Assembly: GCF_002943525.1 (NCBI RefSeq) | Contig: NZ_CP025394.1 | Location: forward strand, 7,393,001-7,457,000 | Direction of reading: 5' to 3' | From: Kitasatospora sp. MMS16-BH015 | Lineage (GTDB): Bacteria; Actinomycetota; Actinomycetes; Streptomycetales; Streptomycetaceae | DNA: 64,000 nt | Part shown: piece after piece, positions 1 to 64,000 of the stretch | How positions within the stretch are numbered: position 1 is the stretch's first letter | Layout: each line of letters starts with the position of its first letter | Made by a program: the position numbers and the translations under genes | Notes under the pieces: model-generated | The model's database searches: none | What the model was told of the DNA's origin: nothing | The model's input: only the letters and a program-made list of their open reading frames with translations

Positions 1-918
1 AAGGACGCGTTCACCTCGCTGGTGCTCAACTTCGGTGACTGGCACACGAAGAACGGCGACCCGAACTCGCCGGCCGCCTCGCTGTGCAGCTTCCTGATGA
101 TGAACCACCAGTCCAACGGCTCGATCGGCCTGCTCACCCAGATCGACGCCGGGGTGCCCGGCGCCGACCAGGTGCTGGCCGACTTCCTGGCCTACGTCAC
201 CGCGGGCCTGCCCTCCTCCGCCGCCAAGCCCGCCACCGGGCCGATCGGCGAACTCGGCCCGATGCCGCACCTGTTCACGCCCCAGCGGCTGCCCTGGCTG
301 ACCTCGGTGAAGCTGCTCGGCACCAGCAACCCGACGCTGACCAGCCCCACCCTGCGCGGCCACCACAAGTCCGCGTACCTGCGCCGCAATCTCAGCGCGG
401 CCCAGGCGGCCACCCTGTACCGGCAGTTGACCCGCACCGACCACGTCAACCCGGCCTCGATGGTCGTGCTGCTCTCCTACGGCGGCAAGATCAACACGGT
501 CGGCTCGGCCGACACCGCCTCGGCGCAGCGCGATTCGGTCTACAAGGGCCTGTTCCAGAGCTTCTGGGCCGACTCGGCAGGCGACGCGGAGAACATCGAC
601 TGGGTGCGCTCGGTCTACGGCGAGGTCTTCGCCGACACCGGCGGCTACCCGGTGCCCGGGCCGGCGGCCGACGGCTGCTACATCAACTACCCGGACGCCG
701 ACATCACCGACGCGAAGGTGAACACCACCGGCGTGCCCTGGTACACCCTGTACTACAAGGGCAACTACCCGCGCCTGCAGAAGATCAAGGCGGCCTACGA
801 CCCCCGCGACACCTTCCGCCACTCGCAGTCGATCAGGCTCCCGGCCGGCACGCCCACGGTGAAGCCCACCGTCAAGCCCACGCCCAAGCCCTCGACCAGT
901 CCCGGAGGTACACCGTGA
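1..918 (+). CDS. Secreted-type FAD-linked oxidase, C-terminal part (BBE domain)
   Basis: The reading frame is open from base 1, so the N-terminus (flavin-binding part) lies outside the window; about 305 residues remain. The end of the protein carries the berberine-bridge-enzyme (BBE) signature: a GCYINYPDAD segment followed by a W..LYYKGNYPRLQKIKAAYDPRDTF block, typical of FAD-dependent oxidases of the berberine bridge/glucooligosaccharide oxidase group. A Lys-Pro-Thr/Ser-rich tail of about 25 residues follows, as in exported actinomycete proteins. The stop codon overlaps the GTG start of the next gene (GTGA), so the two are probably translationally coupled. The substrate cannot be told from this fragment. 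Confidence 0.85.
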   Translation, partial: KDAFTSLVLNFGDWHTKNGDPNSPAASLCSFLMMNHQSNGSIGLLTQIDAGVPGADQVLADFLAYVTAGLPSSAAKPATGPIGELGPMPHLFTPQRLPWLTSVKLLGTSNPTLTSPTLRGHHKSAYLRRNLSAAQAATLYRQLTRTDHVNPASMVVLLSYGGKINTVGSADTASAQRDSVYKGLFQSFWADSAGDAENIDWVRSVYGEVFADTGGYPVPGPAADGCYINYPDADITDAKVNTTGVPWYTLYYKGNYPRLQKIKAAYDPRDTFRHSQSIRLPAGTPTVKPTVKPTPKPSTSPGGTP

Positions 919-2375
919 CCAAGACCCCGGTGGCGGATCCCGCCCCCGCCCGCCCGGACGCCGCCGCGTCCGGGCGGGGCCGGGCCCCCGCCTTCGCGCT
1001 GCTCGCCACGGTGCAGTTCACGCTGATCCTCGCGATGAGCGTGCTCAATGTGGTGATGCCGGCGATCGAGGGCGAATTCGGCCTCTCCCGGGCCTCGTTG
1101 GCGCTGCTCGGTGCCTCGTACGCGATGTCCTTCAGCGGCCTGCTGCTGCTCGGCGGCCGGCTGGCCGACCTGTACGGCGCGCGCCGCACGCTGCTCCAGG
1201 GCACCGCCGTGTTCGGTGCCGCCTCGCTGGCGGCGGCGCTCGCCCCCGGGCTCTGGACGCTGCTGGCCGCCCGGTTCGTCCAGGGGGCCGGTGCGGCGCT
1301 CGCGGTGCCCGCGGCGATGGCCCTGGTCAGCGTGGTGCATCCCGAACCCGACCGGCACGCACGGGCGATGGCCTTCTGGGGCGGCCTGGCCGCCTCCGGC
1401 GGCACCGCCGGCATGGTGATCTCCGGGATCGTCGCCTCCTGGGATTCCTGGCGGCTGGCCTTCGCGCTGCCGATCGCGGTGGCCGCCGTCACCCTGGCCA
1501 CGGCCGGCCGGCTGCTGCCCGCCGGGCCCGCCCCGCGCGGCGGCGGGCGGCTGGACGTCTGGGGCGCCGTGCTGGTCACCGCCGGTATCGCGGCGCTCAG
1601 TTACGGTCTGGTGGAGGCCCCGGACCAGGGCTGGACGGCCCCCGCGCCGCTGGTCACCATCATCGGCGGCCTGGTGCTGCTGATCGCCTTCGGGCTGGTC
1701 GAGGCCCGGGTGCCGCAGCCGCTGCTGCCGCTCTCCTTCCTCGCCTCGCCGCGCCGGGCGGTGGCGCTGGTGGCCGTCTTCCTCGGCTCGGCCGGCATCA
1801 CCACCATCTTCTTCATGCTCGCGCTCTACTTCCAACAGGTGCGCGGGTACTCGGCCTTGGAGACCTCGGCGGTGTTCGTCCCGTTCGGCCTCACCCTGGT
1901 GCTGGTCGGCGGCCTCGGGGCCGGCCCGCTGATCGGCAGGTTCGGCCCGCGCCCGGTGCTGGTCGGCGGCCTGGCGGCGGCGGCGGTCGGGCTCGCGGTG
2001 CTGAGCACGCTCGGCACCGACTCGCCCTACCCGGGCCGGATGCTCGCCGGGCTGCTGATCTTCCCGGCCGGCGCGGTGCTGGTCTTCGCCGGCTCCACGG
2101 TGGCCGCCACCACCGACGTGCCGCCCGGACAGGCCGGCCTGGCCGGCTCGGTGGTGAACACCGCGCTGGAGGCCGGCCCCGCCGTCGGCCTCGCCGTGCT
2201 GGTCACCCTGGCGGCCGGCCGCACCAGCCGCTCGCTCACCCACGGCACCGGCCAACTCGCCGCCCAGACCGCCGGATACGGCTTCGCCTTCGCCGTCGCG
2301 GCGGTGGCCTTCGCGGTGGCCGCGGTCGCCGCCCTTCTACTGCTGCGCCCCACCCGGGTGCGGCACGATGGCTGA
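915..2375 (+). CDS. MFS drug-exporter-type transporter (DHA2-like)
   Basis: 486-residue integral membrane protein with many hydrophobic helices, fitting a 14-helix DHA2-type proton antiporter of the major facilitator superfamily. Visible MFS marks are the loop 2-3 motif GGRLADLYGARR near residue 85, and the QGAGAAL segment in helix 4. The start is the GTG at 915, preceded by GGAGG six bases upstream and overlapping the oxidase stop. The in-frame ORF extends further upstream but only as a shadow of the oxidase. Co-transcription with the oxidase and the following SDR gene is likely; export of a small molecule is inferred from family only. Confidence 0.85.
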   Translation: MTKTPVADPAPARPDAAASGRGRAPAFALLATVQFTLILAMSVLNVVMPAIEGEFGLSRASLALLGASYAMSFSGLLLLGGRLADLYGARRTLLQGTAVFGAASLAAALAPGLWTLLAARFVQGAGAALAVPAAMALVSVVHPEPDRHARAMAFWGGLAASGGTAGMVISGIVASWDSWRLAFALPIAVAAVTLATAGRLLPAGPAPRGGGRLDVWGAVLVTAGIAALSYGLVEAPDQGWTAPAPLVTIIGGLVLLIAFGLVEARVPQPLLPLSFLASPRRAVALVAVFLGSAGITTIFFMLALYFQQVRGYSALETSAVFVPFGLTLVLVGGLGAGPLIGRFGPRPVLVGGLAAAAVGLAVLSTLGTDSPYPGRMLAGLLIFPAGAVLVFAGSTVAATTDVPPGQAGLAGSVVNTALEAGPAVGLAVLVTLAAGRTSRSLTHGTGQLAAQTAGYGFAFAVAAVAFAVAAVAALLLLRPTRVRHDG

Positions 2376-2411
2376 CGCACAGTCATTCGACACACCAAGG
2401 AGCACGCACTG

Positions 2412-3173
2412 ATGAACGCCCGCTTCACCGACAAGATCGTCATCGTCACCGGCGCCGGCTCCGGCATCGGCCGGGCCAGCGCCCTCGCCTTCGCCCGCGA
2501 GGGTGCCTCGGTGGTGGTGGCCGGCTCCAGCCCGGAGCCGCTGGAGGAGACCGTGCGCTTGGTGAAGGAGCACGGCGGCACGGCCACCGCCGTGGTCGCC
2601 GACGTCACGGTGGCCCAGTCCATGACCGACCTGGTGCGCACCACCGTCGACACCTACGGCGGCCTGGACATCGCCCACAACAACGCCGGCGTCTTCGGCA
2701 AGCCGGCCCCGCTGGCCGACCTCGACCTCGCGGTCTGGCACACCTCGCTGGACGTCAACCTCACCGGCGTGCTGCACAGCATGCAGGCCGAGATCCGCCA
2801 CATGCGCGCCAACGGCGGCGGCGCCATCGTCAACACCGCCTCCAACATCGGCGCGCACGGCCGCCGCCCGGGCATGGCCGCCTATGCCACCTCCAAGGCC
2901 GCCGTCTCCACCCTCACCAAGGTCGCCGCCCTCGACCACATCAAGGACGGCGTCCGGATCAACGCGGTGAGCCCCGGCGCCACCGACACCAGCATGTCGC
3001 TGCGCCCCGGCGAGACCGACGCCGACCGCGCGGTGCGCCTGGCCGCCGCCGTCCCGATCGGCCGGGTCGCCGCCACCTCCGAGATCGTGGCCGCCGTCCT
3101 CTGGCTCGCCTCGGAGGACGCCGCCTTCGCGGTCGGCCACGACCTGGTCGTCGACGGCGGCGTCACCGCCTGA
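2412..3173 (+). CDS. SDR family oxidoreductase
   Basis: 253-residue classical short-chain dehydrogenase/reductase. Rossmann cofactor motif TGAGSGIG at residues 13-20, NNAG at 90-93, catalytic Ser at 144 and Y158-x3-K162 are all present, so it should be an active NAD(P)(H)-dependent enzyme. The C-terminus ends with the family's D-GG-T tail. An AAGGAG ribosome site lies just upstream of the ATG, and the gap to the MFS gene is 36 bases, so one operon (oxidase-MFS-SDR) is likely. Substrate unknown. Confidence 0.88.
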   Translation: MNARFTDKIVIVTGAGSGIGRASALAFAREGASVVVAGSSPEPLEETVRLVKEHGGTATAVVADVTVAQSMTDLVRTTVDTYGGLDIAHNNAGVFGKPAPLADLDLAVWHTSLDVNLTGVLHSMQAEIRHMRANGGGAIVNTASNIGAHGRRPGMAAYATSKAAVSTLTKVAALDHIKDGVRINAVSPGATDTSMSLRPGETDADRAVRLAAAVPIGRVAATSEIVAAVLWLASEDAAFAVGHDLVVDGGVTA

Positions 3174-3197
3174 GCCGAGGCCGCGGACGCCGCGGAC

Positions 3198-3238
3198 GCA
3201 GCGGGCCCGGCCGTCGATCCGACGGCCGGGCCCGCTGC
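3198..3238. terminator. Strong hairpin between convergent genes
   Basis: Perfect 18-bp inverted repeat (3198-3215 with 3221-3238) closing a 5-base loop. It sits between the SDR stop and the end of the oppositely oriented aldo-keto reductase, so it can act as a bidirectional transcription terminator. Confidence 0.8.
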
Positions 3239-3254
3239 GCACCGTCCGCGGTGC

Positions 3255-4247
3255 TCAGCCGCTCAGGGCGTCGATCTCCGCGAGCTCGGCCGCAGTGAGC
3301 GGGCCGGCCGCCAACGCGTCGAGGTTCTGGTCGAGTTGGGCCACGCTGCTGGCCCCGATGATGACCGAGACCACCCGCGGGTCGCGCAGCACCCAGGAGA
3401 GCGCCAGCTGGGCCAGCGACTGGCCGCGGCCCTCGGCGACCTTGGCCAGCGCGCGCAGGCGGGCCAGCTTCTCGGCGGTGAGGGCCTCCTCCTTGAGGAA
3501 GTGGCCCACCGACATCCGGGAGCCGGCCGGCACCTCACCCGAGAGGTAACGGTCCGTCAGGAGGCCCTGGGCGAGCGGGGAGTAGGCGATCAGCGAGGTC
3601 TGGGTCTCGCCCACGGCCTCCAGCACGCCCTCCCGCTCCACGCCCCGGTCCAGGATCGAGTACCGAGCCTGGTTGAGCAGCACCGGCGTGCCCAGCTCGC
3701 GCAGCAGCGCGACGGCCTCCCGGTGCTGCTGCGCCGGGTAGTTGGAGATGCCCGCGTAGAGCGCCCGGCCCGAGCGGACGGCCTGGTCGAGCGCGCCCAT
3801 GGTCTCCTCCAGGGGTGTCTCGGGGTCGTACCGGTGCGAGTAGAAGACGTCCACGTACTCCAGGCCCATCCGGCCCAGCGACTGGTCAAGGCTGGCCAGC
3901 AGGTACTTGCGGGAGCCGCCGTCCCCGTACGGGCCGGGCCACATGTCGTAGCCGGCCTTGGAGGCGATGAACAGCTCGTCCCGGTACGGGCGGAAGTCCA
4001 GGCCGTACAGGGTGCCGAAGTTGCGCTCGGCACTGCCGTACGGCGGCCCGTAGTTGTTGGCCAGGTCGAAGTGGGTGACACCCCGGTCGAAGGCCCGGCG
4101 CAGCACGGCGCGCTGCACCTCCAGCGGCTGGGTGTCGCCGAAGTTGTGCCAGAGGCCGAGCGAGACGGCGGGCAGCTGCACGCCGCTGCGCCCGGCGCGG
4201 CGGTAGGTCATGGCGGAGTAGCGGTCGTCGGCGGCGAGGTACGTCAT
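3255..4247 (-). CDS. Aldo/keto reductase, YghZ/Gpr type
   Basis: 330-residue aldo/keto reductase related to E. coli YghZ (L-glyceraldehyde-3-phosphate reductase). The opening residues (M-x-YLA..ERY-like, then SLGLWHNFGD) align with the YghZ N-terminus, which fixes the start at the ATG at 4247; an in-frame ATG nine bases earlier lies inside the terminator hairpin of the preceding gene and is unlikely. The AKR catalytic tetrad is visible as D61, Y66, K97 and H138. A cytosolic NADPH-dependent reductase of aldehydes, perhaps methylglyoxal-like, is expected from the family; the true substrate is not shown. Confidence 0.88.
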   Translation of the reverse strand: MTYLAADDRYSAMTYRRAGRSGVQLPAVSLGLWHNFGDTQPLEVQRAVLRRAFDRGVTHFDLANNYGPPYGSAERNFGTLYGLDFRPYRDELFIASKAGYDMWPGPYGDGGSRKYLLASLDQSLGRMGLEYVDVFYSHRYDPETPLEETMGALDQAVRSGRALYAGISNYPAQQHREAVALLRELGTPVLLNQARYSILDRGVEREGVLEAVGETQTSLIAYSPLAQGLLTDRYLSGEVPAGSRMSVGHFLKEEALTAEKLARLRALAKVAEGRGQSLAQLALSWVLRDPRVVSVIIGASSVAQLDQNLDALAAGPLTAAELAEIDALSG

Positions 4248-4251
4248 ACCC

Positions 4252-4300
4252 CGCATCCTGCCAGGTGGCGCGGGCTCACCGCGCCACCTGGCAGGATGCG
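4252..4300 (-). terminator. 21-bp perfect hairpin downstream of the acyl-CoA oxidase-like gene
   Basis: Inverted repeat 4252-4272 with 4280-4300, perfect over 21 bp with a 7-base loop. It begins immediately after the stop codon of the acyl-CoA oxidase-like gene (minus strand) and ends five bases before the start codon chosen for the aldo-keto reductase. It probably terminates transcription from upstream and also covers the 5' leader of the downstream gene. Confidence 0.75.
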
Positions 4301-4301
4301 G

Positions 4302-6158
4302 TCAGTGCCAGTGGCCCTCCGGGTCGTCGTAGGCCCCGGTGTAGTCGGTGCGGGCGATCGGGTGGTCGGCGAGCAGCTCGGTCGGGAGGTCGAAGGCGGC
4401 GGTGAGTGGCATGGCCTGGGCGGCGAGGCGCTCGGTGAGGCCGTCGATCAGGACGGGCAGGTCGAGCACCTGCTCCGGGGTCAGCCGGCCGAGGGCCAGC
4501 AGGTCACCGCTCTGCTCGGCGATCCGCTGGAGGGCGAAGAGCCGCAGCAGCTCGCGCAGCGGCTCGGCGGCCCGGCCGGAGTCGTCCGCCACGTCGTCCG
4601 CGGCGGCGTCGGCCTCCGCGGCGCGGGCGAGTTCGCGGGCGGCGAGGAGTTGGGCGTGCGCCTCGACCAGGCGCAGGGCCGGGGTGACGGCGTGGTTCCA
4701 GCGGGCCAGCGGGTCGCCGGAGGGGCCCTGGCGCAGGCGGGTGCGGGCGCGGGTGAGCCAGAGGTGCTCGACGGCGGCCAGCAGGTCGAGCAGGGTGGCT
4801 GGATCCGACAGGTCGCGCCCGGCGGTGGCGGGCGGCTCCTCGGGGGTGTGCTGGAAGAGGAGTTCGGCCCCGGCCTTGGCCCAGATCACCAGGTTGTCGC
4901 CCTCGGCGGTGATCGTCCCTTCCAGGTCGGTGACGAGCCCGGCCACTCCGTTGACCGCCAGCAGCCCCTGCGCCCCGCAGCGTTCGCGGCACTCGGTGCC
5001 AATCGCCCGGGCTTGCCAGGTGATCCAGCCCTTGGCCACGGCGGTCAGCCGTTCGGCCGTGGCGGCCGCCGCCGGGTCGCCCGCCGGGCGCTCGGCCCAG
5101 CCGCGCAGCACCGAGCGGTGCAGCAGGGTCATCGCGTACGTGGTGGCGAGCGCGCCGACCAGCGGGGCGTAGTGGCTGCGGTGGGCGAAGACCGGCAGCC
5201 GGTGGCCCGGGGTCGAGCCGCTCACCTGGCGGGTGTGGCCGTAGCGGACGGCGATGGTGAGCGCCTTGCGGGTGGCGCCCAGTGCGGCGGCGCTCATGCA
5301 GAGCTTGCCGGTGGTGACCCGGCCGATCGCCGCGAGGAAGCGTTTCCGCTTGTTGCCGAGGGTGCTGGTCAGCGTGCCGTCGGGGGCCAGTCGGCCGTGC
5401 TCGCCGGTGAGCAGTGCGGAGAGCGGCAGCACCACCCGGTCGAAGGAGGTCAGGCAGTGGTCCACCGGGCTGCCGACCCGCTCGGGCAGCGGCCGCACCC
5501 GTACGCCCGGCAGGGTGGCGGTGCCGTCGGTGAGCGGGGTGAGGAAGAGGAAGACGCCGTGGTCGGTGCCGCCGACCAGCAGCCGGGCCGCCACCACGGC
5601 GCTCTTGGGGCCGCCGTTGAGGCTGGTGTTGGGCATGAACTTCTGCGCGCCGGAGCGGGGGGTGTGCAGCAGGAAGGTGCGGTCCTCGGGCCGGTAGGTG
5701 GCCGTGGTCTCCAGGGCGGCGGCGTCGTTGCCGTGTTCGAGCTCGGTGCAGAGGAAGGTGCCGGTGCGGCGTAACTCGGTGTACTCCGTCAGGTCGCGAC
5801 CGCCGTCGTGGTCCACCAGGCTCCCGAGGAAGAGGTTGTAGTGGATGCCGGCCACCGTGGTCAGCCCGCCGTCCACCAGGGCCGTCCACTCGTGCAGCGC
5901 GGCCAGGGCCACCGGGTCGGCGGCCAGCCGCTCGCCGTCCTCGGTGGCCTCGGCGATCAGGCGAAGGCGCTGGTAGGAGAGGTCGAGGCGGTCGGCGCGG
6001 GCGAGTTCGGCCTGCTGTCGGAAGGGGGGCGTGCTGACGAGCTTGCGCCAGCGCTCGTGGTGGTGCGCGGCGTCCTCACCGTAGAGCACCCGGGTCAGGG
6101 CTCGGACGGTCAGGTCGGACGTCTCGGAGATCTCGGGGATCTTGGTTTCAGTGATCAT
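4302..6158 (-). CDS. Acyl-CoA oxidase/dehydrogenase family flavoenzyme
   Basis: 618-residue protein of the acyl-CoA oxidase branch. The segment TGTFLCTELEHGND (about residues 132-145) followed by LETTATY is the ACOX FAD/substrate signature, and FLLHTP...AQKFMPN follows as in ACOX enzymes. The start is the ATG at 6158; the ORF continues upstream only as an antisense shadow of the divergent TetR gene. It would oxidise acyl-CoA thioesters to 2-enoyl-CoA, in fatty-acid or polyketide-like metabolism. The C-terminal 150 residues are Ala/Arg/Glu-rich helices. It is transcribed divergently from a TetR gene with a palindrome between them, so TetR control is likely. Confidence 0.8.
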   Translation of the reverse strand: MITETKIPEISETSDLTVRALTRVLYGEDAAHHHERWRKLVSTPPFRQQAELARADRLDLSYQRLRLIAEATEDGERLAADPVALAALHEWTALVDGGLTTVAGIHYNLFLGSLVDHDGGRDLTEYTELRRTGTFLCTELEHGNDAAALETTATYRPEDRTFLLHTPRSGAQKFMPNTSLNGGPKSAVVAARLLVGGTDHGVFLFLTPLTDGTATLPGVRVRPLPERVGSPVDHCLTSFDRVVLPLSALLTGEHGRLAPDGTLTSTLGNKRKRFLAAIGRVTTGKLCMSAAALGATRKALTIAVRYGHTRQVSGSTPGHRLPVFAHRSHYAPLVGALATTYAMTLLHRSVLRGWAERPAGDPAAAATAERLTAVAKGWITWQARAIGTECRERCGAQGLLAVNGVAGLVTDLEGTITAEGDNLVIWAKAGAELLFQHTPEEPPATAGRDLSDPATLLDLLAAVEHLWLTRARTRLRQGPSGDPLARWNHAVTPALRLVEAHAQLLAARELARAAEADAAADDVADDSGRAAEPLRELLRLFALQRIAEQSGDLLALGRLTPEQVLDLPVLIDGLTERLAAQAMPLTAAFDLPTELLADHPIARTDYTGAYDDPEGHWH

Positions 6159-6241
6159 GACGGCGTCAACGACACCGAGTGCCACCTGGATATCACCGAT
6201 TCCGGACAGATTTTCGGCCACGCGGCCGGGCGGTCGAATTC

Positions 6242-6261
6242 TGTACCTACTGGTATGTACA
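6242..6261. promoter_or_regulatory. Candidate TetR operator between divergent genes
   Basis: Twenty-base imperfect palindrome: TGTACCTA, 4-base spacer CTGG, TATGTACA (7 of 8 arm positions match). It lies directly before the TetR start and upstream of the acyl-CoA oxidase-like gene. A possible -10 (TACAGT, 6258-6263) ends 6 bases before the ATG at 6270, which would give a leaderless TetR mRNA overlapped by the operator. Confidence 0.5.
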
Positions 6262-6269
6262 GTGTGATC

Positions 6270-6827
6270 ATGGGAACGACGCAGGACCTTCTGATCGAGA
6301 GCACCCAGCAGCTGCTCTGGGAGCGCGGGTACGTCGGCACCAGCCCCAAGGCGATCCAGCAGGCCGCCGGGGTCGGCCAGGGCAGCATGTACCACCACTT
6401 CTCCGGCAAGCCCGAGTTGGCCGCCGCCGCGCTCCGGCGCAGCGCCGAGCAGCAGCGCACCGAGGCCGCCGCCCTGCTTGCCGAGGGCGGCACCGCCACC
6501 GAGCGGATCTCCGCTTACCTGCTGCGCGAGCGCGACGTGCTGGCCGGCTGCCGGATCGGCCGGATGGCCCAGGACCCGGAGGTGGTGGCCGACGACCGGC
6601 TGCGCGCACCGGTCGCCGAGACCTTCGCCTGGCTGCGCGAGCAGCTGGCCGTCGTGATCGCCGAGGGCCAGGCGAGCGGCGAGTTCCGCACCGGGCCCGC
6701 CCCGGCCGACGCGGCGGCGGCCCTGATCGCCCTGGTCCAGGGCGGCCACGTGCTGGCCCGTGCGGCGGCCGAGCCGGAGCCGTTCGAGGCGGCGGTCCGG
6801 GCGGGGCTGGCCCTGCTCCTCGCCTGA
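6270..6827 (+). CDS. TetR/AcrR family transcriptional regulator
   Basis: 185-residue TetR-type repressor. The N-terminal helix-turn-helix is clear (ERGYVGTSPKAIQQAAGVGQGSMYHHF), and the C-terminal ligand domain is Ala-rich and helical. An alternative in-frame ATG at 6255 lies within the palindromic operator, so 6270 is preferred. The gene is divergent from the acyl-CoA oxidase-like gene and precedes a carboxymuconolactone-decarboxylase-like gene by 52 bases; it may control both directions. Ligand unknown. Confidence 0.85.
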   Translation: MGTTQDLLIESTQQLLWERGYVGTSPKAIQQAAGVGQGSMYHHFSGKPELAAAALRRSAEQQRTEAAALLAEGGTATERISAYLLRERDVLAGCRIGRMAQDPEVVADDRLRAPVAETFAWLREQLAVVIAEGQASGEFRTGPAPADAAAALIALVQGGHVLARAAAEPEPFEAAVRAGLALLLA

Positions 6828-6879
6828 CGTCGGCGCGCTCCACCCGAACACCACCACCATCACCACGGGGGACAACACC

Positions 6880-7284
6880 ATGGACGACCTCACCCCGGCC
6901 GTGCTCGACCGCGCGGCCGGCTACCGACTCCTCGACGAGCTGCAGGACGAGGCCACCCAGCGGGCCTCGCTGCCCGGGCTGGAGAAGCTCGCGCCGGGCT
7001 TCGCGGACTGGGTGGTCACCAGCCTGTTCGGCGGCACCTACCAGCGGGCCGGCCTGGAGCTGAGGGACCGCCAGCTGCTCAACCTCGCCGCGCTCGCCAC
7101 CCTCGGCGGGGTCGACCCGCAGCTGACCGGGCACGTGCGCAGCAGCCTGCGGGTCGGCCTGACGCCGGAGCAGATCATCGAGGTCTTCGTCCACCTCGCG
7201 CCGTACATCGGCACCCCGAAGGCACTGGCCGGCCTGCGCGTGGCCGCCGCCGCCCTCGCCGAGGCGGGGGAGGAGCGGCGATGA
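6880..7284 (+). CDS. Carboxymuconolactone decarboxylase (CMD) family protein
   Basis: 134-residue small all-helical protein of the CMD superfamily. The core LRDRQLLNLAALATLGG...L..H...SLRVGLTPEQIIEVFVHLAPYIGTPKAL matches PcaC-like CMD proteins. It lacks the CxxC of AhpD-type peroxidases, so it should not be a thiol peroxidase. Its stop overlaps the start of the next gene (ATGA), indicating translational coupling with the phosphotriesterase-like enzyme; the pair may open and decarboxylate a lactone ring, which is inference. Confidence 0.82.
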   Translation: MDDLTPAVLDRAAGYRLLDELQDEATQRASLPGLEKLAPGFADWVVTSLFGGTYQRAGLELRDRQLLNLAALATLGGVDPQLTGHVRSSLRVGLTPEQIIEVFVHLAPYIGTPKALAGLRVAAAALAEAGEERR

Positions 7285-8225
7285 GCCTCACCGACCAGAG
7301 CCACCCCGCGACCGTCCGGACGGTGCTCGGGGAGCTCGACCCGGCCGAGCTCGGGGTCTGCGACGCGCACGACCACCTCTTCCTGCGCAGCCCCCTGCTG
7401 GCCGGCCAGGAGCTGGCTGATCCGGCGGCGGCGGAGCGCGAGCTGCGGGCCTTCGCCGCCCTAGGCGGGCGGGCGCTGGTGCAGTGGACGCCGTACGGGA
7501 TGGGGCGCCGGCGCGGGGAGTTGGTGCGGCTGGCGCGGGCCACCGGGGTGCACCTGGTGGGGGCGACGGGGCTGCACCAGGCGCGGCACTACGAGCCGGA
7601 GTGGCTGCGCTCGCTCGACCTGGCGGAGCTGTTCGTGGCGGACCTGACGGCGGCGCAGGCCCCGGCGGGGCTGATCAAGACGGCGGGGGAGTACCACGGG
7701 CTCGGCGGGCACGCGCGGTGGGTGATGACGGCGGCGGCCGAGGCGCACCACGCCACCGGAGCGCCGATCGCCGTGCACCACGAGCTCGGGACGGGGCCGC
7801 TGCAGGTGCTGGAGCTGCTCTGCGGCGAGCTCGGGGTGCCGCCGCGGTCGGTGCTGCTGGGCCACCTCAACCGCTTCCCGGACGCCCGCCTGCACCGGAA
7901 GGCCGCCGAGTCGGGGGCCTACGTGGTGCTGGACGGCCCCTCCCGGGCCCACCACGCGACGGACCACCACCTCTTCGACACCGTGGCCGACCTGATCGAA
8001 TCCGGCCACGCCGACCAGCTGCTCTTCGGCGGCGACACCACCACGGCCGCCGCCCTGGCCGAGGTCGGCCCGACCCACCTGGTGTCCGCCCTCCGCCCGC
8101 GCCTGGCCGCCGAGTTCGGCGAGGAGCTGGCCCACCGCGTCTTCACCACCAACCCGGCCCGCGCCTTCGCCGCCCGCTGGCGCCTGCCGCTCCGCGCCGC
8201 AGCGGAGAGCCCCGACCGGCCCTGA
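7281..8225 (+). CDS. Phosphotriesterase-family metallohydrolase (lactonase-like)
   Basis: 314-residue TIM-barrel amidohydrolase of the phosphotriesterase group. The metal ligands can be placed: H30-x-H32 in the CDAHDH motif, the bridging carboxylated lysine at about K133 (GLIKTAGEY), H166/H167, H195 (LLGHLNRF) and D252 (FGGDTTTA). Members hydrolyse lactones or phosphotriesters. It overlaps the CMD gene by four bases, suggesting a joint role in degrading a cyclic ester. No signal peptide is seen, so it is cytosolic. Confidence 0.8.
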   Translation: MSLTDQSHPATVRTVLGELDPAELGVCDAHDHLFLRSPLLAGQELADPAAAERELRAFAALGGRALVQWTPYGMGRRRGELVRLARATGVHLVGATGLHQARHYEPEWLRSLDLAELFVADLTAAQAPAGLIKTAGEYHGLGGHARWVMTAAAEAHHATGAPIAVHHELGTGPLQVLELLCGELGVPPRSVLLGHLNRFPDARLHRKAAESGAYVVLDGPSRAHHATDHHLFDTVADLIESGHADQLLFGGDTTTAAALAEVGPTHLVSALRPRLAAEFGEELAHRVFTTNPARAFAARWRLPLRAAAESPDRP

Positions 8226-8408
8226 CCTCCCAGGGATTTCCCCGAGACCTGGGTGACGAGTCGTGAGACTCCGGTCGTAGAGCGGCTGGTCGGCGTACGC
8301 CGGAAGTCGGACCGTCAGTCCGTCCCCGCGTCGTACAGGGTGCGGGGTGGGCGGATCGGAGACTGGAGGCAATCCCGGACCCGACCATCCTGCCCCGGAG
8401 GGCCTGCC

Positions 8409-9941
8409 ATGACGCTGCGCAACCGACGAACGATCCCCGTGCTGACCACGGCCGCCGCCGCCCTGCTGGCCGGGCTGACTCCGGCGACGGCCTTCGCGGC
8501 GGCGGATCCGCTCCGGCCGTACGAGCGGCAGCAGCTGCGGTGGGAGCGGTGTGAGGCGGGCCAGCCGACGGGGTTCGAGTGCGCGAAGGTCAAGGTGCCG
8601 CTGGATTACAGTCACCCCGGGGATCGACAGATCGACATCGCGATATCGCGGGTCAAGGCGGAGCGGCCGCAGCAGCGGCACGGGGTGCTGCTGACGAACC
8701 CCGGCGGTCCCGGCACGCCGGGGCTGAGCCTGCCGGTGGAGCTGGCGCCGCTGCTCCCGGCGCAGGTGCGGGAGCAGTACGACCTGGTCGGGTTCGACCC
8801 GCGCGGGGTCGGGCGGAGCGCGCCGATCGGCTGCGGGCTGACGGCCGACGAGCAGACCGTCCTGCACCCGTACTCGCCGGTGACCTTCGGTCAGGACGTG
8901 GCCCGGGCCCGTTCGGTGGCGGACAAGTGCCGGGAGAAGGCGGGGGACGTGCTGCCGTACCTCACCACCCGCAACACCGCGCGGGACATGGACCTCGTCC
9001 GGGCGGCGCTGGGGGAGCGGAGGATCTCGTACTACGGGTTCTCCTACGGCACCTATCTCGGCGCGGTCTACACCCAGCTCTTCCCCGAGCGCACGGACCG
9101 GTTCGTACTGGACAGCGCGGTGGACCCCGCACTGGCCTGGCGCGGGGCCTTCCGGGGGTGGTCGGCGGGGGCCGAGCTCGCCTTCACCCGGTGGACGGAG
9201 TGGGCCGCGGCGCGGAACGCCGCGTACGGGCTGGGTGCCACCCCGGCCGAGGTCCGGCGGACGTTCTGGGGCCTGATCGCCGCCGCCGACCGCAAGCCGG
9301 TGCCGACCACCGGCCAGGCGCTGAGCGGCGACGCGATCCGGGAGCAGTACGCCGCCTTCGTGTACGTGGAGACCGTCACCCCGTGGATCGCCGCCCTGAA
9401 GGCGGCGGCCGTCGGCGGCCCGCCCGCGCCGGCCGAGCCTGCCGTGCCCGGGGCGGCGGCCGAGCCCGGTGCGGCAGCGGAATCCACCAAAGCGAAGGAG
9501 GCGGCGGAGGTGCCGGCCGACAACGCCGTCGCCATGGCCTGGGCCGTCATGTGCGGTGACACCCGGAGCTGGCCGCGCGACCCCGAGCAGTACCGCCGGG
9601 ACGCGATCCGCGACCGGGTGGCGCGCCCGCTGGCCGGCGACCTGGTGGCCGGGATCCAGCCCTGCGCGTTCTGGCAGAAGGCGATCGAGCCGGCCACCGT
9701 GGTGGACAGCCGGGTCGGCGCGCTGATCGTGCAGAACGAGTGGGACCCGAGGACGCCCCTGGCCGCGGCCCAGGGCATGAGGCGGGCCCTGCACGGTGCC
9801 CGGATGGTCACGGTGGAGGGCGGCGAGGGCCACGGCGTCCTGGTCTCCGGCCCCTCCTGCGCCGATGGCGACATCACCCGGTACCTGACCACGGGCCGCC
9901 TCCCCGCGCAGGACCAGACCTGCGGGCCGACCGCCGGTTAG
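8409..9941 (+). CDS. Secreted alpha/beta-hydrolase, tripeptidyl aminopeptidase (TAP) type
   Basis: 510-residue exported hydrolase. An N-terminal signal peptide with a cleavage region near AFA-AAD (residue ~31) precedes an alpha/beta-hydrolase domain with oxyanion segment NPGGPG (residues 97-102), VGFDPRGVGRS, nucleophile S212 in GFSYGTY, the acid in NEWDPRTP and the base in GEGHGVL near the end. The C-terminal TAP-like domain is typical of Streptomyces secreted tripeptidyl aminopeptidases (SlpD/SlpE/Tap). An Ala/Pro/Glu-rich insert lies at about residues 338-370. The GGAG site 5' of the ATG at 8409 fixes the start. It probably releases N-terminal tripeptides outside the cell. Confidence 0.85.
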   Translation: MTLRNRRTIPVLTTAAAALLAGLTPATAFAAADPLRPYERQQLRWERCEAGQPTGFECAKVKVPLDYSHPGDRQIDIAISRVKAERPQQRHGVLLTNPGGPGTPGLSLPVELAPLLPAQVREQYDLVGFDPRGVGRSAPIGCGLTADEQTVLHPYSPVTFGQDVARARSVADKCREKAGDVLPYLTTRNTARDMDLVRAALGERRISYYGFSYGTYLGAVYTQLFPERTDRFVLDSAVDPALAWRGAFRGWSAGAELAFTRWTEWAAARNAAYGLGATPAEVRRTFWGLIAAADRKPVPTTGQALSGDAIREQYAAFVYVETVTPWIAALKAAAVGGPPAPAEPAVPGAAAEPGAAAESTKAKEAAEVPADNAVAMAWAVMCGDTRSWPRDPEQYRRDAIRDRVARPLAGDLVAGIQPCAFWQKAIEPATVVDSRVGALIVQNEWDPRTPLAAAQGMRRALHGARMVTVEGGEGHGVLVSGPSCADGDITRYLTTGRLPAQDQTCGPTAG

Positions 9942-9959
9942 CGGCGCTCCGCCCGGCGG
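9931..9959 (+). terminator. Possible weak terminator of the secreted hydrolase
   Basis: Inverted repeat CCGCCGG (9931-9937) with CCGGCGG (9953-9959), overlapping the last codons. Short stem, G/C only; weak evidence. Confidence 0.35.
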
Positions 9960-9988
9960 ATGTTCGAGTGTCAAAAGCGGACATATGA

Positions 9989-10008
9989 CGATTAGTACGG
10001 TCTAATCG
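9989..10008. promoter_or_regulatory. Inverted repeat upstream of the aspartate/alanine cassette
   Basis: CGATTAG, 6-base spacer, CTAATCG: perfect 7-bp arms in an unusually A/T-rich spot about 50 bases before the first antiporter start. It looks like an operator or a site overlapping the promoter. No regulator gene is adjacent, so its binding protein is unknown. Confidence 0.45.
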
Positions 10009-10060
10009 GACACATGATCAGACCTCTGTGCTCCGAACGCCCGGTCAGGCGGTGCCGCCG

Positions 10061-11737
10061 GTGAGCCTGCTACGGGAGAACGCCGTCCTCGCCCTGTTCG
10101 CCTGCCTGGCGCTCGGGTACCTGATCGGCAAGCTGCGGGTCGGGCCGATCCAGCTCGGCGGGATCTGCGGCACGCTGATCGTCTCGATGCTGATCGGCGC
10201 TCAGCACGTCTCGGTCAACAGCGACGTGAAGAACGTGGCCTTCGCGCTCTTCATCTTCTCGCTGGGCTACATCGCCGGGCCGCAGTTCTTCGCCAACCTC
10301 AACGCCAAGGGGCTCCGGTTCGGGGTGCTCTCGGTGATGGAGGCCGGGGTGGTGATCGGCCTGGCGCTGGGCTTCGCGAAGGGCTTCGACCTGGACGTGG
10401 GCACCGCCTCCGGGATCCTGGCGGGGGCGGCCACCGAATCGGCCGTGGTCGGCACCGCCCAGGAGGCGATCACCAAGCTGGCCGGGATCACCCCGGACCA
10501 GTCCACCCAGCTCCAGGCGCACGTGGCCACCGCGTACTCGGTCTGCTACCTGTTCGGCCTGGTCACCATCGTCATGCTGACCAGCCAGATCATGCCGCTG
10601 ATGATGCGGATCAACCTGGCCGACGCCTCCCGGACGATCTGGGAGCGGATGCGCGGCGCCGACGCGAGCCTGGCCGCCGACGAGCAGGCCTCGCTGCCCG
10701 CGCTGGTCGGCCGCACCTACCTGGTCTCGCAGGGCGAGGGCAGCAGCGTCAAGCAGCTGGAGGCGGACTCCGGGCTGCTGGTGGCGGTCGAAGGGGTCAA
10801 GCGCGGCGAGCAGGTGCTCACCGTGGGGCCGGAGCTGCGGCTGCGCCGGGGCGACCGGGTGCTGGTGGTCGGGGCCCGGGACGCGGTGCGCGACACCGGG
10901 CACGAGCTCGGGCCGGAGACCTCCGGGGAGCCGGGGCTGGACAGCCCGCTGGCGGTGCGCGAGGTGGTCGTCACCAACAAGGCGGTCAGCGGCAAGACCG
11001 TCGCCGCCCTGCGGGCCGGGGAGCCGGAGAGCGTCAACGGGGTCTTCCTCACCGACATCCAGCGGGTGGACCACCACCTGCCGGCCGTCGGCGAGACGGA
11101 GCTGCACCAGGGCGACACCCTCACCGTGGTCGGCGCCCGCAGCAAGGTGGAGAAGTTCGCCGCCAAGGTGGGCGCGAGCGTCCGGCAGGACAGCGCCGAC
11201 TACATCTACATCAGCCTCGGCATCTGCCTGGGCGTGCTGCTGGGCATGGTCACCGTCCACGCGGGCAGCGTCAACCTCGCGCTCGGCACCGGCGGCGGCT
11301 GCCTGATCGCCGGCCTGGTCTTCGGCTGGCTGCGCGCCCAGCGCCCCACCTTCGGCGCCTACCCGCCGGTGGCCGCGCAGACCGCCAAGGACCTGGGCCT
11401 GTCGATGTTCATCGCCGTCACCGGCATGGCGGCTGGCCCCGACGCCGGGCCGCTGCTCAAGCAGTACCCGGTGCTGCTGCCCTCCGCGGGCATCCTGATG
11501 GTGGTCGTGCCCGCGATGCTCTCGCTCGTGGTGGGCCGCAAGCTGCTGAAGATCGAGCCGCCGATCCTGATCGGCGCGATCGCCGGGCAGCAGTGCTCGA
11601 CCCCCGCGATCACCGCGATCGGCAACGTCGCGCAGTCCAGCGTGCCGATGCTCGGCTACACGATCACGTACACCATCTCGAACTTCCTGCTCCCGCTGAC
11701 CGGCCCCGTGCTGGTCGGCATCCTCGGCCTGTCCTGA
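10061..11737 (+). CDS. AspT-family aspartate:alanine exchanger, first paralogue
   Basis: 558-residue integral membrane protein of the AspT/YidE/YbjL family. Layout: about five N-terminal helices with the signature LGYIAGPQFF and GAATESAVVGTAQEAI, a central soluble part (about residues 190-380) with two TrkA-C/RCK-C like domains, then a second helical half. GTG at 10061 has a weak AGGCGG site; an in-frame GTG at 10028 would add 11 residues. The second antiporter starts 29 bases after the stop, and an aspartate 4-decarboxylase follows. Electrogenic exchange of external aspartate for internal alanine is the family role. Confidence 0.82.
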   Translation: MSLLRENAVLALFACLALGYLIGKLRVGPIQLGGICGTLIVSMLIGAQHVSVNSDVKNVAFALFIFSLGYIAGPQFFANLNAKGLRFGVLSVMEAGVVIGLALGFAKGFDLDVGTASGILAGAATESAVVGTAQEAITKLAGITPDQSTQLQAHVATAYSVCYLFGLVTIVMLTSQIMPLMMRINLADASRTIWERMRGADASLAADEQASLPALVGRTYLVSQGEGSSVKQLEADSGLLVAVEGVKRGEQVLTVGPELRLRRGDRVLVVGARDAVRDTGHELGPETSGEPGLDSPLAVREVVVTNKAVSGKTVAALRAGEPESVNGVFLTDIQRVDHHLPAVGETELHQGDTLTVVGARSKVEKFAAKVGASVRQDSADYIYISLGICLGVLLGMVTVHAGSVNLALGTGGGCLIAGLVFGWLRAQRPTFGAYPPVAAQTAKDLGLSMFIAVTGMAAGPDAGPLLKQYPVLLPSAGILMVVVPAMLSLVVGRKLLKIEPPILIGAIAGQQCSTPAITAIGNVAQSSVPMLGYTITYTISNFLLPLTGPVLVGILGLS

Positions 11738-11765
11738 CCACCTTGACGCCTTCGCGAGGACCCGC

Positions 11766-13463
11766 ATGGATTGGATCACCGCCCACGTCTTCAAGCCCTA
11801 CCCGGAACTGCTGATCTTCCTGACCATCTCGATCGGCTTCCTGGTCGGGAAGGTCCGCTACAAGGCCATCGGGCTGGGGGCGGTGACGGGCTGTCTGATC
11901 GCCGGGCTGTTCACCGGCTGGGTCACCGACGTGACCATCAACGGCACGGTGAAGTCGGTCTTCTTCATCATGTTCCTGTTCGCCCTGGGCTACAAGGTCG
12001 GCCCGCAGTTCTTCCGCGGCCTCAAGAAGGACGGGCTGCCGCAGGTCGGGGTGGCCGTCGCGGTCTGCGTCACCGGCCTCGGCATCTGCTACGCCTTCGA
12101 CAAGATGCTCGGCTACGGGCCCGGCCTGGGCGCCGGCCTGCTCGGCGGGGCGCTCACCCAGTCGGCCGTGATCGGTGTCGCCCAGGACGCGATCGCCAAC
12201 ATCCAGGGCCTGAGCCCCGACCAGATCACCGCCGAGCAGAACCTGGTGCCGATCGGCTACGCCGTCACCTACCCGCTCGGCACCATCCTCTGCGCGATCC
12301 TGCTGGCCAACATCGCGCCCCGGCTGCTCAAGAGCGACCTGGCCGCCGACAGCAAGCAGCTGGCGATCGAACTGGACGCCCCCGAGGACAACCCCGACCT
12401 CTCCGAGGGCTACTACGAGGTGGTGCTGCGCGCCTTCAGCGCCGTCAACGGCTTCGTGGGCCGCACCATCGACGACATCGAGGCGCAGCAGAAGGAGCTC
12501 GGCCGCCGGATCTACGTGACCCGGGTGCGCCGGGACGGGGCGATCCTCGACCACAGCCAGCAGACCGTGATCGAGCGCGGCGACACCGTGGCGGTCAGCG
12601 CCCTGCGCCACGACCTGGTCGACTTCGACCCGGTCGCCCACATCGGGCCTGAGCAGGACGACGCCGGGCTGCTCGGCTACCAGACCGAGCACCTGAGCGT
12701 GGTCTGCTCGGAGCAGGCGCAGCTGGGCAAGACCATCGCCGAGGTGCGGCGCGAGCCGTTCATGGTCGGGGTGTTCGTCGACAAGGTGTACCGCTCGGGC
12801 GCGGAGTTCCCCTACCGGCTCTCCACCCGGCTGGAGCGCGGCGACACCCTGGTGCTGACCGGCCCCAAGCGGCTGGTCGACCCGGCCGCCAAGGCGCTCG
12901 GCAAGACGGTGCCGACCAGCTTCGCCACCGACATGGTCTGGGTGGGCCTGGGCATCTTCCTCGGCGGCTGCATCGGCATCCCGGCGCTCACCGCGGGCGG
13001 GGTGCCGATCAGCCTCTCCACCTCCGGCGGCGCGCTGATCATGGGCCTGGTCTTCGGCTGGATCCGGGGCAAGTACCCCACCTACGGCAACGTGCCGCCG
13101 GGCGCCCAGTGGTTCATGGACACCTTCGGCCTCTGCGCCTTCGTGGCGATCGTCGGGGTCAACGCCGGCCCGGGCTTCACCAGCGGTCTCTCCCAGGCGG
13201 GTTGGGGCCTGCTGCTCTGGGGTGCGGTGGCCACCGTGGTCCCGCTGATCGTCGGCATCCTGGTCGGCCACTACGTGTTCAGGATCCGCACCCCGATCCT
13301 GATGGGCGTGGTGGCCGGCGCCCAGACCACCACCGCGGCGATCGGCGCGATCAACGAAGAGGCCAAGTCCCAGATCCCCACCCTCGGTTACACCATCCCG
13401 TACGCGGCGGGCAACGTCCTGCTGACGATCTGGGGCGCCATCATCGTCGCCCTGCTCGGCTAG
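11766..13463 (+). CDS. AspT-family aspartate:alanine exchanger, second paralogue
   Basis: 565 residues with the same plan as its upstream neighbour: N-terminal helices containing LGYKVGPQFF and GALTQSAVIGVAQDAI, two central RCK-C-like domains (about residues 200-385), then six or so C-terminal helices. The two proteins are paralogues from an old tandem duplication with modest identity, so they may form a heteromer or differ in substrate. It lies 35 bases before the aspartate decarboxylase gene, and the three genes form one probable operon. Confidence 0.82.
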   Translation: MDWITAHVFKPYPELLIFLTISIGFLVGKVRYKAIGLGAVTGCLIAGLFTGWVTDVTINGTVKSVFFIMFLFALGYKVGPQFFRGLKKDGLPQVGVAVAVCVTGLGICYAFDKMLGYGPGLGAGLLGGALTQSAVIGVAQDAIANIQGLSPDQITAEQNLVPIGYAVTYPLGTILCAILLANIAPRLLKSDLAADSKQLAIELDAPEDNPDLSEGYYEVVLRAFSAVNGFVGRTIDDIEAQQKELGRRIYVTRVRRDGAILDHSQQTVIERGDTVAVSALRHDLVDFDPVAHIGPEQDDAGLLGYQTEHLSVVCSEQAQLGKTIAEVRREPFMVGVFVDKVYRSGAEFPYRLSTRLERGDTLVLTGPKRLVDPAAKALGKTVPTSFATDMVWVGLGIFLGGCIGIPALTAGGVPISLSTSGGALIMGLVFGWIRGKYPTYGNVPPGAQWFMDTFGLCAFVAIVGVNAGPGFTSGLSQAGWGLLLWGAVATVVPLIVGILVGHYVFRIRTPILMGVVAGAQTTTAAIGAINEEAKSQIPTLGYTIPYAAGNVLLTIWGAIIVALLG

Positions 13464-13497
13464 TGACCACCAGGCTTAAAAGGAGAGTTGACGTCCC

Positions 13498-15156
13498 ATG
13501 AGCAAGCCCTCGATCAGCCGTGACGAGATCCGCCGCCTGGGCCAGCTGAGCCCCTTCGAGCTCAAGGGCGAGTTCATCAAGCTCGCCGAGGAGTACCAGG
13601 CCGACCAGCCCGGGCAGAAGGGCAAGTCCAGCTCCCACCTGCTCAACGCGGGCCGGGGCAACCCGAACTGGATCGCCACCGGCCCGCGCGAGGCGTACCT
13701 GGCGCTCGGCCACTTCGCGCTCCAGGAGAGCCGCCGGGTCTGGACGGCCGACAACCTGGGCGGGATGCCCGAGCAGCAGGGCATCGCCGAGCGGTACGAC
13801 CGGTTCGCCCGCAGCCACCCCGAGCTGCCCGGCATCGAGCTGCTCACCGCGAGCATCGACCTGGCGGTGGAGCGGTTCGGCTTCGACCGGGACACCTGGA
13901 TCCACGAGCTGGCCGACTCGATCATCGGCGACAACTACCCGGTGCCGGACCGGATGCTGCGCTGCACCGAGGCCGTGGTGCGCGGCTACCTCCAGGAGGA
14001 GCTGATGGACGGCCGGCCGCCGGCCGGGCGGCTCGACCTGTTCGCCACCGAGGGCGGCACCGCCGCGATGTGCTACATCTTCGACTCGTTGATGAAGAAC
14101 GGCATCCTGCACAAGGGCGACAAGATCGCCCTGATGGTGCCGGTCTTCACCCCGTACATCGAGATCGCCGAGCTGGACACCTTCGGGTTCGACGTGGTCA
14201 ACATCGAGGCCAGCAGCTTCGCCGAGACCGGGGTGCGCGAGTGGCGCTACCCGACCGAGGAGGTGGCCAAGCTGGAGGACCCGGCGGTCAAGCTGGTCTG
14301 CCTGGTCAACCCGAGCAACCCGCCCTCGCTCGCGCTCTCCCAGCGGGTGGCCGACCAGATCAAGCAGATCGTCGCCACCAAGAACCCCAACCTGATGATC
14401 GTCACCGACGACGTCTACGGCACCTTCGTCAACGGCTTCCGCACCATCGCCGCCGACCTGCCGCGCAACACCCTGCTGGTCTACTCCTACTCCAAGCACT
14501 ACGGCTGCACCGGCCACCGGCTCGGCGTGATCGGCCTCCAGCAGGAGAACGTGATCGACGAGATGCTGGCGAAGCTGCCCGCCGAGGAGAAGCAGCGCCT
14601 GGCCCGCCGGTACGGCTCGATCACCCTGGAGCCCGAGAAGCTGCGCTTCGTCGACCGGCTGGTGGCCGACTCCCGGCAGGTGGCGCTCAACCACACCGCC
14701 GGGCTGAGCCTGCCGCAGCAGGTGCAGATGGGCCTGTTCTCGCTCTTCGCCCTGCTGCCCGAGGGCAAGGCGTACAAGGCCAAGGTGCAGGAGATCGTGC
14801 ACCGGCGCCTCGCGCTGCTGCTCGAGGGCTCGGGGATGAAGATCTCCGAGGACGAGAAGCGGGCCGGCTACTACATCGAGCTCGACCTCCAGGCCGAGGC
14901 CGAGCGGGTGGCCGGGCCGGAGTTCGCCGAGTACCTGGTGAAGACCTACGAGCCGACCGAGCCGCTGTTCCGCCTCGCCGAGCAGACCGGGGTGGTGCTG
15001 CTCAACGGCGGCGGGTTCGACGGCCCCGAGTGGTCGGTGCGGGTCTCGCTGGCCAACCTGGACGACCTGGACTACCTCAAGATCGGCCACCACCTGAAGA
15101 CCATCTTCGACGACTACCTCGCCGAGTGGGAGACCTCCAAGGCCGCCAAGGCCTGA
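13498..15156 (+). CDS. asd: Bifunctional aspartate transaminase / L-aspartate 4-decarboxylase
   Basis: 552-residue PLP enzyme of the AsdA type, longer than ordinary class I aminotransferases and matching the ~530-residue family. The PLP lysine is about K333 in YSYSKHYGCTGHRLG; NPSNPP and TDDVYGTF are the usual cofactor-contact motifs. It converts aspartate to alanine and CO2, consuming a proton. With the upstream AspT exchangers it makes an Asp-in/Ala-out cycle that can generate a proton-motive force or resist acid (known for Tetragenococcus AspD/AspT). A strong AAAGGAG site precedes the ATG. Confidence 0.9.
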   Translation: MSKPSISRDEIRRLGQLSPFELKGEFIKLAEEYQADQPGQKGKSSSHLLNAGRGNPNWIATGPREAYLALGHFALQESRRVWTADNLGGMPEQQGIAERYDRFARSHPELPGIELLTASIDLAVERFGFDRDTWIHELADSIIGDNYPVPDRMLRCTEAVVRGYLQEELMDGRPPAGRLDLFATEGGTAAMCYIFDSLMKNGILHKGDKIALMVPVFTPYIEIAELDTFGFDVVNIEASSFAETGVREWRYPTEEVAKLEDPAVKLVCLVNPSNPPSLALSQRVADQIKQIVATKNPNLMIVTDDVYGTFVNGFRTIAADLPRNTLLVYSYSKHYGCTGHRLGVIGLQQENVIDEMLAKLPAEEKQRLARRYGSITLEPEKLRFVDRLVADSRQVALNHTAGLSLPQQVQMGLFSLFALLPEGKAYKAKVQEIVHRRLALLLEGSGMKISEDEKRAGYYIELDLQAEAERVAGPEFAEYLVKTYEPTEPLFRLAEQTGVVLLNGGGFDGPEWSVRVSLANLDDLDYLKIGHHLKTIFDDYLAEWETSKAAKA

Positions 15157-15174
15157 CCGGGCGACGGAGCGTGA

Positions 15175-15212
15175 CCGTGCGGGCCCCCGGAGTGCTCCGG
15201 GGGCCCGCACGG
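15175..15212 (+). terminator. Terminator after the aspartate/alanine cassette
   Basis: Inverted repeat 15175-15192 with 15195-15212, at least 16 bp of uninterrupted G/C-rich stem. It begins 19 bases after the decarboxylase stop and separates the cassette from the stress-protein gene. Confidence 0.8.
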
Positions 15213-15260
15213 CCGTGCGCGGCGCATCCTGGAGGGGAGACCCACCCCTCAGGAGCGGTC

Positions 15261-16139
15261 ATGAACGGTAAGTCCCCCGCCGGCGTGGTCGTCGGCGTCG
15301 ACGGTTCGGCCCCGGCGGCGCAGGCGGCCGAATGGGCCGCCCGGGAGGCCGAGCGGCGCGGCTGCTCGCTCCACCTGGTGCACGCCGTCAACACCGGCAC
15401 CGTCACCCTCTCGCCCCGGGCCGGGGCGGCCGTCACCGACCTGGTGCTCAAGAACGCCCAGGCCGTGCTCGACGAGCAGCTCGACCTGCTGATCGGCGCC
15501 CACCCGAGCCTGCGGATCACCGGCGACGTGGTGCCCCGGGACGCCGCGCCCGCCGTGCTCAACGCCGCCGAGCACGCCGAACTGGCCGTGCTCGGCACCC
15601 GGGGCCACGGCGGCTTCGCCTCGCTGCTGCTCGGCTCGGTCAGCCTGCGGGTCACCGCGCACGCCGCCTGCCCGACCGTGGTGGTCCGCGAGGTGCAGCC
15701 CGAGCGGCTGGCCGACCACCTGCTGGTCGCCATCCGGGACGAGCGGGACACGGTGGCGCTGCGCTTCGCCCTGCGCGAGGCCGAGCTGCTCGGCCTGCCG
15801 GTGCGGGCCCTGCACACCTGGCACGCGGCCGTCGCCGACCTCGGCCGGATGGCGCCGATGGTGGACGAGCTCGGCGAGGAGACCGCCCTGCACGAGCAGC
15901 TGCTGCGCCGCACGGTGGAGGCCGTCCAGCCCGAATACCCCGACACCGAGCTCACCGCCGACCAGCTGACCGGCGCCGCCCCGGCCGTACTGGTCGAGGA
16001 GTCGCGCAACGCCGCCCTGCTGGTGATCGCCCGGCACGCCCCGGCCCCGCACTTCGGCCTGCGGCTCGGCGGCGCGGTGCACGCGGTGCTGCACCACGCG
16101 CACTGCCCGGTCGCCGTGGTGCCGTTGCCGGCGCCCTGA
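15261..16139 (+). CDS. Universal stress protein, two UspA domains
   Basis: 292-residue tandem UspA protein. Domain 1 starts VVVGVDGSAPA and carries the ATP-binding signature GTRGHGGFASLLLGSVS; domain 2 (from about residue 155) begins LLVAIRDERD and ends with ARHAPAPHFGLRLGGAVHAVLHHAHCPVAVV, with a partly degenerate ATP loop. An AGGAG site lies nine bases before the ATG. Cytosolic; such proteins respond to hypoxia or stationary phase in actinomycetes. It has its own transcription unit after the upstream terminator. Confidence 0.88.
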   Translation: MNGKSPAGVVVGVDGSAPAAQAAEWAAREAERRGCSLHLVHAVNTGTVTLSPRAGAAVTDLVLKNAQAVLDEQLDLLIGAHPSLRITGDVVPRDAAPAVLNAAEHAELAVLGTRGHGGFASLLLGSVSLRVTAHAACPTVVVREVQPERLADHLLVAIRDERDTVALRFALREAELLGLPVRALHTWHAAVADLGRMAPMVDELGEETALHEQLLRRTVEAVQPEYPDTELTADQLTGAAPAVLVEESRNAALLVIARHAPAPHFGLRLGGAVHAVLHHAHCPVAVVPLPAP

Positions 16140-16179
16140 AGCCCAGTGTCCTGAGCCGGGCGGGCTCGTTCAGTCGGGC

Positions 16180-16650
16180 ATGAGCACTCCTGCTGTGAGC
16201 AAGAAGATCGCGCTGCTCGGCCTGGCCGCCGCCTCGGTGCTGGCCGGCCCGGCCCCCGCCGAGGCGGCCACCACGAGCGTGAAGGTGGTCCGCGGGCACG
16301 GCCTCGAGGCCTGCCCGGCCGACTACCTCTGCCTGTACGAGAACCCCGACTACAACGGCTCCGCCGATGCCCGGATCTGGGTGATCGGCGAGGGCAAGGT
16401 GGACAGCCTGGCCGCCTCCGGCGGGGACGACGTAGCCCGTTCGGCGTACATGAACGCGAACAACCGCAACGCCCGCGCCTACCTCTACGCCGAGCACGCC
16501 GAGCACGGTGCCGCCGTCCGGATGGACCAGCAGGTGCGCCGCCGGCTCCCCGCCATGGACGACCTGAACGGGCGGGAGGAGAACGGCGACAAGGTGAGCC
16601 ACCTGAACTTCGACCGGCAGGTCAGCTCCACCGTCTTCTGGCGCAGCTGA
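16180..16650 (+). CDS. Secreted peptidase-inhibitor family I36-like protein
   Basis: 156-residue exported protein. A signal peptide (positive start, hydrophobic run, cleavage near AEAA at about residue 29) precedes a small beta domain with CPADYLCLYENPDYNG, the typical opening of Streptomyces family I36 inhibitor-like domains (beta/gamma-crystallin fold), and ends with VSSTVFWRS. It may inhibit an extracellular metalloprotease or simply be a structural secreted protein. It is convergent with the following esterase. Confidence 0.72.
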   Translation: MSTPAVSKKIALLGLAAASVLAGPAPAEAATTSVKVVRGHGLEACPADYLCLYENPDYNGSADARIWVIGEGKVDSLAASGGDDVARSAYMNANNRNARAYLYAEHAEHGAAVRMDQQVRRRLPAMDDLNGREENGDKVSHLNFDRQVSSTVFWRS

Positions 16651-16667
16651 GACCTCCGGGGTGCGGC

Positions 16668-17849
16668 TCAGGCTCCGGCGGGCGGGAGGGCCAGGTGCTG
16701 GGAGAGGAACTCCAGCGAGGGCGGCAGCAGCCGCGTCCAGGTCTGGAAGTTGTGCCCGCCGGTCGGCACCTCGGCCGTGGAGACGGTCATCGGGGCCTGG
16801 ATCGCCGCCTCGAAGAGATCGGTGTCGTGCTTGTAGTTGCCGTCCCCCTCGTCAGAGCCGGAGAGCATCACCGCGACCTTCGGGGCGGGCAGGTTCTTCA
16901 GCCGCCACATCAGGTCGGCGTCGGAGCGCCGCTGCTGGCTGCCCTTGAACAGGTCGCCGGTGGTGGCGTCCTCGGCGGCCTTGTAGTACCCGGAGATCGA
17001 GACGGCGGTGCCGAAGGCGTCCGGGTGGCGCATGGCCAGCTTGAGCGCGCAGTACCCGCCGGTGGAGTTGCCCACCACGCCCCAGGCGTGCGGGTCGGGG
17101 GAGACCCGGTAGGAGCCCTCGATCACCTTCGGCACGTCCTTGCTGAAGTACGTGTCCGACTGCGCGCCCTGCGGGATGTCCTCGCACTCGGTGTCGGCGG
17201 GCATCGCCGGGGAGGGCCGCATCAGCACCAGCACGGTCGGCTGCATCTTGCCGGACTGCATCAACTGCAGCGAGGCGCCGGGGTAGTTGAGCCGGGTGAG
17301 CAGGTTCTTGGCGTCCCCGGGGAAGCCGGTCATCACGATCGCGGCCGGGAACTTGCGGCCCGCGTACTCCGGCTGGAAGTACTGCGGCGGCAGGTAGACG
17401 TACCCGTCGGTGCTCAGCCCGGTGCTCGGGCCGCCGATCCGTACCACCCGGATCTCGCCGGCCTGCTTCGGGTCACGCCCCAGCGCCCCGCCGCCCTGCA
17501 CCGGCTCGCGCCCTAGCTCCTGCACGGCGGCGCCCTTGGCCGCCGCTCCCGGGGCGTCCGCGCCGACGGCCGGCCGGCCGCCCACCGCCTTGGACTGGAC
17601 GCTGACCTGGCCCTGGTCGCCGGTGCCCAGCAGGTCGTCCCAACTGCTGTAGAAGGTGAAGTAGTTGTTGGCCACCAGGCCGAGCGCGCAGATCACCGCC
17701 AGCTGGGTGCCGAGCAGGGTGCCGATCCGGCCGAGCACGGCCCTCCAGGTGCGCCCGGCCAGCCTGGGCCAGACCCAGACCGTCCCCACCATCACCGCAG
17801 CGGCCACCAGCACCGCCAGGGCGAGCACCTTGTGACTGGTCAGCCCCAT
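16668..17849 (-). CDS. Membrane-anchored esterase, antigen-85/esterase D-like fold
   Basis: 393-residue protein with two N-terminal membrane helices (about residues 8-28 and 45-65) and an extracellular alpha/beta-hydrolase domain. Nucleophile Ser is in GNSTGGY, the acid probably in SGSDEGD, and the His in GGHNFQTW near the C-terminus; the fold resembles the mycolyltransferase/esterase family. The ATG at 17849 has a GGGAG site at good spacing; a GTG six bases earlier is possible. Two cysteines near TECEDIP suggest a surface location. Substrate unknown. Confidence 0.78.
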   Translation of the reverse strand: MGLTSHKVLALAVLVAAAVMVGTVWVWPRLAGRTWRAVLGRIGTLLGTQLAVICALGLVANNYFTFYSSWDDLLGTGDQGQVSVQSKAVGGRPAVGADAPGAAAKGAAVQELGREPVQGGGALGRDPKQAGEIRVVRIGGPSTGLSTDGYVYLPPQYFQPEYAGRKFPAAIVMTGFPGDAKNLLTRLNYPGASLQLMQSGKMQPTVLVLMRPSPAMPADTECEDIPQGAQSDTYFSKDVPKVIEGSYRVSPDPHAWGVVGNSTGGYCALKLAMRHPDAFGTAVSISGYYKAAEDATTGDLFKGSQQRRSDADLMWRLKNLPAPKVAVMLSGSDEGDGNYKHDTDLFEAAIQAPMTVSTAEVPTGGHNFQTWTRLLPPSLEFLSQHLALPPAGA

Positions 17850-18096
17850 GCCCACAGCTCCCGTACGTCCACCGGGCCCCGGGCCCGCACCACCGACCGG
17901 CGGGACACCCCGGGCCGTTCACCCGGTAGGTACGCTCCGCACGGCCGTTCCGGTTGCACCCCGGCTCCCAGCACGTGCCCGGCGGCTCCCACCGGGGGCT
18001 AAGTATGCACCGGTTCGGTGAAGCCCCGACGGCGGGTGCGGGCGGCCCGTTCGGTGCCGGGAAACGCGGTTGACGAGCGTCCGTATCCTCAAGCTC

Positions 18097-18678
18097 ATGA
18101 TCAACGGCACCCTGGTCCGGCTGCGCGCCCTGCGTCCCGAGGACCTCGAACAGCACCTGGCCTGGCGCAACGACCCCGAGGTGGTGCACTGGGCCACCGG
18201 TGGCGACCCGTTCTTCGGGCCGGTCACCCGGGAGGCGTTGGAGATCGCCTTCGCGGCCAAGCTCCGTCTGGTCCCGCACCAGGCCGGGGTGCTGACGGTC
18301 GAGAGCACGGCCACCGGGCAGCCGATCGGCCTCGTCGACTACCGGGACATCGACCCGCTGGTCACCCGGGCCACCCTGGGCATCACCATCGGCGACCGCC
18401 CGCACTGGGGCCGGGGCCACGGCACGGAGGCGCTCGGACTCCTGGTCGGCCACCTCTTCACCACCATGGGCCTGCACCGGCTCGAACTCGACACCTGGGC
18501 CGGCAACGAGCGGGCCCAGCGGACCTTCCGCCGGCTCGGCTTCCGGGAGGAGGGCCGCCGCCGCTCGGACGCGCTGGTGGCGGGGGAGTGGCAGGACCGG
18601 GTGCTGTTCGGGCTGTTGCGCTCGGAGTGGGCCGGCGAGGCTGCCAAGGTCGCCGTGGCCGCCGAGTCCGCCGGGTGA
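18097..18678 (+). CDS. GNAT family N-acetyltransferase (RimJ/RimL type)
   Basis: 193-residue acetyltransferase of the RimJ/RimL class. It begins MINGTLVRLRALRPEDL, contains the acetyl-CoA loop region GRGHGTEALGLLVGHLF, and has LHRLELDTWAGNERAQRTFRRLGFREEG, all typical. A TTG start at 18070 is possible but adds residues not usual for the family. Acetylation of a protein N-terminus or small amine is expected; substrate unknown. It is convergent with a membrane-protein gene. Confidence 0.82.
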   Translation: MINGTLVRLRALRPEDLEQHLAWRNDPEVVHWATGGDPFFGPVTREALEIAFAAKLRLVPHQAGVLTVESTATGQPIGLVDYRDIDPLVTRATLGITIGDRPHWGRGHGTEALGLLVGHLFTTMGLHRLELDTWAGNERAQRTFRRLGFREEGRRRSDALVAGEWQDRVLFGLLRSEWAGEAAKVAVAAESAG

Positions 18679-18721
18679 GGACCGGGCGGGCGGACGCCGC
18701 AGGGCCGGCCCGGCAGCGTGG

Positions 18722-19375
18722 TCAGCCCAGGGCGGCGGCCAGGATCAGCAGGGCCACCATCGCCGCGCCGACCCCGGCGGCCGTCCAGCCCGCCGCCTTG
18801 CGCAGGCCGACCCGGCGGCGGGCGAACCAGCCGAAGGCCCCGGGCCAGCGGTGGTAGGCGGCCCCGAGCGGGGCGCCCACGCCCACGGCGTAGAGGCCGA
18901 TCATCACGTAGACCAGGGCCACCGCGCCGACCAGCGCGTGGCTGCCGGTGCGCACGCAGTCGTCCCCGGCGGCCGGGCAGTCCACCGCCACCGTGCGCCC
19001 GCGCAGGTCGTCGCGCTCGCCGCCGATCCAGACCACCCCGCGGACCGCCCCCGGCGCCGCCGAGGCCGGCTCCACCGGGCCCGAGCAGGTGTAACTCACC
19101 GCGCCCTTGGGGCTCTTGTGCGGCTGGCAGTCGGTCACCCGCAGGGTGCCCTCGGCACCGGACCAGCCGGCCGTGGCGGCCAGGTGGTCGAGGTTGCCGG
19201 GGGTCCACTGCCAGGCGCCGATCACCAGCACGCCCCCGAAGAGCAGCGCCAGCAGGAAGGTCAGCGGCCCGAGCCGCCCGGGCACCCGGGGCGGCTTGCC
19301 GCCCCGCCGGGGCGTCGGGCCGGTCTTGGTCCGGTCCCGCGCCCCGCTCTTCCGCTTCGCGTTCTTCCCGGTCAT
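18722..19375 (-). CDS. Predicted membrane protein, unknown function
   Basis: 217 residues. A basic, disordered N-terminus (about 35 residues, Lys/Arg/Pro/Gly) precedes a membrane helix, an external domain of about 75 residues with four cysteines (TDCQPHKS, YTCSG, DCPAAGDDC) that may pair, then two more membrane helices with a basic loop (RWPGAFGWFARRRVGLRK). No named family recognised. It stands alone between convergent and tandem neighbours. Confidence 0.7.
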   Translation of the reverse strand: MTGKNAKRKSGARDRTKTGPTPRRGGKPPRVPGRLGPLTFLLALLFGGVLVIGAWQWTPGNLDHLAATAGWSGAEGTLRVTDCQPHKSPKGAVSYTCSGPVEPASAAPGAVRGVVWIGGERDDLRGRTVAVDCPAAGDDCVRTGSHALVGAVALVYVMIGLYAVGVGAPLGAAYHRWPGAFGWFARRRVGLRKAAGWTAAGVGAAMVALLILAAALG

Positions 19376-19427
19376 CCGCCGCCCCCCGTCGATCGGCGGC
19401 CAGCGTACCGGGCGGCTCCGTAGCCGC

Positions 19428-20234
19428 TCAGGCGTGGGTGCCGCCGTCGATCCGGATCTCGGTGCCGGTGACGAAGGCGCCGTCCTCGGAGGCCAGCATC
19501 GCCACCACGCCCGCCACGGCCTCCGGGCCGGCGAAGCCGTAGGCGCTGTCGGCCGGCTTGAGGGCCGGGCTGAGCTTGGCGAAGAGGGACATGTCGGCGT
19601 CCTCGGGGATGCCCGGGCCGCGGTTCTGGCCGCTGGCGCCGGAGGCGTCCGTCATGCCGCTGCTGATCGAGCCGGGGGCGACCGAGACCGCACGCAGGCC
19701 CTGCGCGGCGTACTCCAGCGCGATCGCGTGGGTGAAGGACTGGATGCCGCCCTTGCTGGCCGCGTAGGCCGCCATGTACGGGTGGGCGAAGGTGGCCGAG
19801 GTGGAGCTGAAGTTGACCACCACGCCGCGGCCCGACGCGAGCAGCGCGGGCAGCGCCTCGCGGGTGACCAGGAAGGTGCCGGTCAGGTTGACCGTCAGCA
19901 CCCGGTTCCAGAACTCCAGGGTGGTCCGCTCGGTGTGCGCGGAGCGCAGGATGCCGGCGGCGTTGACCACCGCGTCCAGCCCGCCGAGCACCCGCACGGC
20001 CTCGGCCACCCCGGCGACCACGGCGGCCTCCTCAGCGATGTCCAGCACGGCGGTGGTCAGCCGCTCGGCGGTGCCGTCCTCGGCCGCCAGCTTCGCCGTC
20101 GCGGTCAGCCCGGCCTCGGCCACGTCCACGCCGACCACCCGGCCGCCCTCGGCGAGGATCCGGCGCACGGTGGCCTGGCCGATGCCCGAGCCCGCGCCGG
20201 TGATCAGTACGCGGCGGCCCTCGAAGCGGTTCAT
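19428..20234 (-). CDS. SDR family oxidoreductase
   Basis: 268-residue short-chain dehydrogenase. TGAGSGIG at residues 12-19, NAAG at 91-94, catalytic Ser near 143 and Y157-x3-K161 are present. ATG at 20234 has an AGGAG site, which rejects the longer ORF. It is divergent from a TetR gene and the two share a 121-base gap holding a palindrome, so the TetR protein probably represses it. Substrate unknown. Confidence 0.87.
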   Translation of the reverse strand: MNRFEGRRVLITGAGSGIGQATVRRILAEGGRVVGVDVAEAGLTATAKLAAEDGTAERLTTAVLDIAEEAAVVAGVAEAVRVLGGLDAVVNAAGILRSAHTERTTLEFWNRVLTVNLTGTFLVTREALPALLASGRGVVVNFSSTSATFAHPYMAAYAASKGGIQSFTHAIALEYAAQGLRAVSVAPGSISSGMTDASGASGQNRGPGIPEDADMSLFAKLSPALKPADSAYGFAGPEAVAGVVAMLASEDGAFVTGTEIRIDGGTHA

Positions 20235-20300
20235 GGTGCTCTCCTGCAGGTTCTGTGCGGCTGGGGCGGATTGCTGCCGCTCCTGCACCGTACGCCTGAA

Positions 20301-20315
20301 TGACACGTCGTGCCA
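20301..20315. promoter_or_regulatory. Candidate TetR operator (TGACACG-T-CGTGCCA)
   Basis: Fifteen-base palindrome with 6 of 7 arm positions matching, in the gap between the divergent SDR (start 20234) and TetR (start 20356) genes. Position and symmetry fit an autoregulatory TetR operator. Confidence 0.55.
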
Positions 20316-20355
20316 CTTCTGCACCGGGCGTCGATCTGACGGTTAGACTGCAGTC

Positions 20356-20967
20356 GTGCCAGAGACCACCCAGCGCCCCTCCCTGACCGAGCGCCGCAAG
20401 GCCGCCACCCAGCAGGAGATCGCGCTCGCGGCCGCGATGCTCTTCGCCGAACACGGCCCCGAGGCGACCACCGCCGAGGACATCGCCCGGGCGGCCGGGA
20501 TCTCGCTGCGCACCTTCTACCGGTACTTCCGCACCAAGGAGGACGCCGTCGCCCCGCTGCTCTCGGCGGGCGTGCGGGACTGGATCGAGGAACTCGCCGC
20601 CGCCCCGGCCGAGTCTGGCCTCACCGAGGCGCTGGAGCAGGCCGCCGGGCGGGCTCTCACCCCGGCCCCCGGCCGCCCGGCCGAGGCGCTGGACTGGGTG
20701 CGCGGGCTGCTCCGGGTGATGGCGGACGCCCCCGATCTGCTGGCCGTCTGGCACCGCGTCCACCACGCCTCCGAGCTGGCCCTGATCCCGGTGCTCGCCC
20801 CGCGCACCGGCGCCGACCCGCTGGAGGCCCGCCTCGCGGCGGCCGCCGCCAACACCGCCATGCGCGTCGCCCTGGAGACCTGGGCCGCCTCCGAGGCCCC
20901 GGCCGCCGAGGCCGCCGCCCTCGCGGCCCGCTGCCTGCGCGAACTCACCGCCGGCCTGAAGCCCTGA
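20356..20967 (+). CDS. TetR family transcriptional regulator
   Basis: 203 residues. The N-terminal DNA-binding domain is clear (AAAMLFAEHGPEATTAEDIARAAGISLRTFYRYFRTKEDAV); the rest is a helical, Ala-rich ligand domain. GTG start. It is divergent from the SDR oxidoreductase and likely controls it through the palindrome in the shared gap. Confidence 0.85.
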   Translation: MPETTQRPSLTERRKAATQQEIALAAAMLFAEHGPEATTAEDIARAAGISLRTFYRYFRTKEDAVAPLLSAGVRDWIEELAAAPAESGLTEALEQAAGRALTPAPGRPAEALDWVRGLLRVMADAPDLLAVWHRVHHASELALIPVLAPRTGADPLEARLAAAAANTAMRVALETWAASEAPAAEAAALAARCLRELTAGLKP

Positions 20968-21010
20968 CCCCGGGGCACGAACCCGCAGTCTTGACCCCGG
21001 TCAACGAAGA

Positions 21011-21047
21011 AGCGCCGCCCATCGACGGCAGGTCGAAGGGCGGCGCT
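21011..21047. terminator. Bidirectional terminator hairpin
   Basis: Perfect 10-bp arms (21011-21020 with 21038-21047) whose 17-base loop itself contains a CGAC/GTCG pairing, giving a longer hairpin. It lies between the convergent TetR and VOC genes. Confidence 0.7.
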
Positions 21048-21062
21048 CAGGCGTGCGGGGGT

Positions 21063-21434
21063 TCAGAGGCTCTCGGGTGTGACCAGGCAGAACGGGTGGC
21101 CGACCGGGTCGGCGTAGACCCGGTAGCCGACCGGCTTGTCCGAGCCGTCCAGCAGGGTGGCACCCAGGGCGAGCACCTTCGGCTCGGCCACGTCCAGGTC
21201 GGGCACCAGGACATCCAGGTGCAGCTGGGCCGGGTGGGCCGCCTCCGGCCAGCGCGGCGGGTGGTACTCGGGCACCTGCTGGAGCGCGAGCACGGCCCGG
21301 CCCGCCGGGTCGGCCAGCACCACGTACTGGCCGGTGTCCACGGTCGGGGCCAGCCCGAGCAGCTCGCGGTAGAACCCGGCCAGCGCGGCCGGGTCGGGGC
21401 AGTCGACGGTGACGACGTGCAGTTCTCCGATCAT
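21063..21434 (-). CDS. VOC (glyoxalase/bleomycin resistance) family protein
   Basis: 123-residue protein with two beta-alpha-beta-beta-beta units: HVVTVDCPDPAALAGFYRELLGL at the start and a C-terminal half ending with YRVYADPVGHPFCLVTPE. The His, Glu and related metal-ligand positions of the family are partly present. Such proteins are metalloenzymes or small-molecule binders. Function unknown. ATG at 21434. Confidence 0.8.
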   Translation of the reverse strand: MIGELHVVTVDCPDPAALAGFYRELLGLAPTVDTGQYVVLADPAGRAVLALQQVPEYHPPRWPEAAHPAQLHLDVLVPDLDVAEPKVLALGATLLDGSDKPVGYRVYADPVGHPFCLVTPESL

Positions 21435-21496
21435 GGGCAGCACTCTGCCCGAACCGGTGATCACCGCACCAGGGCCGCTCCGGGCCCGACGGCCCG

Positions 21497-21826
21497 TCAG
21501 GCCAGCTGCTCCAGCTTGCCGGTGTGCAGCTCGCCGACCCGGCCGCCCTCGCCCTCGTACGTCCAGAACGCGCGCACCGTCATCTCGTTCAGGTCCATCA
21601 GGTGGCTCACCGTGATGCCGCCCGCCTCCGTCCAGCTGACGAAGTACAGCTCGGGGCCGACCTGGGCCACGTGCAGCGCCACGTCCTCCCACTGGCCGGC
21701 CGACTCGCCGAGGCCCTCCCAGCGGAGCCGGGTGCCGTCGGCGGAGTAGGCGTTGCGGAAGGCCGCGCCGTTGTCGACCTGGAACAGGTAGGTGTGTCCG
21801 GCGAAGCCGGGCAGGGGCGCGGTCAT
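21497..21826 (-). CDS. MoaF-like lipocalin-fold protein
   Basis: 109-residue small beta protein. The pattern GHTYLFQVDNG at the N-terminus, ELYFVSWTEAGGITVSHLMDL in the middle and a final GELHTGKLE strand match MoaF-related single-domain proteins, which bind small molecules in a lipocalin-like barrel. No molybdenum-cofactor genes are nearby, so no such role is implied. Alone on the minus strand. Confidence 0.6.
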   Translation of the reverse strand: MTAPLPGFAGHTYLFQVDNGAAFRNAYSADGTRLRWEGLGESAGQWEDVALHVAQVGPELYFVSWTEAGGITVSHLMDLNEMTVRAFWTYEGEGGRVGELHTGKLEQLA

Positions 21827-21939
21827 CTGCGGGGTGTCTCCGTCTCGGGCGGTGGCGGCCTGCGCCGGTGTGGTCGGACGCAGGCCACCAACTTATCCGA
21901 ACCGGCGGTGTGAGGTGCGTCGCTTCGCCATCGAACTCC

Positions 21940-21969
21940 TTGGCCGGGCTCCGACGAGCTGCGTACCTT
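21940..21969 (+). promoter_or_regulatory. Candidate promoter for the riboswitch-GH16 transcript
   Basis: TTGGCC (21940-21945), an 18-base spacer and TACCTT (21964-21969) resemble a housekeeping sigma site. Transcription would start near 21976, just at the 5' side of the riboswitch. Confidence 0.4.
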
Positions 21970-21974
21970 TCACA

Positions 21975-22205
21975 GGTCGTCCGCCTCCAGCGGACCCTGC
22001 CGCCGGGACGCCGAATCCCACCCACCCGACGGCCGGTACCCGAGCACAGAGAAGAGCGGGCGGGAGCGGGGGAACCAGGTAAGTCGCCGTATCCCCCTGC
22101 CCCGCTGCCAGCGGGCGCCGCCGGGCCGGCTAGGGGTGAAGCCGCTCCCACACGCGGCCGGGCTACCCGTGTGCCCGAACCCGACAGCTCACCTCGCAGG
22201 CGTTC
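21975..22205 (+). promoter_or_regulatory. c-di-AMP riboswitch (ydaO/yuaA type)
   Basis: The leader holds the conserved blocks of the ydaO-yuaA riboswitch in order: GCCGAATCC (from 22010), GGGGGAACCAGG (22068-22079), GGCTAGGGGTGAAGCC (22128-22143) and the near-invariant 3' block CCCGAACCCGACAGCTCACC (22174-22193) followed by TCGCAGG. It ends about 15 bases before the GH16 start codon. In actinomycetes this element senses cyclic di-AMP and turns off cell-wall hydrolase genes when the ligand is high. The identification is by motif recall; a covariance-model search would settle the ends. Confidence 0.88.
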
Positions 22206-22220
22206 ACAGGGCTGACCACC

Positions 22221-23411
22221 ATGCGCATATCCATCACCCCTGCCCGCTTGGCCGCCGTGGCCGGCACCGCCGCCCTCGTGGCCGTCCCGCTGGCCGGCCA
22301 GGCCCAGGCCGCCGTCGGCGTCTCCCCGGACCGGCTGACCCCGACCGCGCTGACGGCGGGCCGGGCCGGCACCGCCTCGCTGACGGTGCACTCCACCTCC
22401 TGCTTCACCGCCAAGACCCTCGGCGTCGGCGTCCGCGACGCCGCCGGCCAGAACCTGGACTTCCCCGGCTCCGCCTCGAACGTGCGGATCTGCCCCGGCG
22501 GAGTCTCGATCACCACCGGCGCCCGCGCCCTCCCGGCCGGCAGCTACACCGAGTTCGGCTTCTGGCAGGACCTGTCCGGCGGCTGGCACAACCTGCCCGC
22601 CCGCACCCTCACCGTGTCGGGCGCCACCGTGGCCCCGACCCCCACGCCCACCCCGACGCCCACCCCGGCTCCCGCGCCCACGCCCACCCCCAGCCCGACC
22701 CCCACGCCGTCCACCGGCTCGCCCGTCCCGGGCAAGCAGCTGACCTGGTCGGACGAGTTCAACGGCCCGATCGGCTGGGGCTCGCGCTGGGTCGGCGACA
22801 AGACCAGCGCCTACCGCTACGGCAACCACAACCCGGACGACAACAAGCTCGACTGGCTGGCGCCGAACAACGTGAGCGTGGCCGGCGGCGTGGCCACCTT
22901 CACCGCCACCCCCTCCAGCCACACCCTGGAGAACGGCAGGCAGGCCTGGGACACCGGCTTCCTCACCACCGAGGGCTCGACCGAGGGCTTCCAGGTGAAG
23001 ACCGGCGACTACGCCGAGACCCGGGTCAAGCTCTCCGACGGCCTCGGCGCCTGGCCCGCGCTCTGGACCTGGAAGAACGGCAACGGGGAGATCGACTCCT
23101 TCGAGTACCACCCCGACAACCCGAACCTGCTGGAGCTCACCAACCACGTGAAGTCCGGCCAGAAGTACTACACCGACGCCAGCGCCATCGCCAAGGACCA
23201 GTGGGTCACCGTCGGCACCTACTACGGCGCCAACTCGGTGGACTGGTACGTCAACGGGGTCAAGGTCTTCTCGGACCAGACCGGGGTGGGCGCCGACTGG
23301 TCGGCCTACCTCAACCTCAACCTCTCCGTCGGGGCCGGGGAGTACCACCCCGGCCCGTCCGGCTCGGCGCCGCTGACCATGGCCGCCGACTACGTGCGGG
23401 TCTACCGCTGA
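22221..23411 (+). CDS. Secreted glycoside hydrolase family 16-like protein
   Basis: 396-residue exported enzyme. Signal peptide (residues 1-30, cleavage near AQAA), an N-terminal beta domain with one Cys pair (residues ~31-135), a Thr-Pro repeat linker (about residues 137-168), then a GH16 beta-jelly-roll domain starting LTWSDEFNG. The catalytic ExDxxE motif is intact: E290-I-D292-S-F-E295 in GEIDSFEYH. Substrates of GH16 are beta-1,3/1,4 glucans or related polymers. The c-di-AMP riboswitch directly upstream suggests a role in cell-wall or surface-glycan remodelling. Only a weak ribosome site (CAGGG) is seen before the ATG. Confidence 0.85.
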   Translation: MRISITPARLAAVAGTAALVAVPLAGQAQAAVGVSPDRLTPTALTAGRAGTASLTVHSTSCFTAKTLGVGVRDAAGQNLDFPGSASNVRICPGGVSITTGARALPAGSYTEFGFWQDLSGGWHNLPARTLTVSGATVAPTPTPTPTPTPAPAPTPTPSPTPTPSTGSPVPGKQLTWSDEFNGPIGWGSRWVGDKTSAYRYGNHNPDDNKLDWLAPNNVSVAGGVATFTATPSSHTLENGRQAWDTGFLTTEGSTEGFQVKTGDYAETRVKLSDGLGAWPALWTWKNGNGEIDSFEYHPDNPNLLELTNHVKSGQKYYTDASAIAKDQWVTVGTYYGANSVDWYVNGVKVFSDQTGVGADWSAYLNLNLSVGAGEYHPGPSGSAPLTMAADYVRVYR

Positions 23412-23414
23412 CCG

Positions 23415-23876
23415 TCAGCTCACCCGCAGGGTGAACGGCGTGGTGTTGTTGCCGGGGTGCCGGTCGTCCGCGCTGATCACCCGGACGTGCCCTTGGGTCA
23501 CCGTGCCCGGGGGCACGCTCGCACCCGCCTCCACCGGGACGAGGGCGGTGGCGGTGCGGCCCTGGGCGAGGCCTGGCCCGAAGGTGCAGCTCACCAGGAG
23601 CGGGGTGGTGGTGCAGCCGGCCGGGAAGGTCGGGGGCAGCAGGGTGAACCCGGCCGGCACCTCCACCTCCAGCGTGAACGGGGAGGCCGTGGTGGCCGGC
23701 CCGTCGTTGGCGACGAAGGCGTGCACCACCGTCTGCCCGCCGGGGGCCACCGCATCAGGATCGATCCTGACCACTTGGAGGTCGGAGTTCGAGGGCAGCG
23801 CCTGCGCCCCCGCAGGGCCGGCGCCGAGCGCCGCCAGGGCCAGCGCCGCCGCTGCCGCCATCGCCAGACGGACCAT
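23415..23876 (-). CDS. Secreted DUF11/CARDB-like single-domain protein
   Basis: 153-residue exported protein: signal peptide with an Ala/Leu-rich core ending near AGAQA, then one Ig-like beta domain (LQVVRIDPDAVAPGGQTVVHAFVANDGPATTASPFTLEVEVPAGFTL..., ending HPGNNTTPFTLRV) of the DUF11 type found in surface proteins. Two cysteines may form a disulfide. ATG at 23876 has a GAAAGGTG site; a GTG at 23885 is the alternative start. Convergent with the GH16 gene, three bases apart. Confidence 0.7.
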   Translation of the reverse strand: MVRLAMAAAAALALAALGAGPAGAQALPSNSDLQVVRIDPDAVAPGGQTVVHAFVANDGPATTASPFTLEVEVPAGFTLLPPTFPAGCTTTPLLVSCTFGPGLAQGRTATALVPVEAGASVPPGTVTQGHVRVISADDRHPGNNTTPFTLRVS

Positions 23877-23977
23877 GCCGTTCACCTTTCACTTCCAGCA
23901 CCCGATCGACTACCCAGTGTAGCGGCGTAGGCTGGTTCGTGTCCGGTTTTTTCCGTGGACCGGTGGAGGTGGGCGAC

Positions 23978-24289
23978 ATGGGCGGACAGGTGTTGAGCGA
24001 GGTCAGCGCGGTGGTGCCGAACGACCGCGAGGCCGAACTGGTCACCTCCTACCGGGAGCTGATCGCGGGCCCGCTGCCGGACGGCCTGGTCCGCACCGAG
24101 CTGCTGCGCGGCGCGGACGGGGCGTGGCGGATCCAGAGCCTCTGGCGGGACAAGGCGGCGCTGGAGGCCGTTCGGGCGAACCCGAAGCTGGCCGCCGCGC
24201 CCAAGCTCTTCCGGGACGTGGGCGCGGAGCCGCAGCTGTCCGTCTACCAGGTGACGGCCACCCAGACCGGCGCCCTGATGATCTCGTAG
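23978..24289 (+). CDS. Antibiotic biosynthesis monooxygenase (ABM)-like small protein
   Basis: 103-residue ferredoxin-fold ABM-type protein (QVLSEVSAVVPNDREAELVTSYREL..., then LLRGADGAWRIQSLWRDKAALEAVR). GGAGG eight bases before the ATG at 23978 fixes this start over the ORF's earlier one. Such proteins are cofactor-free monooxygenases or simply small-molecule binders; the activity here is unknown. Convergent with the AllR-like gene. Confidence 0.7.
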   Translation: MGGQVLSEVSAVVPNDREAELVTSYRELIAGPLPDGLVRTELLRGADGAWRIQSLWRDKAALEAVRANPKLAAAPKLFRDVGAEPQLSVYQVTATQTGALMIS

Positions 24290-24304
24290 CCGCCCGGCCC
24301 GGCC

Positions 24305-25093
24305 TCAGGGGGCCAGGACCTGACCGAGTCTGGTCGCGATGTGCCGCATCACGGCGACCAGCCCGGCGCTGCCGGACTGCTCCTCCAGGGCCTGGATCCG
24401 GGCCTCCGGGCCGGAGACCGAGAGGGCGGTCGGGGTCGGCGCGCCCGGCACCGCGACGGCGATGCAGCGCACCCCGATCTCCTGCTCCTGGTCGTCCACC
24501 ACGTACCCGCGCTCGCGGGCCACGGCCAGCTGGGCGAAGAGCGCGTCCGGGTCGGTGACGGTGTAGGGGGTGTGCGACTGGAGCGGCTGGGTGCCGAGCA
24601 CCGCGCGGGCCTCCTCCTCCGGCAGCTGGGCCAGCAGCGCCTTGCCGACCCCGGTGCAGTGCGGCTGCACCCGGCGGCCGACCTCGGTGAACATCCGCAT
24701 CGAGCGGCGCGACTGCACCTGCCCGACGTAGACCACCTCGCCGCCCTCCAGCACCGCGAGGTTGGCCGTCTCCCCGGTGGCCTCCATCAGCTCGGCCAGG
24801 TACGGCCGGGCCCAACTGCCCAGCAGCCGGCCCGAGGTCTCGCCCAGCCGGATCAGCCGGGGGCCCAGGGTGTACCGCCGGGCGGTGTCCTGGCGGACAT
24901 ACCCCTGCTGCACGAGGGTACGGATCAGACGGTGGATGGTCGGCATCGGCAGGCCCGAGACGGTGGAGAGCTCGCTCAGGGTGGCGACCCCGGCCGAGTC
25001 GGCCAGCGCCTCGAGCAGCAGGAAGGCGCGCTCGACGGACTGGACGCCGCCGGTGGCGCGGTCGGTGCCTGGGGTTCCGGAGGTGCTGGACAC
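24305..25093 (-). CDS. allR: IclR-family repressor, AllR-like
   Basis: 262-residue IclR regulator: N-terminal winged helix (GGVQSVERAFLLLEALAD... TLSELSTVSGLPMPTIHRLIRTLVQQGYV) and C-terminal effector domain (GETANLAVLEGGEVVYVGQ, SMRMFTEVGRRVQPHCTGVGKALLA). It closely resembles the Streptomyces coelicolor allantoin repressor AllR, which controls allantoin genes and malate synthase and responds to glyoxylate and allantoate. The GTG at 25093 is chosen because the native proteins start shortly before the GGVQS block; the ORF runs further upstream. It is divergent from aceB with a palindrome between them. Confidence 0.85.
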   Translation of the reverse strand: MSSTSGTPGTDRATGGVQSVERAFLLLEALADSAGVATLSELSTVSGLPMPTIHRLIRTLVQQGYVRQDTARRYTLGPRLIRLGETSGRLLGSWARPYLAELMEATGETANLAVLEGGEVVYVGQVQSRRSMRMFTEVGRRVQPHCTGVGKALLAQLPEEEARAVLGTQPLQSHTPYTVTDPDALFAQLAVARERGYVVDDQEQEIGVRCIAVAVPGAPTPTALSVSGPEARIQALEEQSGSAGLVAVMRHIATRLGQVLAP

Positions 25094-25142
25094 CGGCGTT
25101 CCCTTCACTGTCGGGGGAGGAGTACAGTCCCAGCGATCACTC

Positions 25143-25157
25143 TCAACAAACCGTTGA
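25143..25157. promoter_or_regulatory. Candidate AllR box at aceB/allR (TCAAC-AAACC-GTTGA)
   Basis: Perfect 5-bp arms with a 5-base spacer. The same 15-bp element recurs at 42401-42415, and in variant form at 43251-43265 and 46722-46736, always at purine/glyoxylate genes. Here the right arm overlaps the aceB -35 box. Confidence 0.75.
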
Positions 25158-25182
25158 AATTCTGTATCGCGGAAACTAGTCT
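25154..25182 (+). promoter_or_regulatory. aceB promoter (TTGAAA-N17-TAGTCT)
   Basis: -35 TTGAAA at 25154-25159, 17-base spacer, -10 TAGTCT at 25177-25182. Layout matches the uraD and allB promoters. The -35 box overlaps the AllR-type palindrome, so bound repressor would block polymerase. Confidence 0.65.
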
Positions 25183-25284
25183 CCACCTTACAGAACAGAA
25201 CCCGCCAGTAGGTGGGTTCGGATCAAGGAAGTTCCCACCGGAGCTGCCTTCGCTGGCTCGAACCGTCCAAGGAGTGTCCTGCCC

Positions 25285-26937
<1,653 letters not shown>

Positions 26938-27019
26938 CACCCAACCTATCCGTCCGGCCCGCGATCGCCGTCTGCCGTCCTGGAGCACTGGCGGCGGCGA
27001 TTGCTCCGGTCCGTACGTC

Positions 27020-27049
27020 GCGGCCGAGCGGGTCCGCCCGCTCGGCCGC
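27020..27049 (+). terminator. Terminator downstream of aceB
   Basis: Perfect 13-bp stem (27020-27032 with 27037-27049), 4-base loop, followed by a C/T-rich run. Lies 83 bases after aceB and 30 before the next gene, so the next gene may depend on read-through. Confidence 0.75.
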
Positions 27050-27079
27050 ACCCCTTCCCCCCCTCTGGAGCACTCCCTG

Positions 27080-27466
27080 ATGACCCGTATCTTCTTCAAC
27101 GGCCAGGCCATGGTCGGCGGCCCGTTCCACGCCTCCGTCGCCGACGCCCTGATCGGCCCGGTCACCACCGCCCCCGGCTACCGCTTCTTCTCCATCCGCG
27201 ACGTCTGCCCGGGCCTCCTCCCGGACCCGTCCGTCAGCACCGCCATCGAGGGCGAGCTCTACGACATCACCCTCGACCACCTGCGCGACGTGATCCTCCC
27301 CGGCGAGCCCGCCGAGCTCGAACTCGGCGTCATCAAGCTCGCCGACGGCACCGCCTGCCTCTCCATGCTGCTCGCCCGCGGCGAACTCGACCGCGGCGTC
27401 CACCAGGAGATCACCACTTACGGCGGCTGGCGCCCCTACCTCGCCACCCTCGGCCGCACGGCCTGA
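27080..27466 (+). CDS. Allophanate hydrolase C-terminal-like / gamma-glutamylcyclotransferase-like protein
   Basis: 128-residue single-domain protein: MTRIFFNGQAMVGGPFHASV...GYRFFSIRDVCPGLLPD..GEIYDI-like..., resembling the stand-alone version of the allophanate-hydrolase C-terminal domain with a gamma-glutamylcyclotransferase-like fold. It follows aceB and lies close to allR, so a role in ureide-nitrogen or glyoxylate metabolism is plausible; no catalytic function is proved. TGGAG precedes the ATG. Confidence 0.65.
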   Translation: MTRIFFNGQAMVGGPFHASVADALIGPVTTAPGYRFFSIRDVCPGLLPDPSVSTAIEGELYDITLDHLRDVILPGEPAELELGVIKLADGTACLSMLLARGELDRGVHQEITTYGGWRPYLATLGRTA

Positions 27467-27513
27467 CGGAAATCTGCTCGCCCCACCCCGGCCGGCCCCG
27501 GCAGGATGACCCG

Positions 27514-28050
27514 ATGGACGATCATCAGCCCGTACCGGATCAGGCCGTACCGGACCAGCGCACCGAACCACCCCGCCTGGCCGGCGACCGCGAGTCCCTC
27601 GCCGCCTTCCTCCAGTACCAGCGAGACACCCTCGCCTGGAAGTGCGCCGGCCTGACGGAGGCCCAGCTCAAGCAACGGGCCGTCGCCCCTTCCGGCCTCT
27701 CCTTGCTCGGCCTGGTCCGCCACCTCGCCGAGGTCGAGCGCAGCGCCTTCCGCAACGTGATCGCCGGCGCCTCGGCCCCGGCCCACTGGCCCGGCCCCGA
27801 GCCCGGTTCCTTCGCCGAATTCGACGTGGACGGGGCCGACCCGGCCGAGGCCTTCCGCATCTGGCACCAGGAGTGCGACCGCTCCCGCGCCATCGTCGCC
27901 GCCGCCGACTCCCTCGACACCCCCGTCCACTGGCGCGACCAGGTCTTCACCCTCCGCTACCTCCTCACCCACATGATCGAGGAGTACGCCCGCCACAACG
28001 GCCACGCCGACCTGCTCCGCGAGTGCATCGACGGCACGACGGGGGAGTGA
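27514..28050 (+). CDS. DinB-family (DUF664) protein
   Basis: 178 residues. A disordered Pro-rich N-terminus is followed by a four-helix DinB-like bundle: LRHLAEVE-type motif (GLVRHLAEVERSAF) and the C-terminal HMIEEYARHNGHADLLRE. The His residues in these two motifs are the usual metal ligands of mycothiol-dependent DinB proteins. Actinomycete members are thiol-transferase-like enzymes or of unknown role. Confidence 0.82.
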   Translation: MDDHQPVPDQAVPDQRTEPPRLAGDRESLAAFLQYQRDTLAWKCAGLTEAQLKQRAVAPSGLSLLGLVRHLAEVERSAFRNVIAGASAPAHWPGPEPGSFAEFDVDGADPAEAFRIWHQECDRSRAIVAAADSLDTPVHWRDQVFTLRYLLTHMIEEYARHNGHADLLRECIDGTTGE

Positions 28051-28056
28051 CGGCAG

Positions 28057-28335
28057 ATGGACCGAGGCGAGCGGGCGGTCGGCGCCGTGGTCGGCTCGGC
28101 GGTCGGGGACGCCCTGGGCGCCCCGTTCGAGTTCGGGCCGGCAGGGCAGTACTCGGCGCGCTTCCCGGACGGGCACGGCGAGCCGGCCGGGGGCGGCGGC
28201 TGGGATCCGGGGGAGGCGACCGACGACACGCAGATGGCGGTGCTGGTCGGCCAGTCGCTGGTCGAGTGCGGCGGGCTCGACCCGGCGGACCTCTTCGCCC
28301 GCTTCCGGCAGTGGGCGGCGGCCGAGCCCAAGGAC
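28057..28335 (+). pseudogene. ADP-ribosylglycohydrolase, truncated N-terminal remnant
   Basis: About 93 residues match the start of the ADP-ribosyl-hydrolase (DraG-like) family: AVGAVVGSAVGDALGAPFEFG and ATDDTQMAVLVG, which carry the first metal-binding acidic residues. Similarity stops after AAAEPKD (near 28333); full-length members have about 300 residues and further Asp-rich motifs. The frame then runs into the 3' end of the opposite ABM gene. The C-terminal two thirds are missing, so the product is very probably inactive. Confidence 0.75.
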
Positions 28336-28364
28336 CCAGCTGACCGGCCTGCCCGTCCGCGGGC

Positions 28365-28658
28365 TCAGCTGACGAAGCCGGTGACCACCTCGCTGAGGTC
28401 GACCTGGGGCTCGGCGGCCAGGAGTTCGGTGAAACGGGCCAGCAGGTCGGTCACGTAGAAGGACGCGAAGTGGGTCTCGCAGGCCTCCCGGTCGAGATAG
28501 CGCTCGGTGACCAGGAAGCGGCCGCCCGCTTGGCGGCCGACGGTGTAGGTCAGGACGCCCGGCTCCTCCCGGGTGCGTTCGGCTACCTCGGAGAGGGCCT
28601 CCTCGAGGGCCTCCTCCTGTCCGGCCCTGGCCTGTAGGACCGCCACCACCATCGTCAT
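28365..28658 (-). CDS. Putative quinol monooxygenase (ABM family)
   Basis: 97-residue ABM-domain protein (MTMVVAVLQARAGQEEALEEALSEVAERTREEPGVLTYTV..., then FLVTERYLDREACETHFAS). It resembles YgiN-like monooxygenases that are cofactor-free. The ATG at 28658 is chosen; the gene lies 29 bases downstream of the AraC-type regulator and is probably its operon partner. Confidence 0.78.
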   Translation of the reverse strand: MTMVVAVLQARAGQEEALEEALSEVAERTREEPGVLTYTVGRQAGGRFLVTERYLDREACETHFASFYVTDLLARFTELLAAEPQVDLSEVVTGFVS

Positions 28659-28687
28659 CGCTCTGCCCTTCCACTTGGTCGTCGGAG

Positions 28688-29494
28688 TCAGGGCCCAGCC
28701 TGGCCAGGGGCGGGCAGCTGCGGATAGTAGAAATGCGACAGGCCCTGCCCCAGTACGGCGGTCGGGCGCCGGCCGGTGAAGCTGCGGAACTCCCGGATGA
28801 AGTGGTTCTGGTCGTAGTAGCCCGCCGCCAACGCCTCGGGGAGGTACGTGCGTTGGTCGGCCAGCAGCAGGGCACGGGTGAGCCGCTGGAACCTGGCCAG
28901 CCGCTGGAACTCCTTCGGGCCCACCCCCACCGCCGCGGGGAAGGCCCGTTGCAGCCGCCGGGGCCCGACGCCGAGCCGCTCCGCCAACCGATCCACCCGC
29001 AGCCCACCGGGACGGCGGTACACCAGCTGTACCGCCGCGTCCACCCACGGGTCCACGGGCGGCCGTCGGGCGAGCAGCCCGGTGAGGAACCGGTCGAGCA
29101 CGGCCACCCGCGCCCCCGCACCGCCCGCCAGCCCCACCTCCTCGACCAGCCGCCGCCCGTCCGGCCCCCACAACTCCGCCGCACTCACCACCCGGTCGGT
29201 CACCTCCACCACGCCCACGGGCAGGAAGTGCCGCAGCGCCCCGGCCCTGAACCGCACCGCCACCAACCCGACGGCCCCCGGCGCGCTCAGCTCCCACCGC
29301 GCGCGCCGCAGACAGACCAGATGCGCAGCAGGCAGGGCCTCGGCCAGCTCCACCCCACCACCCCAGTGCACCCACAGCTCCGCCCCCGTCCCGGGCAGCA
29401 CCGCCGGCAACCCGCCACCCTCGCCCTCAGCCCACCAGTACCGCTCGACGAACGCCCGCAGCGCCGGCGCCGGTGAGGCGTGCTCGATCCGCAT
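28688..29494 (-). CDS. AraC family transcriptional regulator
   Basis: 268 residues. The C-terminal HTH region holds LRVDRLAERLGVGPRRLQRAFPAAVGVGPKEFQRLARFQR and ALAAGYYDQNHFIREFRSFTGRRPTAV, the AraC signature. The N-terminal part is a DUF6597-like ligand domain (ALRAFVERYWWAEGEG). GGAGG six bases before the ATG at 29494 rejects the longer ORF. It probably regulates its downstream ABM gene. Confidence 0.85.
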   Translation of the reverse strand: MRIEHASPAPALRAFVERYWWAEGEGGGLPAVLPGTGAELWVHWGGGVELAEALPAAHLVCLRRARWELSAPGAVGLVAVRFRAGALRHFLPVGVVEVTDRVVSAAELWGPDGRRLVEEVGLAGGAGARVAVLDRFLTGLLARRPPVDPWVDAAVQLVYRRPGGLRVDRLAERLGVGPRRLQRAFPAAVGVGPKEFQRLARFQRLTRALLLADQRTYLPEALAAGYYDQNHFIREFRSFTGRRPTAVLGQGLSHFYYPQLPAPGQAGP

Positions 29495-29731
29495 GCGCTT
29501 CCTCCGTCTCGTGACCTCACGGTCGAATCGGTCGAGGATGTCCGTCCGTTTCGGATCCGGGCCTGTTACAGTCGTTGTAGTTGCAGTAGTGGTTCCCATG
29601 AACTTCGTGTGCTCCTGCTGATGTATCGCAGGCATATTTTTGTTTCCCGGCTCGTCCCGGGTGGGTGCTCATCGCGGCGACTCGGAGCTCGCGCAGTGTG
29701 AGTTCCGGACAGCCTCTGAAGGAGATTTTTA

Positions 29732-29935
29732 ATGGCTAATGGCACCGTGAAGTGGTTCAACTCGGAAAAGGGCTTCGGCTTCATCGAGCAGGAGGGTGGC
29801 GGCCCGGACGTCTTCGCCCACTACTCGAACATCAACGCCAACGGCTTCCGTGAGCTGCTCGAGGGCCAGAAGGTCGAGTTCGACGTCACGCAGGGCCAGA
29901 AGGGCCCGCAGGCGGAGAACATTCGCCCGCTGTAG
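29732..29935 (+). CDS. Cold-shock protein (CspA family)
   Basis: 67-residue OB-fold RNA chaperone: KGFGFI (RNP1, residues 13-18) and DVFAHY (RNP2, 26-31) are intact. GAAGGAG lies before an unusually A/T-rich start context (ATTTTTAATGG). A leader of up to 240 bases separates it from the divergent AraC gene, as is common for csp mRNAs. Confidence 0.95.
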
Positions 29936-30788
29936 TTCTTACTGCTGAAGGCACCCGCCTGGCAGCGAAGGGCCCGCACCGCGTATCCACGCGGTGCGGG
30001 CCCTTCGGCGTGTCCGCCACCCGGGCGGTGGCGGTGATGGTGGTGGGGGTGGCCGTGAGGGTGGCGGGGGCGGAGAGGGAGTCGCCCATCTGGACGGTGA
30101 GGGTGGGGAGGCCGAGGTGGGCGGCCAGGCAGGCGGTGCTGTTGGCGTTGGCGATGTCCTCCGGGACGCCGATGGCGGGGGCGAACATGCGGGCGGCGAG
30201 GTGGTGGCGGGGGTCGGGGGCGGTGTGGAGGTAGCACCCGAGCAGGCCCAGGCGGTGGGTGGCGGCGCCCAGCGCCGCGAAGTCGGGGGAGAGGGCGGCC
30301 AGTCGGGCGCGGGAGTGGAGGGGGAGCAGCAGGCGGGGGCGGCCGAGGGTGGCGAGGCGGGCGCCCGGGGCGAGGTCGGCGGGGGCGAGGCCGAGGGCGG
30401 CGAGGACCGGGGTGAGCTCGGCCGGGGTCGGCGGGCGGAGGGTGACCGGGCCGGGGGTGAACTCCACGGTGTGGTGGTCGCCTTGGCGGCGGACGCGGCT
30501 GCCGGGCAGCGACCGGTGCCCCGGCCGGGTGGCGAGCCAGGCGAGGGCGGCGACGGTGCCGTGGCCGCAGGCGGGGAGTTCGCCGGCGGTGGTGAAGAAC
30601 CGCAGCCGGGCGGTGGCCGGTTCGACGAAGACGGCGTGCGAGGTGCCGGCGAGGGCGGGGACGCGGCGCCGCTGCTCGTCGGTGAGGGACGGATCCTCGG
30701 GCAGCACGGCCGTCGGGCTGCCGCCGCGACCCTCGCGCAGACAGGCGTGCACCAGGGTCACGGACGGGCCGGAGGCGGAGGCGGGCAT
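29886..30788 (-). CDS. PhzF-family isomerase-like protein
   Basis: 300 residues of the PhzF/diaminopimelate-epimerase fold: [52 protein letters not shown] and [24 protein letters not shown] are the family blocks. The residue usually acting as catalytic Glu lies in a changed position (the FFTTAGE stretch), so activity is uncertain. The frame has no stop until 29886, so its last ~45 residues are encoded antisense to the end of the cold-shock gene and through that gene's terminator; the native C-terminus may have been lost. No phenazine genes are near. Confidence 0.7.
29967..30006. terminator. Strong terminator after the cold-shock gene
   Basis: 17-bp perfect arms (29967-29983 with 29990-30006), 18 bp if the inner T-A pair is counted, loop 4-6 bases. 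It lies inside the 3' coding end of the opposite PhzF-like frame. Confidence 0.85.
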
Positions 30789-30959
30789 GCGGCCAGCGTA
30801 GGGCGAACGGGTGCAAGAGGCGTGACGGATGTGGGAGGAGGGGGTGAAGGGGCTGGGGAGGTGAACATCTCCTGGTAATGGAATATGACTTCGGCAAAAT
30901 CGGACCGGATGTGACGGCTGCTCACTACGGTGACGGCCAGTCGGATTCGGAGGCCGAAC

Positions 30960-32165
30960 ATGAGCAATGTCGTACCAGCCGGTGGGCCGTGGGGCCCCTC
31001 GGCGGGAGTGCTGTCAGCAGGCAGGTCCGTCCGGGCGGCGCTGTCGTCGAGGCTCACGCCGCGGCGGGGGCGGCCCGGGCCGGTGCCCGCGGGTGGGCGG
31101 CTGCCCTCGCTGTCGGGGGCCAGGGTGCCGGCCGCGATCCTGGTCTTCGGGTTCCACATGCAGATCGCCGGGCTCTACGCCAAGGGCTCGGCGGCGGACG
31201 CCACTTCGGCCGAGCTCTTCGAGCACGGCACGATGCGGGTCTCGTTCTTCTTCCTGCTGAGCGGCTTCGTGCTGGCCTGGGCGGCCCGGCCGGGCGAGGC
31301 CAAGCGGCGGACCTGGCGCAAGCGGGCGGCCCGGGTGTTCCCGATCCATGCCGTCACCGCGCTGGTCGCGCTGGCCGGTGCGGCGGGCGCCTCGGCGGCA
31401 GCGGGGGCCCATTCGCTGGGAGTGGTGCTGCCGGGGCTGTTCCTGGTGCAGTCCTGGGTGCCGGACCAGCGGGTCTACTTCGGGCTGAACACCGTCTCCT
31501 GGTCGCTCTCCTGCGAGGCGTTCTTCTACCTGGTCTTCCCGTTCGCGATGCGGGCCCTGACCCGGCTGGACCCGCGCCGGCTCTGGCCGGCGGCGGCCGC
31601 GCTGGTGGCCGTGGTCTGGTCGCTACCGGTGCTCACCAGCGGCTGGTCGCAGCCGCTGGCCTACTGGTTCATCTACGTCTTCCCGCCGGTCCGGGCGCTG
31701 GAGTTCGTGCTCGGGATGGTGATGGCGCAGATCGTGCGGCAGGGCCGCTGGGTGCGGCTGCCGGTCTGGGTGCCGACCGTCACGGTGCTCGCCGTCTACC
31801 TCGGGGTCGGCTACCTGCCCGTCCGGATCGGGTACGTGGCTGCCGCGCTCGTCCCGCTGGCGCTGCTGGTGCCGGCCCTGGCCCAGGCCGACCTGGACGG
31901 TCGGCGCTGGATCTGGGCCCACCCGAGGATGGTCTGGCTGGGCGAGCTGACCTTCGCCTTCTACCTGGTGCACCAGCTGGTCATCCGGTTCACCCTCAAG
32001 CTGCTGCACGTGCCGCCCACCGGCACCGTCGGCTGGGACACCGCGCACTCGGCGACCGTGGAGCTGGCGGCGCTGCTCTGCGCCTTCACGGCCGCCCTGC
32101 TGCTGAACCGGGGCGTGGAGCTCCCGCTCAACGACCGGCTGCGCGGCAGGGCGGCCCCTGCGTAG
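30960..32165 (+). CDS. Acyltransferase 3 family membrane protein
   Basis: 401 residues with about ten membrane helices. After a basic, Pro-rich N-terminus (about 50 residues) the first helix carries a His (FGFHMQIAG), followed by RVSFFFLLSGFVL with the conserved (F/L)SGF segment and a basic RRTWRKRAARVFPIHA loop. These are marks of OafA/YrhL-type acyltransferases that modify surface sugars or secondary metabolites. GGAGG seven bases before the ATG at 30960 fixes the start. Confidence 0.85.
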   Translation: MSNVVPAGGPWGPSAGVLSAGRSVRAALSSRLTPRRGRPGPVPAGGRLPSLSGARVPAAILVFGFHMQIAGLYAKGSAADATSAELFEHGTMRVSFFFLLSGFVLAWAARPGEAKRRTWRKRAARVFPIHAVTALVALAGAAGASAAAGAHSLGVVLPGLFLVQSWVPDQRVYFGLNTVSWSLSCEAFFYLVFPFAMRALTRLDPRRLWPAAAALVAVVWSLPVLTSGWSQPLAYWFIYVFPPVRALEFVLGMVMAQIVRQGRWVRLPVWVPTVTVLAVYLGVGYLPVRIGYVAAALVPLALLVPALAQADLDGRRWIWAHPRMVWLGELTFAFYLVHQLVIRFTLKLLHVPPTGTVGWDTAHSATVELAALLCAFTAALLLNRGVELPLNDRLRGRAAPA

Positions 32166-32171
32166 CGGCGG

Positions 32172-32660
32172 TCACGGGAGCCGGAGGCACCAGTCGTTGG
32201 ACTGCTTGAACGAGCCCTTGGGGTACTCGAACTCGACCACGCCGAGCAGGGTGAAGCCGGCCTTGCCGGCCACGGCGTTGGAGGCGGGGTGGTCGACGCC
32301 GGGGTAGGCGTGCAGCGGGCGGTGCAGGCCACGGCTGCGGAGGTGGTCGACGAGGGCGGTGACGGCGAGGGTGGCCAGGCCGCGGCCCTGGTGGGCGGGC
32401 AGGACGCCCCAGCCGAGCTCGTAGACGTCCTCGCCCTGCCAGTGGCGGTGCCAGTAGCCGACCGAGCCGACGGTCTCCGCGCCCTGGTGGACGGTGAACA
32501 TCCGCCCCACGGTCTCGTCCGTCATCGCGACGTACCGCTCCTGGCGGGCCAGCACCTGCTCCCGGGTCTCCGGGCCACCGAGGTGCTCGGTCATCTCGGG
32601 CAGGTTCTTGGCCTCCAGGACCCACAGGTCCCCCGCCGACCAGGGCTTCAGTTCCAGCAT
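32172..32660 (-). CDS. GNAT family N-acetyltransferase
   Basis: 162 residues. Acetyl-CoA loop LPAHQGRGLATLAVTALVDH and terminal ...NAVAGKAGFTLLGVVEFEYPKG are diagnostic for GNAT enzymes. AGGAG precedes the ATG at 32660. Six bases separate its stop from the convergent acyltransferase stop. Substrate unknown. Confidence 0.85.
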   Translation of the reverse strand: MLELKPWSAGDLWVLEAKNLPEMTEHLGGPETREQVLARQERYVAMTDETVGRMFTVHQGAETVGSVGYWHRHWQGEDVYELGWGVLPAHQGRGLATLAVTALVDHLRSRGLHRPLHAYPGVDHPASNAVAGKAGFTLLGVVEFEYPKGSFKQSNDWCLRLP

Positions 32661-32929
32661 CCCGCCGCTCCTCCCGTGACTGTCACGTCCCGGGACTCTG
32701 CCAGCAGCGGGGCCGTAGTGACAAACGATTACCCGCTGCTCGGCAGGCGCCTGGGCCGCCCGCCCGGCGGTGGCGAACATCCGGGCCCGGTGGCGGCGGG
32801 TGGGGGCCGCCTCAGGGGTGTCCACCGAGCGGAGTACATCCCCGGGTGGAGGGGTGCTAACCCCGGGGGTGGAGGTGGTCGTCCGCTGAGGTGATGTCAG
32901 GAATACGGCTGTTCCTTAGCGTTGGGGGC

Positions 32930-34099
32930 ATGAAGACGAACATGGTGCGACGCGCCGCAGCCGCCGCTGTCCTGGCCCTGATCCTCCCGCTGCCCCTGGT
33001 CGTGGCCGGCGCCGCCCAGGCGGCCGAGGCCGCGCAGCCGAAGAGCTCCGCCACCGCCGCCCCCTCCACCCAGCTGCCGAAGCCGACCGGGCCGTACGCC
33101 GTCGGCCGCCAGATCCTGCACCTGACCGACACCGCCCGGACGGACCCGTGGGTGCCCGCCGCCGGGGCACGGCAGCTGATGGTGTCGATGTACTACCCGG
33201 CCCGGCCGGGCACCGGCGGGCCGGCGCCGTACATGACCGATGCCGCCGAGAAGGCGATGATCACCTTCAAGGCGCCGGGGTACCCGGTGGACCCGCTGCC
33301 GCAGGTGGGCACCTGGTCGCACACCGACGCCCGCCCGGTGGGCGGGAAGTACCCGCTGGTGCTGCTCTCGCCCGGCTTCACCATGCCGCGCACCGAGATC
33401 AGCGGCCTGGCCGAGGACCTGGCCAGCCGGGGGTACGTGGTGGCGCTGGTCGACCACACCTACGAGAACTCGGGCACCACCTTCCCGGACGGGCAGACCC
33501 TGACCTGTGCGATCTGCGACGCCCCGCCGCCCGGCGGCCCGGCCGTGATCGAGCAGAGCCGGGCCAAGGACATGTCCTTCGTGCTGGACGAGCTGACCGG
33601 CCCGGGCAAGCGGGCCTGGGGCTACGCCCACCTGATCGACGCCAAGCGGATCGGCATGGCCGGCCACTCGATCGGCGGCGCTGCCACCGTGAGCACGATG
33701 GCGGCCGACCAGCGGGTGCGGGCCGGGGTCAACCTGGACGGCACGATGTTCGACCCGGTGCCCGCCGCCGGGTTGGGCGGGCGGCCGTTCCTGCTGATGG
33801 GCCACCCCAGCGACCTCGGTGAGGACCCGAGCTGGACGGACGGCTGGGCGCACCTGGACGGCTGGAAGCGGTGGATCACCTTCGCCGGCTCCAACCACAG
33901 CTCCTTCACCGACGTGCCGCGCCTGGCCGAGGTGCTCGGGGTGCCCAACCCGCCCGGCACCACGCTCTCCACGGCCCGTGGCGAGCAGCTGACCCGCACC
34001 TACGTCGGCGCCTTCTTCGACGAGCAGCTGAAGGGCGAGGCGGAGCCCGTCCTGGACGGCCCGTCGGCGGCCGACCCCGAGGTCAGCTTCCACTCCTGA
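32930..34099 (+). CDS. Secreted alpha/beta-hydrolase, PAF-acetylhydrolase/lipase-like
   Basis: 389 residues: signal peptide (1-31, cleavage near AQAAEA) and an alpha/beta-hydrolase domain resembling platelet-activating-factor acetylhydrolase isoform II. YPLVLLSPGFTMPRTEISGLAEDLASRGYVV holds the oxyanion region, GHSIGGAA the nucleophile Ser; the acid is probably in NLDGTMFD and the His in GSNHSSFTD. Two cysteines (TCAICD) are close together. A terminator follows. Confidence 0.84.
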   Translation: MKTNMVRRAAAAAVLALILPLPLVVAGAAQAAEAAQPKSSATAAPSTQLPKPTGPYAVGRQILHLTDTARTDPWVPAAGARQLMVSMYYPARPGTGGPAPYMTDAAEKAMITFKAPGYPVDPLPQVGTWSHTDARPVGGKYPLVLLSPGFTMPRTEISGLAEDLASRGYVVALVDHTYENSGTTFPDGQTLTCAICDAPPPGGPAVIEQSRAKDMSFVLDELTGPGKRAWGYAHLIDAKRIGMAGHSIGGAATVSTMAADQRVRAGVNLDGTMFDPVPAAGLGGRPFLLMGHPSDLGEDPSWTDGWAHLDGWKRWITFAGSNHSSFTDVPRLAEVLGVPNPPGTTLSTARGEQLTRTYVGAFFDEQLKGEAEPVLDGPSAADPEVSFHS

Positions 34100-34114
34100 G
34101 GCGGGCGCTTGGGA

Positions 34115-34147
34115 GGGGCGGAGCAGCGCAGGGGAGTGCTCCGCCCC
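34115..34147. terminator. Bidirectional hairpin
   Basis: Perfect 11-bp arms (34115-34125 with 34137-34147) and an 11-base loop between convergent genes. Confidence 0.7.
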
Positions 34148-34166
34148 GAGGGCGGCCCCGCCAAGG

Positions 34167-35165
34167 TCAGTCGATCACGCAATCGGCCGGCTTCACGTCC
34201 TCGGGGCAGGGGAAGCGGGGCACGGACGGTGCGAAGGCCAGGCCCGCGTCCACCACCGACTGCGGCACCTTGAGCTGCCACTGCGGGCTCTTGACGATCG
34301 CCTCCCAGCCGTCCAGGCCGAGCGGCGGCCGGTCGCGGGTGACGGTGATGGCCGGGCCGGTCTGGCCTGGGTGGTTCTGGTCGAGGGTGGCGTTGGCGGC
34401 GATGACCGAGACCGTGACGCCGTCCGCCCGGTAGAGGTCGACCCGCTCGTCGTAGAGGCCGACGACATCGGTGCCCGTCACCGTCGACATCAGCTTGCTG
34501 CCGTCGGGCAGGGTACTGGACCGGCAGGTCGGGGCCTCGTACCCCGGCTTGCGCGGGCCCTCGTCCCCGAGGGCCGTCCAGCCGGTGCAGTCGGTGCGCG
34601 GCTGGAACTGCGAGCCGCTCGCCCCGGGGGAGGGGTGGCCCTGGCCGTTCTTGAGCACGGGGATCCTGGTCGGTTCGACCATGACCATCAGGGTCGAGGC
34701 GCCGCCACCGTCGTCGTACTGGAGCTCCAGGTAGCCGCCGCCGAGCTGGGCGCGGAACTTGATCGCGTACGGGTCGAGGTTGAAGAGCCTTCCCCCGGCG
34801 GGCAGTTGGCCGTGCAGGATGCCGAGCATCGCCTGCCAGCTGAGGCGCGCCGTGGCGGGCTCGGTGGGTGTCGGGGTCGGCGTCGGGGTGGGTGTCGGCC
34901 GCATGGAGGCGGTGGCCGCGGAGGTGCCGGTGGCGGCCGGGGCGGTGGTGGTGCTCGGCCGGCCGTGGCCGGTGGTCAGTACGGCGGCGGTGCTCAGCAC
35001 GGCGGCCACCGCCACCGCCGCGCCGGCCGCCCGGCCGGCCCGGCGCAGGCGGCGCTTGCGCAGGCCCGTCCGGCCGCCCTCGGCGACCAGGGTCTCCACC
35101 GAGGGGTGGAGGTCCTCGGCGCCGGCGGTGAGCAGCCGGCTCAGTTCCTGTTCGAATTCGTCCAT
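34167..35165 (-). CDS. Membrane-anchored protein paired with SigE-type sigma factor
   Basis: 332 residues. A short cytoplasmic N-terminal helix region (MDEFEQELSRLLTAGAEDLHPSVETLVAEGG) and a basic patch precede one membrane helix (about residues 45-65), a Thr-Pro repeat stalk (near 88-102) and an extracellular domain with three cysteines. Position 27 bases after the sigma-factor gene and the small cytoplasmic part suggest an anti-sigma or membrane sensor role, but no zinc-binding HxxxCxxC motif is present. GGAAGGGGGG precedes the ATG. Confidence 0.72.
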   Translation of the reverse strand: MDEFEQELSRLLTAGAEDLHPSVETLVAEGGRTGLRKRRLRRAGRAAGAAVAVAAVLSTAAVLTTGHGRPSTTTAPAATGTSAATASMRPTPTPTPTPTPTEPATARLSWQAMLGILHGQLPAGGRLFNLDPYAIKFRAQLGGGYLELQYDDGGGASTLMVMVEPTRIPVLKNGQGHPSPGASGSQFQPRTDCTGWTALGDEGPRKPGYEAPTCRSSTLPDGSKLMSTVTGTDVVGLYDERVDLYRADGVTVSVIAANATLDQNHPGQTGPAITVTRDRPPLGLDGWEAIVKSPQWQLKVPQSVVDAGLAFAPSVPRFPCPEDVKPADCVID

Positions 35166-35192
35166 GGGGGTGCCCCCTTCCTCCGCTGCCGG

Positions 35193-35702
35193 TCAGTCCC
35201 GGAGCAGGAGCTCGCTCTCGGATCCCAGCACTTCGCGCAGCTTGGCCAGCGAGCGCACGCTGAGGCTTCTGACGGCGTTCGGAGTGGCTCCCAGGGCCTC
35301 GGCGGTGGCCTCGACGCTGTAGTCCTCCAGGTACCGGAGCACCACCACGGCCCGGTTGCGCGGCGGCAGCTGCCGCAGCGCCGCGACCAGGGTGAGCCGC
35401 AGCTCGCTGGCGGTGACCGGCTCGGCCACCCGCTCGGGCAGCTGAGCCACCGTCAGCTCGCCGGAGCGGCGGAGCCGACGGTGGCTCAGGTAGGTGCGGA
35501 GCAGTGCCTTGCGGGCGTACGCGTCCAGGTGCTCGACCTGGCCCTGGCGGCGGAGCCGGGGCCAGACCGCGAACAGGTTGCCGAGGGTGGTCTGCACGAG
35601 GTCGTGGGCCTGGTGCCAGTCCCCGCAGGTCAGGTAGGCGACCTGGAAGAGCTTCCGGGCCCGCGAGGAGGCGAACTCCTCGAAGGTCGGCACCTCTGAC
35701 AT
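35193..35702 (-). CDS. SigE-family ECF RNA polymerase sigma factor
   Basis: 169 residues. Region 2 begins FEEFASSRARKLFQVAYLTCGDWHQAHDLVQTTLGNLFAVW; region 4 is LRQLPPRNRAVVVLRYLEDYSVEATAEALGATPNAVRSLSVRSLAKL. This is the actinomycete SigE-family ECF layout, cotranscribed with a single-pass membrane protein. An AGGGGGA site precedes the ATG. Confidence 0.9.
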   Translation of the reverse strand: MSEVPTFEEFASSRARKLFQVAYLTCGDWHQAHDLVQTTLGNLFAVWPRLRRQGQVEHLDAYARKALLRTYLSHRRLRRSGELTVAQLPERVAEPVTASELRLTLVAALRQLPPRNRAVVVLRYLEDYSVEATAEALGATPNAVRSLSVRSLAKLREVLGSESELLLRD

Positions 35703-35724
35703 ACGTTCCCCCTGTGTCCGGTCA

Positions 35725-35739
35725 GCTGATCCGATCAGC
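35725..35739. promoter_or_regulatory. 15-base palindrome before the sigma-factor gene
   Basis: GCTGATC-C-GATCAGC, perfect arms, flanked by CCTGTG (35711-35716) and CACAGG (35743-35748). It lies between the permease stop and the sigma-factor start, so it may be the permease terminator or an operator for the sigma gene. Confidence 0.4.
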
Positions 35740-35777
35740 CGTCACAGGTAGGAGACGCACCGTCAGCGGAGGATGTG

Positions 35778-37199
35778 TCACCCGGATTTGCCGAGATCCA
35801 CGGGAGTGGCCGCCTGGCGCCGGCGGCCGACCACCCAGGAGGCGACCAGGGCCACGGCGGCGGCCACCAGGGAGAGGGCCATCTGCTCGCGGCCGTCGTG
35901 GTCGGTGCACATGTAGATCATCACGAAGGCGATCAGGCCGATGGTGGCCCAGGTCAGGTAGGGGTAGAGCCACATCCGCACGGTCAGCCGCTCGGGGGTC
36001 TCCCGCTCCAGCACCCGGCGCAGCTTCAGCTGGGAGCAGCAGATCACCAGCCAGACGAAGAGGGCCACCGCGCCGGAGGAGTTGAGCAGGAACTGGAAGA
36101 CGGTGTCCGGCCACTGGTAGTTGAAGAAGACCGCGAGGAAGCCGAAGGCCACCGAGGAGAGGATGGCGATGCGGGGCACGCCGCGATCGGTGACGGTGGC
36201 GAAGGCGCGCGGGGCGTCGCCGCGGCGGCCGAGCGAGAAGGCCATCCGGGAGGCGGTGTACATCCCGGAGTTGAGGCAGGAGAGCACGGCGGTCAGCACG
36301 ATGACGTTCATCAGCTGGGCGGCGCCGGGGATGCCGACGTGGTCGAGCACGGCCACGTACGGGCTGGCCTTGACCTCGGCGGAGTCCCAGGGCAGCAGGG
36401 TGACCACCAGCAGGATCGAGCCCAGGTAGAAGATGCCGATCCGCCAGATCACGCTGTTGGTGGCCTTGGTGACGGCCCGCTCGGGGTCGGCGGATTCGCC
36501 GGCGGCCAGGGTGACGATCTCGCTGCCCATGAAGGCGAAGACCACGGTCAGCATGCCGGTGAAGACGGCGCCCACCCCGTGCGGCAGGAAGCCGCCGTGG
36601 CCGGTGAGGTTGGTGGCGCCGACGGCGTGGGTGCCGGGCAGCAGGCCGAAGACGGCCAGCGCGCCGATCACCAGGAAGGCGGCGATGGCGACCACCTTGA
36701 TGCCGGCGAACCAGAACTCGAACTCGCCGTAGGAGGCGACCGAGAAGAGGTTGGTGGCGGTCAGCACGGCCATCACCAGCAGGGCGAAGGCCCACTGCGG
36801 CACGCCGGGCAGCCAGCCGTGCAGGATCTTGGCCCCGGCGGTGGCCTCGACGGCGAGCACCACGACCCAGAAGAACCAGTACAGCCAGCCGATGGTGAAG
36901 CCGGCCCAGCGGCCGAAGGCGCGGTCGGCGTAGGCGGAGAAGGAGCCGGACTGCGGGTCGGCCGCGGCCATCTCGCCGAGCATCCGCATCACCATGACGA
37001 CCAGCACCCCGGCCAGCAGGTAGGAGAGCAGGATGCCCGGACCGGTGGAGGCGATGCCCGCGCCGGAGCCGACGAACAGGCCGGCGCCGATCACGCCGCC
37101 GATGGCGATCATCGAGAGGTGGCGGTTCTTCAGCCCGGCCTGGAGCTGGGCACCCTCGGCCGGAGGTGCACTGGTGGGGGGTTCGGTCTTCATGCTCAT
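35778..37199 (-). CDS. Amino acid permease (APC family, GabP/AAT-like)
   Basis: 473 residues, 12 predicted helices. The start region LKNRHLSMIAIGGVIGAGLFVGSGAGIASTGPGILLSYLLAG is the amino-acid permease signature (helix 1), with MVMRMLGEMAAADPQSGSFSAYADRAFGRWAGF next. It resembles GABA/proline-type permeases. No good ribosome site is seen before the ATG pair at 37199/37193. The leader carries an inverted GGTAACCC/GGGTTACC pair (37208-37215 and 37267-37274). Confidence 0.85.
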   Translation of the reverse strand: MSMKTEPPTSAPPAEGAQLQAGLKNRHLSMIAIGGVIGAGLFVGSGAGIASTGPGILLSYLLAGVLVVMVMRMLGEMAAADPQSGSFSAYADRAFGRWAGFTIGWLYWFFWVVVLAVEATAGAKILHGWLPGVPQWAFALLVMAVLTATNLFSVASYGEFEFWFAGIKVVAIAAFLVIGALAVFGLLPGTHAVGATNLTGHGGFLPHGVGAVFTGMLTVVFAFMGSEIVTLAAGESADPERAVTKATNSVIWRIGIFYLGSILLVVTLLPWDSAEVKASPYVAVLDHVGIPGAAQLMNVIVLTAVLSCLNSGMYTASRMAFSLGRRGDAPRAFATVTDRGVPRIAILSSVAFGFLAVFFNYQWPDTVFQFLLNSSGAVALFVWLVICCSQLKLRRVLERETPERLTVRMWLYPYLTWATIGLIAFVMIYMCTDHDGREQMALSLVAAAVALVASWVVGRRRQAATPVDLGKSG

Positions 37200-37296
37200 G
37201 CGGAGCAGGTAACCCGGATTGCCACCGATATGTAACCCCATGGCCGATTTCAAGAGCTTCTTTTGAGGGTTACCCGTCAGTATGGACACAGAGTGA

Positions 37297-37329
37297 CAGC
37301 CCCGGACTCTCGCCGTGAGTCCGGGGCTG
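37297..37329 (-). terminator. Terminator downstream of the 8-oxoguanine deaminase-like gene
   Basis: 13-bp perfect arms (37297-37309 with 37317-37329), 7-base loop, within 80 bases of the gene's stop on the minus strand. Confidence 0.75.
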
Positions 37330-37331
37330 CC

Positions 37332-37358
37332 CTCCGCCCCCGGTGAGCGGGGGCGGAG
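37332..37358 (-). terminator. Second terminator hairpin in tandem
   Basis: 11-bp arms (37332-37342 with 37348-37358), 5-base loop, directly beside the first hairpin. The double terminator isolates the purine block from the permease gene. Confidence 0.7.
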
Positions 37359-37404
37359 TCCGGGTGGCGCGTCGTCCCTGACGCGGCCCGGAGTCTTCGG
37401 CCGG

Positions 37405-38787
37405 TCACCCGCGGGCGGCGAGCTCCTTGGCGGCCTTGGCGCAGGCCTGGGCGATCCGGTCCTCGTTGACGGTGGTCAGCTGGCCCTTCTCGACCACCGG
37501 GTTGCCGTTGACCAGCAGCAGGGCCAGCGGCGGGAGGGCGCCGAGGGTGAGGGCGGCCACCGGGTCGGCGATCGAGGAGTGCATGATGCCGTCGATCTTC
37601 CAGAGCGCCAGGTCGGCGAGCTTGCCCACCTCGATCGAGCCGATCTCGTTCTGCCGGCCGAGCACCCGGGCGCCGCCCATGGTGCCCAGGCGCAGCGAGG
37701 AGCGGGCGGTCAGCGCGTCCGGGCGGCCGTGCAGGCGGTTGATCAGCAGCGCGTTGCGCAGCTCGGTGCCCAGCTCGCCGCTCTCGTTGGAGGCGGTGCC
37801 GTCCACGCCGAGGCCCACCGGTACGCCGGCCTTGAGCATGTCCGGCACGCGGGCGATGCCGGCCGCCAGACGGGCGTTGGAGGAGGGGCAGTGGGCGACA
37901 CCGGTGCCGGTCTCGGCGAACTTGGCGATGTCGGAGTCGTTCATGTGGACGCAGTGCGCCATCCAGACATCCTCGCCCAGCCAGCCGGTGGACTCGAAGT
38001 AGTCGGTCGGGCCCATGCCGAAGAGCTCCTTGCAGAACTGCTCCTCCTCGGCCGTCTCCGAGCCGTGGGTGTGCAGCCGGACGCCCTTGCGGCGGGCGAG
38101 GAGGGCGGCCTCGCGCATCAGCTCGGTGGAGACCGAGAAGGGCGAGCAGGGGGCGATGGCGATCTGCAGCATCGAGTCGAAGGAGGAGTCGTGGTACCGG
38201 TCCACGGCCGCCTCGGAGGCGATCAGGATGTCCTCGGTCTTCTCCACCGCGTGGTCCGGCGGCAGGCCGCCGTCCTTCTTGCTGCGGTCCATCGAGCCGC
38301 GCAGCGCGGTGAAGCGCATGCCGAGCTCCTGGACGGCCTCGATCTCGGCGCCGAGGATGTCGCCGCCGTCCTTGGGGAAGACGTAGTGGTGGTCGCTCGC
38401 GGTGGTACAGCCGGACTTGAGCAGCGCGGCGGTGGAGCCCTGGGCGGCGGCGTGCACCAGCTTGTCGTCGATCCGGGCCCAGGTCGGGTAGAGCGCGACC
38501 AGCCAGTCGAAGAGGATGTTGTCCTGGGCCAGCCCACGGGTGATCCACTGGTAGAAGTGGTGGTGGGTGTTGACCAGGCCGGGGGTCACCAGGTGGCCCT
38601 CGCCGTTGATCCGGCGCACCACGTTGTCCAGCCACTGCGGGGCCGGGCCGTTGCCGACCGACTCGATCTTGTTGCCGAGCACGACCACGTGGCCGCGGGC
38701 GTACTCGGTGTCGTTCGCGTCGACCGTCGCGATGGCGACGTTCTCGATCACGATCCGCTGGTCGGCGGGCGGGGGCTGGACTGCCAT
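37405..38787 (-). CDS. 8-oxoguanine deaminase-like amidohydrolase
   Basis: 460-residue metal-dependent hydrolase of the TrzN/AtzB/8-oxoguanine deaminase branch. Metal ligands are in VNTHHHFYQ (H-x-H), RLHTHGSETAEEE, WMAHCVHM and LGVDGTASN; the length is typical. 8-oxoguanine deaminase makes urate, which would feed the adjacent uricase. AGGAGT lies before the ATG. Guanine deaminase activity cannot be excluded from sequence alone. Confidence 0.82.
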   Translation of the reverse strand: MAVQPPPADQRIVIENVAIATVDANDTEYARGHVVVLGNKIESVGNGPAPQWLDNVVRRINGEGHLVTPGLVNTHHHFYQWITRGLAQDNILFDWLVALYPTWARIDDKLVHAAAQGSTAALLKSGCTTASDHHYVFPKDGGDILGAEIEAVQELGMRFTALRGSMDRSKKDGGLPPDHAVEKTEDILIASEAAVDRYHDSSFDSMLQIAIAPCSPFSVSTELMREAALLARRKGVRLHTHGSETAEEEQFCKELFGMGPTDYFESTGWLGEDVWMAHCVHMNDSDIAKFAETGTGVAHCPSSNARLAAGIARVPDMLKAGVPVGLGVDGTASNESGELGTELRNALLINRLHGRPDALTARSSLRLGTMGGARVLGRQNEIGSIEVGKLADLALWKIDGIMHSSIADPVAALTLGALPPLALLLVNGNPVVEKGQLTTVNEDRIAQACAKAAKELAARG

Positions 38788-38865
38788 GGTGTGACTCCTA
38801 TGGGGGAGAGAGGTGTCGCGCGCAGCGCGTCGTACAAGGGTGGCGGCGGGCGACGGGTGGGCCGC

Positions 38866-38899
38866 CAGGGAGCGCGCATTGAGCGGAGCGCGCTCCCTG
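38866..38899 (-). terminator. Hairpin after the NCS2 permease gene
   Basis: 12-bp perfect arms (38866-38877 with 38888-38899), 10-base loop, between the permease stop and the deaminase start on the minus strand. It may attenuate read-through into the deaminase gene. Confidence 0.6.
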
Positions 38900-38907
38900 A
38901 CAACCGG

Positions 38908-40302
38908 TCAGGACGGTGTCGCCGTTGGCACCGTCGAGCTCGGTGCCGTTCCGGTTGGGGACCGGCGGGCGGCACCGACGTGGTGGAACAGCAGGTTGAG
39001 CAGGACCGCCGTCACGCAGCCGGCCGAGATCCCCGAGTGCATCAGGGTCCGGACGGTCTCCGGGAAGGCGTTGTAGAAGTCGGGGGCGGCGATCGGGATG
39101 ATGCCGACCCCGAGCGAGACGGAGACCAGGATGGTGTTGCCGCCGGACTCCATCCCGGCCTCGGCGAGGGTGCGAATGCCGCTGGCCGCGACCGTGCCGA
39201 AGAGCACGATCCCGGCCCCGCCCAGGACGGGCTGCGGCACCAGCGAGACCAGCGACCCGAGCACCGGGAAGAGGCCCAGCAGGATCAGGATGCCGCCACC
39301 GGCCGCCACCACGTACCTGCTGCGGATGCGTGTCAGCGCCACCAGCCCGATGTTCTGGGCGAAGGCACTGCAGGCGAAGCCGTTGAAGACCGGGCTGAGC
39401 GCGGTGGCCAGCCCGTCGGCCCGCAGACCCGCCGTCAGCACCCGCTCGTCCGCCTCGCGTTCGACGATCCGGCCGAGCGCCAGCATGTCGGCGGTGGACT
39501 CGGTCATCGAGACCACCATGACGATGCAGAAGGAGGCGATCGCACCGGCGTCGAACATCGGGGCGCCGAAGTGGAACGGGGACGGGAGCGCGAACACCTC
39601 CGCGTCCCGCACCGCCCCGAAGTCGGCCAGGCCGAGCGGGAAGGCGAGCAGGGTGCCCAGGGCCAGGCCGACCAGCAGCGCGAGCTGCTGCCAGAAGCCG
39701 CGGAGCAGCCTGTTGCAGAGCACCACCGCGACCAGGGTGAACGCGGCGAGGCCGACGGCCCGGACGGAGCCGAAGCCCGGAGCGGTGGGTGCGCCACCAC
39801 GGGCCCAGTTGACCGCGACCGGCAGCAGGGACACCCCGATGAGGGTGATCACGGTGCCCTGCACGACGGGCGGGAAGAACCGGATGAGCCTGGAGAAGTA
39901 CGGTGCCGCGAGGAGACACAGGACCCCCGCGACGATCACGGCGCCGAAGATCACCGGGAGGGCGGTCTTCGGTCCGTGCTCCTTGGCGATGGCGAGCATC
40001 GGGGCGACCCCGGCGAACGACACGCCGTTGACGAAGGGGAGCTTGGCGCCTATCCGCCAGAGCCCCAGCGTCTGGAGCAGGGTGGCCAGGCCCGCGGTGA
40101 ACAGGCTGGCCGAGATGAGCAGGGCGAGTTCGGTGGGGGAGAGCCCCACGCCGGCGCCGACGATGAGCGGGGGAGCGACGACTCCCGCGTACATCGCGGC
40201 GACGTGCTGCAGACCGGTGCTGACGAGCTTCACCGGGGGCAGCAACTCGTCCACGGGATGGATGGAACCGCCGTCAGGCTTACGGGTAGAGCGCAGTGCC
40301 AT
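38908..40302 (-). CDS. NCS2-family nucleobase/urate:cation symporter
   Basis: 464 residues, about 12-14 helices. The NCS2 signature is present: GTVITLIGVSLLPVAVNW, MTESTADMLALGRIVE (the key Glu) and QNIGLVALTRIRSRYV (the family's Q/E-N-x-G-x4-T-R-x2-S-R). It resembles the xanthine/urate permeases. Encoded between uricase and the 8-oxoguanine deaminase-like gene, so uptake of urate or xanthine is likely. GAGGAG precedes the ATG. Confidence 0.9.
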   Translation of the reverse strand: MALRSTRKPDGGSIHPVDELLPPVKLVSTGLQHVAAMYAGVVAPPLIVGAGVGLSPTELALLISASLFTAGLATLLQTLGLWRIGAKLPFVNGVSFAGVAPMLAIAKEHGPKTALPVIFGAVIVAGVLCLLAAPYFSRLIRFFPPVVQGTVITLIGVSLLPVAVNWARGGAPTAPGFGSVRAVGLAAFTLVAVVLCNRLLRGFWQQLALLVGLALGTLLAFPLGLADFGAVRDAEVFALPSPFHFGAPMFDAGAIASFCIVMVVSMTESTADMLALGRIVEREADERVLTAGLRADGLATALSPVFNGFACSAFAQNIGLVALTRIRSRYVVAAGGGILILLGLFPVLGSLVSLVPQPVLGGAGIVLFGTVAASGIRTLAEAGMESGGNTILVSVSLGVGIIPIAAPDFYNAFPETVRTLMHSGISAGCVTAVLLNLLFHHVGAARRSPTGTAPSSTVPTATPS

Positions 40303-40489
40303 GTCGAGCTCCTCTTGTGCTCGTGGCTCCGGCGCGCCCGTGGCGCTGGAGATCCCGGGGGCGGGGACGGCGGTGCAGAGGTCCCCCGGGGGGTTCCTCC
40401 AGCTCCCCGGGCCGGCCGTGCCGTGAGCACGATCTCCGGAAGGTGGGGGATGGAGAAACGGGTGGAGCGGGTGCGGCCGTGGGCAGGGG

Positions 40490-41410
40490 TCAGGCGACCG
40501 GGATGACCGGGGTGACGCCCTCGCGGTGCACGGTGCCCTCGATCAGGCCGTACATGCGGTCCGCCGCGTAGTACACCTCGTTGTCGTTCTCCAGCCCGAA
40601 GGGGGAGAGGTCGACGAGGAAGTGGTGCTTGTTCGGGAGCTCCAGGCGGACCTCGTCCACCTCGGCCCGGTTGTTCAGCACCCGGGTGCCCATCGCGTGC
40701 AGGGTCTGCTGCAGCGAGTAGGAGTAGGTCTCGGCGAAGGCCTCCAGGAGGTGGCGCTTCACGTGCTGGTAGGAGCGGTTCCAGTTCGGCTGGGCCTCGC
40801 CGTCACGGCCGCTGAAGCCGTACTTCCAACGGGCCGTCACCTGGGTGGCCAGGATCCGGTCGTACGCCTCCTGGAGGGTGGTGTACTTGTCCTTGATGTA
40901 GCCCCAGAACTCCGAGTTGGTGGAGTTCATCACGACCAGGTCCTTCAGGCCCGAGACGACCTGCACGTTCGTGCCGTCGTAGACGATCTCGCTGGTGCGG
41001 GTCTCCTGGCCGGTGCGGACGAAGGAGTGGCCGACCTCCTCCGAGCCGATGAAGCGCGCGCTGCTGTCGGGCGTGCGGATCCGGTCCCAGGAGTACTCCT
41101 CGATCCGGATCCGGGCGCTGTGCACCACGCCGCGCTCGGTGTCGTCCACGAAGTGGCGGGCCAGCAGGATGCCGAAGGCCTCCGCCGACTCGATGCCGTA
41201 CTCCTTGGCGAAGGCGTACACGGTGTTCTTGGTGGTGTCGGTGGGCAGGCAGTTGGCGTTCGACCCGGTGAGGTGCACGTCCTCGAACTCGCCCTGGAGC
41301 GAGACCGAGACGTTGAGGTCTTTGATCTCGTGGCGGGTCGAGTCGCGGTAGACGCGGACGATGCGGTTCTCCGCCTTGCCGTACTGGTTCTGACCGAGCA
41401 CGTGGGCCAT
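40490..41410 (-). CDS. Uricase (factor-independent urate hydroxylase)
   Basis: 306-residue T-fold uricase. The N-terminal YGKAENRIVRVYRD (with the conserved Lys), VSLQGEFEDVHLTGSNANCLPTDTTKNTVYAFAKEYG (T-K active-site region), and the C-terminal NKHHFLVDLSPFGLENDNEVYYAADRMYGLIEGTV are diagnostic. It oxidises urate to 5-hydroxyisourate and H2O2. AGGAG precedes the ATG; it lies 28 bases after hydroxyisourate hydrolase, in one operon with it and OHCU decarboxylase. Catalase in the same block detoxifies the peroxide. Confidence 0.95.
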   Translation of the reverse strand: MAHVLGQNQYGKAENRIVRVYRDSTRHEIKDLNVSVSLQGEFEDVHLTGSNANCLPTDTTKNTVYAFAKEYGIESAEAFGILLARHFVDDTERGVVHSARIRIEEYSWDRIRTPDSSARFIGSEEVGHSFVRTGQETRTSEIVYDGTNVQVVSGLKDLVVMNSTNSEFWGYIKDKYTTLQEAYDRILATQVTARWKYGFSGRDGEAQPNWNRSYQHVKRHLLEAFAETYSYSLQQTLHAMGTRVLNNRAEVDEVRLELPNKHHFLVDLSPFGLENDNEVYYAADRMYGLIEGTVHREGVTPVIPVA

Positions 41411-41438
41411 GGCTGGCTCCTAAAGCTGTCGAGCGGTC

Positions 41439-41774
41439 TTAGCTTCCGCGGTAGACCGAGTAGCCGAACGGGTTGAGCAGCAACGGCACGTGGTAGTGGT
41501 GCTGCGCGGGCGCGACCGTGAAGACGATCGAGACCTCGGGGAAGAACGGCGCCTCTTCGGACTTGCGCGCGTAGTAGGCCGCGGTGTCGAAGAGGAGCCG
41601 GACGACCGAGCCCGCCTCCACGGCCGGCAGGTCCTTGGCCCGGCCGTCGGAGTCCGTGGCGGAGGTGCCGAGCACCTGCCAGCCACCCTCGGTGTGCAGT
41701 CCGAGCTCGACCGGCACACCCTCGGCCGGGCGGCCGAGGCTGGTGTCGAGCACGTGCGTGGAGATGCCAGTCAT
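41439..41774 (-). CDS. 5-hydroxyisourate hydrolase (HIUase)
   Basis: 111-residue transthyretin-related protein: ISTHVLDTSLGRPAEGVPVEL at the start and the C-terminal YRGS tetrapeptide, plus HHYHVPLLLNPFGYSVY. It converts 5-hydroxyisourate to OHCU. It lies 48 bases after OHCU decarboxylase and before uricase, forming a complete three-step urate-to-S-allantoin operon. Confidence 0.95.
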   Translation of the reverse strand: MTGISTHVLDTSLGRPAEGVPVELGLHTEGGWQVLGTSATDSDGRAKDLPAVEAGSVVRLLFDTAAYYARKSEEAPFFPEVSIVFTVAPAQHHYHVPLLLNPFGYSVYRGS

Positions 41775-41822
41775 GGGTGAAGTGACCTTACTGATGGCAG
41801 GGGTGACGCTTGCTCAGGGAGC

Positions 41823-42341
41823 TCAGCCCTCGTCGAGCAGGCGGTTGATGCGGATGTCGTTGATCTTGCGCAGCTCGCCCCGGACGATCTCCGCCTCGGT
41901 GGCGGCGTCGTTCGGGTACCGCTCCTGGAGCGAGGCGAGCATGGTGCCGGCCGTGCGGCCGGTGGCGCAGATCAGGAAGACGTGGCCGAACTTCGCCTCG
42001 TAGGCGGCGTTCGCCTCGGCCAGGTCGGCCAGGAGAGCGGAGCTCACTCCCTGGATGCCGGCCTGTTCGCGCTCGGAGGTGGCGTCGCCCGCCTTGGGCG
42101 TGCCGATCCGGGCGTGCCCGGCCATGGCGTCGGCCAGGTCGGCGGTGGAGAGCGAGGCCATCGCGGCCTCGTTCGCCGCGAGCAGTGCCGCCCGGTCGGC
42201 CCAGGGTCGGGCACCGGCGACGGCCGTCGCCCAGCTGGGGCTGGAGCAGATCTCCAGCAGGGTCTCCGTCAGGTCGGCGGCGGGAGCCGCCGCCAGGGCC
42301 TCGAGGGCCGCCTGGGGAGACGAATGGGGGTGGTTGGCCAC
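41823..42341 (-). CDS. uraD: OHCU decarboxylase
   Basis: 172 residues. The GTG at 42341 has a perfect AGGAGGT site and is preferred over the longer ORF. Active-site region GHARIGTPK (catalytic His) and FGHVFLICATGRTAGTMLASLQERYPNDAATEAEIVRGELRKI are typical. It makes S-allantoin from OHCU. First gene of the urate operon; its promoter carries the AllR-type palindrome. Confidence 0.92.
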   Translation of the reverse strand: MANHPHSSPQAALEALAAAPAADLTETLLEICSSPSWATAVAGARPWADRAALLAANEAAMASLSTADLADAMAGHARIGTPKAGDATSEREQAGIQGVSSALLADLAEANAAYEAKFGHVFLICATGRTAGTMLASLQERYPNDAATEAEIVRGELRKINDIRINRLLDEG

Positions 42342-42375
42342 GGGTGGACCTCCTGAAGAGTGGTGCCACCCGCAA

Positions 42376-42404
42376 AAGCTAGATCGACCACCCCCGGCCG
42401 TCAA
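42376..42404 (-). promoter_or_regulatory. uraD operon promoter (TTGACG-N17-TAGCTT)
   Basis: Read on the minus strand: -35 TTGACG at 42404-42399, 17-base spacer, -10 TAGCTT at 42381-42376. The -35 box overlaps the AllR-type palindrome as at aceB. Confidence 0.65.
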
Positions 42405-42415
42405 CAGTTTGTTGA
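42401..42415. promoter_or_regulatory. Candidate AllR box at uraD (TCAAC-N5-GTTGA)
   Basis: Perfect 5-bp arms with the same spacing as at aceB; read on the minus strand it is TCAACAAACTGTTGA, differing from the aceB site at one base. Confidence 0.75.
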
Positions 42416-42534
42416 ACGGTTGGTTGTTACGTTTTGAGTCAACCCCGCTGACCGGCCGTTTTCGTGTGTGATTCGCCAAATGTGCCCGAAGAGTCCGTCA
42501 GGACAGACTGGGCACCACCGGCGGGGCCGCCCGC

Positions 42535-42915
42535 TCAGCCGGACTTCGACCCGTCCTGGCGGTTCAGATAGTTGTACACCGTGAACCGGCTGACGCCGAG
42601 GGCCGAAGCCACCGTCTCGACTCCGTGTCGGACGGTGAACGCGCCGCGCTCCTCCAGGAGCGCGACCACGCGCTGCTTCTCCCACCGGTCCAGCTCGGTC
42701 AGCGGCCGACCCTCGAACTGCCGGGTCATCTCCGCCAGCAGGCGGTCCAGGGCGCTGCTGAGGTGCGGGAGGCGGACGGCTATCGCCGGGGCGCCCTCCC
42801 ACTCCAGCACCACGTCCTCGGGGCGGGCCTCCGCCACCGGGAGCGGGGTCGCGCCGACCGCGTCGAGCAGCGGCTTCATCGCTGCGGCGAGCGGGTGCTC
42901 CAGGTACTCGCTCAC
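42535..42915 (-). CDS. Small helix-turn-helix regulator (YheO C-terminal-like HTH)
   Basis: 126 residues. The C-terminal half reads EKQRVVALLEERGAFTVRHGVETVASALGVSRFTVYNYLN, matching the HTH_22-type domain of YheO-like regulators; the N-terminal half is unrecognised but could bind a ligand. It overlaps the upstream thiamine-binding-like gene by four bases. Situated between the two purine operons, it may regulate them together with AllR; no target is proven. Confidence 0.7.
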   Translation of the reverse strand: MSEYLEHPLAAAMKPLLDAVGATPLPVAEARPEDVVLEWEGAPAIAVRLPHLSSALDRLLAEMTRQFEGRPLTELDRWEKQRVVALLEERGAFTVRHGVETVASALGVSRFTVYNYLNRQDGSKSG

Positions 42916-43199
42916 TGCTTATCCACTCCTTCGGGCCCGTCCGGGCGCACCTCGTCGGCCTTCTCGTCGAGGACGCTCACCTGGACGGAGATCCGGGTCG
43001 CCCCGGCGGCCAGGGTCTCGTGCAGCAGCTTGGACACCGCCGCCAGGATCTGCTCGGCCTCGCCCTCGGCGCCCGTGCCGAACGGGCCGACGGCGACGGC
43101 CAGGCCGGCCTCGTCGACGACCCGCTGCGCGGCCACCGCGTGCTCGGGGAACGTGTCCAGCTCGAACGGTTCTGTCGTGAACTCCACCATCAATCGCAC
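42912..43199 (-). CDS. Thiamine-binding (MTH1187/YkoF)-like protein
   Basis: 95-residue small alpha/beta protein: MVEFTTEPFEL...GLAVAVGPFGTGAEGEAEQILAAVSKLLHETLAAGATRISVQV resembles the YkoF/MTH1187 superfamily, whose members bind thiamine or other small molecules. GTG start at 43199 (ATG at 43190 possible). Overlaps the HTH gene, so the pair may act as a sensor with its regulator. No riboswitch is seen. Confidence 0.65.
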   Translation of the reverse strand: MRLMVEFTTEPFELDTFPEHAVAAQRVVDEAGLAVAVGPFGTGAEGEAEQILAAVSKLLHETLAAGATRISVQVSVLDEKADEVRPDGPEGVDKQ

Positions 43200-43250
43200 T
43201 CGCTCACTGTAGCGAGAGCTCCCACCAGGGCGTTCCGCGCCGTACTCGTT

Positions 43251-43265
43251 TCAACAGATTGTTGC
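43251..43265. promoter_or_regulatory. Candidate AllR box at hyi (TCAAC-AGATT-GTTGC)
   Basis: Same element with one mismatch in the right arm. It sits between the divergent thiamine-binding-like/HTH pair and hyi, just upstream of a TTGACA -35 (43273-43278). Confidence 0.65.
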
Positions 43266-43276
43266 AGCGGCCTTGA

Positions 43277-43290
43277 CACTCGATCGAGTG
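43277..43290. promoter_or_regulatory. 14-bp perfect palindrome CACTCGATCGAGTG
   Basis: Uninterrupted palindrome overlapping the -35 box of the hyi promoter. It differs from the AllR-type box, so a second regulator may bind here; a possible -10 CAAGCT follows at 43297-43302. Confidence 0.45.
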
Positions 43291-43370
43291 GCGGAGCAAG
43301 CTTCCACCAGACAGAATCTCGCTTCCGGATCGTGGAAGTGGGATCGTCGAAAGAGTGAAAGGTGACGCAC

Positions 43371-44228
43371 GTGAGTGCCGCTTCCCAGCACAGCTACACG
43401 GTCAACCTGTCGATCCTGTTCAGTGAGCTCCCGCTCCTGGAGCGGCCCGCCGCCGCCGCGGCCGCCGGGTTCACCGCCGCCGAGCTGTGGTGGCCCTTCG
43501 GGGAGAACCACACCCCCTCGCAGGCCGAGCTGGACGAGCTCCGCAAGGCCTTCACCGACGCGGGCGTGCAGCTCACCGGGCTCAACTTCCTGGACGACCT
43601 GAGCAAGGGCCAGCGCGGTACGGTCTCCGTGCCCAGCCAGCGCGAGCGCTTCCGCGAGAACATCGCGGTGACGGTCTCGCTCGCCGAGTCCCTCGGCACC
43701 AAGGCGCTCAACGCGCTCTACGGCAACCGGGTGGCCGGGGTCGACCCGGCCGAGCAGGACGAGCTCGCCCTGGAGAACCTGACGCTGGCCGCCCAGGCCG
43801 CGCACTCCATCGGCGCGATCCTGCTGGTCGAGGCGCTGAATCGGCCCGAGTCCCCGGACTACCCGCTGGTCTCGGCCGCCGCCGCCGTCGAGGTGGTGGA
43901 CAGGGTCAACGCCGCCACCGGCCTCGGGAACGCCAAGTTCCTCTGCGACCTCTACCACCTGTCGATGAACGGCGAGGACCTGGCCGCCGTGATCGACACC
44001 TACGCCGACCGCTTCGGCCACGTGCAGATCGCCGACAACCCGGGCCGCAACGAGCCGGGCACCGGCTCGCTCGACTTCGAGGACCTCTTCGCCCGCCTGA
44101 CGGCCGCGGGCTACGGCAAGGCGGGCGGCTCCGCCGCTGGGGGCCGCATCGGCCTGGAGTACCGCCCCGCCGGCGGCGTCAGCGCCGACAGCTTCGAGTG
44201 GCTCCCGCGCGACCTCCGCGCCAACTGA
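43371..44228 (+). CDS. hyi: Hydroxypyruvate isomerase
   Basis: 285-residue TIM-barrel isomerase. YTVNLSILFSELPLLERPAAAAAAGFTAAELWWPF at the start, LVEALNRPES (catalytic Glu region), FLCDLYHLSMNGEDL and GRIGLEYRP (second Glu) match Hyi. It interconverts hydroxypyruvate and tartronate semialdehyde. GTG at 43371 is chosen because AAAGG lies at the right distance; a GTG nine bases earlier is possible. Operon with glxR. Confidence 0.9.
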   Translation: MSAASQHSYTVNLSILFSELPLLERPAAAAAAGFTAAELWWPFGENHTPSQAELDELRKAFTDAGVQLTGLNFLDDLSKGQRGTVSVPSQRERFRENIAVTVSLAESLGTKALNALYGNRVAGVDPAEQDELALENLTLAAQAAHSIGAILLVEALNRPESPDYPLVSAAAAVEVVDRVNAATGLGNAKFLCDLYHLSMNGEDLAAVIDTYADRFGHVQIADNPGRNEPGTGSLDFEDLFARLTAAGYGKAGGSAAGGRIGLEYRPAGGVSADSFEWLPRDLRAN

Positions 44229-44258
44229 TCATTTTTTAGACCCTAAGGACGTAACGCG

Positions 44259-45155
44259 ATGAGCGACTCCCGCAAGATTGCCTTCATCGGCCTCGGCATC
44301 ATGGGCAGCCCGATGGCCGCCAACCTGGTCAAGGCCGGCCACCACGTGACCGGCTTCAACCTGCAGCAGGCCGCGATCGACGCCCTGGTGGCGGCCGGCG
44401 GCCACGGCGCGACCTCGATCGCCGACGCGGTCAAGGACGCCGAGGTGGTCATCACGATGGTGCCCGCCGACCCGCAGGTCGAGCAGGTCATCCTCGGCGA
44501 GGGCGGTGTCCTGGAGAACGCCAAGCCGGGCACCCTGGTGATCGACATGTCGAGCATCACCCCGCAGACCTCGATCAAGGTCGCCAAGGCCGCCAAGGAG
44601 AAGGGCATCCGCACCGTGGACGCCCCCGTCTCCGGCGGCGAGGCCGGCGCCGTCGAGGCCGTCCTCTCGATCATGGTCGGTGCCGACGACGCGGCCGACT
44701 TCGCCGAGGCGAAGCCGCTGTTCGACGCGCTCGGCACCACCGTCATCCACGTCGGCCCGGCCGGTGCCGGCCAGACCGTGAAGGCGGCCAACCAGCTGAT
44801 CGTGGCCGTCAACATCCAGGTGCTGGCCGAGGCCGTGGTCTTCCTGGAGAACGCGGGCGTCGACCTGCCGGCCGCGCTCGACGTGCTCGGCGGCGGCCTG
44901 GCCGGTTCGACCGTGCTGAACCGCAAGAAGGCCAACATGATCGACCGCCAGTTCGCCCCGGGCTTCCGGATCGACCTGCACCACAAGGACATGGGCATCG
45001 TCACCGACGCCGCCCGCGCGGTCGGCGCCGCCCTGCCGGTCGGCGCCGTGGTGGCCCAGCTGGTCGCCTCCGCCCGCGCCAACGGCGACGGCTCGCTCGA
45101 CCACTCCGCGCTGCTGCGCGGCGTCGAGCGCCTCTCGGGCCGCGAGGTCAAGTAA
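44259..45155 (+). CDS. glxR: 2-hydroxy-3-oxopropionate (tartronate semialdehyde) reductase
   Basis: 298-residue beta-hydroxyacid dehydrogenase: FIGLGIMGSPMAANLVKAGHHV (Rossmann), VIDMSSITPQTS, DAPVSGGEAGAVEAVLSIMVG and AGQTVKAANQLIV (catalytic Lys region). It reduces tartronate semialdehyde to D-glycerate with NAD(P)H. AAGGA precedes the ATG. With hyi upstream and glycerate kinase downstream it forms the glycerate route; glyoxylate carboligase, which supplies the substrate, is not in the window. Confidence 0.93.
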   Translation: MSDSRKIAFIGLGIMGSPMAANLVKAGHHVTGFNLQQAAIDALVAAGGHGATSIADAVKDAEVVITMVPADPQVEQVILGEGGVLENAKPGTLVIDMSSITPQTSIKVAKAAKEKGIRTVDAPVSGGEAGAVEAVLSIMVGADDAADFAEAKPLFDALGTTVIHVGPAGAGQTVKAANQLIVAVNIQVLAEAVVFLENAGVDLPAALDVLGGGLAGSTVLNRKKANMIDRQFAPGFRIDLHHKDMGIVTDAARAVGAALPVGAVVAQLVASARANGDGSLDHSALLRGVERLSGREVK

Positions 45156-45559
45156 CCCGGTAGCTCCTCCTGGTGGCGTGTACCTGTCCGGTCGTGCCCG
45201 CGCCACCAGGAGGGTAGTTCCGGCAGGCGGGGCGGGCTGAGGGCTCATAACGCCCACCCGCCTGCCGTCCCAAACCGGCGACGCGCGCAACCCTCCCGGG
45301 GGCACTTCGGTCGTGCCGCGAGCGTCGCCCGGCCCCCTCCCTCGCCGAGGGGAGCCCCTCGTACGTCGGAAGCGGGACGAGGGGAACGGCGGGGAGGGGG
45401 TCGCACCCCTGACTCTTGAGGGATGGTTCACCACCGGGGGCGCGGGGAACCGCGCGACCAGCCCGCGACGAAGGTGCACGGTTGCGCGCGCCGTTCCTCG
45501 CATCCCTGATGTGGTTAGCCGACTGCACACGTTCTCCGATCCGAAATGAGGCCCACGCC
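45156..45559 (+). other. 404-base gap with the common actinomycete intergenic repeat motif
   Basis: No ORF with coding character is visible here. Besides the glxR terminator it contains GGGGGCGCGGGGAACCGCG (45436-45454), the motif of a repeat scattered through Streptomyces intergenic regions, which can pair with the region near 45480-45502. It may encode a small structured RNA or be a mobile-repeat relic. The glycerate kinase promoter should also lie here, but no clear boxes were found. Confidence 0.5.
45166..45213 (+). terminator. Terminator downstream of glxR
   Basis: 13-bp perfect arms (45166-45178 with 45201-45213), a 22-base loop, starting ten bases after the glxR stop. Separates the hyi-glxR unit from glycerate kinase. 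Confidence 0.65.
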
Positions 45560-46702
45560 ATGCCCGCCACCCCCACCCAGGGTCATGTCGTCGTCGCCCC
45601 CGACAAGTTCAAGGGCACGCTGGAGGGCGCGGAGGTCGCCGCCCACCTCGCCGCGGGGATCCGCCGGGTGCTGCCCGGTGTCGAGATCCGCGAGCTGCCG
45701 GTCGCCGACGGCGGCGAGGGCACGCTGGCGGCCGCGCTGGCGGCGGGCTTCCGCCGGGTGCCGGTGAAGGTGGCCGGGCCGACCGGTCTGCCGGTGGACG
45801 CCGCGATCGCCGTCCGGGACGAGATCGCCGTGGTCGAGCTCGCCCAGGCCAGCGGCCTGGCCCGGCTCCCCGGCGGTCGGACCTCGCCGCTCGGCGCCGG
45901 CTCCTACGGGGTCGGCCAGCTGATCGCCCGGGCGGTCGCGCAGGGCGCGAAGACCGTGGTGATCGGCCTCGGCGGCTCGGCCTGCACGGACGGCGGCGCG
46001 GGCATGGTCCAGGCGCTGGGCGTGGGGCTGTACGACGCCGAGGGCGTCGAGCTCGGGCCCGGCGGCGGCGCGCTGCGCAGGCTGGACCGCCTCGACCTCG
46101 GCTCGCTGGCCGACGGCCTGGCGGGGGTGGAGGTCGTGGTCGCCTGCGACGTGGACAACCCCCTGCTCGGCCCGCGCGGCGCCGCCGCGGTGTACGGCCC
46201 GCAGAAGGGCGCGGACGAGGAGGACCTGGTCGTCCTGGAGGAGGGCCTGACCCGGTTCGCGGACGTGGTCCGCGAGGTGACCGGTCGGGACGTCCGGGAG
46301 GCCCCGGGCGCTGGAGCGGCGGGCGGAGTGGGCTTCGCGGCCCTCGCCCTGCTCGGCGCCACCATGCGACCCGGCATCGAGCTGCTGCTCGAGCTGCTGG
46401 GTTTCGACGAGGCCGTGCGTGGGGCACGCCTCGTCGTGACCGGCGAAGGCTGCCTGGATGCTCAGACGCTCCATGGCAAGGCACCCGCCGGGGTTGCCGC
46501 GGCGGCCACTCGGGCGGGGGTTCGGGTGGCCGCTGTGGCAGGGCGGCTGGAGCTGTCCGAGAGCCAGTGGCGGGCGGCCGGCTTCACCGCCGCGTACGCC
46601 CTGACCGACCTGGCCGAACAGCCCGGCGACAGCATGACCAGGGCCGGCGAGCTCGCGGAGGTGGCCGGCGAACGTCTGGCGACCGACCTGCTGAAGCCCT
46701 GA
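45560..46702 (+). CDS. Glycerate kinase
   Basis: 380-residue GarK/GlxK-type kinase: VVVAPDKFKGTLEGAEVAAHLAAGI at the start, PVADGGEGTLAA, VIGLGGSACTDGGAGMVQALG, DVDNPLLGPRGAAAVYGPQKGA and VVTGEGCLDAQTLHGKAPAGVA. It phosphorylates glycerate (2- or 3-position by class). ATG at 45560; the longer ORF extends into the intergenic repeat and is rejected. Last step of the glyoxylate-to-central-metabolism branch. Confidence 0.92.
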   Translation: MPATPTQGHVVVAPDKFKGTLEGAEVAAHLAAGIRRVLPGVEIRELPVADGGEGTLAAALAAGFRRVPVKVAGPTGLPVDAAIAVRDEIAVVELAQASGLARLPGGRTSPLGAGSYGVGQLIARAVAQGAKTVVIGLGGSACTDGGAGMVQALGVGLYDAEGVELGPGGGALRRLDRLDLGSLADGLAGVEVVVACDVDNPLLGPRGAAAVYGPQKGADEEDLVVLEEGLTRFADVVREVTGRDVREAPGAGAAGGVGFAALALLGATMRPGIELLLELLGFDEAVRGARLVVTGEGCLDAQTLHGKAPAGVAAAATRAGVRVAAVAGRLELSESQWRAAGFTAAYALTDLAEQPGDSMTRAGELAEVAGERLATDLLKP

Positions 46703-46721
46703 CCGGTCGTACGTTCCTCCA

Positions 46722-46751
46722 TTGACGTTTTGTTGAAGGCGGGCCTAGGCT
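46722..46751 (+). promoter_or_regulatory. allB promoter with variant AllR box
   Basis: -35 TTGACG (46722-46727), 18-base spacer, -10 TAGGCT (46746-46751). The candidate AllR box TTGAC-N5-GTTGA (46722-46736) overlaps the -35; two arm positions differ from the perfect sites. Confidence 0.6.
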
Positions 46752-46863
46752 CCGAGCAATCGCAGCTCCGATCGGATCATCAGATCGGCTCAACTGTCGT
46801 ACCGGCAGCGCCTGCCCGCCCTCAGCGACCCCCACCCTTCTTGACTTCCCGGAGGTCCCCCAG

Positions 46864-48204
46864 ATGTCCCCCAGCCAGGTGGTGCGCTCCCGCCGCGTGG
46901 TCCTCCCCGAGGGAGAGCGCCCCGCCGACGTCCTGATCCGGGACGGCAAGATCGCCGCCGTCGGCGAGTACGGCTCGCTGAGCGCCGACACCGTCACCGA
47001 GCTCGGCGACACCGCCCTGCTGCCCGGCCTGGTCGACACCCACGTGCACGTCAACGAGCCCGGCCGCACCGAGTGGGAGGGCTTCGCCACCGCCACCAAG
47101 GCGGCCGCCGCCGGCGGGGTCACCACGATCATCGACATGCCGCTCAACTCGGTGCCGCCCACCACGACCGTGGACGGGCTGGCCGCCAAGCGGAAGACCG
47201 CCGAGGGCCAGGCCTGGGTCGACCTCGGCTTCTGGGGCGGCGCGATCCCGGGCAACGTGCCGGATCTCGCGCCGCTGCACGAGGCCGGCGTGTTCGGCTT
47301 CAAGAGCTTCCTCGCCCCCTCCGGGGTGGACGAGTTCCCGCACGTGGAGCAGGCCGACCTGGAGCTGGCCCTGGCCGAGCAGGCCCGGATCGGCGCCCTG
47401 GCGATCATCCACGCCGAGGACCCGGCCGTGCTCGAGGCCGCCCCGCAGACCCCCGGCGTGCACTACCGCGACTTCCTCGCCTCCCGCCCGGACGACGCCG
47501 AGGCGGCCGCCGTGGCCCGGCTGCTCGACACGGCCCGCCGCACCGGCGCCCGGGTGCACATCCTGCACGTCTCCTCCGCCGCCGTGCTGCCGCTGCTGCG
47601 CCAGGCCCGAGAGGACGGCGTGCAGGTGACGGCCGAGACCTGCCCGCACTACCTCACCCTCGCGGCCGAGGAGGTGCCGGACGGCGACACCGCCTTCAAG
47701 TGCTGCCCGCCGATCCGCGACGAATCCAACCGCGACCGGCTCTGGGCGGCCCTGGCGGCCGGCGAGTTCATCGCGGTGGTCTCCGACCACTCGCCCTCCA
47801 CCCCCGACCTCAAGCTCCTCCAGCGCTACGGCGGCAGCGGCGACTTCGCCGCCGCCTGGGGCGGGATCGCCTCGCTGCAGCTCGGCCTGCCGGCCATCTG
47901 GACCGAGGCCCGGCGACGCGGCCACTCGCTCGCCGAGGTGGTCCGCTGGATGTCTTCCGGGCCCGCCTCGCTGGTCGGCCTGACCGGCACCAAGGGCGCG
48001 ATCGCCGTCGGCTGCGACGCCGACCTGGTCGCCTTCGACCCGGACGCCGACTTCGCGGTGCACGCCGAGGAGCTGCACCACCGCAACCCCGTCACCCCGT
48101 ACGCGGGCAAGACGCTGAGTGGCGCCGTCCGCACCACCTGGCTGCGCGGCCGGGTCGTGGACGTGGCCGCCGCGCCCTTCGGCCGCCAGATCACCCGTTC
48201 CTAG
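46864..48204 (+). CDS. allB: Allantoinase
   Basis: 446-residue dihydroorotase-like amidohydrolase: H60-x-H62 in [17 protein letters not shown], carbamylated Lys about K147 in [38 protein letters not shown] and SDHSPS. It opens allantoin to allantoate. Start of a probable allB-alc-katA operon (14- and 42-base gaps). Confidence 0.95.
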
Positions 48205-48217
48205 GAGAGAGACGCAG

Positions 48218-49477
48218 ATGAGCACCAGTCAGAACCCGAGCGCTCCCTTCACCGAGCTGGTCGACCTGGCCTCGCGGCTGCTGGGCGCCGGCGTGGTCGC
48301 CACCAACGAGGACACCTTCGCCGACGCGGAGAACCTGCTGGTGGCCAAGCCCGCCGAGTTCCGCCCGCACACCTTCGGCCACAAGGGCCAGATCATGGAC
48401 GGCTGGGAGAGCAAGCGCCGCCGCGGCGTGAGCGCCGAGCAGCCGCACCCCACCGACGAGGACCACGACTGGGCGATCGTCCGCCTCGGCGTCCCGGGCG
48501 TGATCCGGGGCGTGATCGTGGACACCGCGCACTTCACCGGCAACTACCCCGAGACCGGCTCCGTCCAGGGCGCCTCGATCCCGGGCATCCCCTCGGTGGA
48601 GGAGCTGGCGGCCGCCGACTGGGTCGACCTCGTCCCGCGCACCGCGCTCCAGGGCAACACCGCCCACGAGTTCGCCGTCGCCGACGAGACCCGCTACACC
48701 CACGTCCGGCTGAACATCTGGCCCGACGGCGGCGTGGCCCGCCTGCGCGTGCACGGCGAGGTGCTTCCCGACCCGCGCGACCTGGACGGCCTCACCTTCG
48801 ACCTGGCCGCCCAGGAGTACGGCGGCGTGGCCGAGGCCGCCTCGGACCGCTACTTCTCCTCCCCGCACAACCTGAACGCTCCCGGCCGAGCCTCCGTCAT
48901 GGGCGAGGGCTGGGAGACCCGGCGTCGGCGCGACAAGGCCAACGACTGGGTACAGATCGCCCTGGCCGGGGGCGGCGAGGTCCTGGCCGCCGAGGTGGAC
49001 ACCACCCACTTCGTCGCCAACGCCCCCGGCTGGGCCGACCTGGTCGGCTTCGACGCCTCCGACGGCGCGGACCCGGCCGAGGGGGAGTGGTTCGAGCTGC
49101 TGCCGCGCACCCGCCTCCAGCCCGACACCCGCCACCGCCTGCGCCTCGCCGGCGGCCGCCCCGTCACCCACGTGCGGATCAACGTCTACCCCGACGGCGG
49201 CCTGGCCCGCCTGCGGCTGACCGGCAGGCTCACCGAGGCCGGCCGCGCCGCCCTCGCCCTGCGCTGGTTCAACGCCCTGCCGGCCGCCGAGGCTTCGACC
49301 GCTCTGGTCGAGGCCGGTCTCCTCCAGGCCGAGGCCGCCGCGCTGACCGCCGCCCGCCCGCTCGCGGACGCCGCCGCGACCACCACCGCCGTCGCCGCGC
49401 TCCACCCGGCCGACGGCCCGGACGGCGAGCACACCTCCCGCCGCCGCTCCGCCGTCTGGCGCCTGCTTGGCGTCTGA
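48218..49477 (+). CDS. alc: Allantoicase
   Basis: 419 residues with two repeated allantoicase domains; each has a W-E-(S/T)-(K/R)-RRR motif (GWESKRRRG, GWETRRRRD), and a repeated ...(Y/H)THVRLNIWPDGGVARLR / VTHVRINVYPDGGLARLR segment. It hydrolyses allantoate to ureidoglycolate and urea. AGGAG precedes the ATG at 48218. No ureidoglycolate lyase or urease gene follows in the window. Confidence 0.94.
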   Translation: MSTSQNPSAPFTELVDLASRLLGAGVVATNEDTFADAENLLVAKPAEFRPHTFGHKGQIMDGWESKRRRGVSAEQPHPTDEDHDWAIVRLGVPGVIRGVIVDTAHFTGNYPETGSVQGASIPGIPSVEELAAADWVDLVPRTALQGNTAHEFAVADETRYTHVRLNIWPDGGVARLRVHGEVLPDPRDLDGLTFDLAAQEYGGVAEAASDRYFSSPHNLNAPGRASVMGEGWETRRRRDKANDWVQIALAGGGEVLAAEVDTTHFVANAPGWADLVGFDASDGADPAEGEWFELLPRTRLQPDTRHRLRLAGGRPVTHVRINVYPDGGLARLRLTGRLTEAGRAALALRWFNALPAAEASTALVEAGLLQAEAAALTAARPLADAAATTTAVAALHPADGPDGEHTSRRRSAVWRLLGV

Positions 49478-49519
49478 CGCCTCGTCACTTCCTCGCACCG
49501 CTGCTACTGAAGGACCCCC

Positions 49520-50977
49520 ATGTCGAAGATCCTGACCACCGAGTCCGGCGCCCCGATCGCCGACAACCAGAACTCGGCCTCGGCCGGCGAGTACGGCCCG
49601 CTGCTTATCCAGGACCAGCAGCTCATCGAGAAGCTGGCCCGCTTCAACCGCGAGCGAATCCCGGAGCGCGTCGTGCACGCCCGCGGCTCCGGCGCTTACG
49701 GCTACTTCGAGGTCACCGACGAGGTCTCGCAGTACACCAAGGCCGACTTCCTCTCCGCCGTGGGCAAGCGCACCGAGGTCTTCCTCCGCTTCTCCACCGT
49801 CGCGGGTGCCCTCGGCTCCTCGGACGCGGTGCGCGACCCGCGCGGCTTCGCGCTGAAGTTCTACACCGCTCAGGGCAACTACGACCTGGTCGGCAACAAC
49901 ACCCCGGTGTTCTTCATCAAGGACCCGATCAAGTTCCCCGACTTCATCCACTCGCAGAAGCGCGACCCGTTCACCGGCGTGCAGGAGGCGGACAACGTCT
50001 GGGACTTCTGGGCCCACTCGCCCGCCTCCACCCACCAGATCACCTGGCTCTTCGGCGACCGCGGCATCCCGGCCTCGTACCGCCACATGAACGGCTACGG
50101 CTCGCACACCTACCAGTGGGTCAACGAGGCCGGCGAGGCGTTCTGGGTGAAGTACCACTTCAAGACCAACCAGGGCATCCGCTCGCTGGACGGCTCGCAG
50201 TCGGCCGAGGTGCTCGGCGCCGACGCCGACAGCCACCAGCGCGACCTGCACCAGGCGATCGAGCGGGGCGTCTTCCCGTCCTGGACGCTCTACGTGCAGC
50301 TGATGCCGGTGGCCGAGGCGGCCACCTACCGCTTCAACCCGTTCGACCTCACCAAGGTCTGGCCGCACGCCGACTACCCGCTGGTCAAGGTCGGCCGCCT
50401 GGTGCTCAACAAGAACCCCGACAACGTCTTCGCCGAGGTGGAGCAGTCGGCCTTCTCGCCGAACAACTTCGTGCCCGGCATCGGCGCCTCCCCGGACAAG
50501 ATGCTCCAGGGCCGGCTCTTCGCCTACGCGGACGCCCAGCGCTACCGTCTCGGTGTCAACCACACCCAGCTGGCCGTCAACGCCCCCCGGGCCACCTCGG
50601 CGGACAACTACGGCCAGGACGGCTTCTCCGCCGTCAACAACGGCCGCCGCAAGAACTACGAGCCGAACTCCTACGACGGCCCGACCCAGACGGACGAGGC
50701 GCTGGCCGCCCCGACCCGCCTGGACGGCTACACCGGCACCTACACCACCCCGGCGCACTCGAAGGACGACGACTTCTTCCAGGCCGGTGAGCTCTACCGC
50801 CTGATGTCGGAGGGCGAGCAGGAGCGCCTGATCAACAACATCGCGGGCTTCCTCTCGCGGGTCTCCCGCGAGGACGTGATCGAGAAGAACCTCGCGCACT
50901 TCCACGCCGCCGACCCGACCTACGGCGCCCGCCTGGCCGCCGCCGTCGCCAAGCTCCGCGCGGGCGACGAGGGCTGA
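49520..50977 (+). CDS. kat: Monofunctional heme catalase
   Basis: 485-residue small-subunit catalase. Distal His about H53 in RVVHARGSGAYGYFEVT, conserved Asn in NNTPVFFIKDPIKFPDFIHSQKRDP, proximal heme ligand about Y336 in RLFAYADAQRYRLG. AAGGA precedes the ATG. Close to alc in one likely operon, it serves to remove the H2O2 produced by uricase. A terminator follows. Confidence 0.95.
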   Translation: MSKILTTESGAPIADNQNSASAGEYGPLLIQDQQLIEKLARFNRERIPERVVHARGSGAYGYFEVTDEVSQYTKADFLSAVGKRTEVFLRFSTVAGALGSSDAVRDPRGFALKFYTAQGNYDLVGNNTPVFFIKDPIKFPDFIHSQKRDPFTGVQEADNVWDFWAHSPASTHQITWLFGDRGIPASYRHMNGYGSHTYQWVNEAGEAFWVKYHFKTNQGIRSLDGSQSAEVLGADADSHQRDLHQAIERGVFPSWTLYVQLMPVAEAATYRFNPFDLTKVWPHADYPLVKVGRLVLNKNPDNVFAEVEQSAFSPNNFVPGIGASPDKMLQGRLFAYADAQRYRLGVNHTQLAVNAPRATSADNYGQDGFSAVNNGRRKNYEPNSYDGPTQTDEALAAPTRLDGYTGTYTTPAHSKDDDFFQAGELYRLMSEGEQERLINNIAGFLSRVSREDVIEKNLAHFHAADPTYGARLAAAVAKLRAGDEG

Positions 50978-50998
50978 GCTTCCTGACCCACCCTCACC

Positions 50999-51039
50999 GG
51001 ACGGGCCGTTCCCCCAGGGCAGTGGGGAGCGGCCCGTCC
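50999..51039 (+). terminator. Terminator after the catalase gene
   Basis: Hairpin of 10 bp plus one G-T wobble plus 5 bp (50999-51014 with 51024-51039), followed by a short T-rich tract (TCCTTTCC). Confidence 0.8.
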
Positions 51040-51075
51040 TCCTTTCCGTGCCTCTCTCGCCCGCGGGGCCCCCGG

Positions 51076-51087
51076 TGGCATATGCCA
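51076..51087. promoter_or_regulatory. 12-bp perfect palindrome TGGCATATGCCA
   Basis: Lies 138 bases before the IclR gene, in a stretch with no other feature. Fits an IclR-type autoregulatory operator but is unlike the AllR-type box. Confidence 0.45.
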
Positions 51088-51224
51088 TCTGACAGAGCCT
51101 CGGGAAAGGGGTCAATTACCCGCGAGACGGACGTGCGACGGGCCCACCATGGCTAGGCTGGAACGTGTCCGCCGGGTGGTACCCGCCTGCGGCACGTGCA
51201 CCACGCTCCTTGGAAGGGGTCGCC

Positions 51225-52004
51225 ATGTCGGCACAGCGTCGAGGCAGTCGGGCCACGCTGGCACCGGGCGGCCGGGGCCCGTACGCGGTGCTCCAGCGGG
51301 CCCTGCGGCTACTGGAGGCCGTCGACCGGCACCCCGCGGGCGTCTCGCTCGGGGCGCTGGCCCGGGAGCTCTCGCTGCCGCTGACCACGGTGCAGGAGCT
51401 GGCCGAGGTGCTGGAGACCGAGGGCTACCTGGGGTACCAGGACGGCGAATGGGTGCTGGGCGGCACCTTCTCGCTGCTCGGCCGGCAGAACCGCGAGGAC
51501 CTGCTCCGGTCCCGCTTGGAGCGCCAACTCCTGGACTTGCGGGACGAATTGGGTGCGGCGGTGTACTTCAGCCGGTACCACGAGGGCGAGCTCTCGGTGG
51601 AGGCGGTGGCCGCCTCAGAGGAGGCCCCGGCGGTGCACGAGTGGGTCGACTTCCGGGCCACCGCGCACGCCAGCGCGATCGGCAAGTGCCTGCTCAGCCA
51701 GCTCGACCACGACGGCCGCCGCGACCACCTCGCCCGGCACCCGATCGCCCGGCTCACCGCCCGCACCATCACCGACCCCGAGCAGCTGATGCACCGTCTG
51801 GAGCGCCAGCCCTCCACCGTCCCGGTGCTCGACCTCCAGGAGTACTCGCTGGGCACCGTCTGCGCCGCCGTCCCGGTCACGGCCGGCTCCACCGTCGGCT
51901 GCCTGGCCACCTCGCTGCCGGTCAGCCAGGTGCACCGGCTGCGCGCCGCCGCCGAGCTGCTCGCCGACCGCGCCGCACCGCTGATGGTGGCGATGGCCGT
52001 CTGA
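51225..52004 (+). CDS. IclR-family transcriptional regulator
   Basis: 259 residues. Winged-helix part: AVLQRALRLLEAVDRHPAGVSLGALARELSLPLTTVQELAEVLETEGYL; effector domain: ELSVEAVAAS...FRATAHASAIGKCLLSQL...GTVCAAVPVTA. Start at ATG 51225 with GGAAGGGG. It directly follows the catalase terminator, so it may also take part in control of the purine genes, but its target is unknown. Confidence 0.82.
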   Translation: MSAQRRGSRATLAPGGRGPYAVLQRALRLLEAVDRHPAGVSLGALARELSLPLTTVQELAEVLETEGYLGYQDGEWVLGGTFSLLGRQNREDLLRSRLERQLLDLRDELGAAVYFSRYHEGELSVEAVAASEEAPAVHEWVDFRATAHASAIGKCLLSQLDHDGRRDHLARHPIARLTARTITDPEQLMHRLERQPSTVPVLDLQEYSLGTVCAAVPVTAGSTVGCLATSLPVSQVHRLRAAAELLADRAAPLMVAMAV

Positions 52005-52032
52005 GGCGGCCCGCCGTGCCATCATCCCGACC

Positions 52033-52413
52033 ATGAGATCCCGTACCGCCGGCATGTGGTGGGGCCCGGCCCTGGAGGCCCCAGACCCGGCCGAGCTCGC
52101 CCGGTTCTACCACCAGCTGCTCGAGTGGCCGATCGTGCACGAGGAGCCCGGCACCTCCGTGCTCGGCGCCCCCGGCGGCGCCTTCCTGGTCTGCCAGCAG
52201 GCCGCCGGCTACCAGCGCCCGGTCTGGCCGCCCGTCCCCGGCGCCCAACGCCCCATGATGCACTTCGACTTCCAGGTCGGCGACCTCGCCGAGGCCACCG
52301 CCGAGGCCCTCGCCCTCGGCGCCACCCTGGCCGAGCACCAGCCGCAGGACCACGTCCGGGTGCTCCTCGACCCGGCCGGCCACCCGTTCTGCCTCTGCCT
52401 CGACCAGGGCTGA
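52033..52413 (+). CDS. VOC (glyoxalase) family protein
   Basis: 126-residue VOC protein: MWWGPALEAPDPAELARFYHQLLEWPIVHEEPGT and a second half ending RVLLDPAGHPFCLCLDQG. It lies 28 bases after the IclR gene in the same direction. Function unknown. Confidence 0.8.
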   Translation: MRSRTAGMWWGPALEAPDPAELARFYHQLLEWPIVHEEPGTSVLGAPGGAFLVCQQAAGYQRPVWPPVPGAQRPMMHFDFQVGDLAEATAEALALGATLAEHQPQDHVRVLLDPAGHPFCLCLDQG

Positions 52414-52468
52414 CCTCGCACTCTTATCCGCTTGCCTTCCGACCCGGCCGCCGCCAGGCTCCGGTGCC

Positions 52469-53311
52469 ATGCCTACCTTCACCGCGCCCGACGGGACCGT
52501 GCTCGCCTACCACCTCAAGGGCGCGGGCGCACCGCTGCTCGTCCTCCCCGGCGGCCCGATGCGGGCCTCCGAGTACCTCGGCGACCTGGGCGGGCTGACG
52601 GCGCACCGGCAGCTCGTGCTGCTCGACCTGCGGGGCACCGGGGACTCGGCCGAGCCCGCCGACCCGGCGAGCTACCGGTGCGACCGGCAGGTCGGCGATG
52701 TCGAGGCGCTCCGGTAGCACCTGGGCCTGGCCGAGTTCGACCTGCTGGCGCACTCGGCCGGCGGCGACCTGGCCCTGCTCTACGCCGCCCGGCACCCCGA
52801 GCGGATCCGCTCGCTCACCCTGGTCACCGGCCGGGGCCGGGCCGTCGGGGTCGAGTTCACCCCGGAGCAGCGGGCCGAGGCCCGTGCCCTGCGGGCGGGG
52901 GAGCCCTGGTACGAGGCGGCCTGCGCCGCCTTCGCGGCGGTGGACGCCGGCTCCGAGGCCGACGAGGACTGGGCCGGGATCGTGCCCTTCTACTACGGCC
53001 GCTGGGACGAGGCCGCGCAGGCGCACGCCCGCGAGGACGACCGGCAGTGCAACTACGAGGCGGGCGACCGCTACCCCGCCGAGGGCGCCTTCGACCCGCC
53101 CGCCACCCTCGCCGCCCTGGCCGCCCTGAAGGCCCCCGTCCTCCTGCTGGCCGGCGAACTCGACGGCGGCCCCCGCCCGGCGGCGGCCGCCCGGATGGCC
53201 ACCTTCTTCCCCACCGCCACCGTCCACGTCCTGCCCGGCGCCGGCCACTTCCCCTGGCTCGACGACCCGGCCCACTTCTCCGGCGTCATCGCGGAGTTCC
53301 TCAGCCGCTGA
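52469..53311 (+). pseudogene. Alpha/beta-hydrolase broken by in-frame amber codon
   Basis: The same frame encodes a complete alpha/beta hydrolase (oxyanion motif LPGGPM, LLDLRGTGDSAEP, nucleophile Ser in LLAHSAGGDLAL, acid region LLLAGELDGG, His in PGAGHFPWLDDP) interrupted by TAG at 52715-52717 between DVEALR and HLGLAEFDLL, where homologues usually have an amino acid such as Glu or Asp. The nucleophile is after the stop, so the 82-residue first part would be inactive. It may be a recent nonsense mutation, a sequencing error or a read-through gene. Confidence 0.8.
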
Positions 53312-53385
53312 CCGGGCCGCTGACCGGGCCGGTGCCACCCGCGTCGGTCCGGGCTCGGGCCGGGCGGTCGTGGTTGCATGGCCGG

Positions 53386-54297
53386 GTGCGGAGTCGAGCG
53401 GTGTCCCGGCGGGTGGTGCTCGGTGGGGGCGTGGCGGCTGCGGCCTGGGCCGGGCTCGGGCGGGGGGCGGCGGCGCAGGGGGTGGCGGCGGTCGACCGGA
53501 GCCTGGTGCTGGCGGTGGACCAGGGGAGCCGGCGGGTGCTGGTGGCGGACGCCAACGAGCTGCCCTGGCAGGGGGAGCGTCCCGGGCTCTGGGGATGGTC
53601 GGCGGATGACGTGCCGGGGCTGGGCGGGGACGCCTGGTGGGCCGTCAGCGAGGCGAAGCACCGGCGGTGGCGGGGGCAGCGGTGGCTGGTGGTCTGCGCG
53701 ACCGGCGGGCTGGCCGCGCTGGTCTCCTTCCCCGAGGGCCGGGTGCACTGGTCGGCCCGCCCGGGCGGCAACCCGCACAGCGTCGAGCTGCTCCCGGACG
53801 GCCGCCCGGTGGTCGCGAGCGCCGACGGCTTCCTCACCCTGTACGGTGCCGACGCCACCCCGGTCCGCCACGCGTTCGCCGGGGCGCACGGCCTGCAGTG
53901 GGACGCCCGGCGCCGGCTGCTCTGGGCCCTCGGCGACACCGCGCTCACCGCGTTCACGGTCGGTGCGAGGCTGGAGGCCGTCCGGTCCGTCCCCCTGCCC
54001 ACCCCGGGCGGCCACGACCTGGCCCTGGTGGCCGCCGACCCCGACCTGCTCTGGGTCACCACCAACCGGCACGTGTACCGGTACGCGATCCCCACCGGTA
54101 CCTTCCTGGCCGCGCCCGCCGACGGCCCGGGCGTCAAGAGCGTGGGCGACGACCCCCGCAGCGGCCAGCTCCTCACCGTCCACCCCGAGCCCGGCAACCC
54201 CTCGCCCTGGTGCACCGCCACCCTCACCTTCACCCGCCCCGACGGCACCGCCCGCCTCGCCCGGGCCAGCCTCTACAAGGCCCGCTGGCTGGCCTGA
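53386..54297 (+). CDS. Tat-exported beta-propeller-like protein (DUF6528-type)
   Basis: 303 residues. The N-terminus SRRVVLGGGVAAAAWAGLGRGAAAQ has a twin-arginine pair and hydrophobic core, a likely Tat signal. The mature part repeats short WD-like segments (LVLAVDQGSRRVLVADAN, RWLVVCATGGLAALVSFPEG, VELLPDGRPVVASADGFLTLY, HGLQWDARRRLLWALGDT), suggesting a beta-propeller. GTG start at 53386. Function unknown. Confidence 0.7.
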   Translation: MRSRAVSRRVVLGGGVAAAAWAGLGRGAAAQGVAAVDRSLVLAVDQGSRRVLVADANELPWQGERPGLWGWSADDVPGLGGDAWWAVSEAKHRRWRGQRWLVVCATGGLAALVSFPEGRVHWSARPGGNPHSVELLPDGRPVVASADGFLTLYGADATPVRHAFAGAHGLQWDARRRLLWALGDTALTAFTVGARLEAVRSVPLPTPGGHDLALVAADPDLLWVTTNRHVYRYAIPTGTFLAAPADGPGVKSVGDDPRSGQLLTVHPEPGNPSPWCTATLTFTRPDGTARLARASLYKARWLA

Positions 54298-54339
54298 GCC
54301 CGGCCGGTGGCTGTCCGGGGCCCTCCCTAGACTGGAGAG

Positions 54340-55200
54340 ATGGCCCCGATGGAAGAAGTCAGCCCGGCATCAGGTGCGTGCTACGTGATCAGTGACGTGC
54401 ACGGCCACCTGGCCGACCTGCTGGCGGGCCTGCGCGGGCACGGCCTGCTCGACGAGGGCGGGCACTGGAGCGGCGGCGAGGCCCGGCTCTGGTTCCTGGG
54501 CGACCTCACCGACCGCGGCCCGGACGGCCTCGGCGTGATCGACCTGGTGCGGCGGCTCGGCACGGAGGCAGCCGCGGACGGCGGCCGGTGCGAGGTGCTG
54601 CTCGGCAACCACGAGGTCCTGTTGCTCGGCGCCCGCCACTTCGGCGACCGGCCGTTCCAGGGGCGTACGGGCGTCGCCACCTCCTTCCTCGGTCTCTGGC
54701 TGCGCAACGGCGGTCGGCCGAGCGACCTGGCCGGCCTCGACCAGGACCGGATCGACTGGCTCTCCGGGCTGCCCGCGATGGCCCGCGAGGGCGGCCACCT
54801 GCTGGTGCACGCCGACAGCACCGCGTACCTGGAGTACGGCCGCACGGTCGAGGCGGTGAACGATGCCGTCCGCACCGTGCTGGCCGCCGCCGACATCCAC
54901 GCCTGGCGGGACTGCTTCAGCCGGCTGACCAGGCGGTTCGCCTTCCGCGGCGAGGAGGGGCCGCAGCAGGTCGGGGAGGTGCTGGCGGTCTTCGGCGGCG
55001 ACCGGCTGGTGCACGGCCACAGCCCGATACCCGTGCTGCTCGACCGCTTCGGCCCGGCGGATCTGGACGGCCAACGGGAGCCCGAACTCGGCGGTGCGCT
55101 GGTCTACGCGGCCGGCCTGGCCCTCGCGGTGGACGGCGGCCGGGGTACGGAGGACGCCGAGGGGCGCCTGCTGATCGTCCGCCTGCCCGAGCCGGTCTGA
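54340..55200 (+). CDS. Metallophosphoesterase
   Basis: 286 residues with the calcineurin-like phosphoesterase motifs in order: VISDVHGH (residues ~17-24), LGDLTDRGPDG, LLGNHEVLLLG, LLVHADS, and RLVHGHSPIPV. A PPP-type or Shewanella-like phosphatase acting on protein or nucleotide phosphates is possible; target unknown. Confidence 0.86.
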   Translation: MAPMEEVSPASGACYVISDVHGHLADLLAGLRGHGLLDEGGHWSGGEARLWFLGDLTDRGPDGLGVIDLVRRLGTEAAADGGRCEVLLGNHEVLLLGARHFGDRPFQGRTGVATSFLGLWLRNGGRPSDLAGLDQDRIDWLSGLPAMAREGGHLLVHADSTAYLEYGRTVEAVNDAVRTVLAAADIHAWRDCFSRLTRRFAFRGEEGPQQVGEVLAVFGGDRLVHGHSPIPVLLDRFGPADLDGQREPELGGALVYAAGLALAVDGGRGTEDAEGRLLIVRLPEPV

Positions 55201-55228
55201 GCCGGTCGGCTCCTGCCCGAGCCTGTCT

Positions 55229-55289
55229 GAGCCTGCCTGAGCGGGGCCGAGCCTGCTGGCCCCTGCCCGAGCCTGCCTGAGCGGGGCCG
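55229..55289 (+). repeat. Direct repeats with 40-base period
   Basis: A 21-base unit (55229-55249) recurs at 55269-55289, and shorter variants of GCCTG(C/T)CTGA continue from about 55209 to 55330. This tandem array sits between the phosphoesterase stop and a terminator; probably slippage-generated. Confidence 0.75.
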
Positions 55290-55308
55290 GGCCTGCCTGA
55301 TCCTGCCG

Positions 55309-55341
55309 GAGGCCGCCTGATCCTGCCGGGGAGGCGGCCTC
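55309..55341. terminator. Terminator between convergent genes
   Basis: 10-bp perfect arms (55309-55318 with 55332-55341), 13-base loop; the right arm overlaps the response-regulator stop codon. Confidence 0.6.
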
Positions 55342-56098
55342 AGAGCCAGTGGTAGACCAGCTCCGGGCGGCCGACCTGGCCGTACTGGGGGGCGCGGCGG
55401 GCCCGGCCGGTGGTGGCGAGGTGTTCGAGGTAGCGGCGGGCGGTGATCCGGGAGACGCCGGTGGCCGTGGCCGCGGTGGCGGCGGAGAGACCCTCGGGGG
55501 CGGTGCGCAGCACGGCGGAGAGGGTGTCGAGGGTGGTCTGGCTGAGGCCCTTGGGGAGGGCGGTGCGGTCGGGGGTGCGCAGGGCGGCGAAGGCCTGGTC
55601 CACCTCGTGCTGGCCGGTCGCCTCGCCCGCGCCGGCCAGGCTCTCGCGGTAGCTGGCGTAGCGGTCGAGCCGCTCCCGCAGGGCCGCGCCGTTGAAGGGC
55701 TTGAGCAGGTACTGCACCACCCCGACCGAGACGGCCTGCCGGACGGTGGCCAGCTCGCGGGCGGAGGTCACCGCGATCACCTCGGTGGCATGCCCGGCCG
55801 CCCGCATCCGGCGGCAGAGCTGCAGGCCGTGGCCGTCGGGCAGGTTCAGGTCGAGCAGCACCAGCTCCACCGGCTCCCCGGCGAGCCGGGCCCGGTCGAG
55901 CACCCGCAGCGCCTCGCCGCAGCTGTGCGCCACCCCGGCCACCGTGAAGCCCGGCGCGCGCTGCACGTACAGCGCGTGGGCGTCGGCCGCCACCGGATCG
56001 TCCTCGACCACCAGCACCCGGATGTTCACGCTCACACCGCCATCTGCAGCCGCTGCCGCATCGGATCGTCCTCCACCATCAGACACCCGGATGTTCAC
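55340..56098 (-). CDS. CitB/DcuR-type response regulator
   Basis: 252 residues if the GTG at 56098 is used, which has GGAGG upstream and overlaps the kinase stop (GTGA). The receiver domain starts with VLVVEDDPVAADAHALYVQ, phospho-acceptor Asp in LVLLDLNLPDGHGL, Lys in YLLKPFNG; a C-terminal winged-helix-like HTH (LSAATAATATGVSRITARRYLEHL) follows. A GTG at 56029 is the alternative start and matches the family's length; the extra 23 residues come from a duplicated gene start. With the kinase it likely senses citrate or C4-dicarboxylates and controls the divergent dctA. Confidence 0.87.
   Translation of the reverse strand: MNIRVSDGGGRSDAAAAADGGVSVNIRVLVVEDDPVAADAHALYVQRAPGFTVAGVAHSCGEALRVLDRARLAGEPVELVLLDLNLPDGHGLQLCRRMRAAGHATEVIAVTSARELATVRQAVSVGVVQYLLKPFNGAALRERLDRYASYRESLAGAGEATGQHEVDQAFAALRTPDRTALPKGLSQTTLDTLSAVLRTAPEGLSAATAATATGVSRITARRYLEHLATTGRARRAPQYGQVGRPELVYHWL
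55986..56098 (-). repeat. Duplicated start of the response-regulator gene
   Basis: The first ~44 bases from GTG 56098 (GTGAACATCCGGGTG...) recur, diverged, from GTG 56029, 69 bases downstream. The upstream copy has one extra T after the GTG-AAC-ATC-CGG-GTG block, so its VEDDP-type coding is out of frame although the frame stays open by chance. Confidence 0.8.
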
Positions 56099-57714
56099 GC
56101 TCCCACCTCCAGCGGCAGCCGCACCGTCAGCACGGCCCCGCTGGCCCGCCCGACCTCCACCCGGCCGCCGTTGCGCCGGGCGGTCTGCGCCACCAAGGCG
56201 AGGCCGAGGCCGCGTCCGCCGCTCTTGGTGCTCCAGCCGCGTTCGAAGACCTCGGTGACGTCCCCCGGCGCGATGCCGGGGCCCGAGTCGGCCACGCCGA
56301 GCAGGAGTTCGGCACCGTCCACCCGGGCGGTGACGGCCACCTCCGGGGCGCGGACGGCGGCGTGGCCCAGGGCCGCGTCCACCGCGTTGTCGATCAGGTT
56401 GCCGAGCAGGGTGACCAGATCGCGCGCGGTGAGGCCGGGCGGCAGCACCCCGTCGTCGATCCGGCTGTCCGGGGTGAGGGTCAACTCGACGCCGCGCTCG
56501 GCCGCTTGGGCTGCCTTGCCGAGCAGCAGGGCGGCCAGCACCGGCTCGCTGACGGCGGCCACCACCCGGTCGGTGAGCTGCTGGGCCAGCTCCAGCTCGG
56601 CGGTGGCGAACTCCACCGCCTCGGCCGTGCGGCCGAGTTCGATCAGCGAGACCACGGCGTGCAGCCGGTTCGCGGCCTCGTGCGCCTGGGCGGCGAGTGC
56701 GTCGGCGAAGCCGCGTACCGAGTCCAACTCGCCGGAGACGGCCTGGAGTTCGGTGTGGTCCCGGAGGGTGACCACCGAGCCGAGCCCGTCCCCGACCGGG
56801 GAGGTGTTGACCACCACGACCCGTTCGCTGGCCAGGTGCAGCTCGTCCCGGACGGGCCGGGAGAGCGCGGCGGCCAGCGGCCCCGGCAGGCCGAGGTCCG
56901 CGACCTCCGCTCCGGCCAACTCGCCGGTCAGCCCGAGCAGTTCGCGGGCCGCGTCGTTGCAGAGCACCACCCGGCGCTCGGCGTCGAGCAGCACCAGCCC
57001 CTCGTGCACCGAGTGCAGCGTGGCCTGGTGGTAGTCGTACAGCGCGCTCAGCTCGGCCGCGCCCATCCCGTGGGTGTGCCGCCGCAGCCGGACGGTGACC
57101 AGGTAGCTGGCCGCCCCGCCCAGCGCCAGCGCGCCGAGCGCGACCCCGGTGAGCGCGAGCAGCGGCATCCGCAGGCCCGCGCTGATCGACTGCACGGTGA
57201 TGCCGACGCTGACCAGCGCCACCACCCGCCGCTGCCCGTCGAAGACCGGGGTGACCACCCGGACGGAGGGGCCGAGCGTGCCGGTGTAGGTCTCCTGGAC
57301 GTCCTGGCCGCGGAGGGCCGGCTCGAAGTGGCCGAGGAAGGGGCGGCCGATCTGCGCCGGGTCCGGGTGGGCCCAGCGCACGCCGTGGGTGTCCATCACG
57401 GTCACGAAGGCCACCCCGCTGTCCTGGCGGACGCGTTCGGCGTAGGGCTGCAGCACGGCCGAGGGGTCGGGCGCGAGCGCTGCCTCCCGTACGGTCGGCG
57501 CGTCCGCCACGGCGTGGGCCGTCGCGGTGACCTCCCGGCGGGCGGCGTCCTCGGCCTGGCCGGAGGCGAACAGGTAGGCGAGCACCGCGCCGCCCGCCAC
57601 CACCACGGCGACGATCACGATCTGCACCACGAAGAGCTGGCTCGCCAGGCTGCGGCGACGGCGGCGCGGTGCGCGCGGACGGCCGGCGGCGGCGCGGCGG
57701 AGGGTCGGGGGCAT
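56095..57714 (-). CDS. CitA/DcuS-type sensor histidine kinase
   Basis: 539 residues: two membrane helices (about 24-50 and 182-205) around an extracytoplasmic sCache domain, a PAS domain (about 225-325), the phospho-acceptor helix with AHEAANRLHAVVSLIELG (His within it), and a HATPase domain with NLIDNAVDAAL (N-box), ADSGPGI and GRGLGLALV. Substrate family: citrate, malate or other di/tricarboxylates. Divergent from dctA by 174 bases. Confidence 0.88.
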   Translation of the reverse strand: MPPTLRRAAAGRPRAPRRRRRSLASQLFVVQIVIVAVVVAGGAVLAYLFASGQAEDAARREVTATAHAVADAPTVREAALAPDPSAVLQPYAERVRQDSGVAFVTVMDTHGVRWAHPDPAQIGRPFLGHFEPALRGQDVQETYTGTLGPSVRVVTPVFDGQRRVVALVSVGITVQSISAGLRMPLLALTGVALGALALGGAASYLVTVRLRRHTHGMGAAELSALYDYHQATLHSVHEGLVLLDAERRVVLCNDAARELLGLTGELAGAEVADLGLPGPLAAALSRPVRDELHLASERVVVVNTSPVGDGLGSVVTLRDHTELQAVSGELDSVRGFADALAAQAHEAANRLHAVVSLIELGRTAEAVEFATAELELAQQLTDRVVAAVSEPVLAALLLGKAAQAAERGVELTLTPDSRIDDGVLPPGLTARDLVTLLGNLIDNAVDAALGHAAVRAPEVAVTARVDGAELLLGVADSGPGIAPGDVTEVFERGWSTKSGGRGLGLALVAQTARRNGGRVEVGRASGAVLTVRLPLEVGA

Positions 57715-57811
57715 GCCAGACAGTGTGCCCTGCGCGCGGGGGGAACGGCGCCGCGCGTCCACCGGGAGCGCCCGTGGGCCCGACCGCGCCGCGTGAACTC
57801 TATGAACGCAA

Positions 57812-57829
57812 GCGTGACCCGGCTCACGC
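57812..57829. promoter_or_regulatory. Palindrome GCGTGA-N6-TCACGC before dctA
   Basis: Perfect 6-bp arms in the gap shared by the kinase and dctA. Good candidate for the response-regulator binding site. Confidence 0.5.
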
Positions 57830-57888
57830 CACTGGCCATAGTCGGACGACCCCACCCGGTCCCCACCCAGAGCCCGCCAGGAGCCCCC

Positions 57889-59280
57889 GTGTCCTTCCCG
57901 CTCACCTCCGACGAACCCTCCGGTGCCGCCCAGGACAGACCCGCCCGTCCGCCCCGGCACGACCGCACCCAGCGGCTCTACCTGGCCGTCCTGCTGGCCG
58001 TGCTGGCCGGCATCCTGGTCGGGCTGGCCGCGCCGGACTTCGCGGTGCAGCTCAAGCCGGTCGGCACCGGCTTCGTGAACCTGATCAAGATGATGATCAG
58101 CCCGGTGATCTTCTGCACGATCGTGCTCGGGATCGGCTCGGTCTCCAAGGCCGCCAAGGTCGGCCGGGTCGGCGGGCTGGCCCTCGGGTACTTCCTGCTG
58201 ATGTCCACCGTGGCGCTCGCCCTCGGCCTGGTGGTGGGCAACCTGATCGAGCCGGGTTCGGGCCTGCACCTCACCCAGGCGCTCGCCAAGTCCGGCCACG
58301 CCCAGGCGGCGGCGGGCGGCTCGCAGGGCACCGCCGACTTCCTGCTCGGGATGATCCCGACCAGCTTCTTCTCCGCCCTCACCGAGGGCAAGGTGCTGCA
58401 GACCCTGTTGGTCGCGCTGCTGGCCGGCTTCGCCCTGCAGGCGCTCGGCCCGGCTGGCGCGCCGGTGCTGCGCGGGGTCGAACACCTGCAGAAGCTGGTG
58501 TTCAAGGTGATGTCGATGATCATGTGGGTCGCCCCGGTCGGCGCCTTCGGGGCGATGGCGGCGCTGGTCGGCGCCACCGGCACGGCCGCGCTGAAGAGCC
58601 TGGCGGTGGTGATGCTCGGCTTCTACCTGGCCTGCGCGCTGTTCGTGGTCGTGGTGCTCGGGCTGCTGCTGCGCCTGGTCGCCGGGGTGAACGTGTTCGC
58701 CCTGCTGCGCTACCTCGGGCGGGAGTTCCTGCTGATCCTCTCCACCTCCTCCTCCGAGAGCGCGCTGCCCCGGCTGATCGCCAAGATGGAGCACCTGGGC
58801 GTCAGCCGCCCGGTGGTGGGCATCACCGTGCCGACGGGCTACAGCTTCAACCTCGACGGCACCGCGATCTACCTGACCATGGCCTCGATCTTCGTCTCCC
58901 AGGCGATGGACAAGCCGATGGACTTCGGCCAGCAGCTCTCCCTGCTGCTCTTCATGATCATCGCCAGCAAGGGCGCCGCGGGGGTCACCGGCGCCGGCCT
59001 GGCCACCCTGGCCGGCGGCCTGCAGTCGCACCGCCCCGAACTGGTCGACGGCGTCGGCCTGATCGTCGGCATCGACCGCTTCATGTCCGAGGCGCGCGCC
59101 CTCACCAACTTCGCAGGCAACGCGGTGGCCACCGTGCTGATCGGCCACTGGACCAAGGAGCTCGACCACGACCGCCTGCACCTGGTGCTGGCCGGCGGCG
59201 CCCCCTTCGAGGAGGCCCCCGCCACCCCCGCGATCCCCGCCCAGCAGGCCGCCGGGCACGACCTGGCGGAGACCCCGTAG
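57889..59280 (+). CDS. dctA: C4-dicarboxylate transporter DctA-type
   Basis: 463-residue cation:dicarboxylate symporter of the glutamate-transporter fold. LILSTSSSESALPRL (serine-rich hairpin), VPTGYSFNLDGTAIYLTMASIFVSQAM and ASKGAAGVTGAGLATL are the transport motifs. GTG at 57889 has CAGGAG. It is divergent from its likely CitA/CitB-type regulators; succinate, fumarate and malate are the expected substrates. Malate from malate synthase is a metabolic link only by inference. Confidence 0.92.
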   Translation: MSFPLTSDEPSGAAQDRPARPPRHDRTQRLYLAVLLAVLAGILVGLAAPDFAVQLKPVGTGFVNLIKMMISPVIFCTIVLGIGSVSKAAKVGRVGGLALGYFLLMSTVALALGLVVGNLIEPGSGLHLTQALAKSGHAQAAAGGSQGTADFLLGMIPTSFFSALTEGKVLQTLLVALLAGFALQALGPAGAPVLRGVEHLQKLVFKVMSMIMWVAPVGAFGAMAALVGATGTAALKSLAVVMLGFYLACALFVVVVLGLLLRLVAGVNVFALLRYLGREFLLILSTSSSESALPRLIAKMEHLGVSRPVVGITVPTGYSFNLDGTAIYLTMASIFVSQAMDKPMDFGQQLSLLLFMIIASKGAAGVTGAGLATLAGGLQSHRPELVDGVGLIVGIDRFMSEARALTNFAGNAVATVLIGHWTKELDHDRLHLVLAGGAPFEEAPATPAIPAQQAAGHDLAETP

Positions 59281-59380
59281 CGCCGCATCTGGCAACGTTC
59301 GCCCGGTCTGGGCTCAGGGGGGGGCGGCCTGTGCGATCGACAGTGCGGCACGGTCGGGGTCGGTCGGGGGAGCGGGGTCT

Positions 59381-59498
59381 GTGATGGCGGTTCAGACGGG
59401 TGTGTCCGGCTACGGGTCGGTCGTGGATGACGATCGGATGCTCTTGATGCGTCGCTCGGAGCGTTCTCCGGTCTTCGCTCCGGGCCGGTGGCACCGTC
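59381..59498 (+). pseudogene. Possible NUDIX-type remnant
   Basis: The stretch GYGSVVDDDRMLLMRRSERSPVFAPGRWH resembles the start of NUDIX hydrolases, which would continue with a LPGG motif; here it loses similarity right after GRWH and no NUDIX box follows. Low confidence. Confidence 0.35.
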
Positions 59499-59787
59499 TG
59501 TCGTGCCGGGCGCCGCGATCGCTCTTTCGGACGGCTCAATCATCCCGCAAGTGCAGTGAACACTGCCCTGACGCTTGCGATGCAGGCATGGTCACGCCTT
59601 GTCGAGATGGGTATGTTGATCGCGGAGGGCATGCCCTGGCTCGCAGTGCGGCCCCGGGGGCCCCGGCTGCGGGCCGACGGACGCCCGCTTGGCCAAGCCT
59701 CCGATGCCCACGGCTGTCCCAGCAGATGCGGCCGATGCACCCGGTCCGGCGCGTCGCCCGCAACGTGCCAGCAGGAGTTGCAAGCGT
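59499..59787 (+). other. 289-base stretch without a recognised gene
   Basis: No intact coding region is seen: several short frames overlap without strong codon bias. It ends with the ribosome site GGAG of the FtsX gene. Confidence 0.5.
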
Positions 59788-60696
59788 ATGCGCGCCCAGT
59801 TCGCCCTGTCCGAGATCGGTGTCGGCCTGCGCCGCAATCTGACGATGACCGTCGCCGTCGTCATCAGCGTGGCAGTCGCCCTCGCCCTTGCCGGCGCCAG
59901 CCTCCTCGTCCGCGCCCAGGTCGACTCGATGAAGGGGTACTGGTACGACAGGGCCGAGGTGGACATCTACTTCTGCACCAGGGCGGATGCCCTCTACACG
60001 CCGCAGTGCGTGGCCGGCGCCGCCACCGACCGGCAGATCGCCGAAGTCAAGGCCGAGCTGGACAAGATGGCCGTGGTGCGGTCCTCGACCTTCCTGAGTG
60101 CCACGGAGGGATACCGGCGCTGGAAGGCCATGAACCCGGACAACCAACTCGCCGCCGTGGTCGGCCCGGAGGCGATACAGCAGGCATGGCAGGTGAGGCT
60201 GACGGATCCGGCCAAGTACGACCTCATCAGGTCGGCCTTCACGGGACAGCCCGGCGTCCACTCGGTCGCCGATCAGCGGTCGGTCATGGAGAACGTGTTC
60301 CTGCTGCTCAACGCGCTGCAGACGGCGGCGCTCCTGCTGACAGGTCTGATGCTCTCCATCGCGCTCCTGCTGATCGTCAACACCGTCCGGGTCTCCGCCC
60401 ACAGCCGCCGACGTGAGACCGGCATCATGCGGCTGGTCGGAGCCTCCAACTTCTACGTCCAGATACCCTTCGTCGCCGAAGCCGTGTTCGCCGCACTACT
60501 CGGTGCGGCGCTGGCATCCGGACTCCTGCTCGCCGGCCACTACGTCATCAGCCACCTCATCGGCAGCCGCATCGCGTTCATCCACCTCATCGGCATCTCC
60601 GCCGTCTGGTCGGTGATCCCCCTGCTCGTCCTGGCCGGTACCGGAATGGCGGCAGGCGCAGCTCTCGTCACGCTGCGCAAGCACCTGAAGGTGTAG
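59788..60696 (+). CDS. FtsX-like cell-division ABC permease, orphan copy
   Basis: 302 residues, four membrane helices. MRAQFALSEIGVGLRRNLTMTVAVVISVAVALALAGASLLVR is the actinobacterial FtsX N-terminus, followed by an extracytoplasmic loop with a Cys pair (YFCTRADALYTPQCV), and a C-terminal permease part with RRRETGIMRLVGASNFYVQIPFVAEAVFAALLG. No FtsE ATPase or SmpB gene is beside it, unlike the normal ftsE-ftsX-smpB locus; this is probably a second copy. Confidence 0.82.
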   Translation: MRAQFALSEIGVGLRRNLTMTVAVVISVAVALALAGASLLVRAQVDSMKGYWYDRAEVDIYFCTRADALYTPQCVAGAATDRQIAEVKAELDKMAVVRSSTFLSATEGYRRWKAMNPDNQLAAVVGPEAIQQAWQVRLTDPAKYDLIRSAFTGQPGVHSVADQRSVMENVFLLLNALQTAALLLTGLMLSIALLLIVNTVRVSAHSRRRETGIMRLVGASNFYVQIPFVAEAVFAALLGAALASGLLLAGHYVISHLIGSRIAFIHLIGISAVWSVIPLLVLAGTGMAAGAALVTLRKHLKV

Positions 60697-60957
60697 GGGG
60701 CACCGTACCGATCGCGAACGGAGCGGGCGAACGTTGCCTGATGCGGTACCGGCTCGGAGCTCAACAGGACCTATGGCCGGCGCTCCATCCCGTCCCGTAG
60801 CCGCCCGGCGAACGCGCGCGCGGCGGCCAGGTCGGCCCCACTCCGCCGCTGTTCCCACGGTGTCGGCCCCGACCAGCTCCGCCTGCTCGGGTCTCATGAT
60901 CCCTTCTCCGGCTTCTGCGGGGAGGACGGCGCAGCGGCGTCGGATGTCACGCCGGTA
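60697..60957. other. 261-base gap, nothing recognised
   Basis: Short frames only; no terminator of note. A minus-strand frame starting near 60897 is not recognised and is judged spurious. Confidence 0.4.
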
Positions 60958-62181
60958 CTACTGCGACCGCGCCTCTGGACGACGCCGGGCGACCAGCGGC
61001 AGGGCCAGGGCGGCGGTGCCACCGAGCAGTAGGAAGACGGCGGTGGGGCCGAAGCGCTGCTGGGCGAGCGGGATCAGCAGCGGTGCGAGCAGCAGCGGCA
61101 GGCCGGTGACCAGGTTGAACAGCCCCTCGGCCCGGCCGAGGACTTCGGCGGGCAGGCGGCCGGTGGTGAGGGCGGCGGTGGTGGCGGTCAGGGCCGAGCG
61201 GGCGGCGAGGAAGGCCGTCAGGCAGAGCGCCAGCACCGGCGTGGGCGCGAAGGCCATCAGGAGGGGAGCGGCCGTCATCACCACCGCCGCCACCGCCAGC
61301 ACCCGCTGCGGGCGGAGCCCGGCCCGGCCGGCCACGTACGCGCTGCCGGCCAGCGCCCCGAGGTTGGCCAGGCCCTGGGTCAGGCTGACGGTGCCGGTGG
61401 AGGCGCCCAGTTCGCTGCGCAGGTACCAGACCAGGAAGGCCAGCAGGCCGACACCGCTGACGAACTGGAGCGGCACGGAGGCGAGTTCGGCATGCAGCAC
61501 CTCCCGCTCGGCCCTGATGACCCGCCAGCCGTCCAGGAGTTCGCGGCCCAGGCCGGGCCGGGTCGCAGCGGCCGCCCCGGCCTTCGCCGGCGGGTGGACG
61601 CCCAGCAGCCAGACGGCGATCGGCGCCAGGAAGGTCGCGGCGTCGAACCAGAGCAGCCCCTGGTACCCGACCAGCCCGAGGCCGCCGGCCACCAGCAGCG
61701 GGCCGGCGATGTTCGAGGCGGTGAAGAGGCTGCTCAACACGGCCCGCGAGCGGCCCGGGTTCGCCGGGAACATCCCCCGCACCCCGGTGATCCACCCGCA
61801 CCGGTACAGCTCCCCGCCGAACTGGACCAGCGCCGCCAGCGGGAACAGCACCCCGAGCGAGACCCGCCCGCCCAGCAGACAGAGGTTGAGCCCCACCGCC
61901 CCGATCACCTGCACCAGCAGCCCCGGCACCACGAACGGCCGCGCCCCCCACCGGTCCACCAGCGCCCCCACCCACGGGCTCACCAGCAGCACCGCCGGCG
62001 CCAGCGCGGCCGTCCAGGAGATCACCGCCAACGACCCGGTCAGCTGGTACAGGTAGAGCGGCAGCCCCACCTTGTACGCCGACTCCCCGAGGTTGTTGAC
62101 GAAGTTCCCGAGCGCGAAGACCCGGAACCGCCGGTCCCGCCAGGGTGGAGCCTCGATGCGCGGGGGGTCGAGTGTCTGCAT
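60958..62181 (-). CDS. MFS transporter (enterobactin/macrolide-exporter-like)
   Basis: 407 residues, 12 helices. FALGNFVNNLGESAYKVGLPLYLYQLTGS at the start and VGALVDRWGARPFVVPG (loop 2-3 motif), plus DGWRVIRAEREVLHAELASVP in the central loop, fit the MFS_3-like EntS/MefA group. ATG at 62181 is chosen; a GTG at 62208 is possible. Substrate unknown. Confidence 0.82.
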   Translation of the reverse strand: MQTLDPPRIEAPPWRDRRFRVFALGNFVNNLGESAYKVGLPLYLYQLTGSLAVISWTAALAPAVLLVSPWVGALVDRWGARPFVVPGLLVQVIGAVGLNLCLLGGRVSLGVLFPLAALVQFGGELYRCGWITGVRGMFPANPGRSRAVLSSLFTASNIAGPLLVAGGLGLVGYQGLLWFDAATFLAPIAVWLLGVHPPAKAGAAAATRPGLGRELLDGWRVIRAEREVLHAELASVPLQFVSGVGLLAFLVWYLRSELGASTGTVSLTQGLANLGALAGSAYVAGRAGLRPQRVLAVAAVVMTAAPLLMAFAPTPVLALCLTAFLAARSALTATTAALTTGRLPAEVLGRAEGLFNLVTGLPLLLAPLLIPLAQQRFGPTAVFLLLGGTAALALPLVARRRPEARSQ

Positions 62182-62261
62182 GCGGAGCAAACTAGGCGCC
62201 GCCCGCACGGCCGGGCATCGGCCGGAGGGACCAACCCCCGCTCGGGCCCGCGGCCTACGAC

Positions 62262-62603
62262 GTGGCGGACGTTCCCCGAGGTGGCGCCGGTAGTCTCTCG
62301 ACTTCCGGAGACGGCGGCGCCGCCTTCAGTGGTGCCGATTCGGTGACCCTCCTGCTCATCCTCGTCAGCGGGGTGAGCTGCGCGATCGGTACGCTCCGCC
62401 TGATCGCCGACCCGCCGGCCCGGCTCACCGCACCCCTGCTCTGCGCGGCCATCGCCCTGGTCACGGTCGTCGGTGCGGACGGCCTCGACCACCTCGGCGC
62501 GGGCATCGCCGCCAGGACCGAGGCCCGCTACGCGTACGCGTTGGACAGCGACTGCCAGTACCCGCGGCCCTCTTACGACGAGACTCCGGGCTGGTTCTTC
62601 TGA
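62262..62603 (+). CDS. Small two-helix membrane protein, unknown
   Basis: 113 residues with two membrane helices (LLLILVSGVSCAIGTLRLI and LTAPLLCAAIALVTVVGADGL) then a polar tail. GTG start. The 3' end overlaps the DUF6000-like gene on the other strand by 31 bases. Low confidence because no family is recognised. Confidence 0.4.
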   Translation: MADVPRGGAGSLSTSGDGGAAFSGADSVTLLLILVSGVSCAIGTLRLIADPPARLTAPLLCAAIALVTVVGADGLDHLGAGIAARTEARYAYALDSDCQYPRPSYDETPGWFF

Positions 62604-63208
62604 CTCCGGGGAGCCGGGTCCGCGCCGCAGGCGAAAGCCACCGCAGTGGCGATCTCCTGCTTCTCCTCCTCCACGGAGGTGCCTGACGAGCCCGGCCACC
62701 GTGCCCAGGGCCCGCCCTCGGTGAGGAGCGGCCCGGAGTAGTCGGTGCCGAGGCGCTGATCGAGATACAGCAGCGCCCCCATCGCAGCGGCCCGGCAGCG
62801 CCGGTGTTCCTCCCGGCCCTCGACGGCCAGTGCCAGGGACTTGACCAGATGGTCCCTCAGGATCCGGGCGTCCTGTTCCGTGCCCAGGCAGGCCAGCGCG
62901 ACGCAGTACGAATCCAGCTGCGCCTGTGGCTCGGGATCGCTCAGCTCCTGCGCGAGGCGGGGCCGCAGTTCGTTGCGGCCCCCGGCCGCGATCAGCCAGC
63001 CGGCCACCAGGCGCTCCCGCCACCCGTAGTCGAGCAACTCCACCAGGTCCGCCACCCTGGCGCGTCGGGCGCAGCGCCGCAGGCCCCATTGGAACACCCG
63101 CCGACGCGCCCGGGGCAGGACGAACGCATGCCCCATCAACTCCCGGTAGCGCCACACTCCGCACCGCCGCCGTACCCGAAGCTGATGCCGTGCCGCCGAA
63201 TCGAGCAT
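62573..63208 (-). CDS. DUF6000-like protein
   Basis: 211 residues. LVELLDYGWRERLVAGWLIAAGGRNELRPRLAQEL and CVALACLGTEQDARILRDHLVKSL...AAMGALLYLDQRLGTDYS match actinomycete DUF6000 proteins, whose function is unknown. ATG at 63208 preferred over a TTG further up. Confidence 0.65.
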   Translation of the reverse strand: MLDSAARHQLRVRRRCGVWRYRELMGHAFVLPRARRRVFQWGLRRCARRARVADLVELLDYGWRERLVAGWLIAAGGRNELRPRLAQELSDPEPQAQLDSYCVALACLGTEQDARILRDHLVKSLALAVEGREEHRRCRAAAMGALLYLDQRLGTDYSGPLLTEGGPWARWPGSSGTSVEEEKQEIATAVAFACGADPAPRSQKNQPGVSS

Positions 63209-63402
63209 GACCAGCCCGATGGCGAAGCGCACTGCCCGGGCAACCCAGCCGAAGCCACCCCCATAACTGGGCTCCTCCTGCGGTCTGGCACCTGTCGGGC
63301 TCCTGATGAAACACAGCAACCCGCTGCCGGAGCAAGCTCAGGGCGTGTCCGTCCGGGCCGCCCGGCCCGCCGAGTGCTTCGGCGGCCCGGCGTGCAGTGG
63401 GT

Positions 63403-64000
63403 TCATCCTGTCGGGGCGTCGCGCCACCGGGCGCTGCCGCCCTCGACCTCCGCGATGCTTGGGTGGCGGACGGCGTCCAGGCCGTCGTCGGCGAGCAGGT
63501 CGGCGATCAGGGCGGCGGGGCCGAAGACCTCGGTCGCGCTCAGGCCCCAGTTGGTCAGGACGAACCAGGAGCCCGCCACGGGCCACCAGTGCGCGGGGAA
63601 CTGGGTGCTGATGGTTCGAGCGGGTCCTGTGGATGCGTCGTGGTGGGCGAGTGCCTCGTCCAGTCGGCCCCGGCGTGCCGGGATCGGACTGCCCACGTCC
63701 TCGATCCAGGCCTGGGTCCAGTAGCAGTCCGTCCGCAGCCCGTCCGGGCTGTGCCGGGCGAGGACGGCGATCAGACTGTCCAGGCTGCCTCGGTCGATCT
63801 CGCCGAGCTCCGGGCCTTCGAGGCCCTCGGGCAGGTCCAGTCCTTCGAAGACGCGGAAGGAGGGGGTGTACTGCCAGTCCGCCAGGCGTCTGCCGGCGTG
63901 CGCCACCACTTCGTCCCACCGAGCCCTTCGGCTCTGCACGGTGACGGCGTGCAGGACCCAGCAGCGGTCCGCGAACCCCTCCTGCGGCTCGTAGCCGAGG
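63403..64000 (-). CDS. Hypothetical protein, 5' end beyond the window
   Basis: About 199 residues are present and the frame is open through the right edge, continuing upstream as ...[19 protein letters not shown] with coding character, so the GTG at 63939 is probably internal. Recognisable segments: WYTPSFRVF-like ([15 protein letters not shown]), [29 protein letters not shown]. No named family recognised. Confidence 0.6.

Follow-up and report, generated by a model that had tools for sequence, protein, structure and literature searches.

Organization of the locus

A gene for a secreted protein with a GH16 glycosidase domain was located in the window (the whole 64 kb stretch of DNA that was analysed). 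It is preceded by a leader with a c-di-AMP (ydaO/yuaA) aptamer and, further upstream, by a predicted promoter with a Crp-like box. The features are as follows.

21909-21924, +: Crp-like box TGTGAGGTGCGTCGCT, with 2 mismatches to TGTGA-N6-TCACA, centred at about -60; putative Crp-binding site
21940-21969, +: predicted promoter, from the leader alignment; -35 TTGGCC (21940-21945), 18-base spacer, -10 TACCTT (TAnnnT, 21964-21969)
22005-22214, +: complete c-di-AMP (ydaO/yuaA) aptamer and ribosome-binding region, streptomycete form
22005-22018, +: conserved block of the P1 5' strand, GGGACGCCGAATCC
22007-22012, +: P1 5' strand GACGCC, pairing with 22199-22204; outermost pair G.U
22016-22023, +: P2 5' strand TCCCACCC, pairing with 22058-22065 with one A.C mismatch; covarying helix 2
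22058-22065, +: P2 3' strand GGGCGGGA, pairing with 22016-22023
22062-22076, +: conserved block GGGAGCGGGGGAACC, 0 mismatches to the clade pattern
22066-22071, +: helix 3 5' strand GCGGGG, within the block GAGCGGGGGAACC, pairing with CCTCGC at 22192-22197
22132-22141, +: conserved core AGGGGTGAAG
22174-22203, +: 3' conserved block CCCGAACCCGACAGCTCACCTCGCAGGCGT, 0 mismatches to the clade pattern
22199-22204, +: P1 3' strand GGCGTT, pairing with 22007-22012
22207-22211, +: probable ribosome-binding site CAGGG, read from the sequence, 9 bases before the ATG
22221-23411, +: secreted two-domain GH16 protein of 396 aa; ATG start and signal peptide assigned by visual inspection
23088-23105, +: catalytic motif E290-I-D292-S-F-E295 (EIDSFE) of the GH16 domain

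Identification of the riboswitch

A preliminary description of this DNA had placed a c-di-AMP riboswitch at 21940-22230, before the GH16 gene, and had proposed a covariance-model search as a check. The Rfam scan of the whole 64 kb returned RF00379 (c-di-AMP, ydaO/yuaA) within that interval, at 22075-22218 (+), with a score of 44.1 bits (E 5.5e-07) against a gathering score of 38 bits, and no match besides RF00379. The 5' half of this alignment is out of register, a later AGCGGG being taken as the 5' strand of helix 3. The slip is attributed to the long P2 hairpin found in this clade, with which the Rfam alignment begins too late in the window.

A second covariance model (R1, 197 model positions) was built from 28 related leaders, with the window excluded. 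Its input consisted of 27 leaders before genes of the window's GH16 kind and one (L118) before a second GH16 kind, while same-species duplicates (L023, L097-L099, L101, L104, L105 and L120) and the split leader L018 were left out. Using R1, the full element was recognised at 22005-22214 (+) with 128.2 bits (E 1.8e-29) over model positions 1-197 of 197; the runner-up site within the 64 kb reached only 12 bits. The riboswitch is borne out by both models. The end of the interval first given was right to within a few bases, but its start lay about 65 bases before the RNA structure, at a position (21940) which coincides with the predicted -35 box.

That all conserved ydaO blocks are present and in order was likewise upheld by pattern search, in which the two long blocks were found without a mismatch. 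Based on the block patterns, RNAalifold and R1, the order of the blocks matches the class and the architecture is closed by P1; in the core, GGGGTGA is unchanged in 29/29 aligned leaders. In the leaders of the relatives, GGGACGCCGA(A/G)TCC, which varies slightly, is followed by a P2 hairpin that is long and variable and by GAGCGGGGGAACC or GAGCGGGGGACCC. After a variable stretch come GGGGTGAAG and CCGAACCCGACAGCTCACCTCGCAGGCGTC, then the ribosome-binding site (GAGG) and the start codon, and the window shows the same layout from 22005 on. The aptamer lies in the 5' leader directly upstream of the ATG, and the same genome has a gene with a DAC (c-di-AMP synthase) domain. Judged by its sequence and structure score, the leader (approximately 21977-22220) belongs to the c-di-AMP (ydaO/yuaA) riboswitches, a known class and not a new one, and would be expected to bind that ligand. 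As the Rfam alignment can be out of register for switches of the streptomycete form, decay should not be concluded from a low score alone.

Secondary structure

RNAalifold, applied to 29 leaders, recovered P1, P2, helix 3 and the inner hairpins unprompted. P1 corresponds to consensus helix 1, with five pairs and 100% of the cells paired in these leaders. Over the 37 pairs of the consensus fold, standard pairs were observed in 98.6% of cells, compared with 32-47% when the partner was slid. Double-change cells numbered 28 against 9.0 in shuffles (0/500 as high), and 26 of them were in P2; the count of pairs with double changes (four) was not above that in shuffles (82/500 as high). The support for the predicted structure is mostly sequence conservation, as one would expect when related species share a core that binds a ligand.

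Promoter region and Crp-like box

The sigma-70 consensus scan of 21800-22500 identified no promoter, which was instead read from the leader alignment. TTGNNN, 17-19 bases and TAnnnT were placed, without a shuffle control, in 32/32 leaders (the 29 aligned ones, L018, and the aptamer-less L024 and L031), and P1 or its remnant starts at +23 to +33. The predicted transcription start in the window is at about 21977.

A Crp-like box with at most 2 mismatches was present in 32/32 leaders, against a mean of 1.1 and a maximum of 5 of 32 in dinucleotide shuffles, the rows being related and the counts not independent. Its centre is at -59 to -61 in 19 leaders, at -45 in nine and at -49 to -56 in four. 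The window has what characterizes sites of the Crp regulon, a TGTGA-N6-TCACA-like box at a promoter, here with 2 mismatches. RpfA expression is reported to be under Crp in passages of PMC5693915, and with this predicted box the GH16 gene appears to carry both kinds of control reported for rpfA (Crp and a c-di-AMP switch).

Boxes with at most one mismatch were counted 76 times in the same genome against 18 times in the reversed control, and 11 were perfect. One of the 11, TGTGATCGCCATCACA at G000:C1:7786771-7786786 (L004), is located just upstream of a riboswitch-controlled Rpf-LysM-NlpC gene.

The GH16 protein

The downstream gene had been described as encoding a secreted GH16 enzyme, and matches to solved structures, the fold, the catalytic residues and the signal peptide agree with this assignment. 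The protein is composed of a signal peptide (about residues 1-30), an Ig-like beta-sandwich (31-135), a Pro/Thr linker and the GH16 domain (about 165-396). Residues 31-135 were confidently predicted to form an Ig-like sandwich (pLDDT 96.1), and this N-terminal domain gave no Pfam match. A glycan-binding function for it was considered and dropped, the best structural match being the Wzt carbohydrate-binding domain with Z 9.4, barely above nanobodies with Z 8.7.

Residues 162-396 of the predicted model matched Pyrococcus LamA (2vy0) with Z 26.0 and rmsd 2.7 over 226 aligned residues, and have the beta jelly-roll of GH16. The EIDSFE motif was aligned with GEIDIME of 2vy0 and has the form ExDxxE. 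The next fold matches were lichenases, laminarinases, agarases, porphyranases and carrageenases at Z 22.9-25.2; since many GH16 activities are matched at this level, the fold does not name the substrate. Based on sequence (phmmer), the nearest solved relatives are laminarinases and other GH16 glucanases. The protein shares the GH16 fold with the laminarinases and lichenases 2vy0, 3azx and 3i4i (Z 24-26) and the ExDxxE motif with 2vy0, but it differs from all three in its low identity (16-28%), a shortened segment before the motif, the N-terminal Ig-like domain and a score below the Pfam GH16 cut-off.

The Pfam search of the window protein did not reach the PF00722 cut-off and gave just Laminin_G_3, itself below cut-off. 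The same was seen with relatives, L019 being assigned to no family and L037 scoring 20.4 bits against a GH16 cut-off of 22. We read the PF00722 miss as a limit of the profile, which does not define the family in CAZy; assignment to GH16 is indicated by the fold, the phmmer matches and the motif.

Conservation of the switch-GH16 pairing

Beyond what the preliminary description had seen, the pairing of switch and GH16 gene is widely kept, a second GH16 kind lies behind the switch, and the Crp-like promoter is conserved. For the window protein, 79 loci were returned, and 38 of these (L018-L055, best segment at least 56% identical) were taken as the near set; 37 are titled Kitasatospora, Streptacidiphilus or Streptomyces and one Saccharothrix. 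A switch was identified upstream of the GH16 gene in 25/38 near loci, 22 by RF00379 and three (L018, L022, L023) by R1. The other 13 have no switch, so the GH16 enzyme can do without it. No switch was detected with R1 in the 41 distant GH16 loci (L056-L096; best 15.9 bits, E 0.045). The reading frame that follows the switch is split in two cases, L054 and G005 (L106).

Within the genus, 11 of 13 genomes have a switch-linked gene of the window's GH16 kind, ten by Rfam and G010 by R1 alone; the two without are G004, with only a partial protein match, and G011. Eight genomes of other genera contained no such GH16 gene (six weak matches with E 1e-6 or worse, two none). Neither of the two close GH16 paralogues in the window's own genome (1641801 and 8181868) is preceded by a switch. 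When presence of the switch was mapped on a tree of 53 GH16 domains it was clustered, requiring 7 changes (at least 3 forced by well-supported branches) compared with 17.7 in shuffles; this tree, midpoint-rooted and with long-branch warnings, would fit an early gain of the switch followed by several losses.

The genes adjacent to the pair were compared in 24 loci with 3 kb flanks. Malate synthase was kept in 18, IclR in 18, DUF11 in 17 and MoaF-like in 15, and among the other neighbours in the window ABM was matched in four, TetR in one, and VOC and SDR in none. The DUF11-like protein is secreted and is encoded convergently beside the GH16 gene (window 23415-23885, -); it is also kept in the aptamer-less L024 and L031. 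The leaders of L024 (2921-2993) and L031 retain the Crp-like box, promoter and ribosome-binding region and have lost the aptamer core, and are natural switch-less versions; L024 additionally retains both P1 strands. In L018 (2784-2955, Kitasatospora sp. MAP5-34) a MITE-like insert with 30-base inverted arms, 93% complementary and 112 bases apart, lies in a hairpin loop of the aptamer. R1 still recognises the two parts of the aptamer that flank it, with 73.4 and 29.2 bits.

Switch-linked genes in the genus

The census covered 13 genomes (the window's own and G001-G012) and gave 84 Rfam matches, one of them below cut-off. The downstream genes were 69 peptidoglycan hydrolases (63 by Pfam, and six in the window's own genome by reading), 12 GH16 and two CAP genes, and one gene that was not scanned. 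Pfam was run on 66 of the 67 switch-linked genes fetched, one with X in its translation being left out, and identified Rpf (27), NlpC/P60 (22), M23 (20), SLT (4), CAP (2) and GH16 (1); by motif, Rpf and NlpC/P60 occur together in 10 proteins. In the preliminary description, resuscitation factors and peptidoglycan hydrolases had been named as known targets of this switch in actinomycetes. The census agrees with this, as do passages of PMC10117811, PMC11481543 and PMC8079986, where the genes under c-di-AMP riboswitches in Streptomyces are said to encode hydrolases of the cell wall and secreted enzymes related to them.

Six further switches in the window's own genome lie, by reading, before genes of the M23, NlpC/P60 and Rpf types. 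With R1, four of them scored 105-130 bits and the other two were weak matches of 23-24 bits; relative to Rfam, R1 extended four of the six upstream by 23-33 bases.

Ten of the 12 GH16 cases are of the window's kind and two are of the second kind, which scores above the PF00722 cut-off (L118 577-1992, -; L175 178-1719, +). Both share the N-terminal domain with the window protein (approximately 60% identical), so the switch and this domain are combined with two different catalytic domains. A further class of target, not evidently peptidoglycan hydrolases, is formed by two secreted proteins with a CAP domain (L147 186-1118, +; L151 179-1141, +), whose genes follow c-di-AMP switches.

Mode of action

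The distance from the 3' end of P1 to the start codon is 11-17 bases in 29/29 leaders, and the terminator scan of 21800-22500 found no terminator-like site. Both observations argue for regulation close to the start of translation, with expression OFF at high c-di-AMP; we infer both the direction and the place of action. Passages of PMC11481543 describe the ydaO-type switch as an off-acting element. In passages of PMC8079986, a block of the ribosome-binding site and translation-initiation control in S. coelicolor are credited to earlier work, and the same is assumed for S. lividans.

Folding calculations at 74% G+C are weak evidence, and their results agree with this mode for the window and not for the leader set. 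In the window alone, the unpaired fraction at the ribosome-binding site dropped from 0.59 to 0.04 when the aptamer was forced; over all 29 leaders the site was barely altered (mean unpaired 0.40 free, 0.36 forced). The mean P1 probability was 0.61 without 30 coding bases (above 0.5 in 19/29 leaders) and 0.00 when they were added (above 0.5 in 0/29). It also varied with the type of coding bases: 0.003 for native, 0.09 for shuffled, 0.18 for random at 74% G+C and 0.54 for poly-A. The coding-start segment TCACCCCT (22234-22241) is complementary to the core segment AGGGGTGA (22132-22139) over 8 bases, with a predicted pairing of 0.85-0.98; it was considered as an alternative structure but is not claimed as one, the partner being different in the five other leaders compared.

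Transcription attenuation, Rho-dependent or RNase-coupled, is a credible alternative to a block of translation initiation, though one we would not put first. According to passages of PMC10117811, c-di-AMP binding to the rpfA leader, which carries this switch, leads to premature transcription termination, and rpfA transcripts are up five-fold in a S. venezuelae disA mutant. The rpf-type switches of the window's own genome are likewise close to the start codon (by reading), and the forced aptamer does not, on average, hide the ribosome-binding site. On the other hand, 11-17 bases and no terminator-like site leave no room for an intrinsic terminator, although Rho may be used, and the work cited in PMC8079986 is for translation-initiation control in S. 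coelicolor.

Proposed role of the GH16 enzyme

As a whole, the locus is likely to be one in which a Crp-type promoter and a c-di-AMP OFF riboswitch jointly control a single secreted GH16 glycosidase. cAMP-Crp would bind the Crp-like box and activate transcription at germination or fresh growth. At high c-di-AMP the aptamer would fold, with P1 closing just 5' of the ribosome-binding site, and expression would be lowered. When c-di-AMP falls, the enzyme would be produced together with the hydrolases of the Rpf, NlpC/P60 and M23 types that bear the same switch, and it may then trim a beta-glucan-like polymer during remodelling of the wall or surface. From its being kept with GH16 in many related species, the switch probably places under c-di-AMP, besides peptidoglycan hydrolases, an enzyme acting on some other polysaccharide; as the preliminary description proposed, this may be another surface polymer.

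The arrangement is like that of the RF00379 switches of Streptomyces rpfA and cell wall hydrolase genes in the aptamer class, the site just before the start codon and the secreted target, but the target here is a GH16 enzyme of glucanase type and not a peptidoglycan hydrolase. A literature search combining the c-di-AMP/ydaO riboswitch with glucanase, glycoside hydrolase, beta-glucan or Kitasatospora gave no GH16 target by title and start of abstract, the gene lists of Nelson 2013, Block 2010, Haiser 2009 and St-Onge and Elliot 2017 lying outside this comparison. That a sister genus has retained a GH16 target would mean either that these bacteria have a glucan-like surface polymer which is remodelled under the same programme or that this programme extends to foraging for glycans. 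With one enzyme and one leader, the locus is a simple handle for assay.

GH16 enzymes of the ExoK/ExsH type act on the producer's own exopolysaccharide. Like these, the window enzyme would be secreted and directed at a polymer which the cell makes itself and which is here hypothetical. A more far-reaching reading is that two messengers form one circuit in Kitasatospora and Streptacidiphilus (cAMP-Crp on, c-di-AMP riboswitch off). In addition to peptidoglycan hydrolases, this circuit would drive a dedicated GH16 that cuts a self-made beta-glucan of the spore or hyphal surface, and c-di-AMP would thereby coordinate the remodelling of two different surface polymers at germination or turgor change; we offer this reading tentatively, as falling a little short of an even chance.

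The enzyme might instead attack foreign beta-glucan of fungi or plants, for nutrition or as an antifungal, with the switch merely tying it to the growth state. Its nearest solved relatives, laminarinases and other GH16 glucanases, and the lichenases among the fold matches would suit such a substrate. Against it, the switch in the 13 genomes otherwise serves almost only peptidoglycan hydrolases (69/84), and the promoter has a Crp-like box, in keeping with the Crp control reported for rpfA; we regard foreign glucan as possible and the less probable substrate.

Some details of the window do speak against joint control by Crp and c-di-AMP: the outer G.U pair of P1, the A.C mismatch in P2 and a ribosome-binding site weaker than the GAGG of the 28 other leaders. 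Together with a Rfam score that is the lowest of seven in the genome, and with L024 and L031, in which the aptamer could be lost while promoter and gene stay, they might indicate a decaying remnant that no longer switches. This is improbable, as the low score reflects the slipped alignment, and in the proper register the element reaches 128.2 bits with both long blocks mismatch-free. A catalytically dead GH16 domain that serves as a glycan-binding protein is very improbable: pseudo-GH16 proteins occur in actinobacteria (Rv0315, title of 4wzf), but E290, D292 and E295 are intact here and invariant in 30/30 aligned sequences, down to 29% identity.
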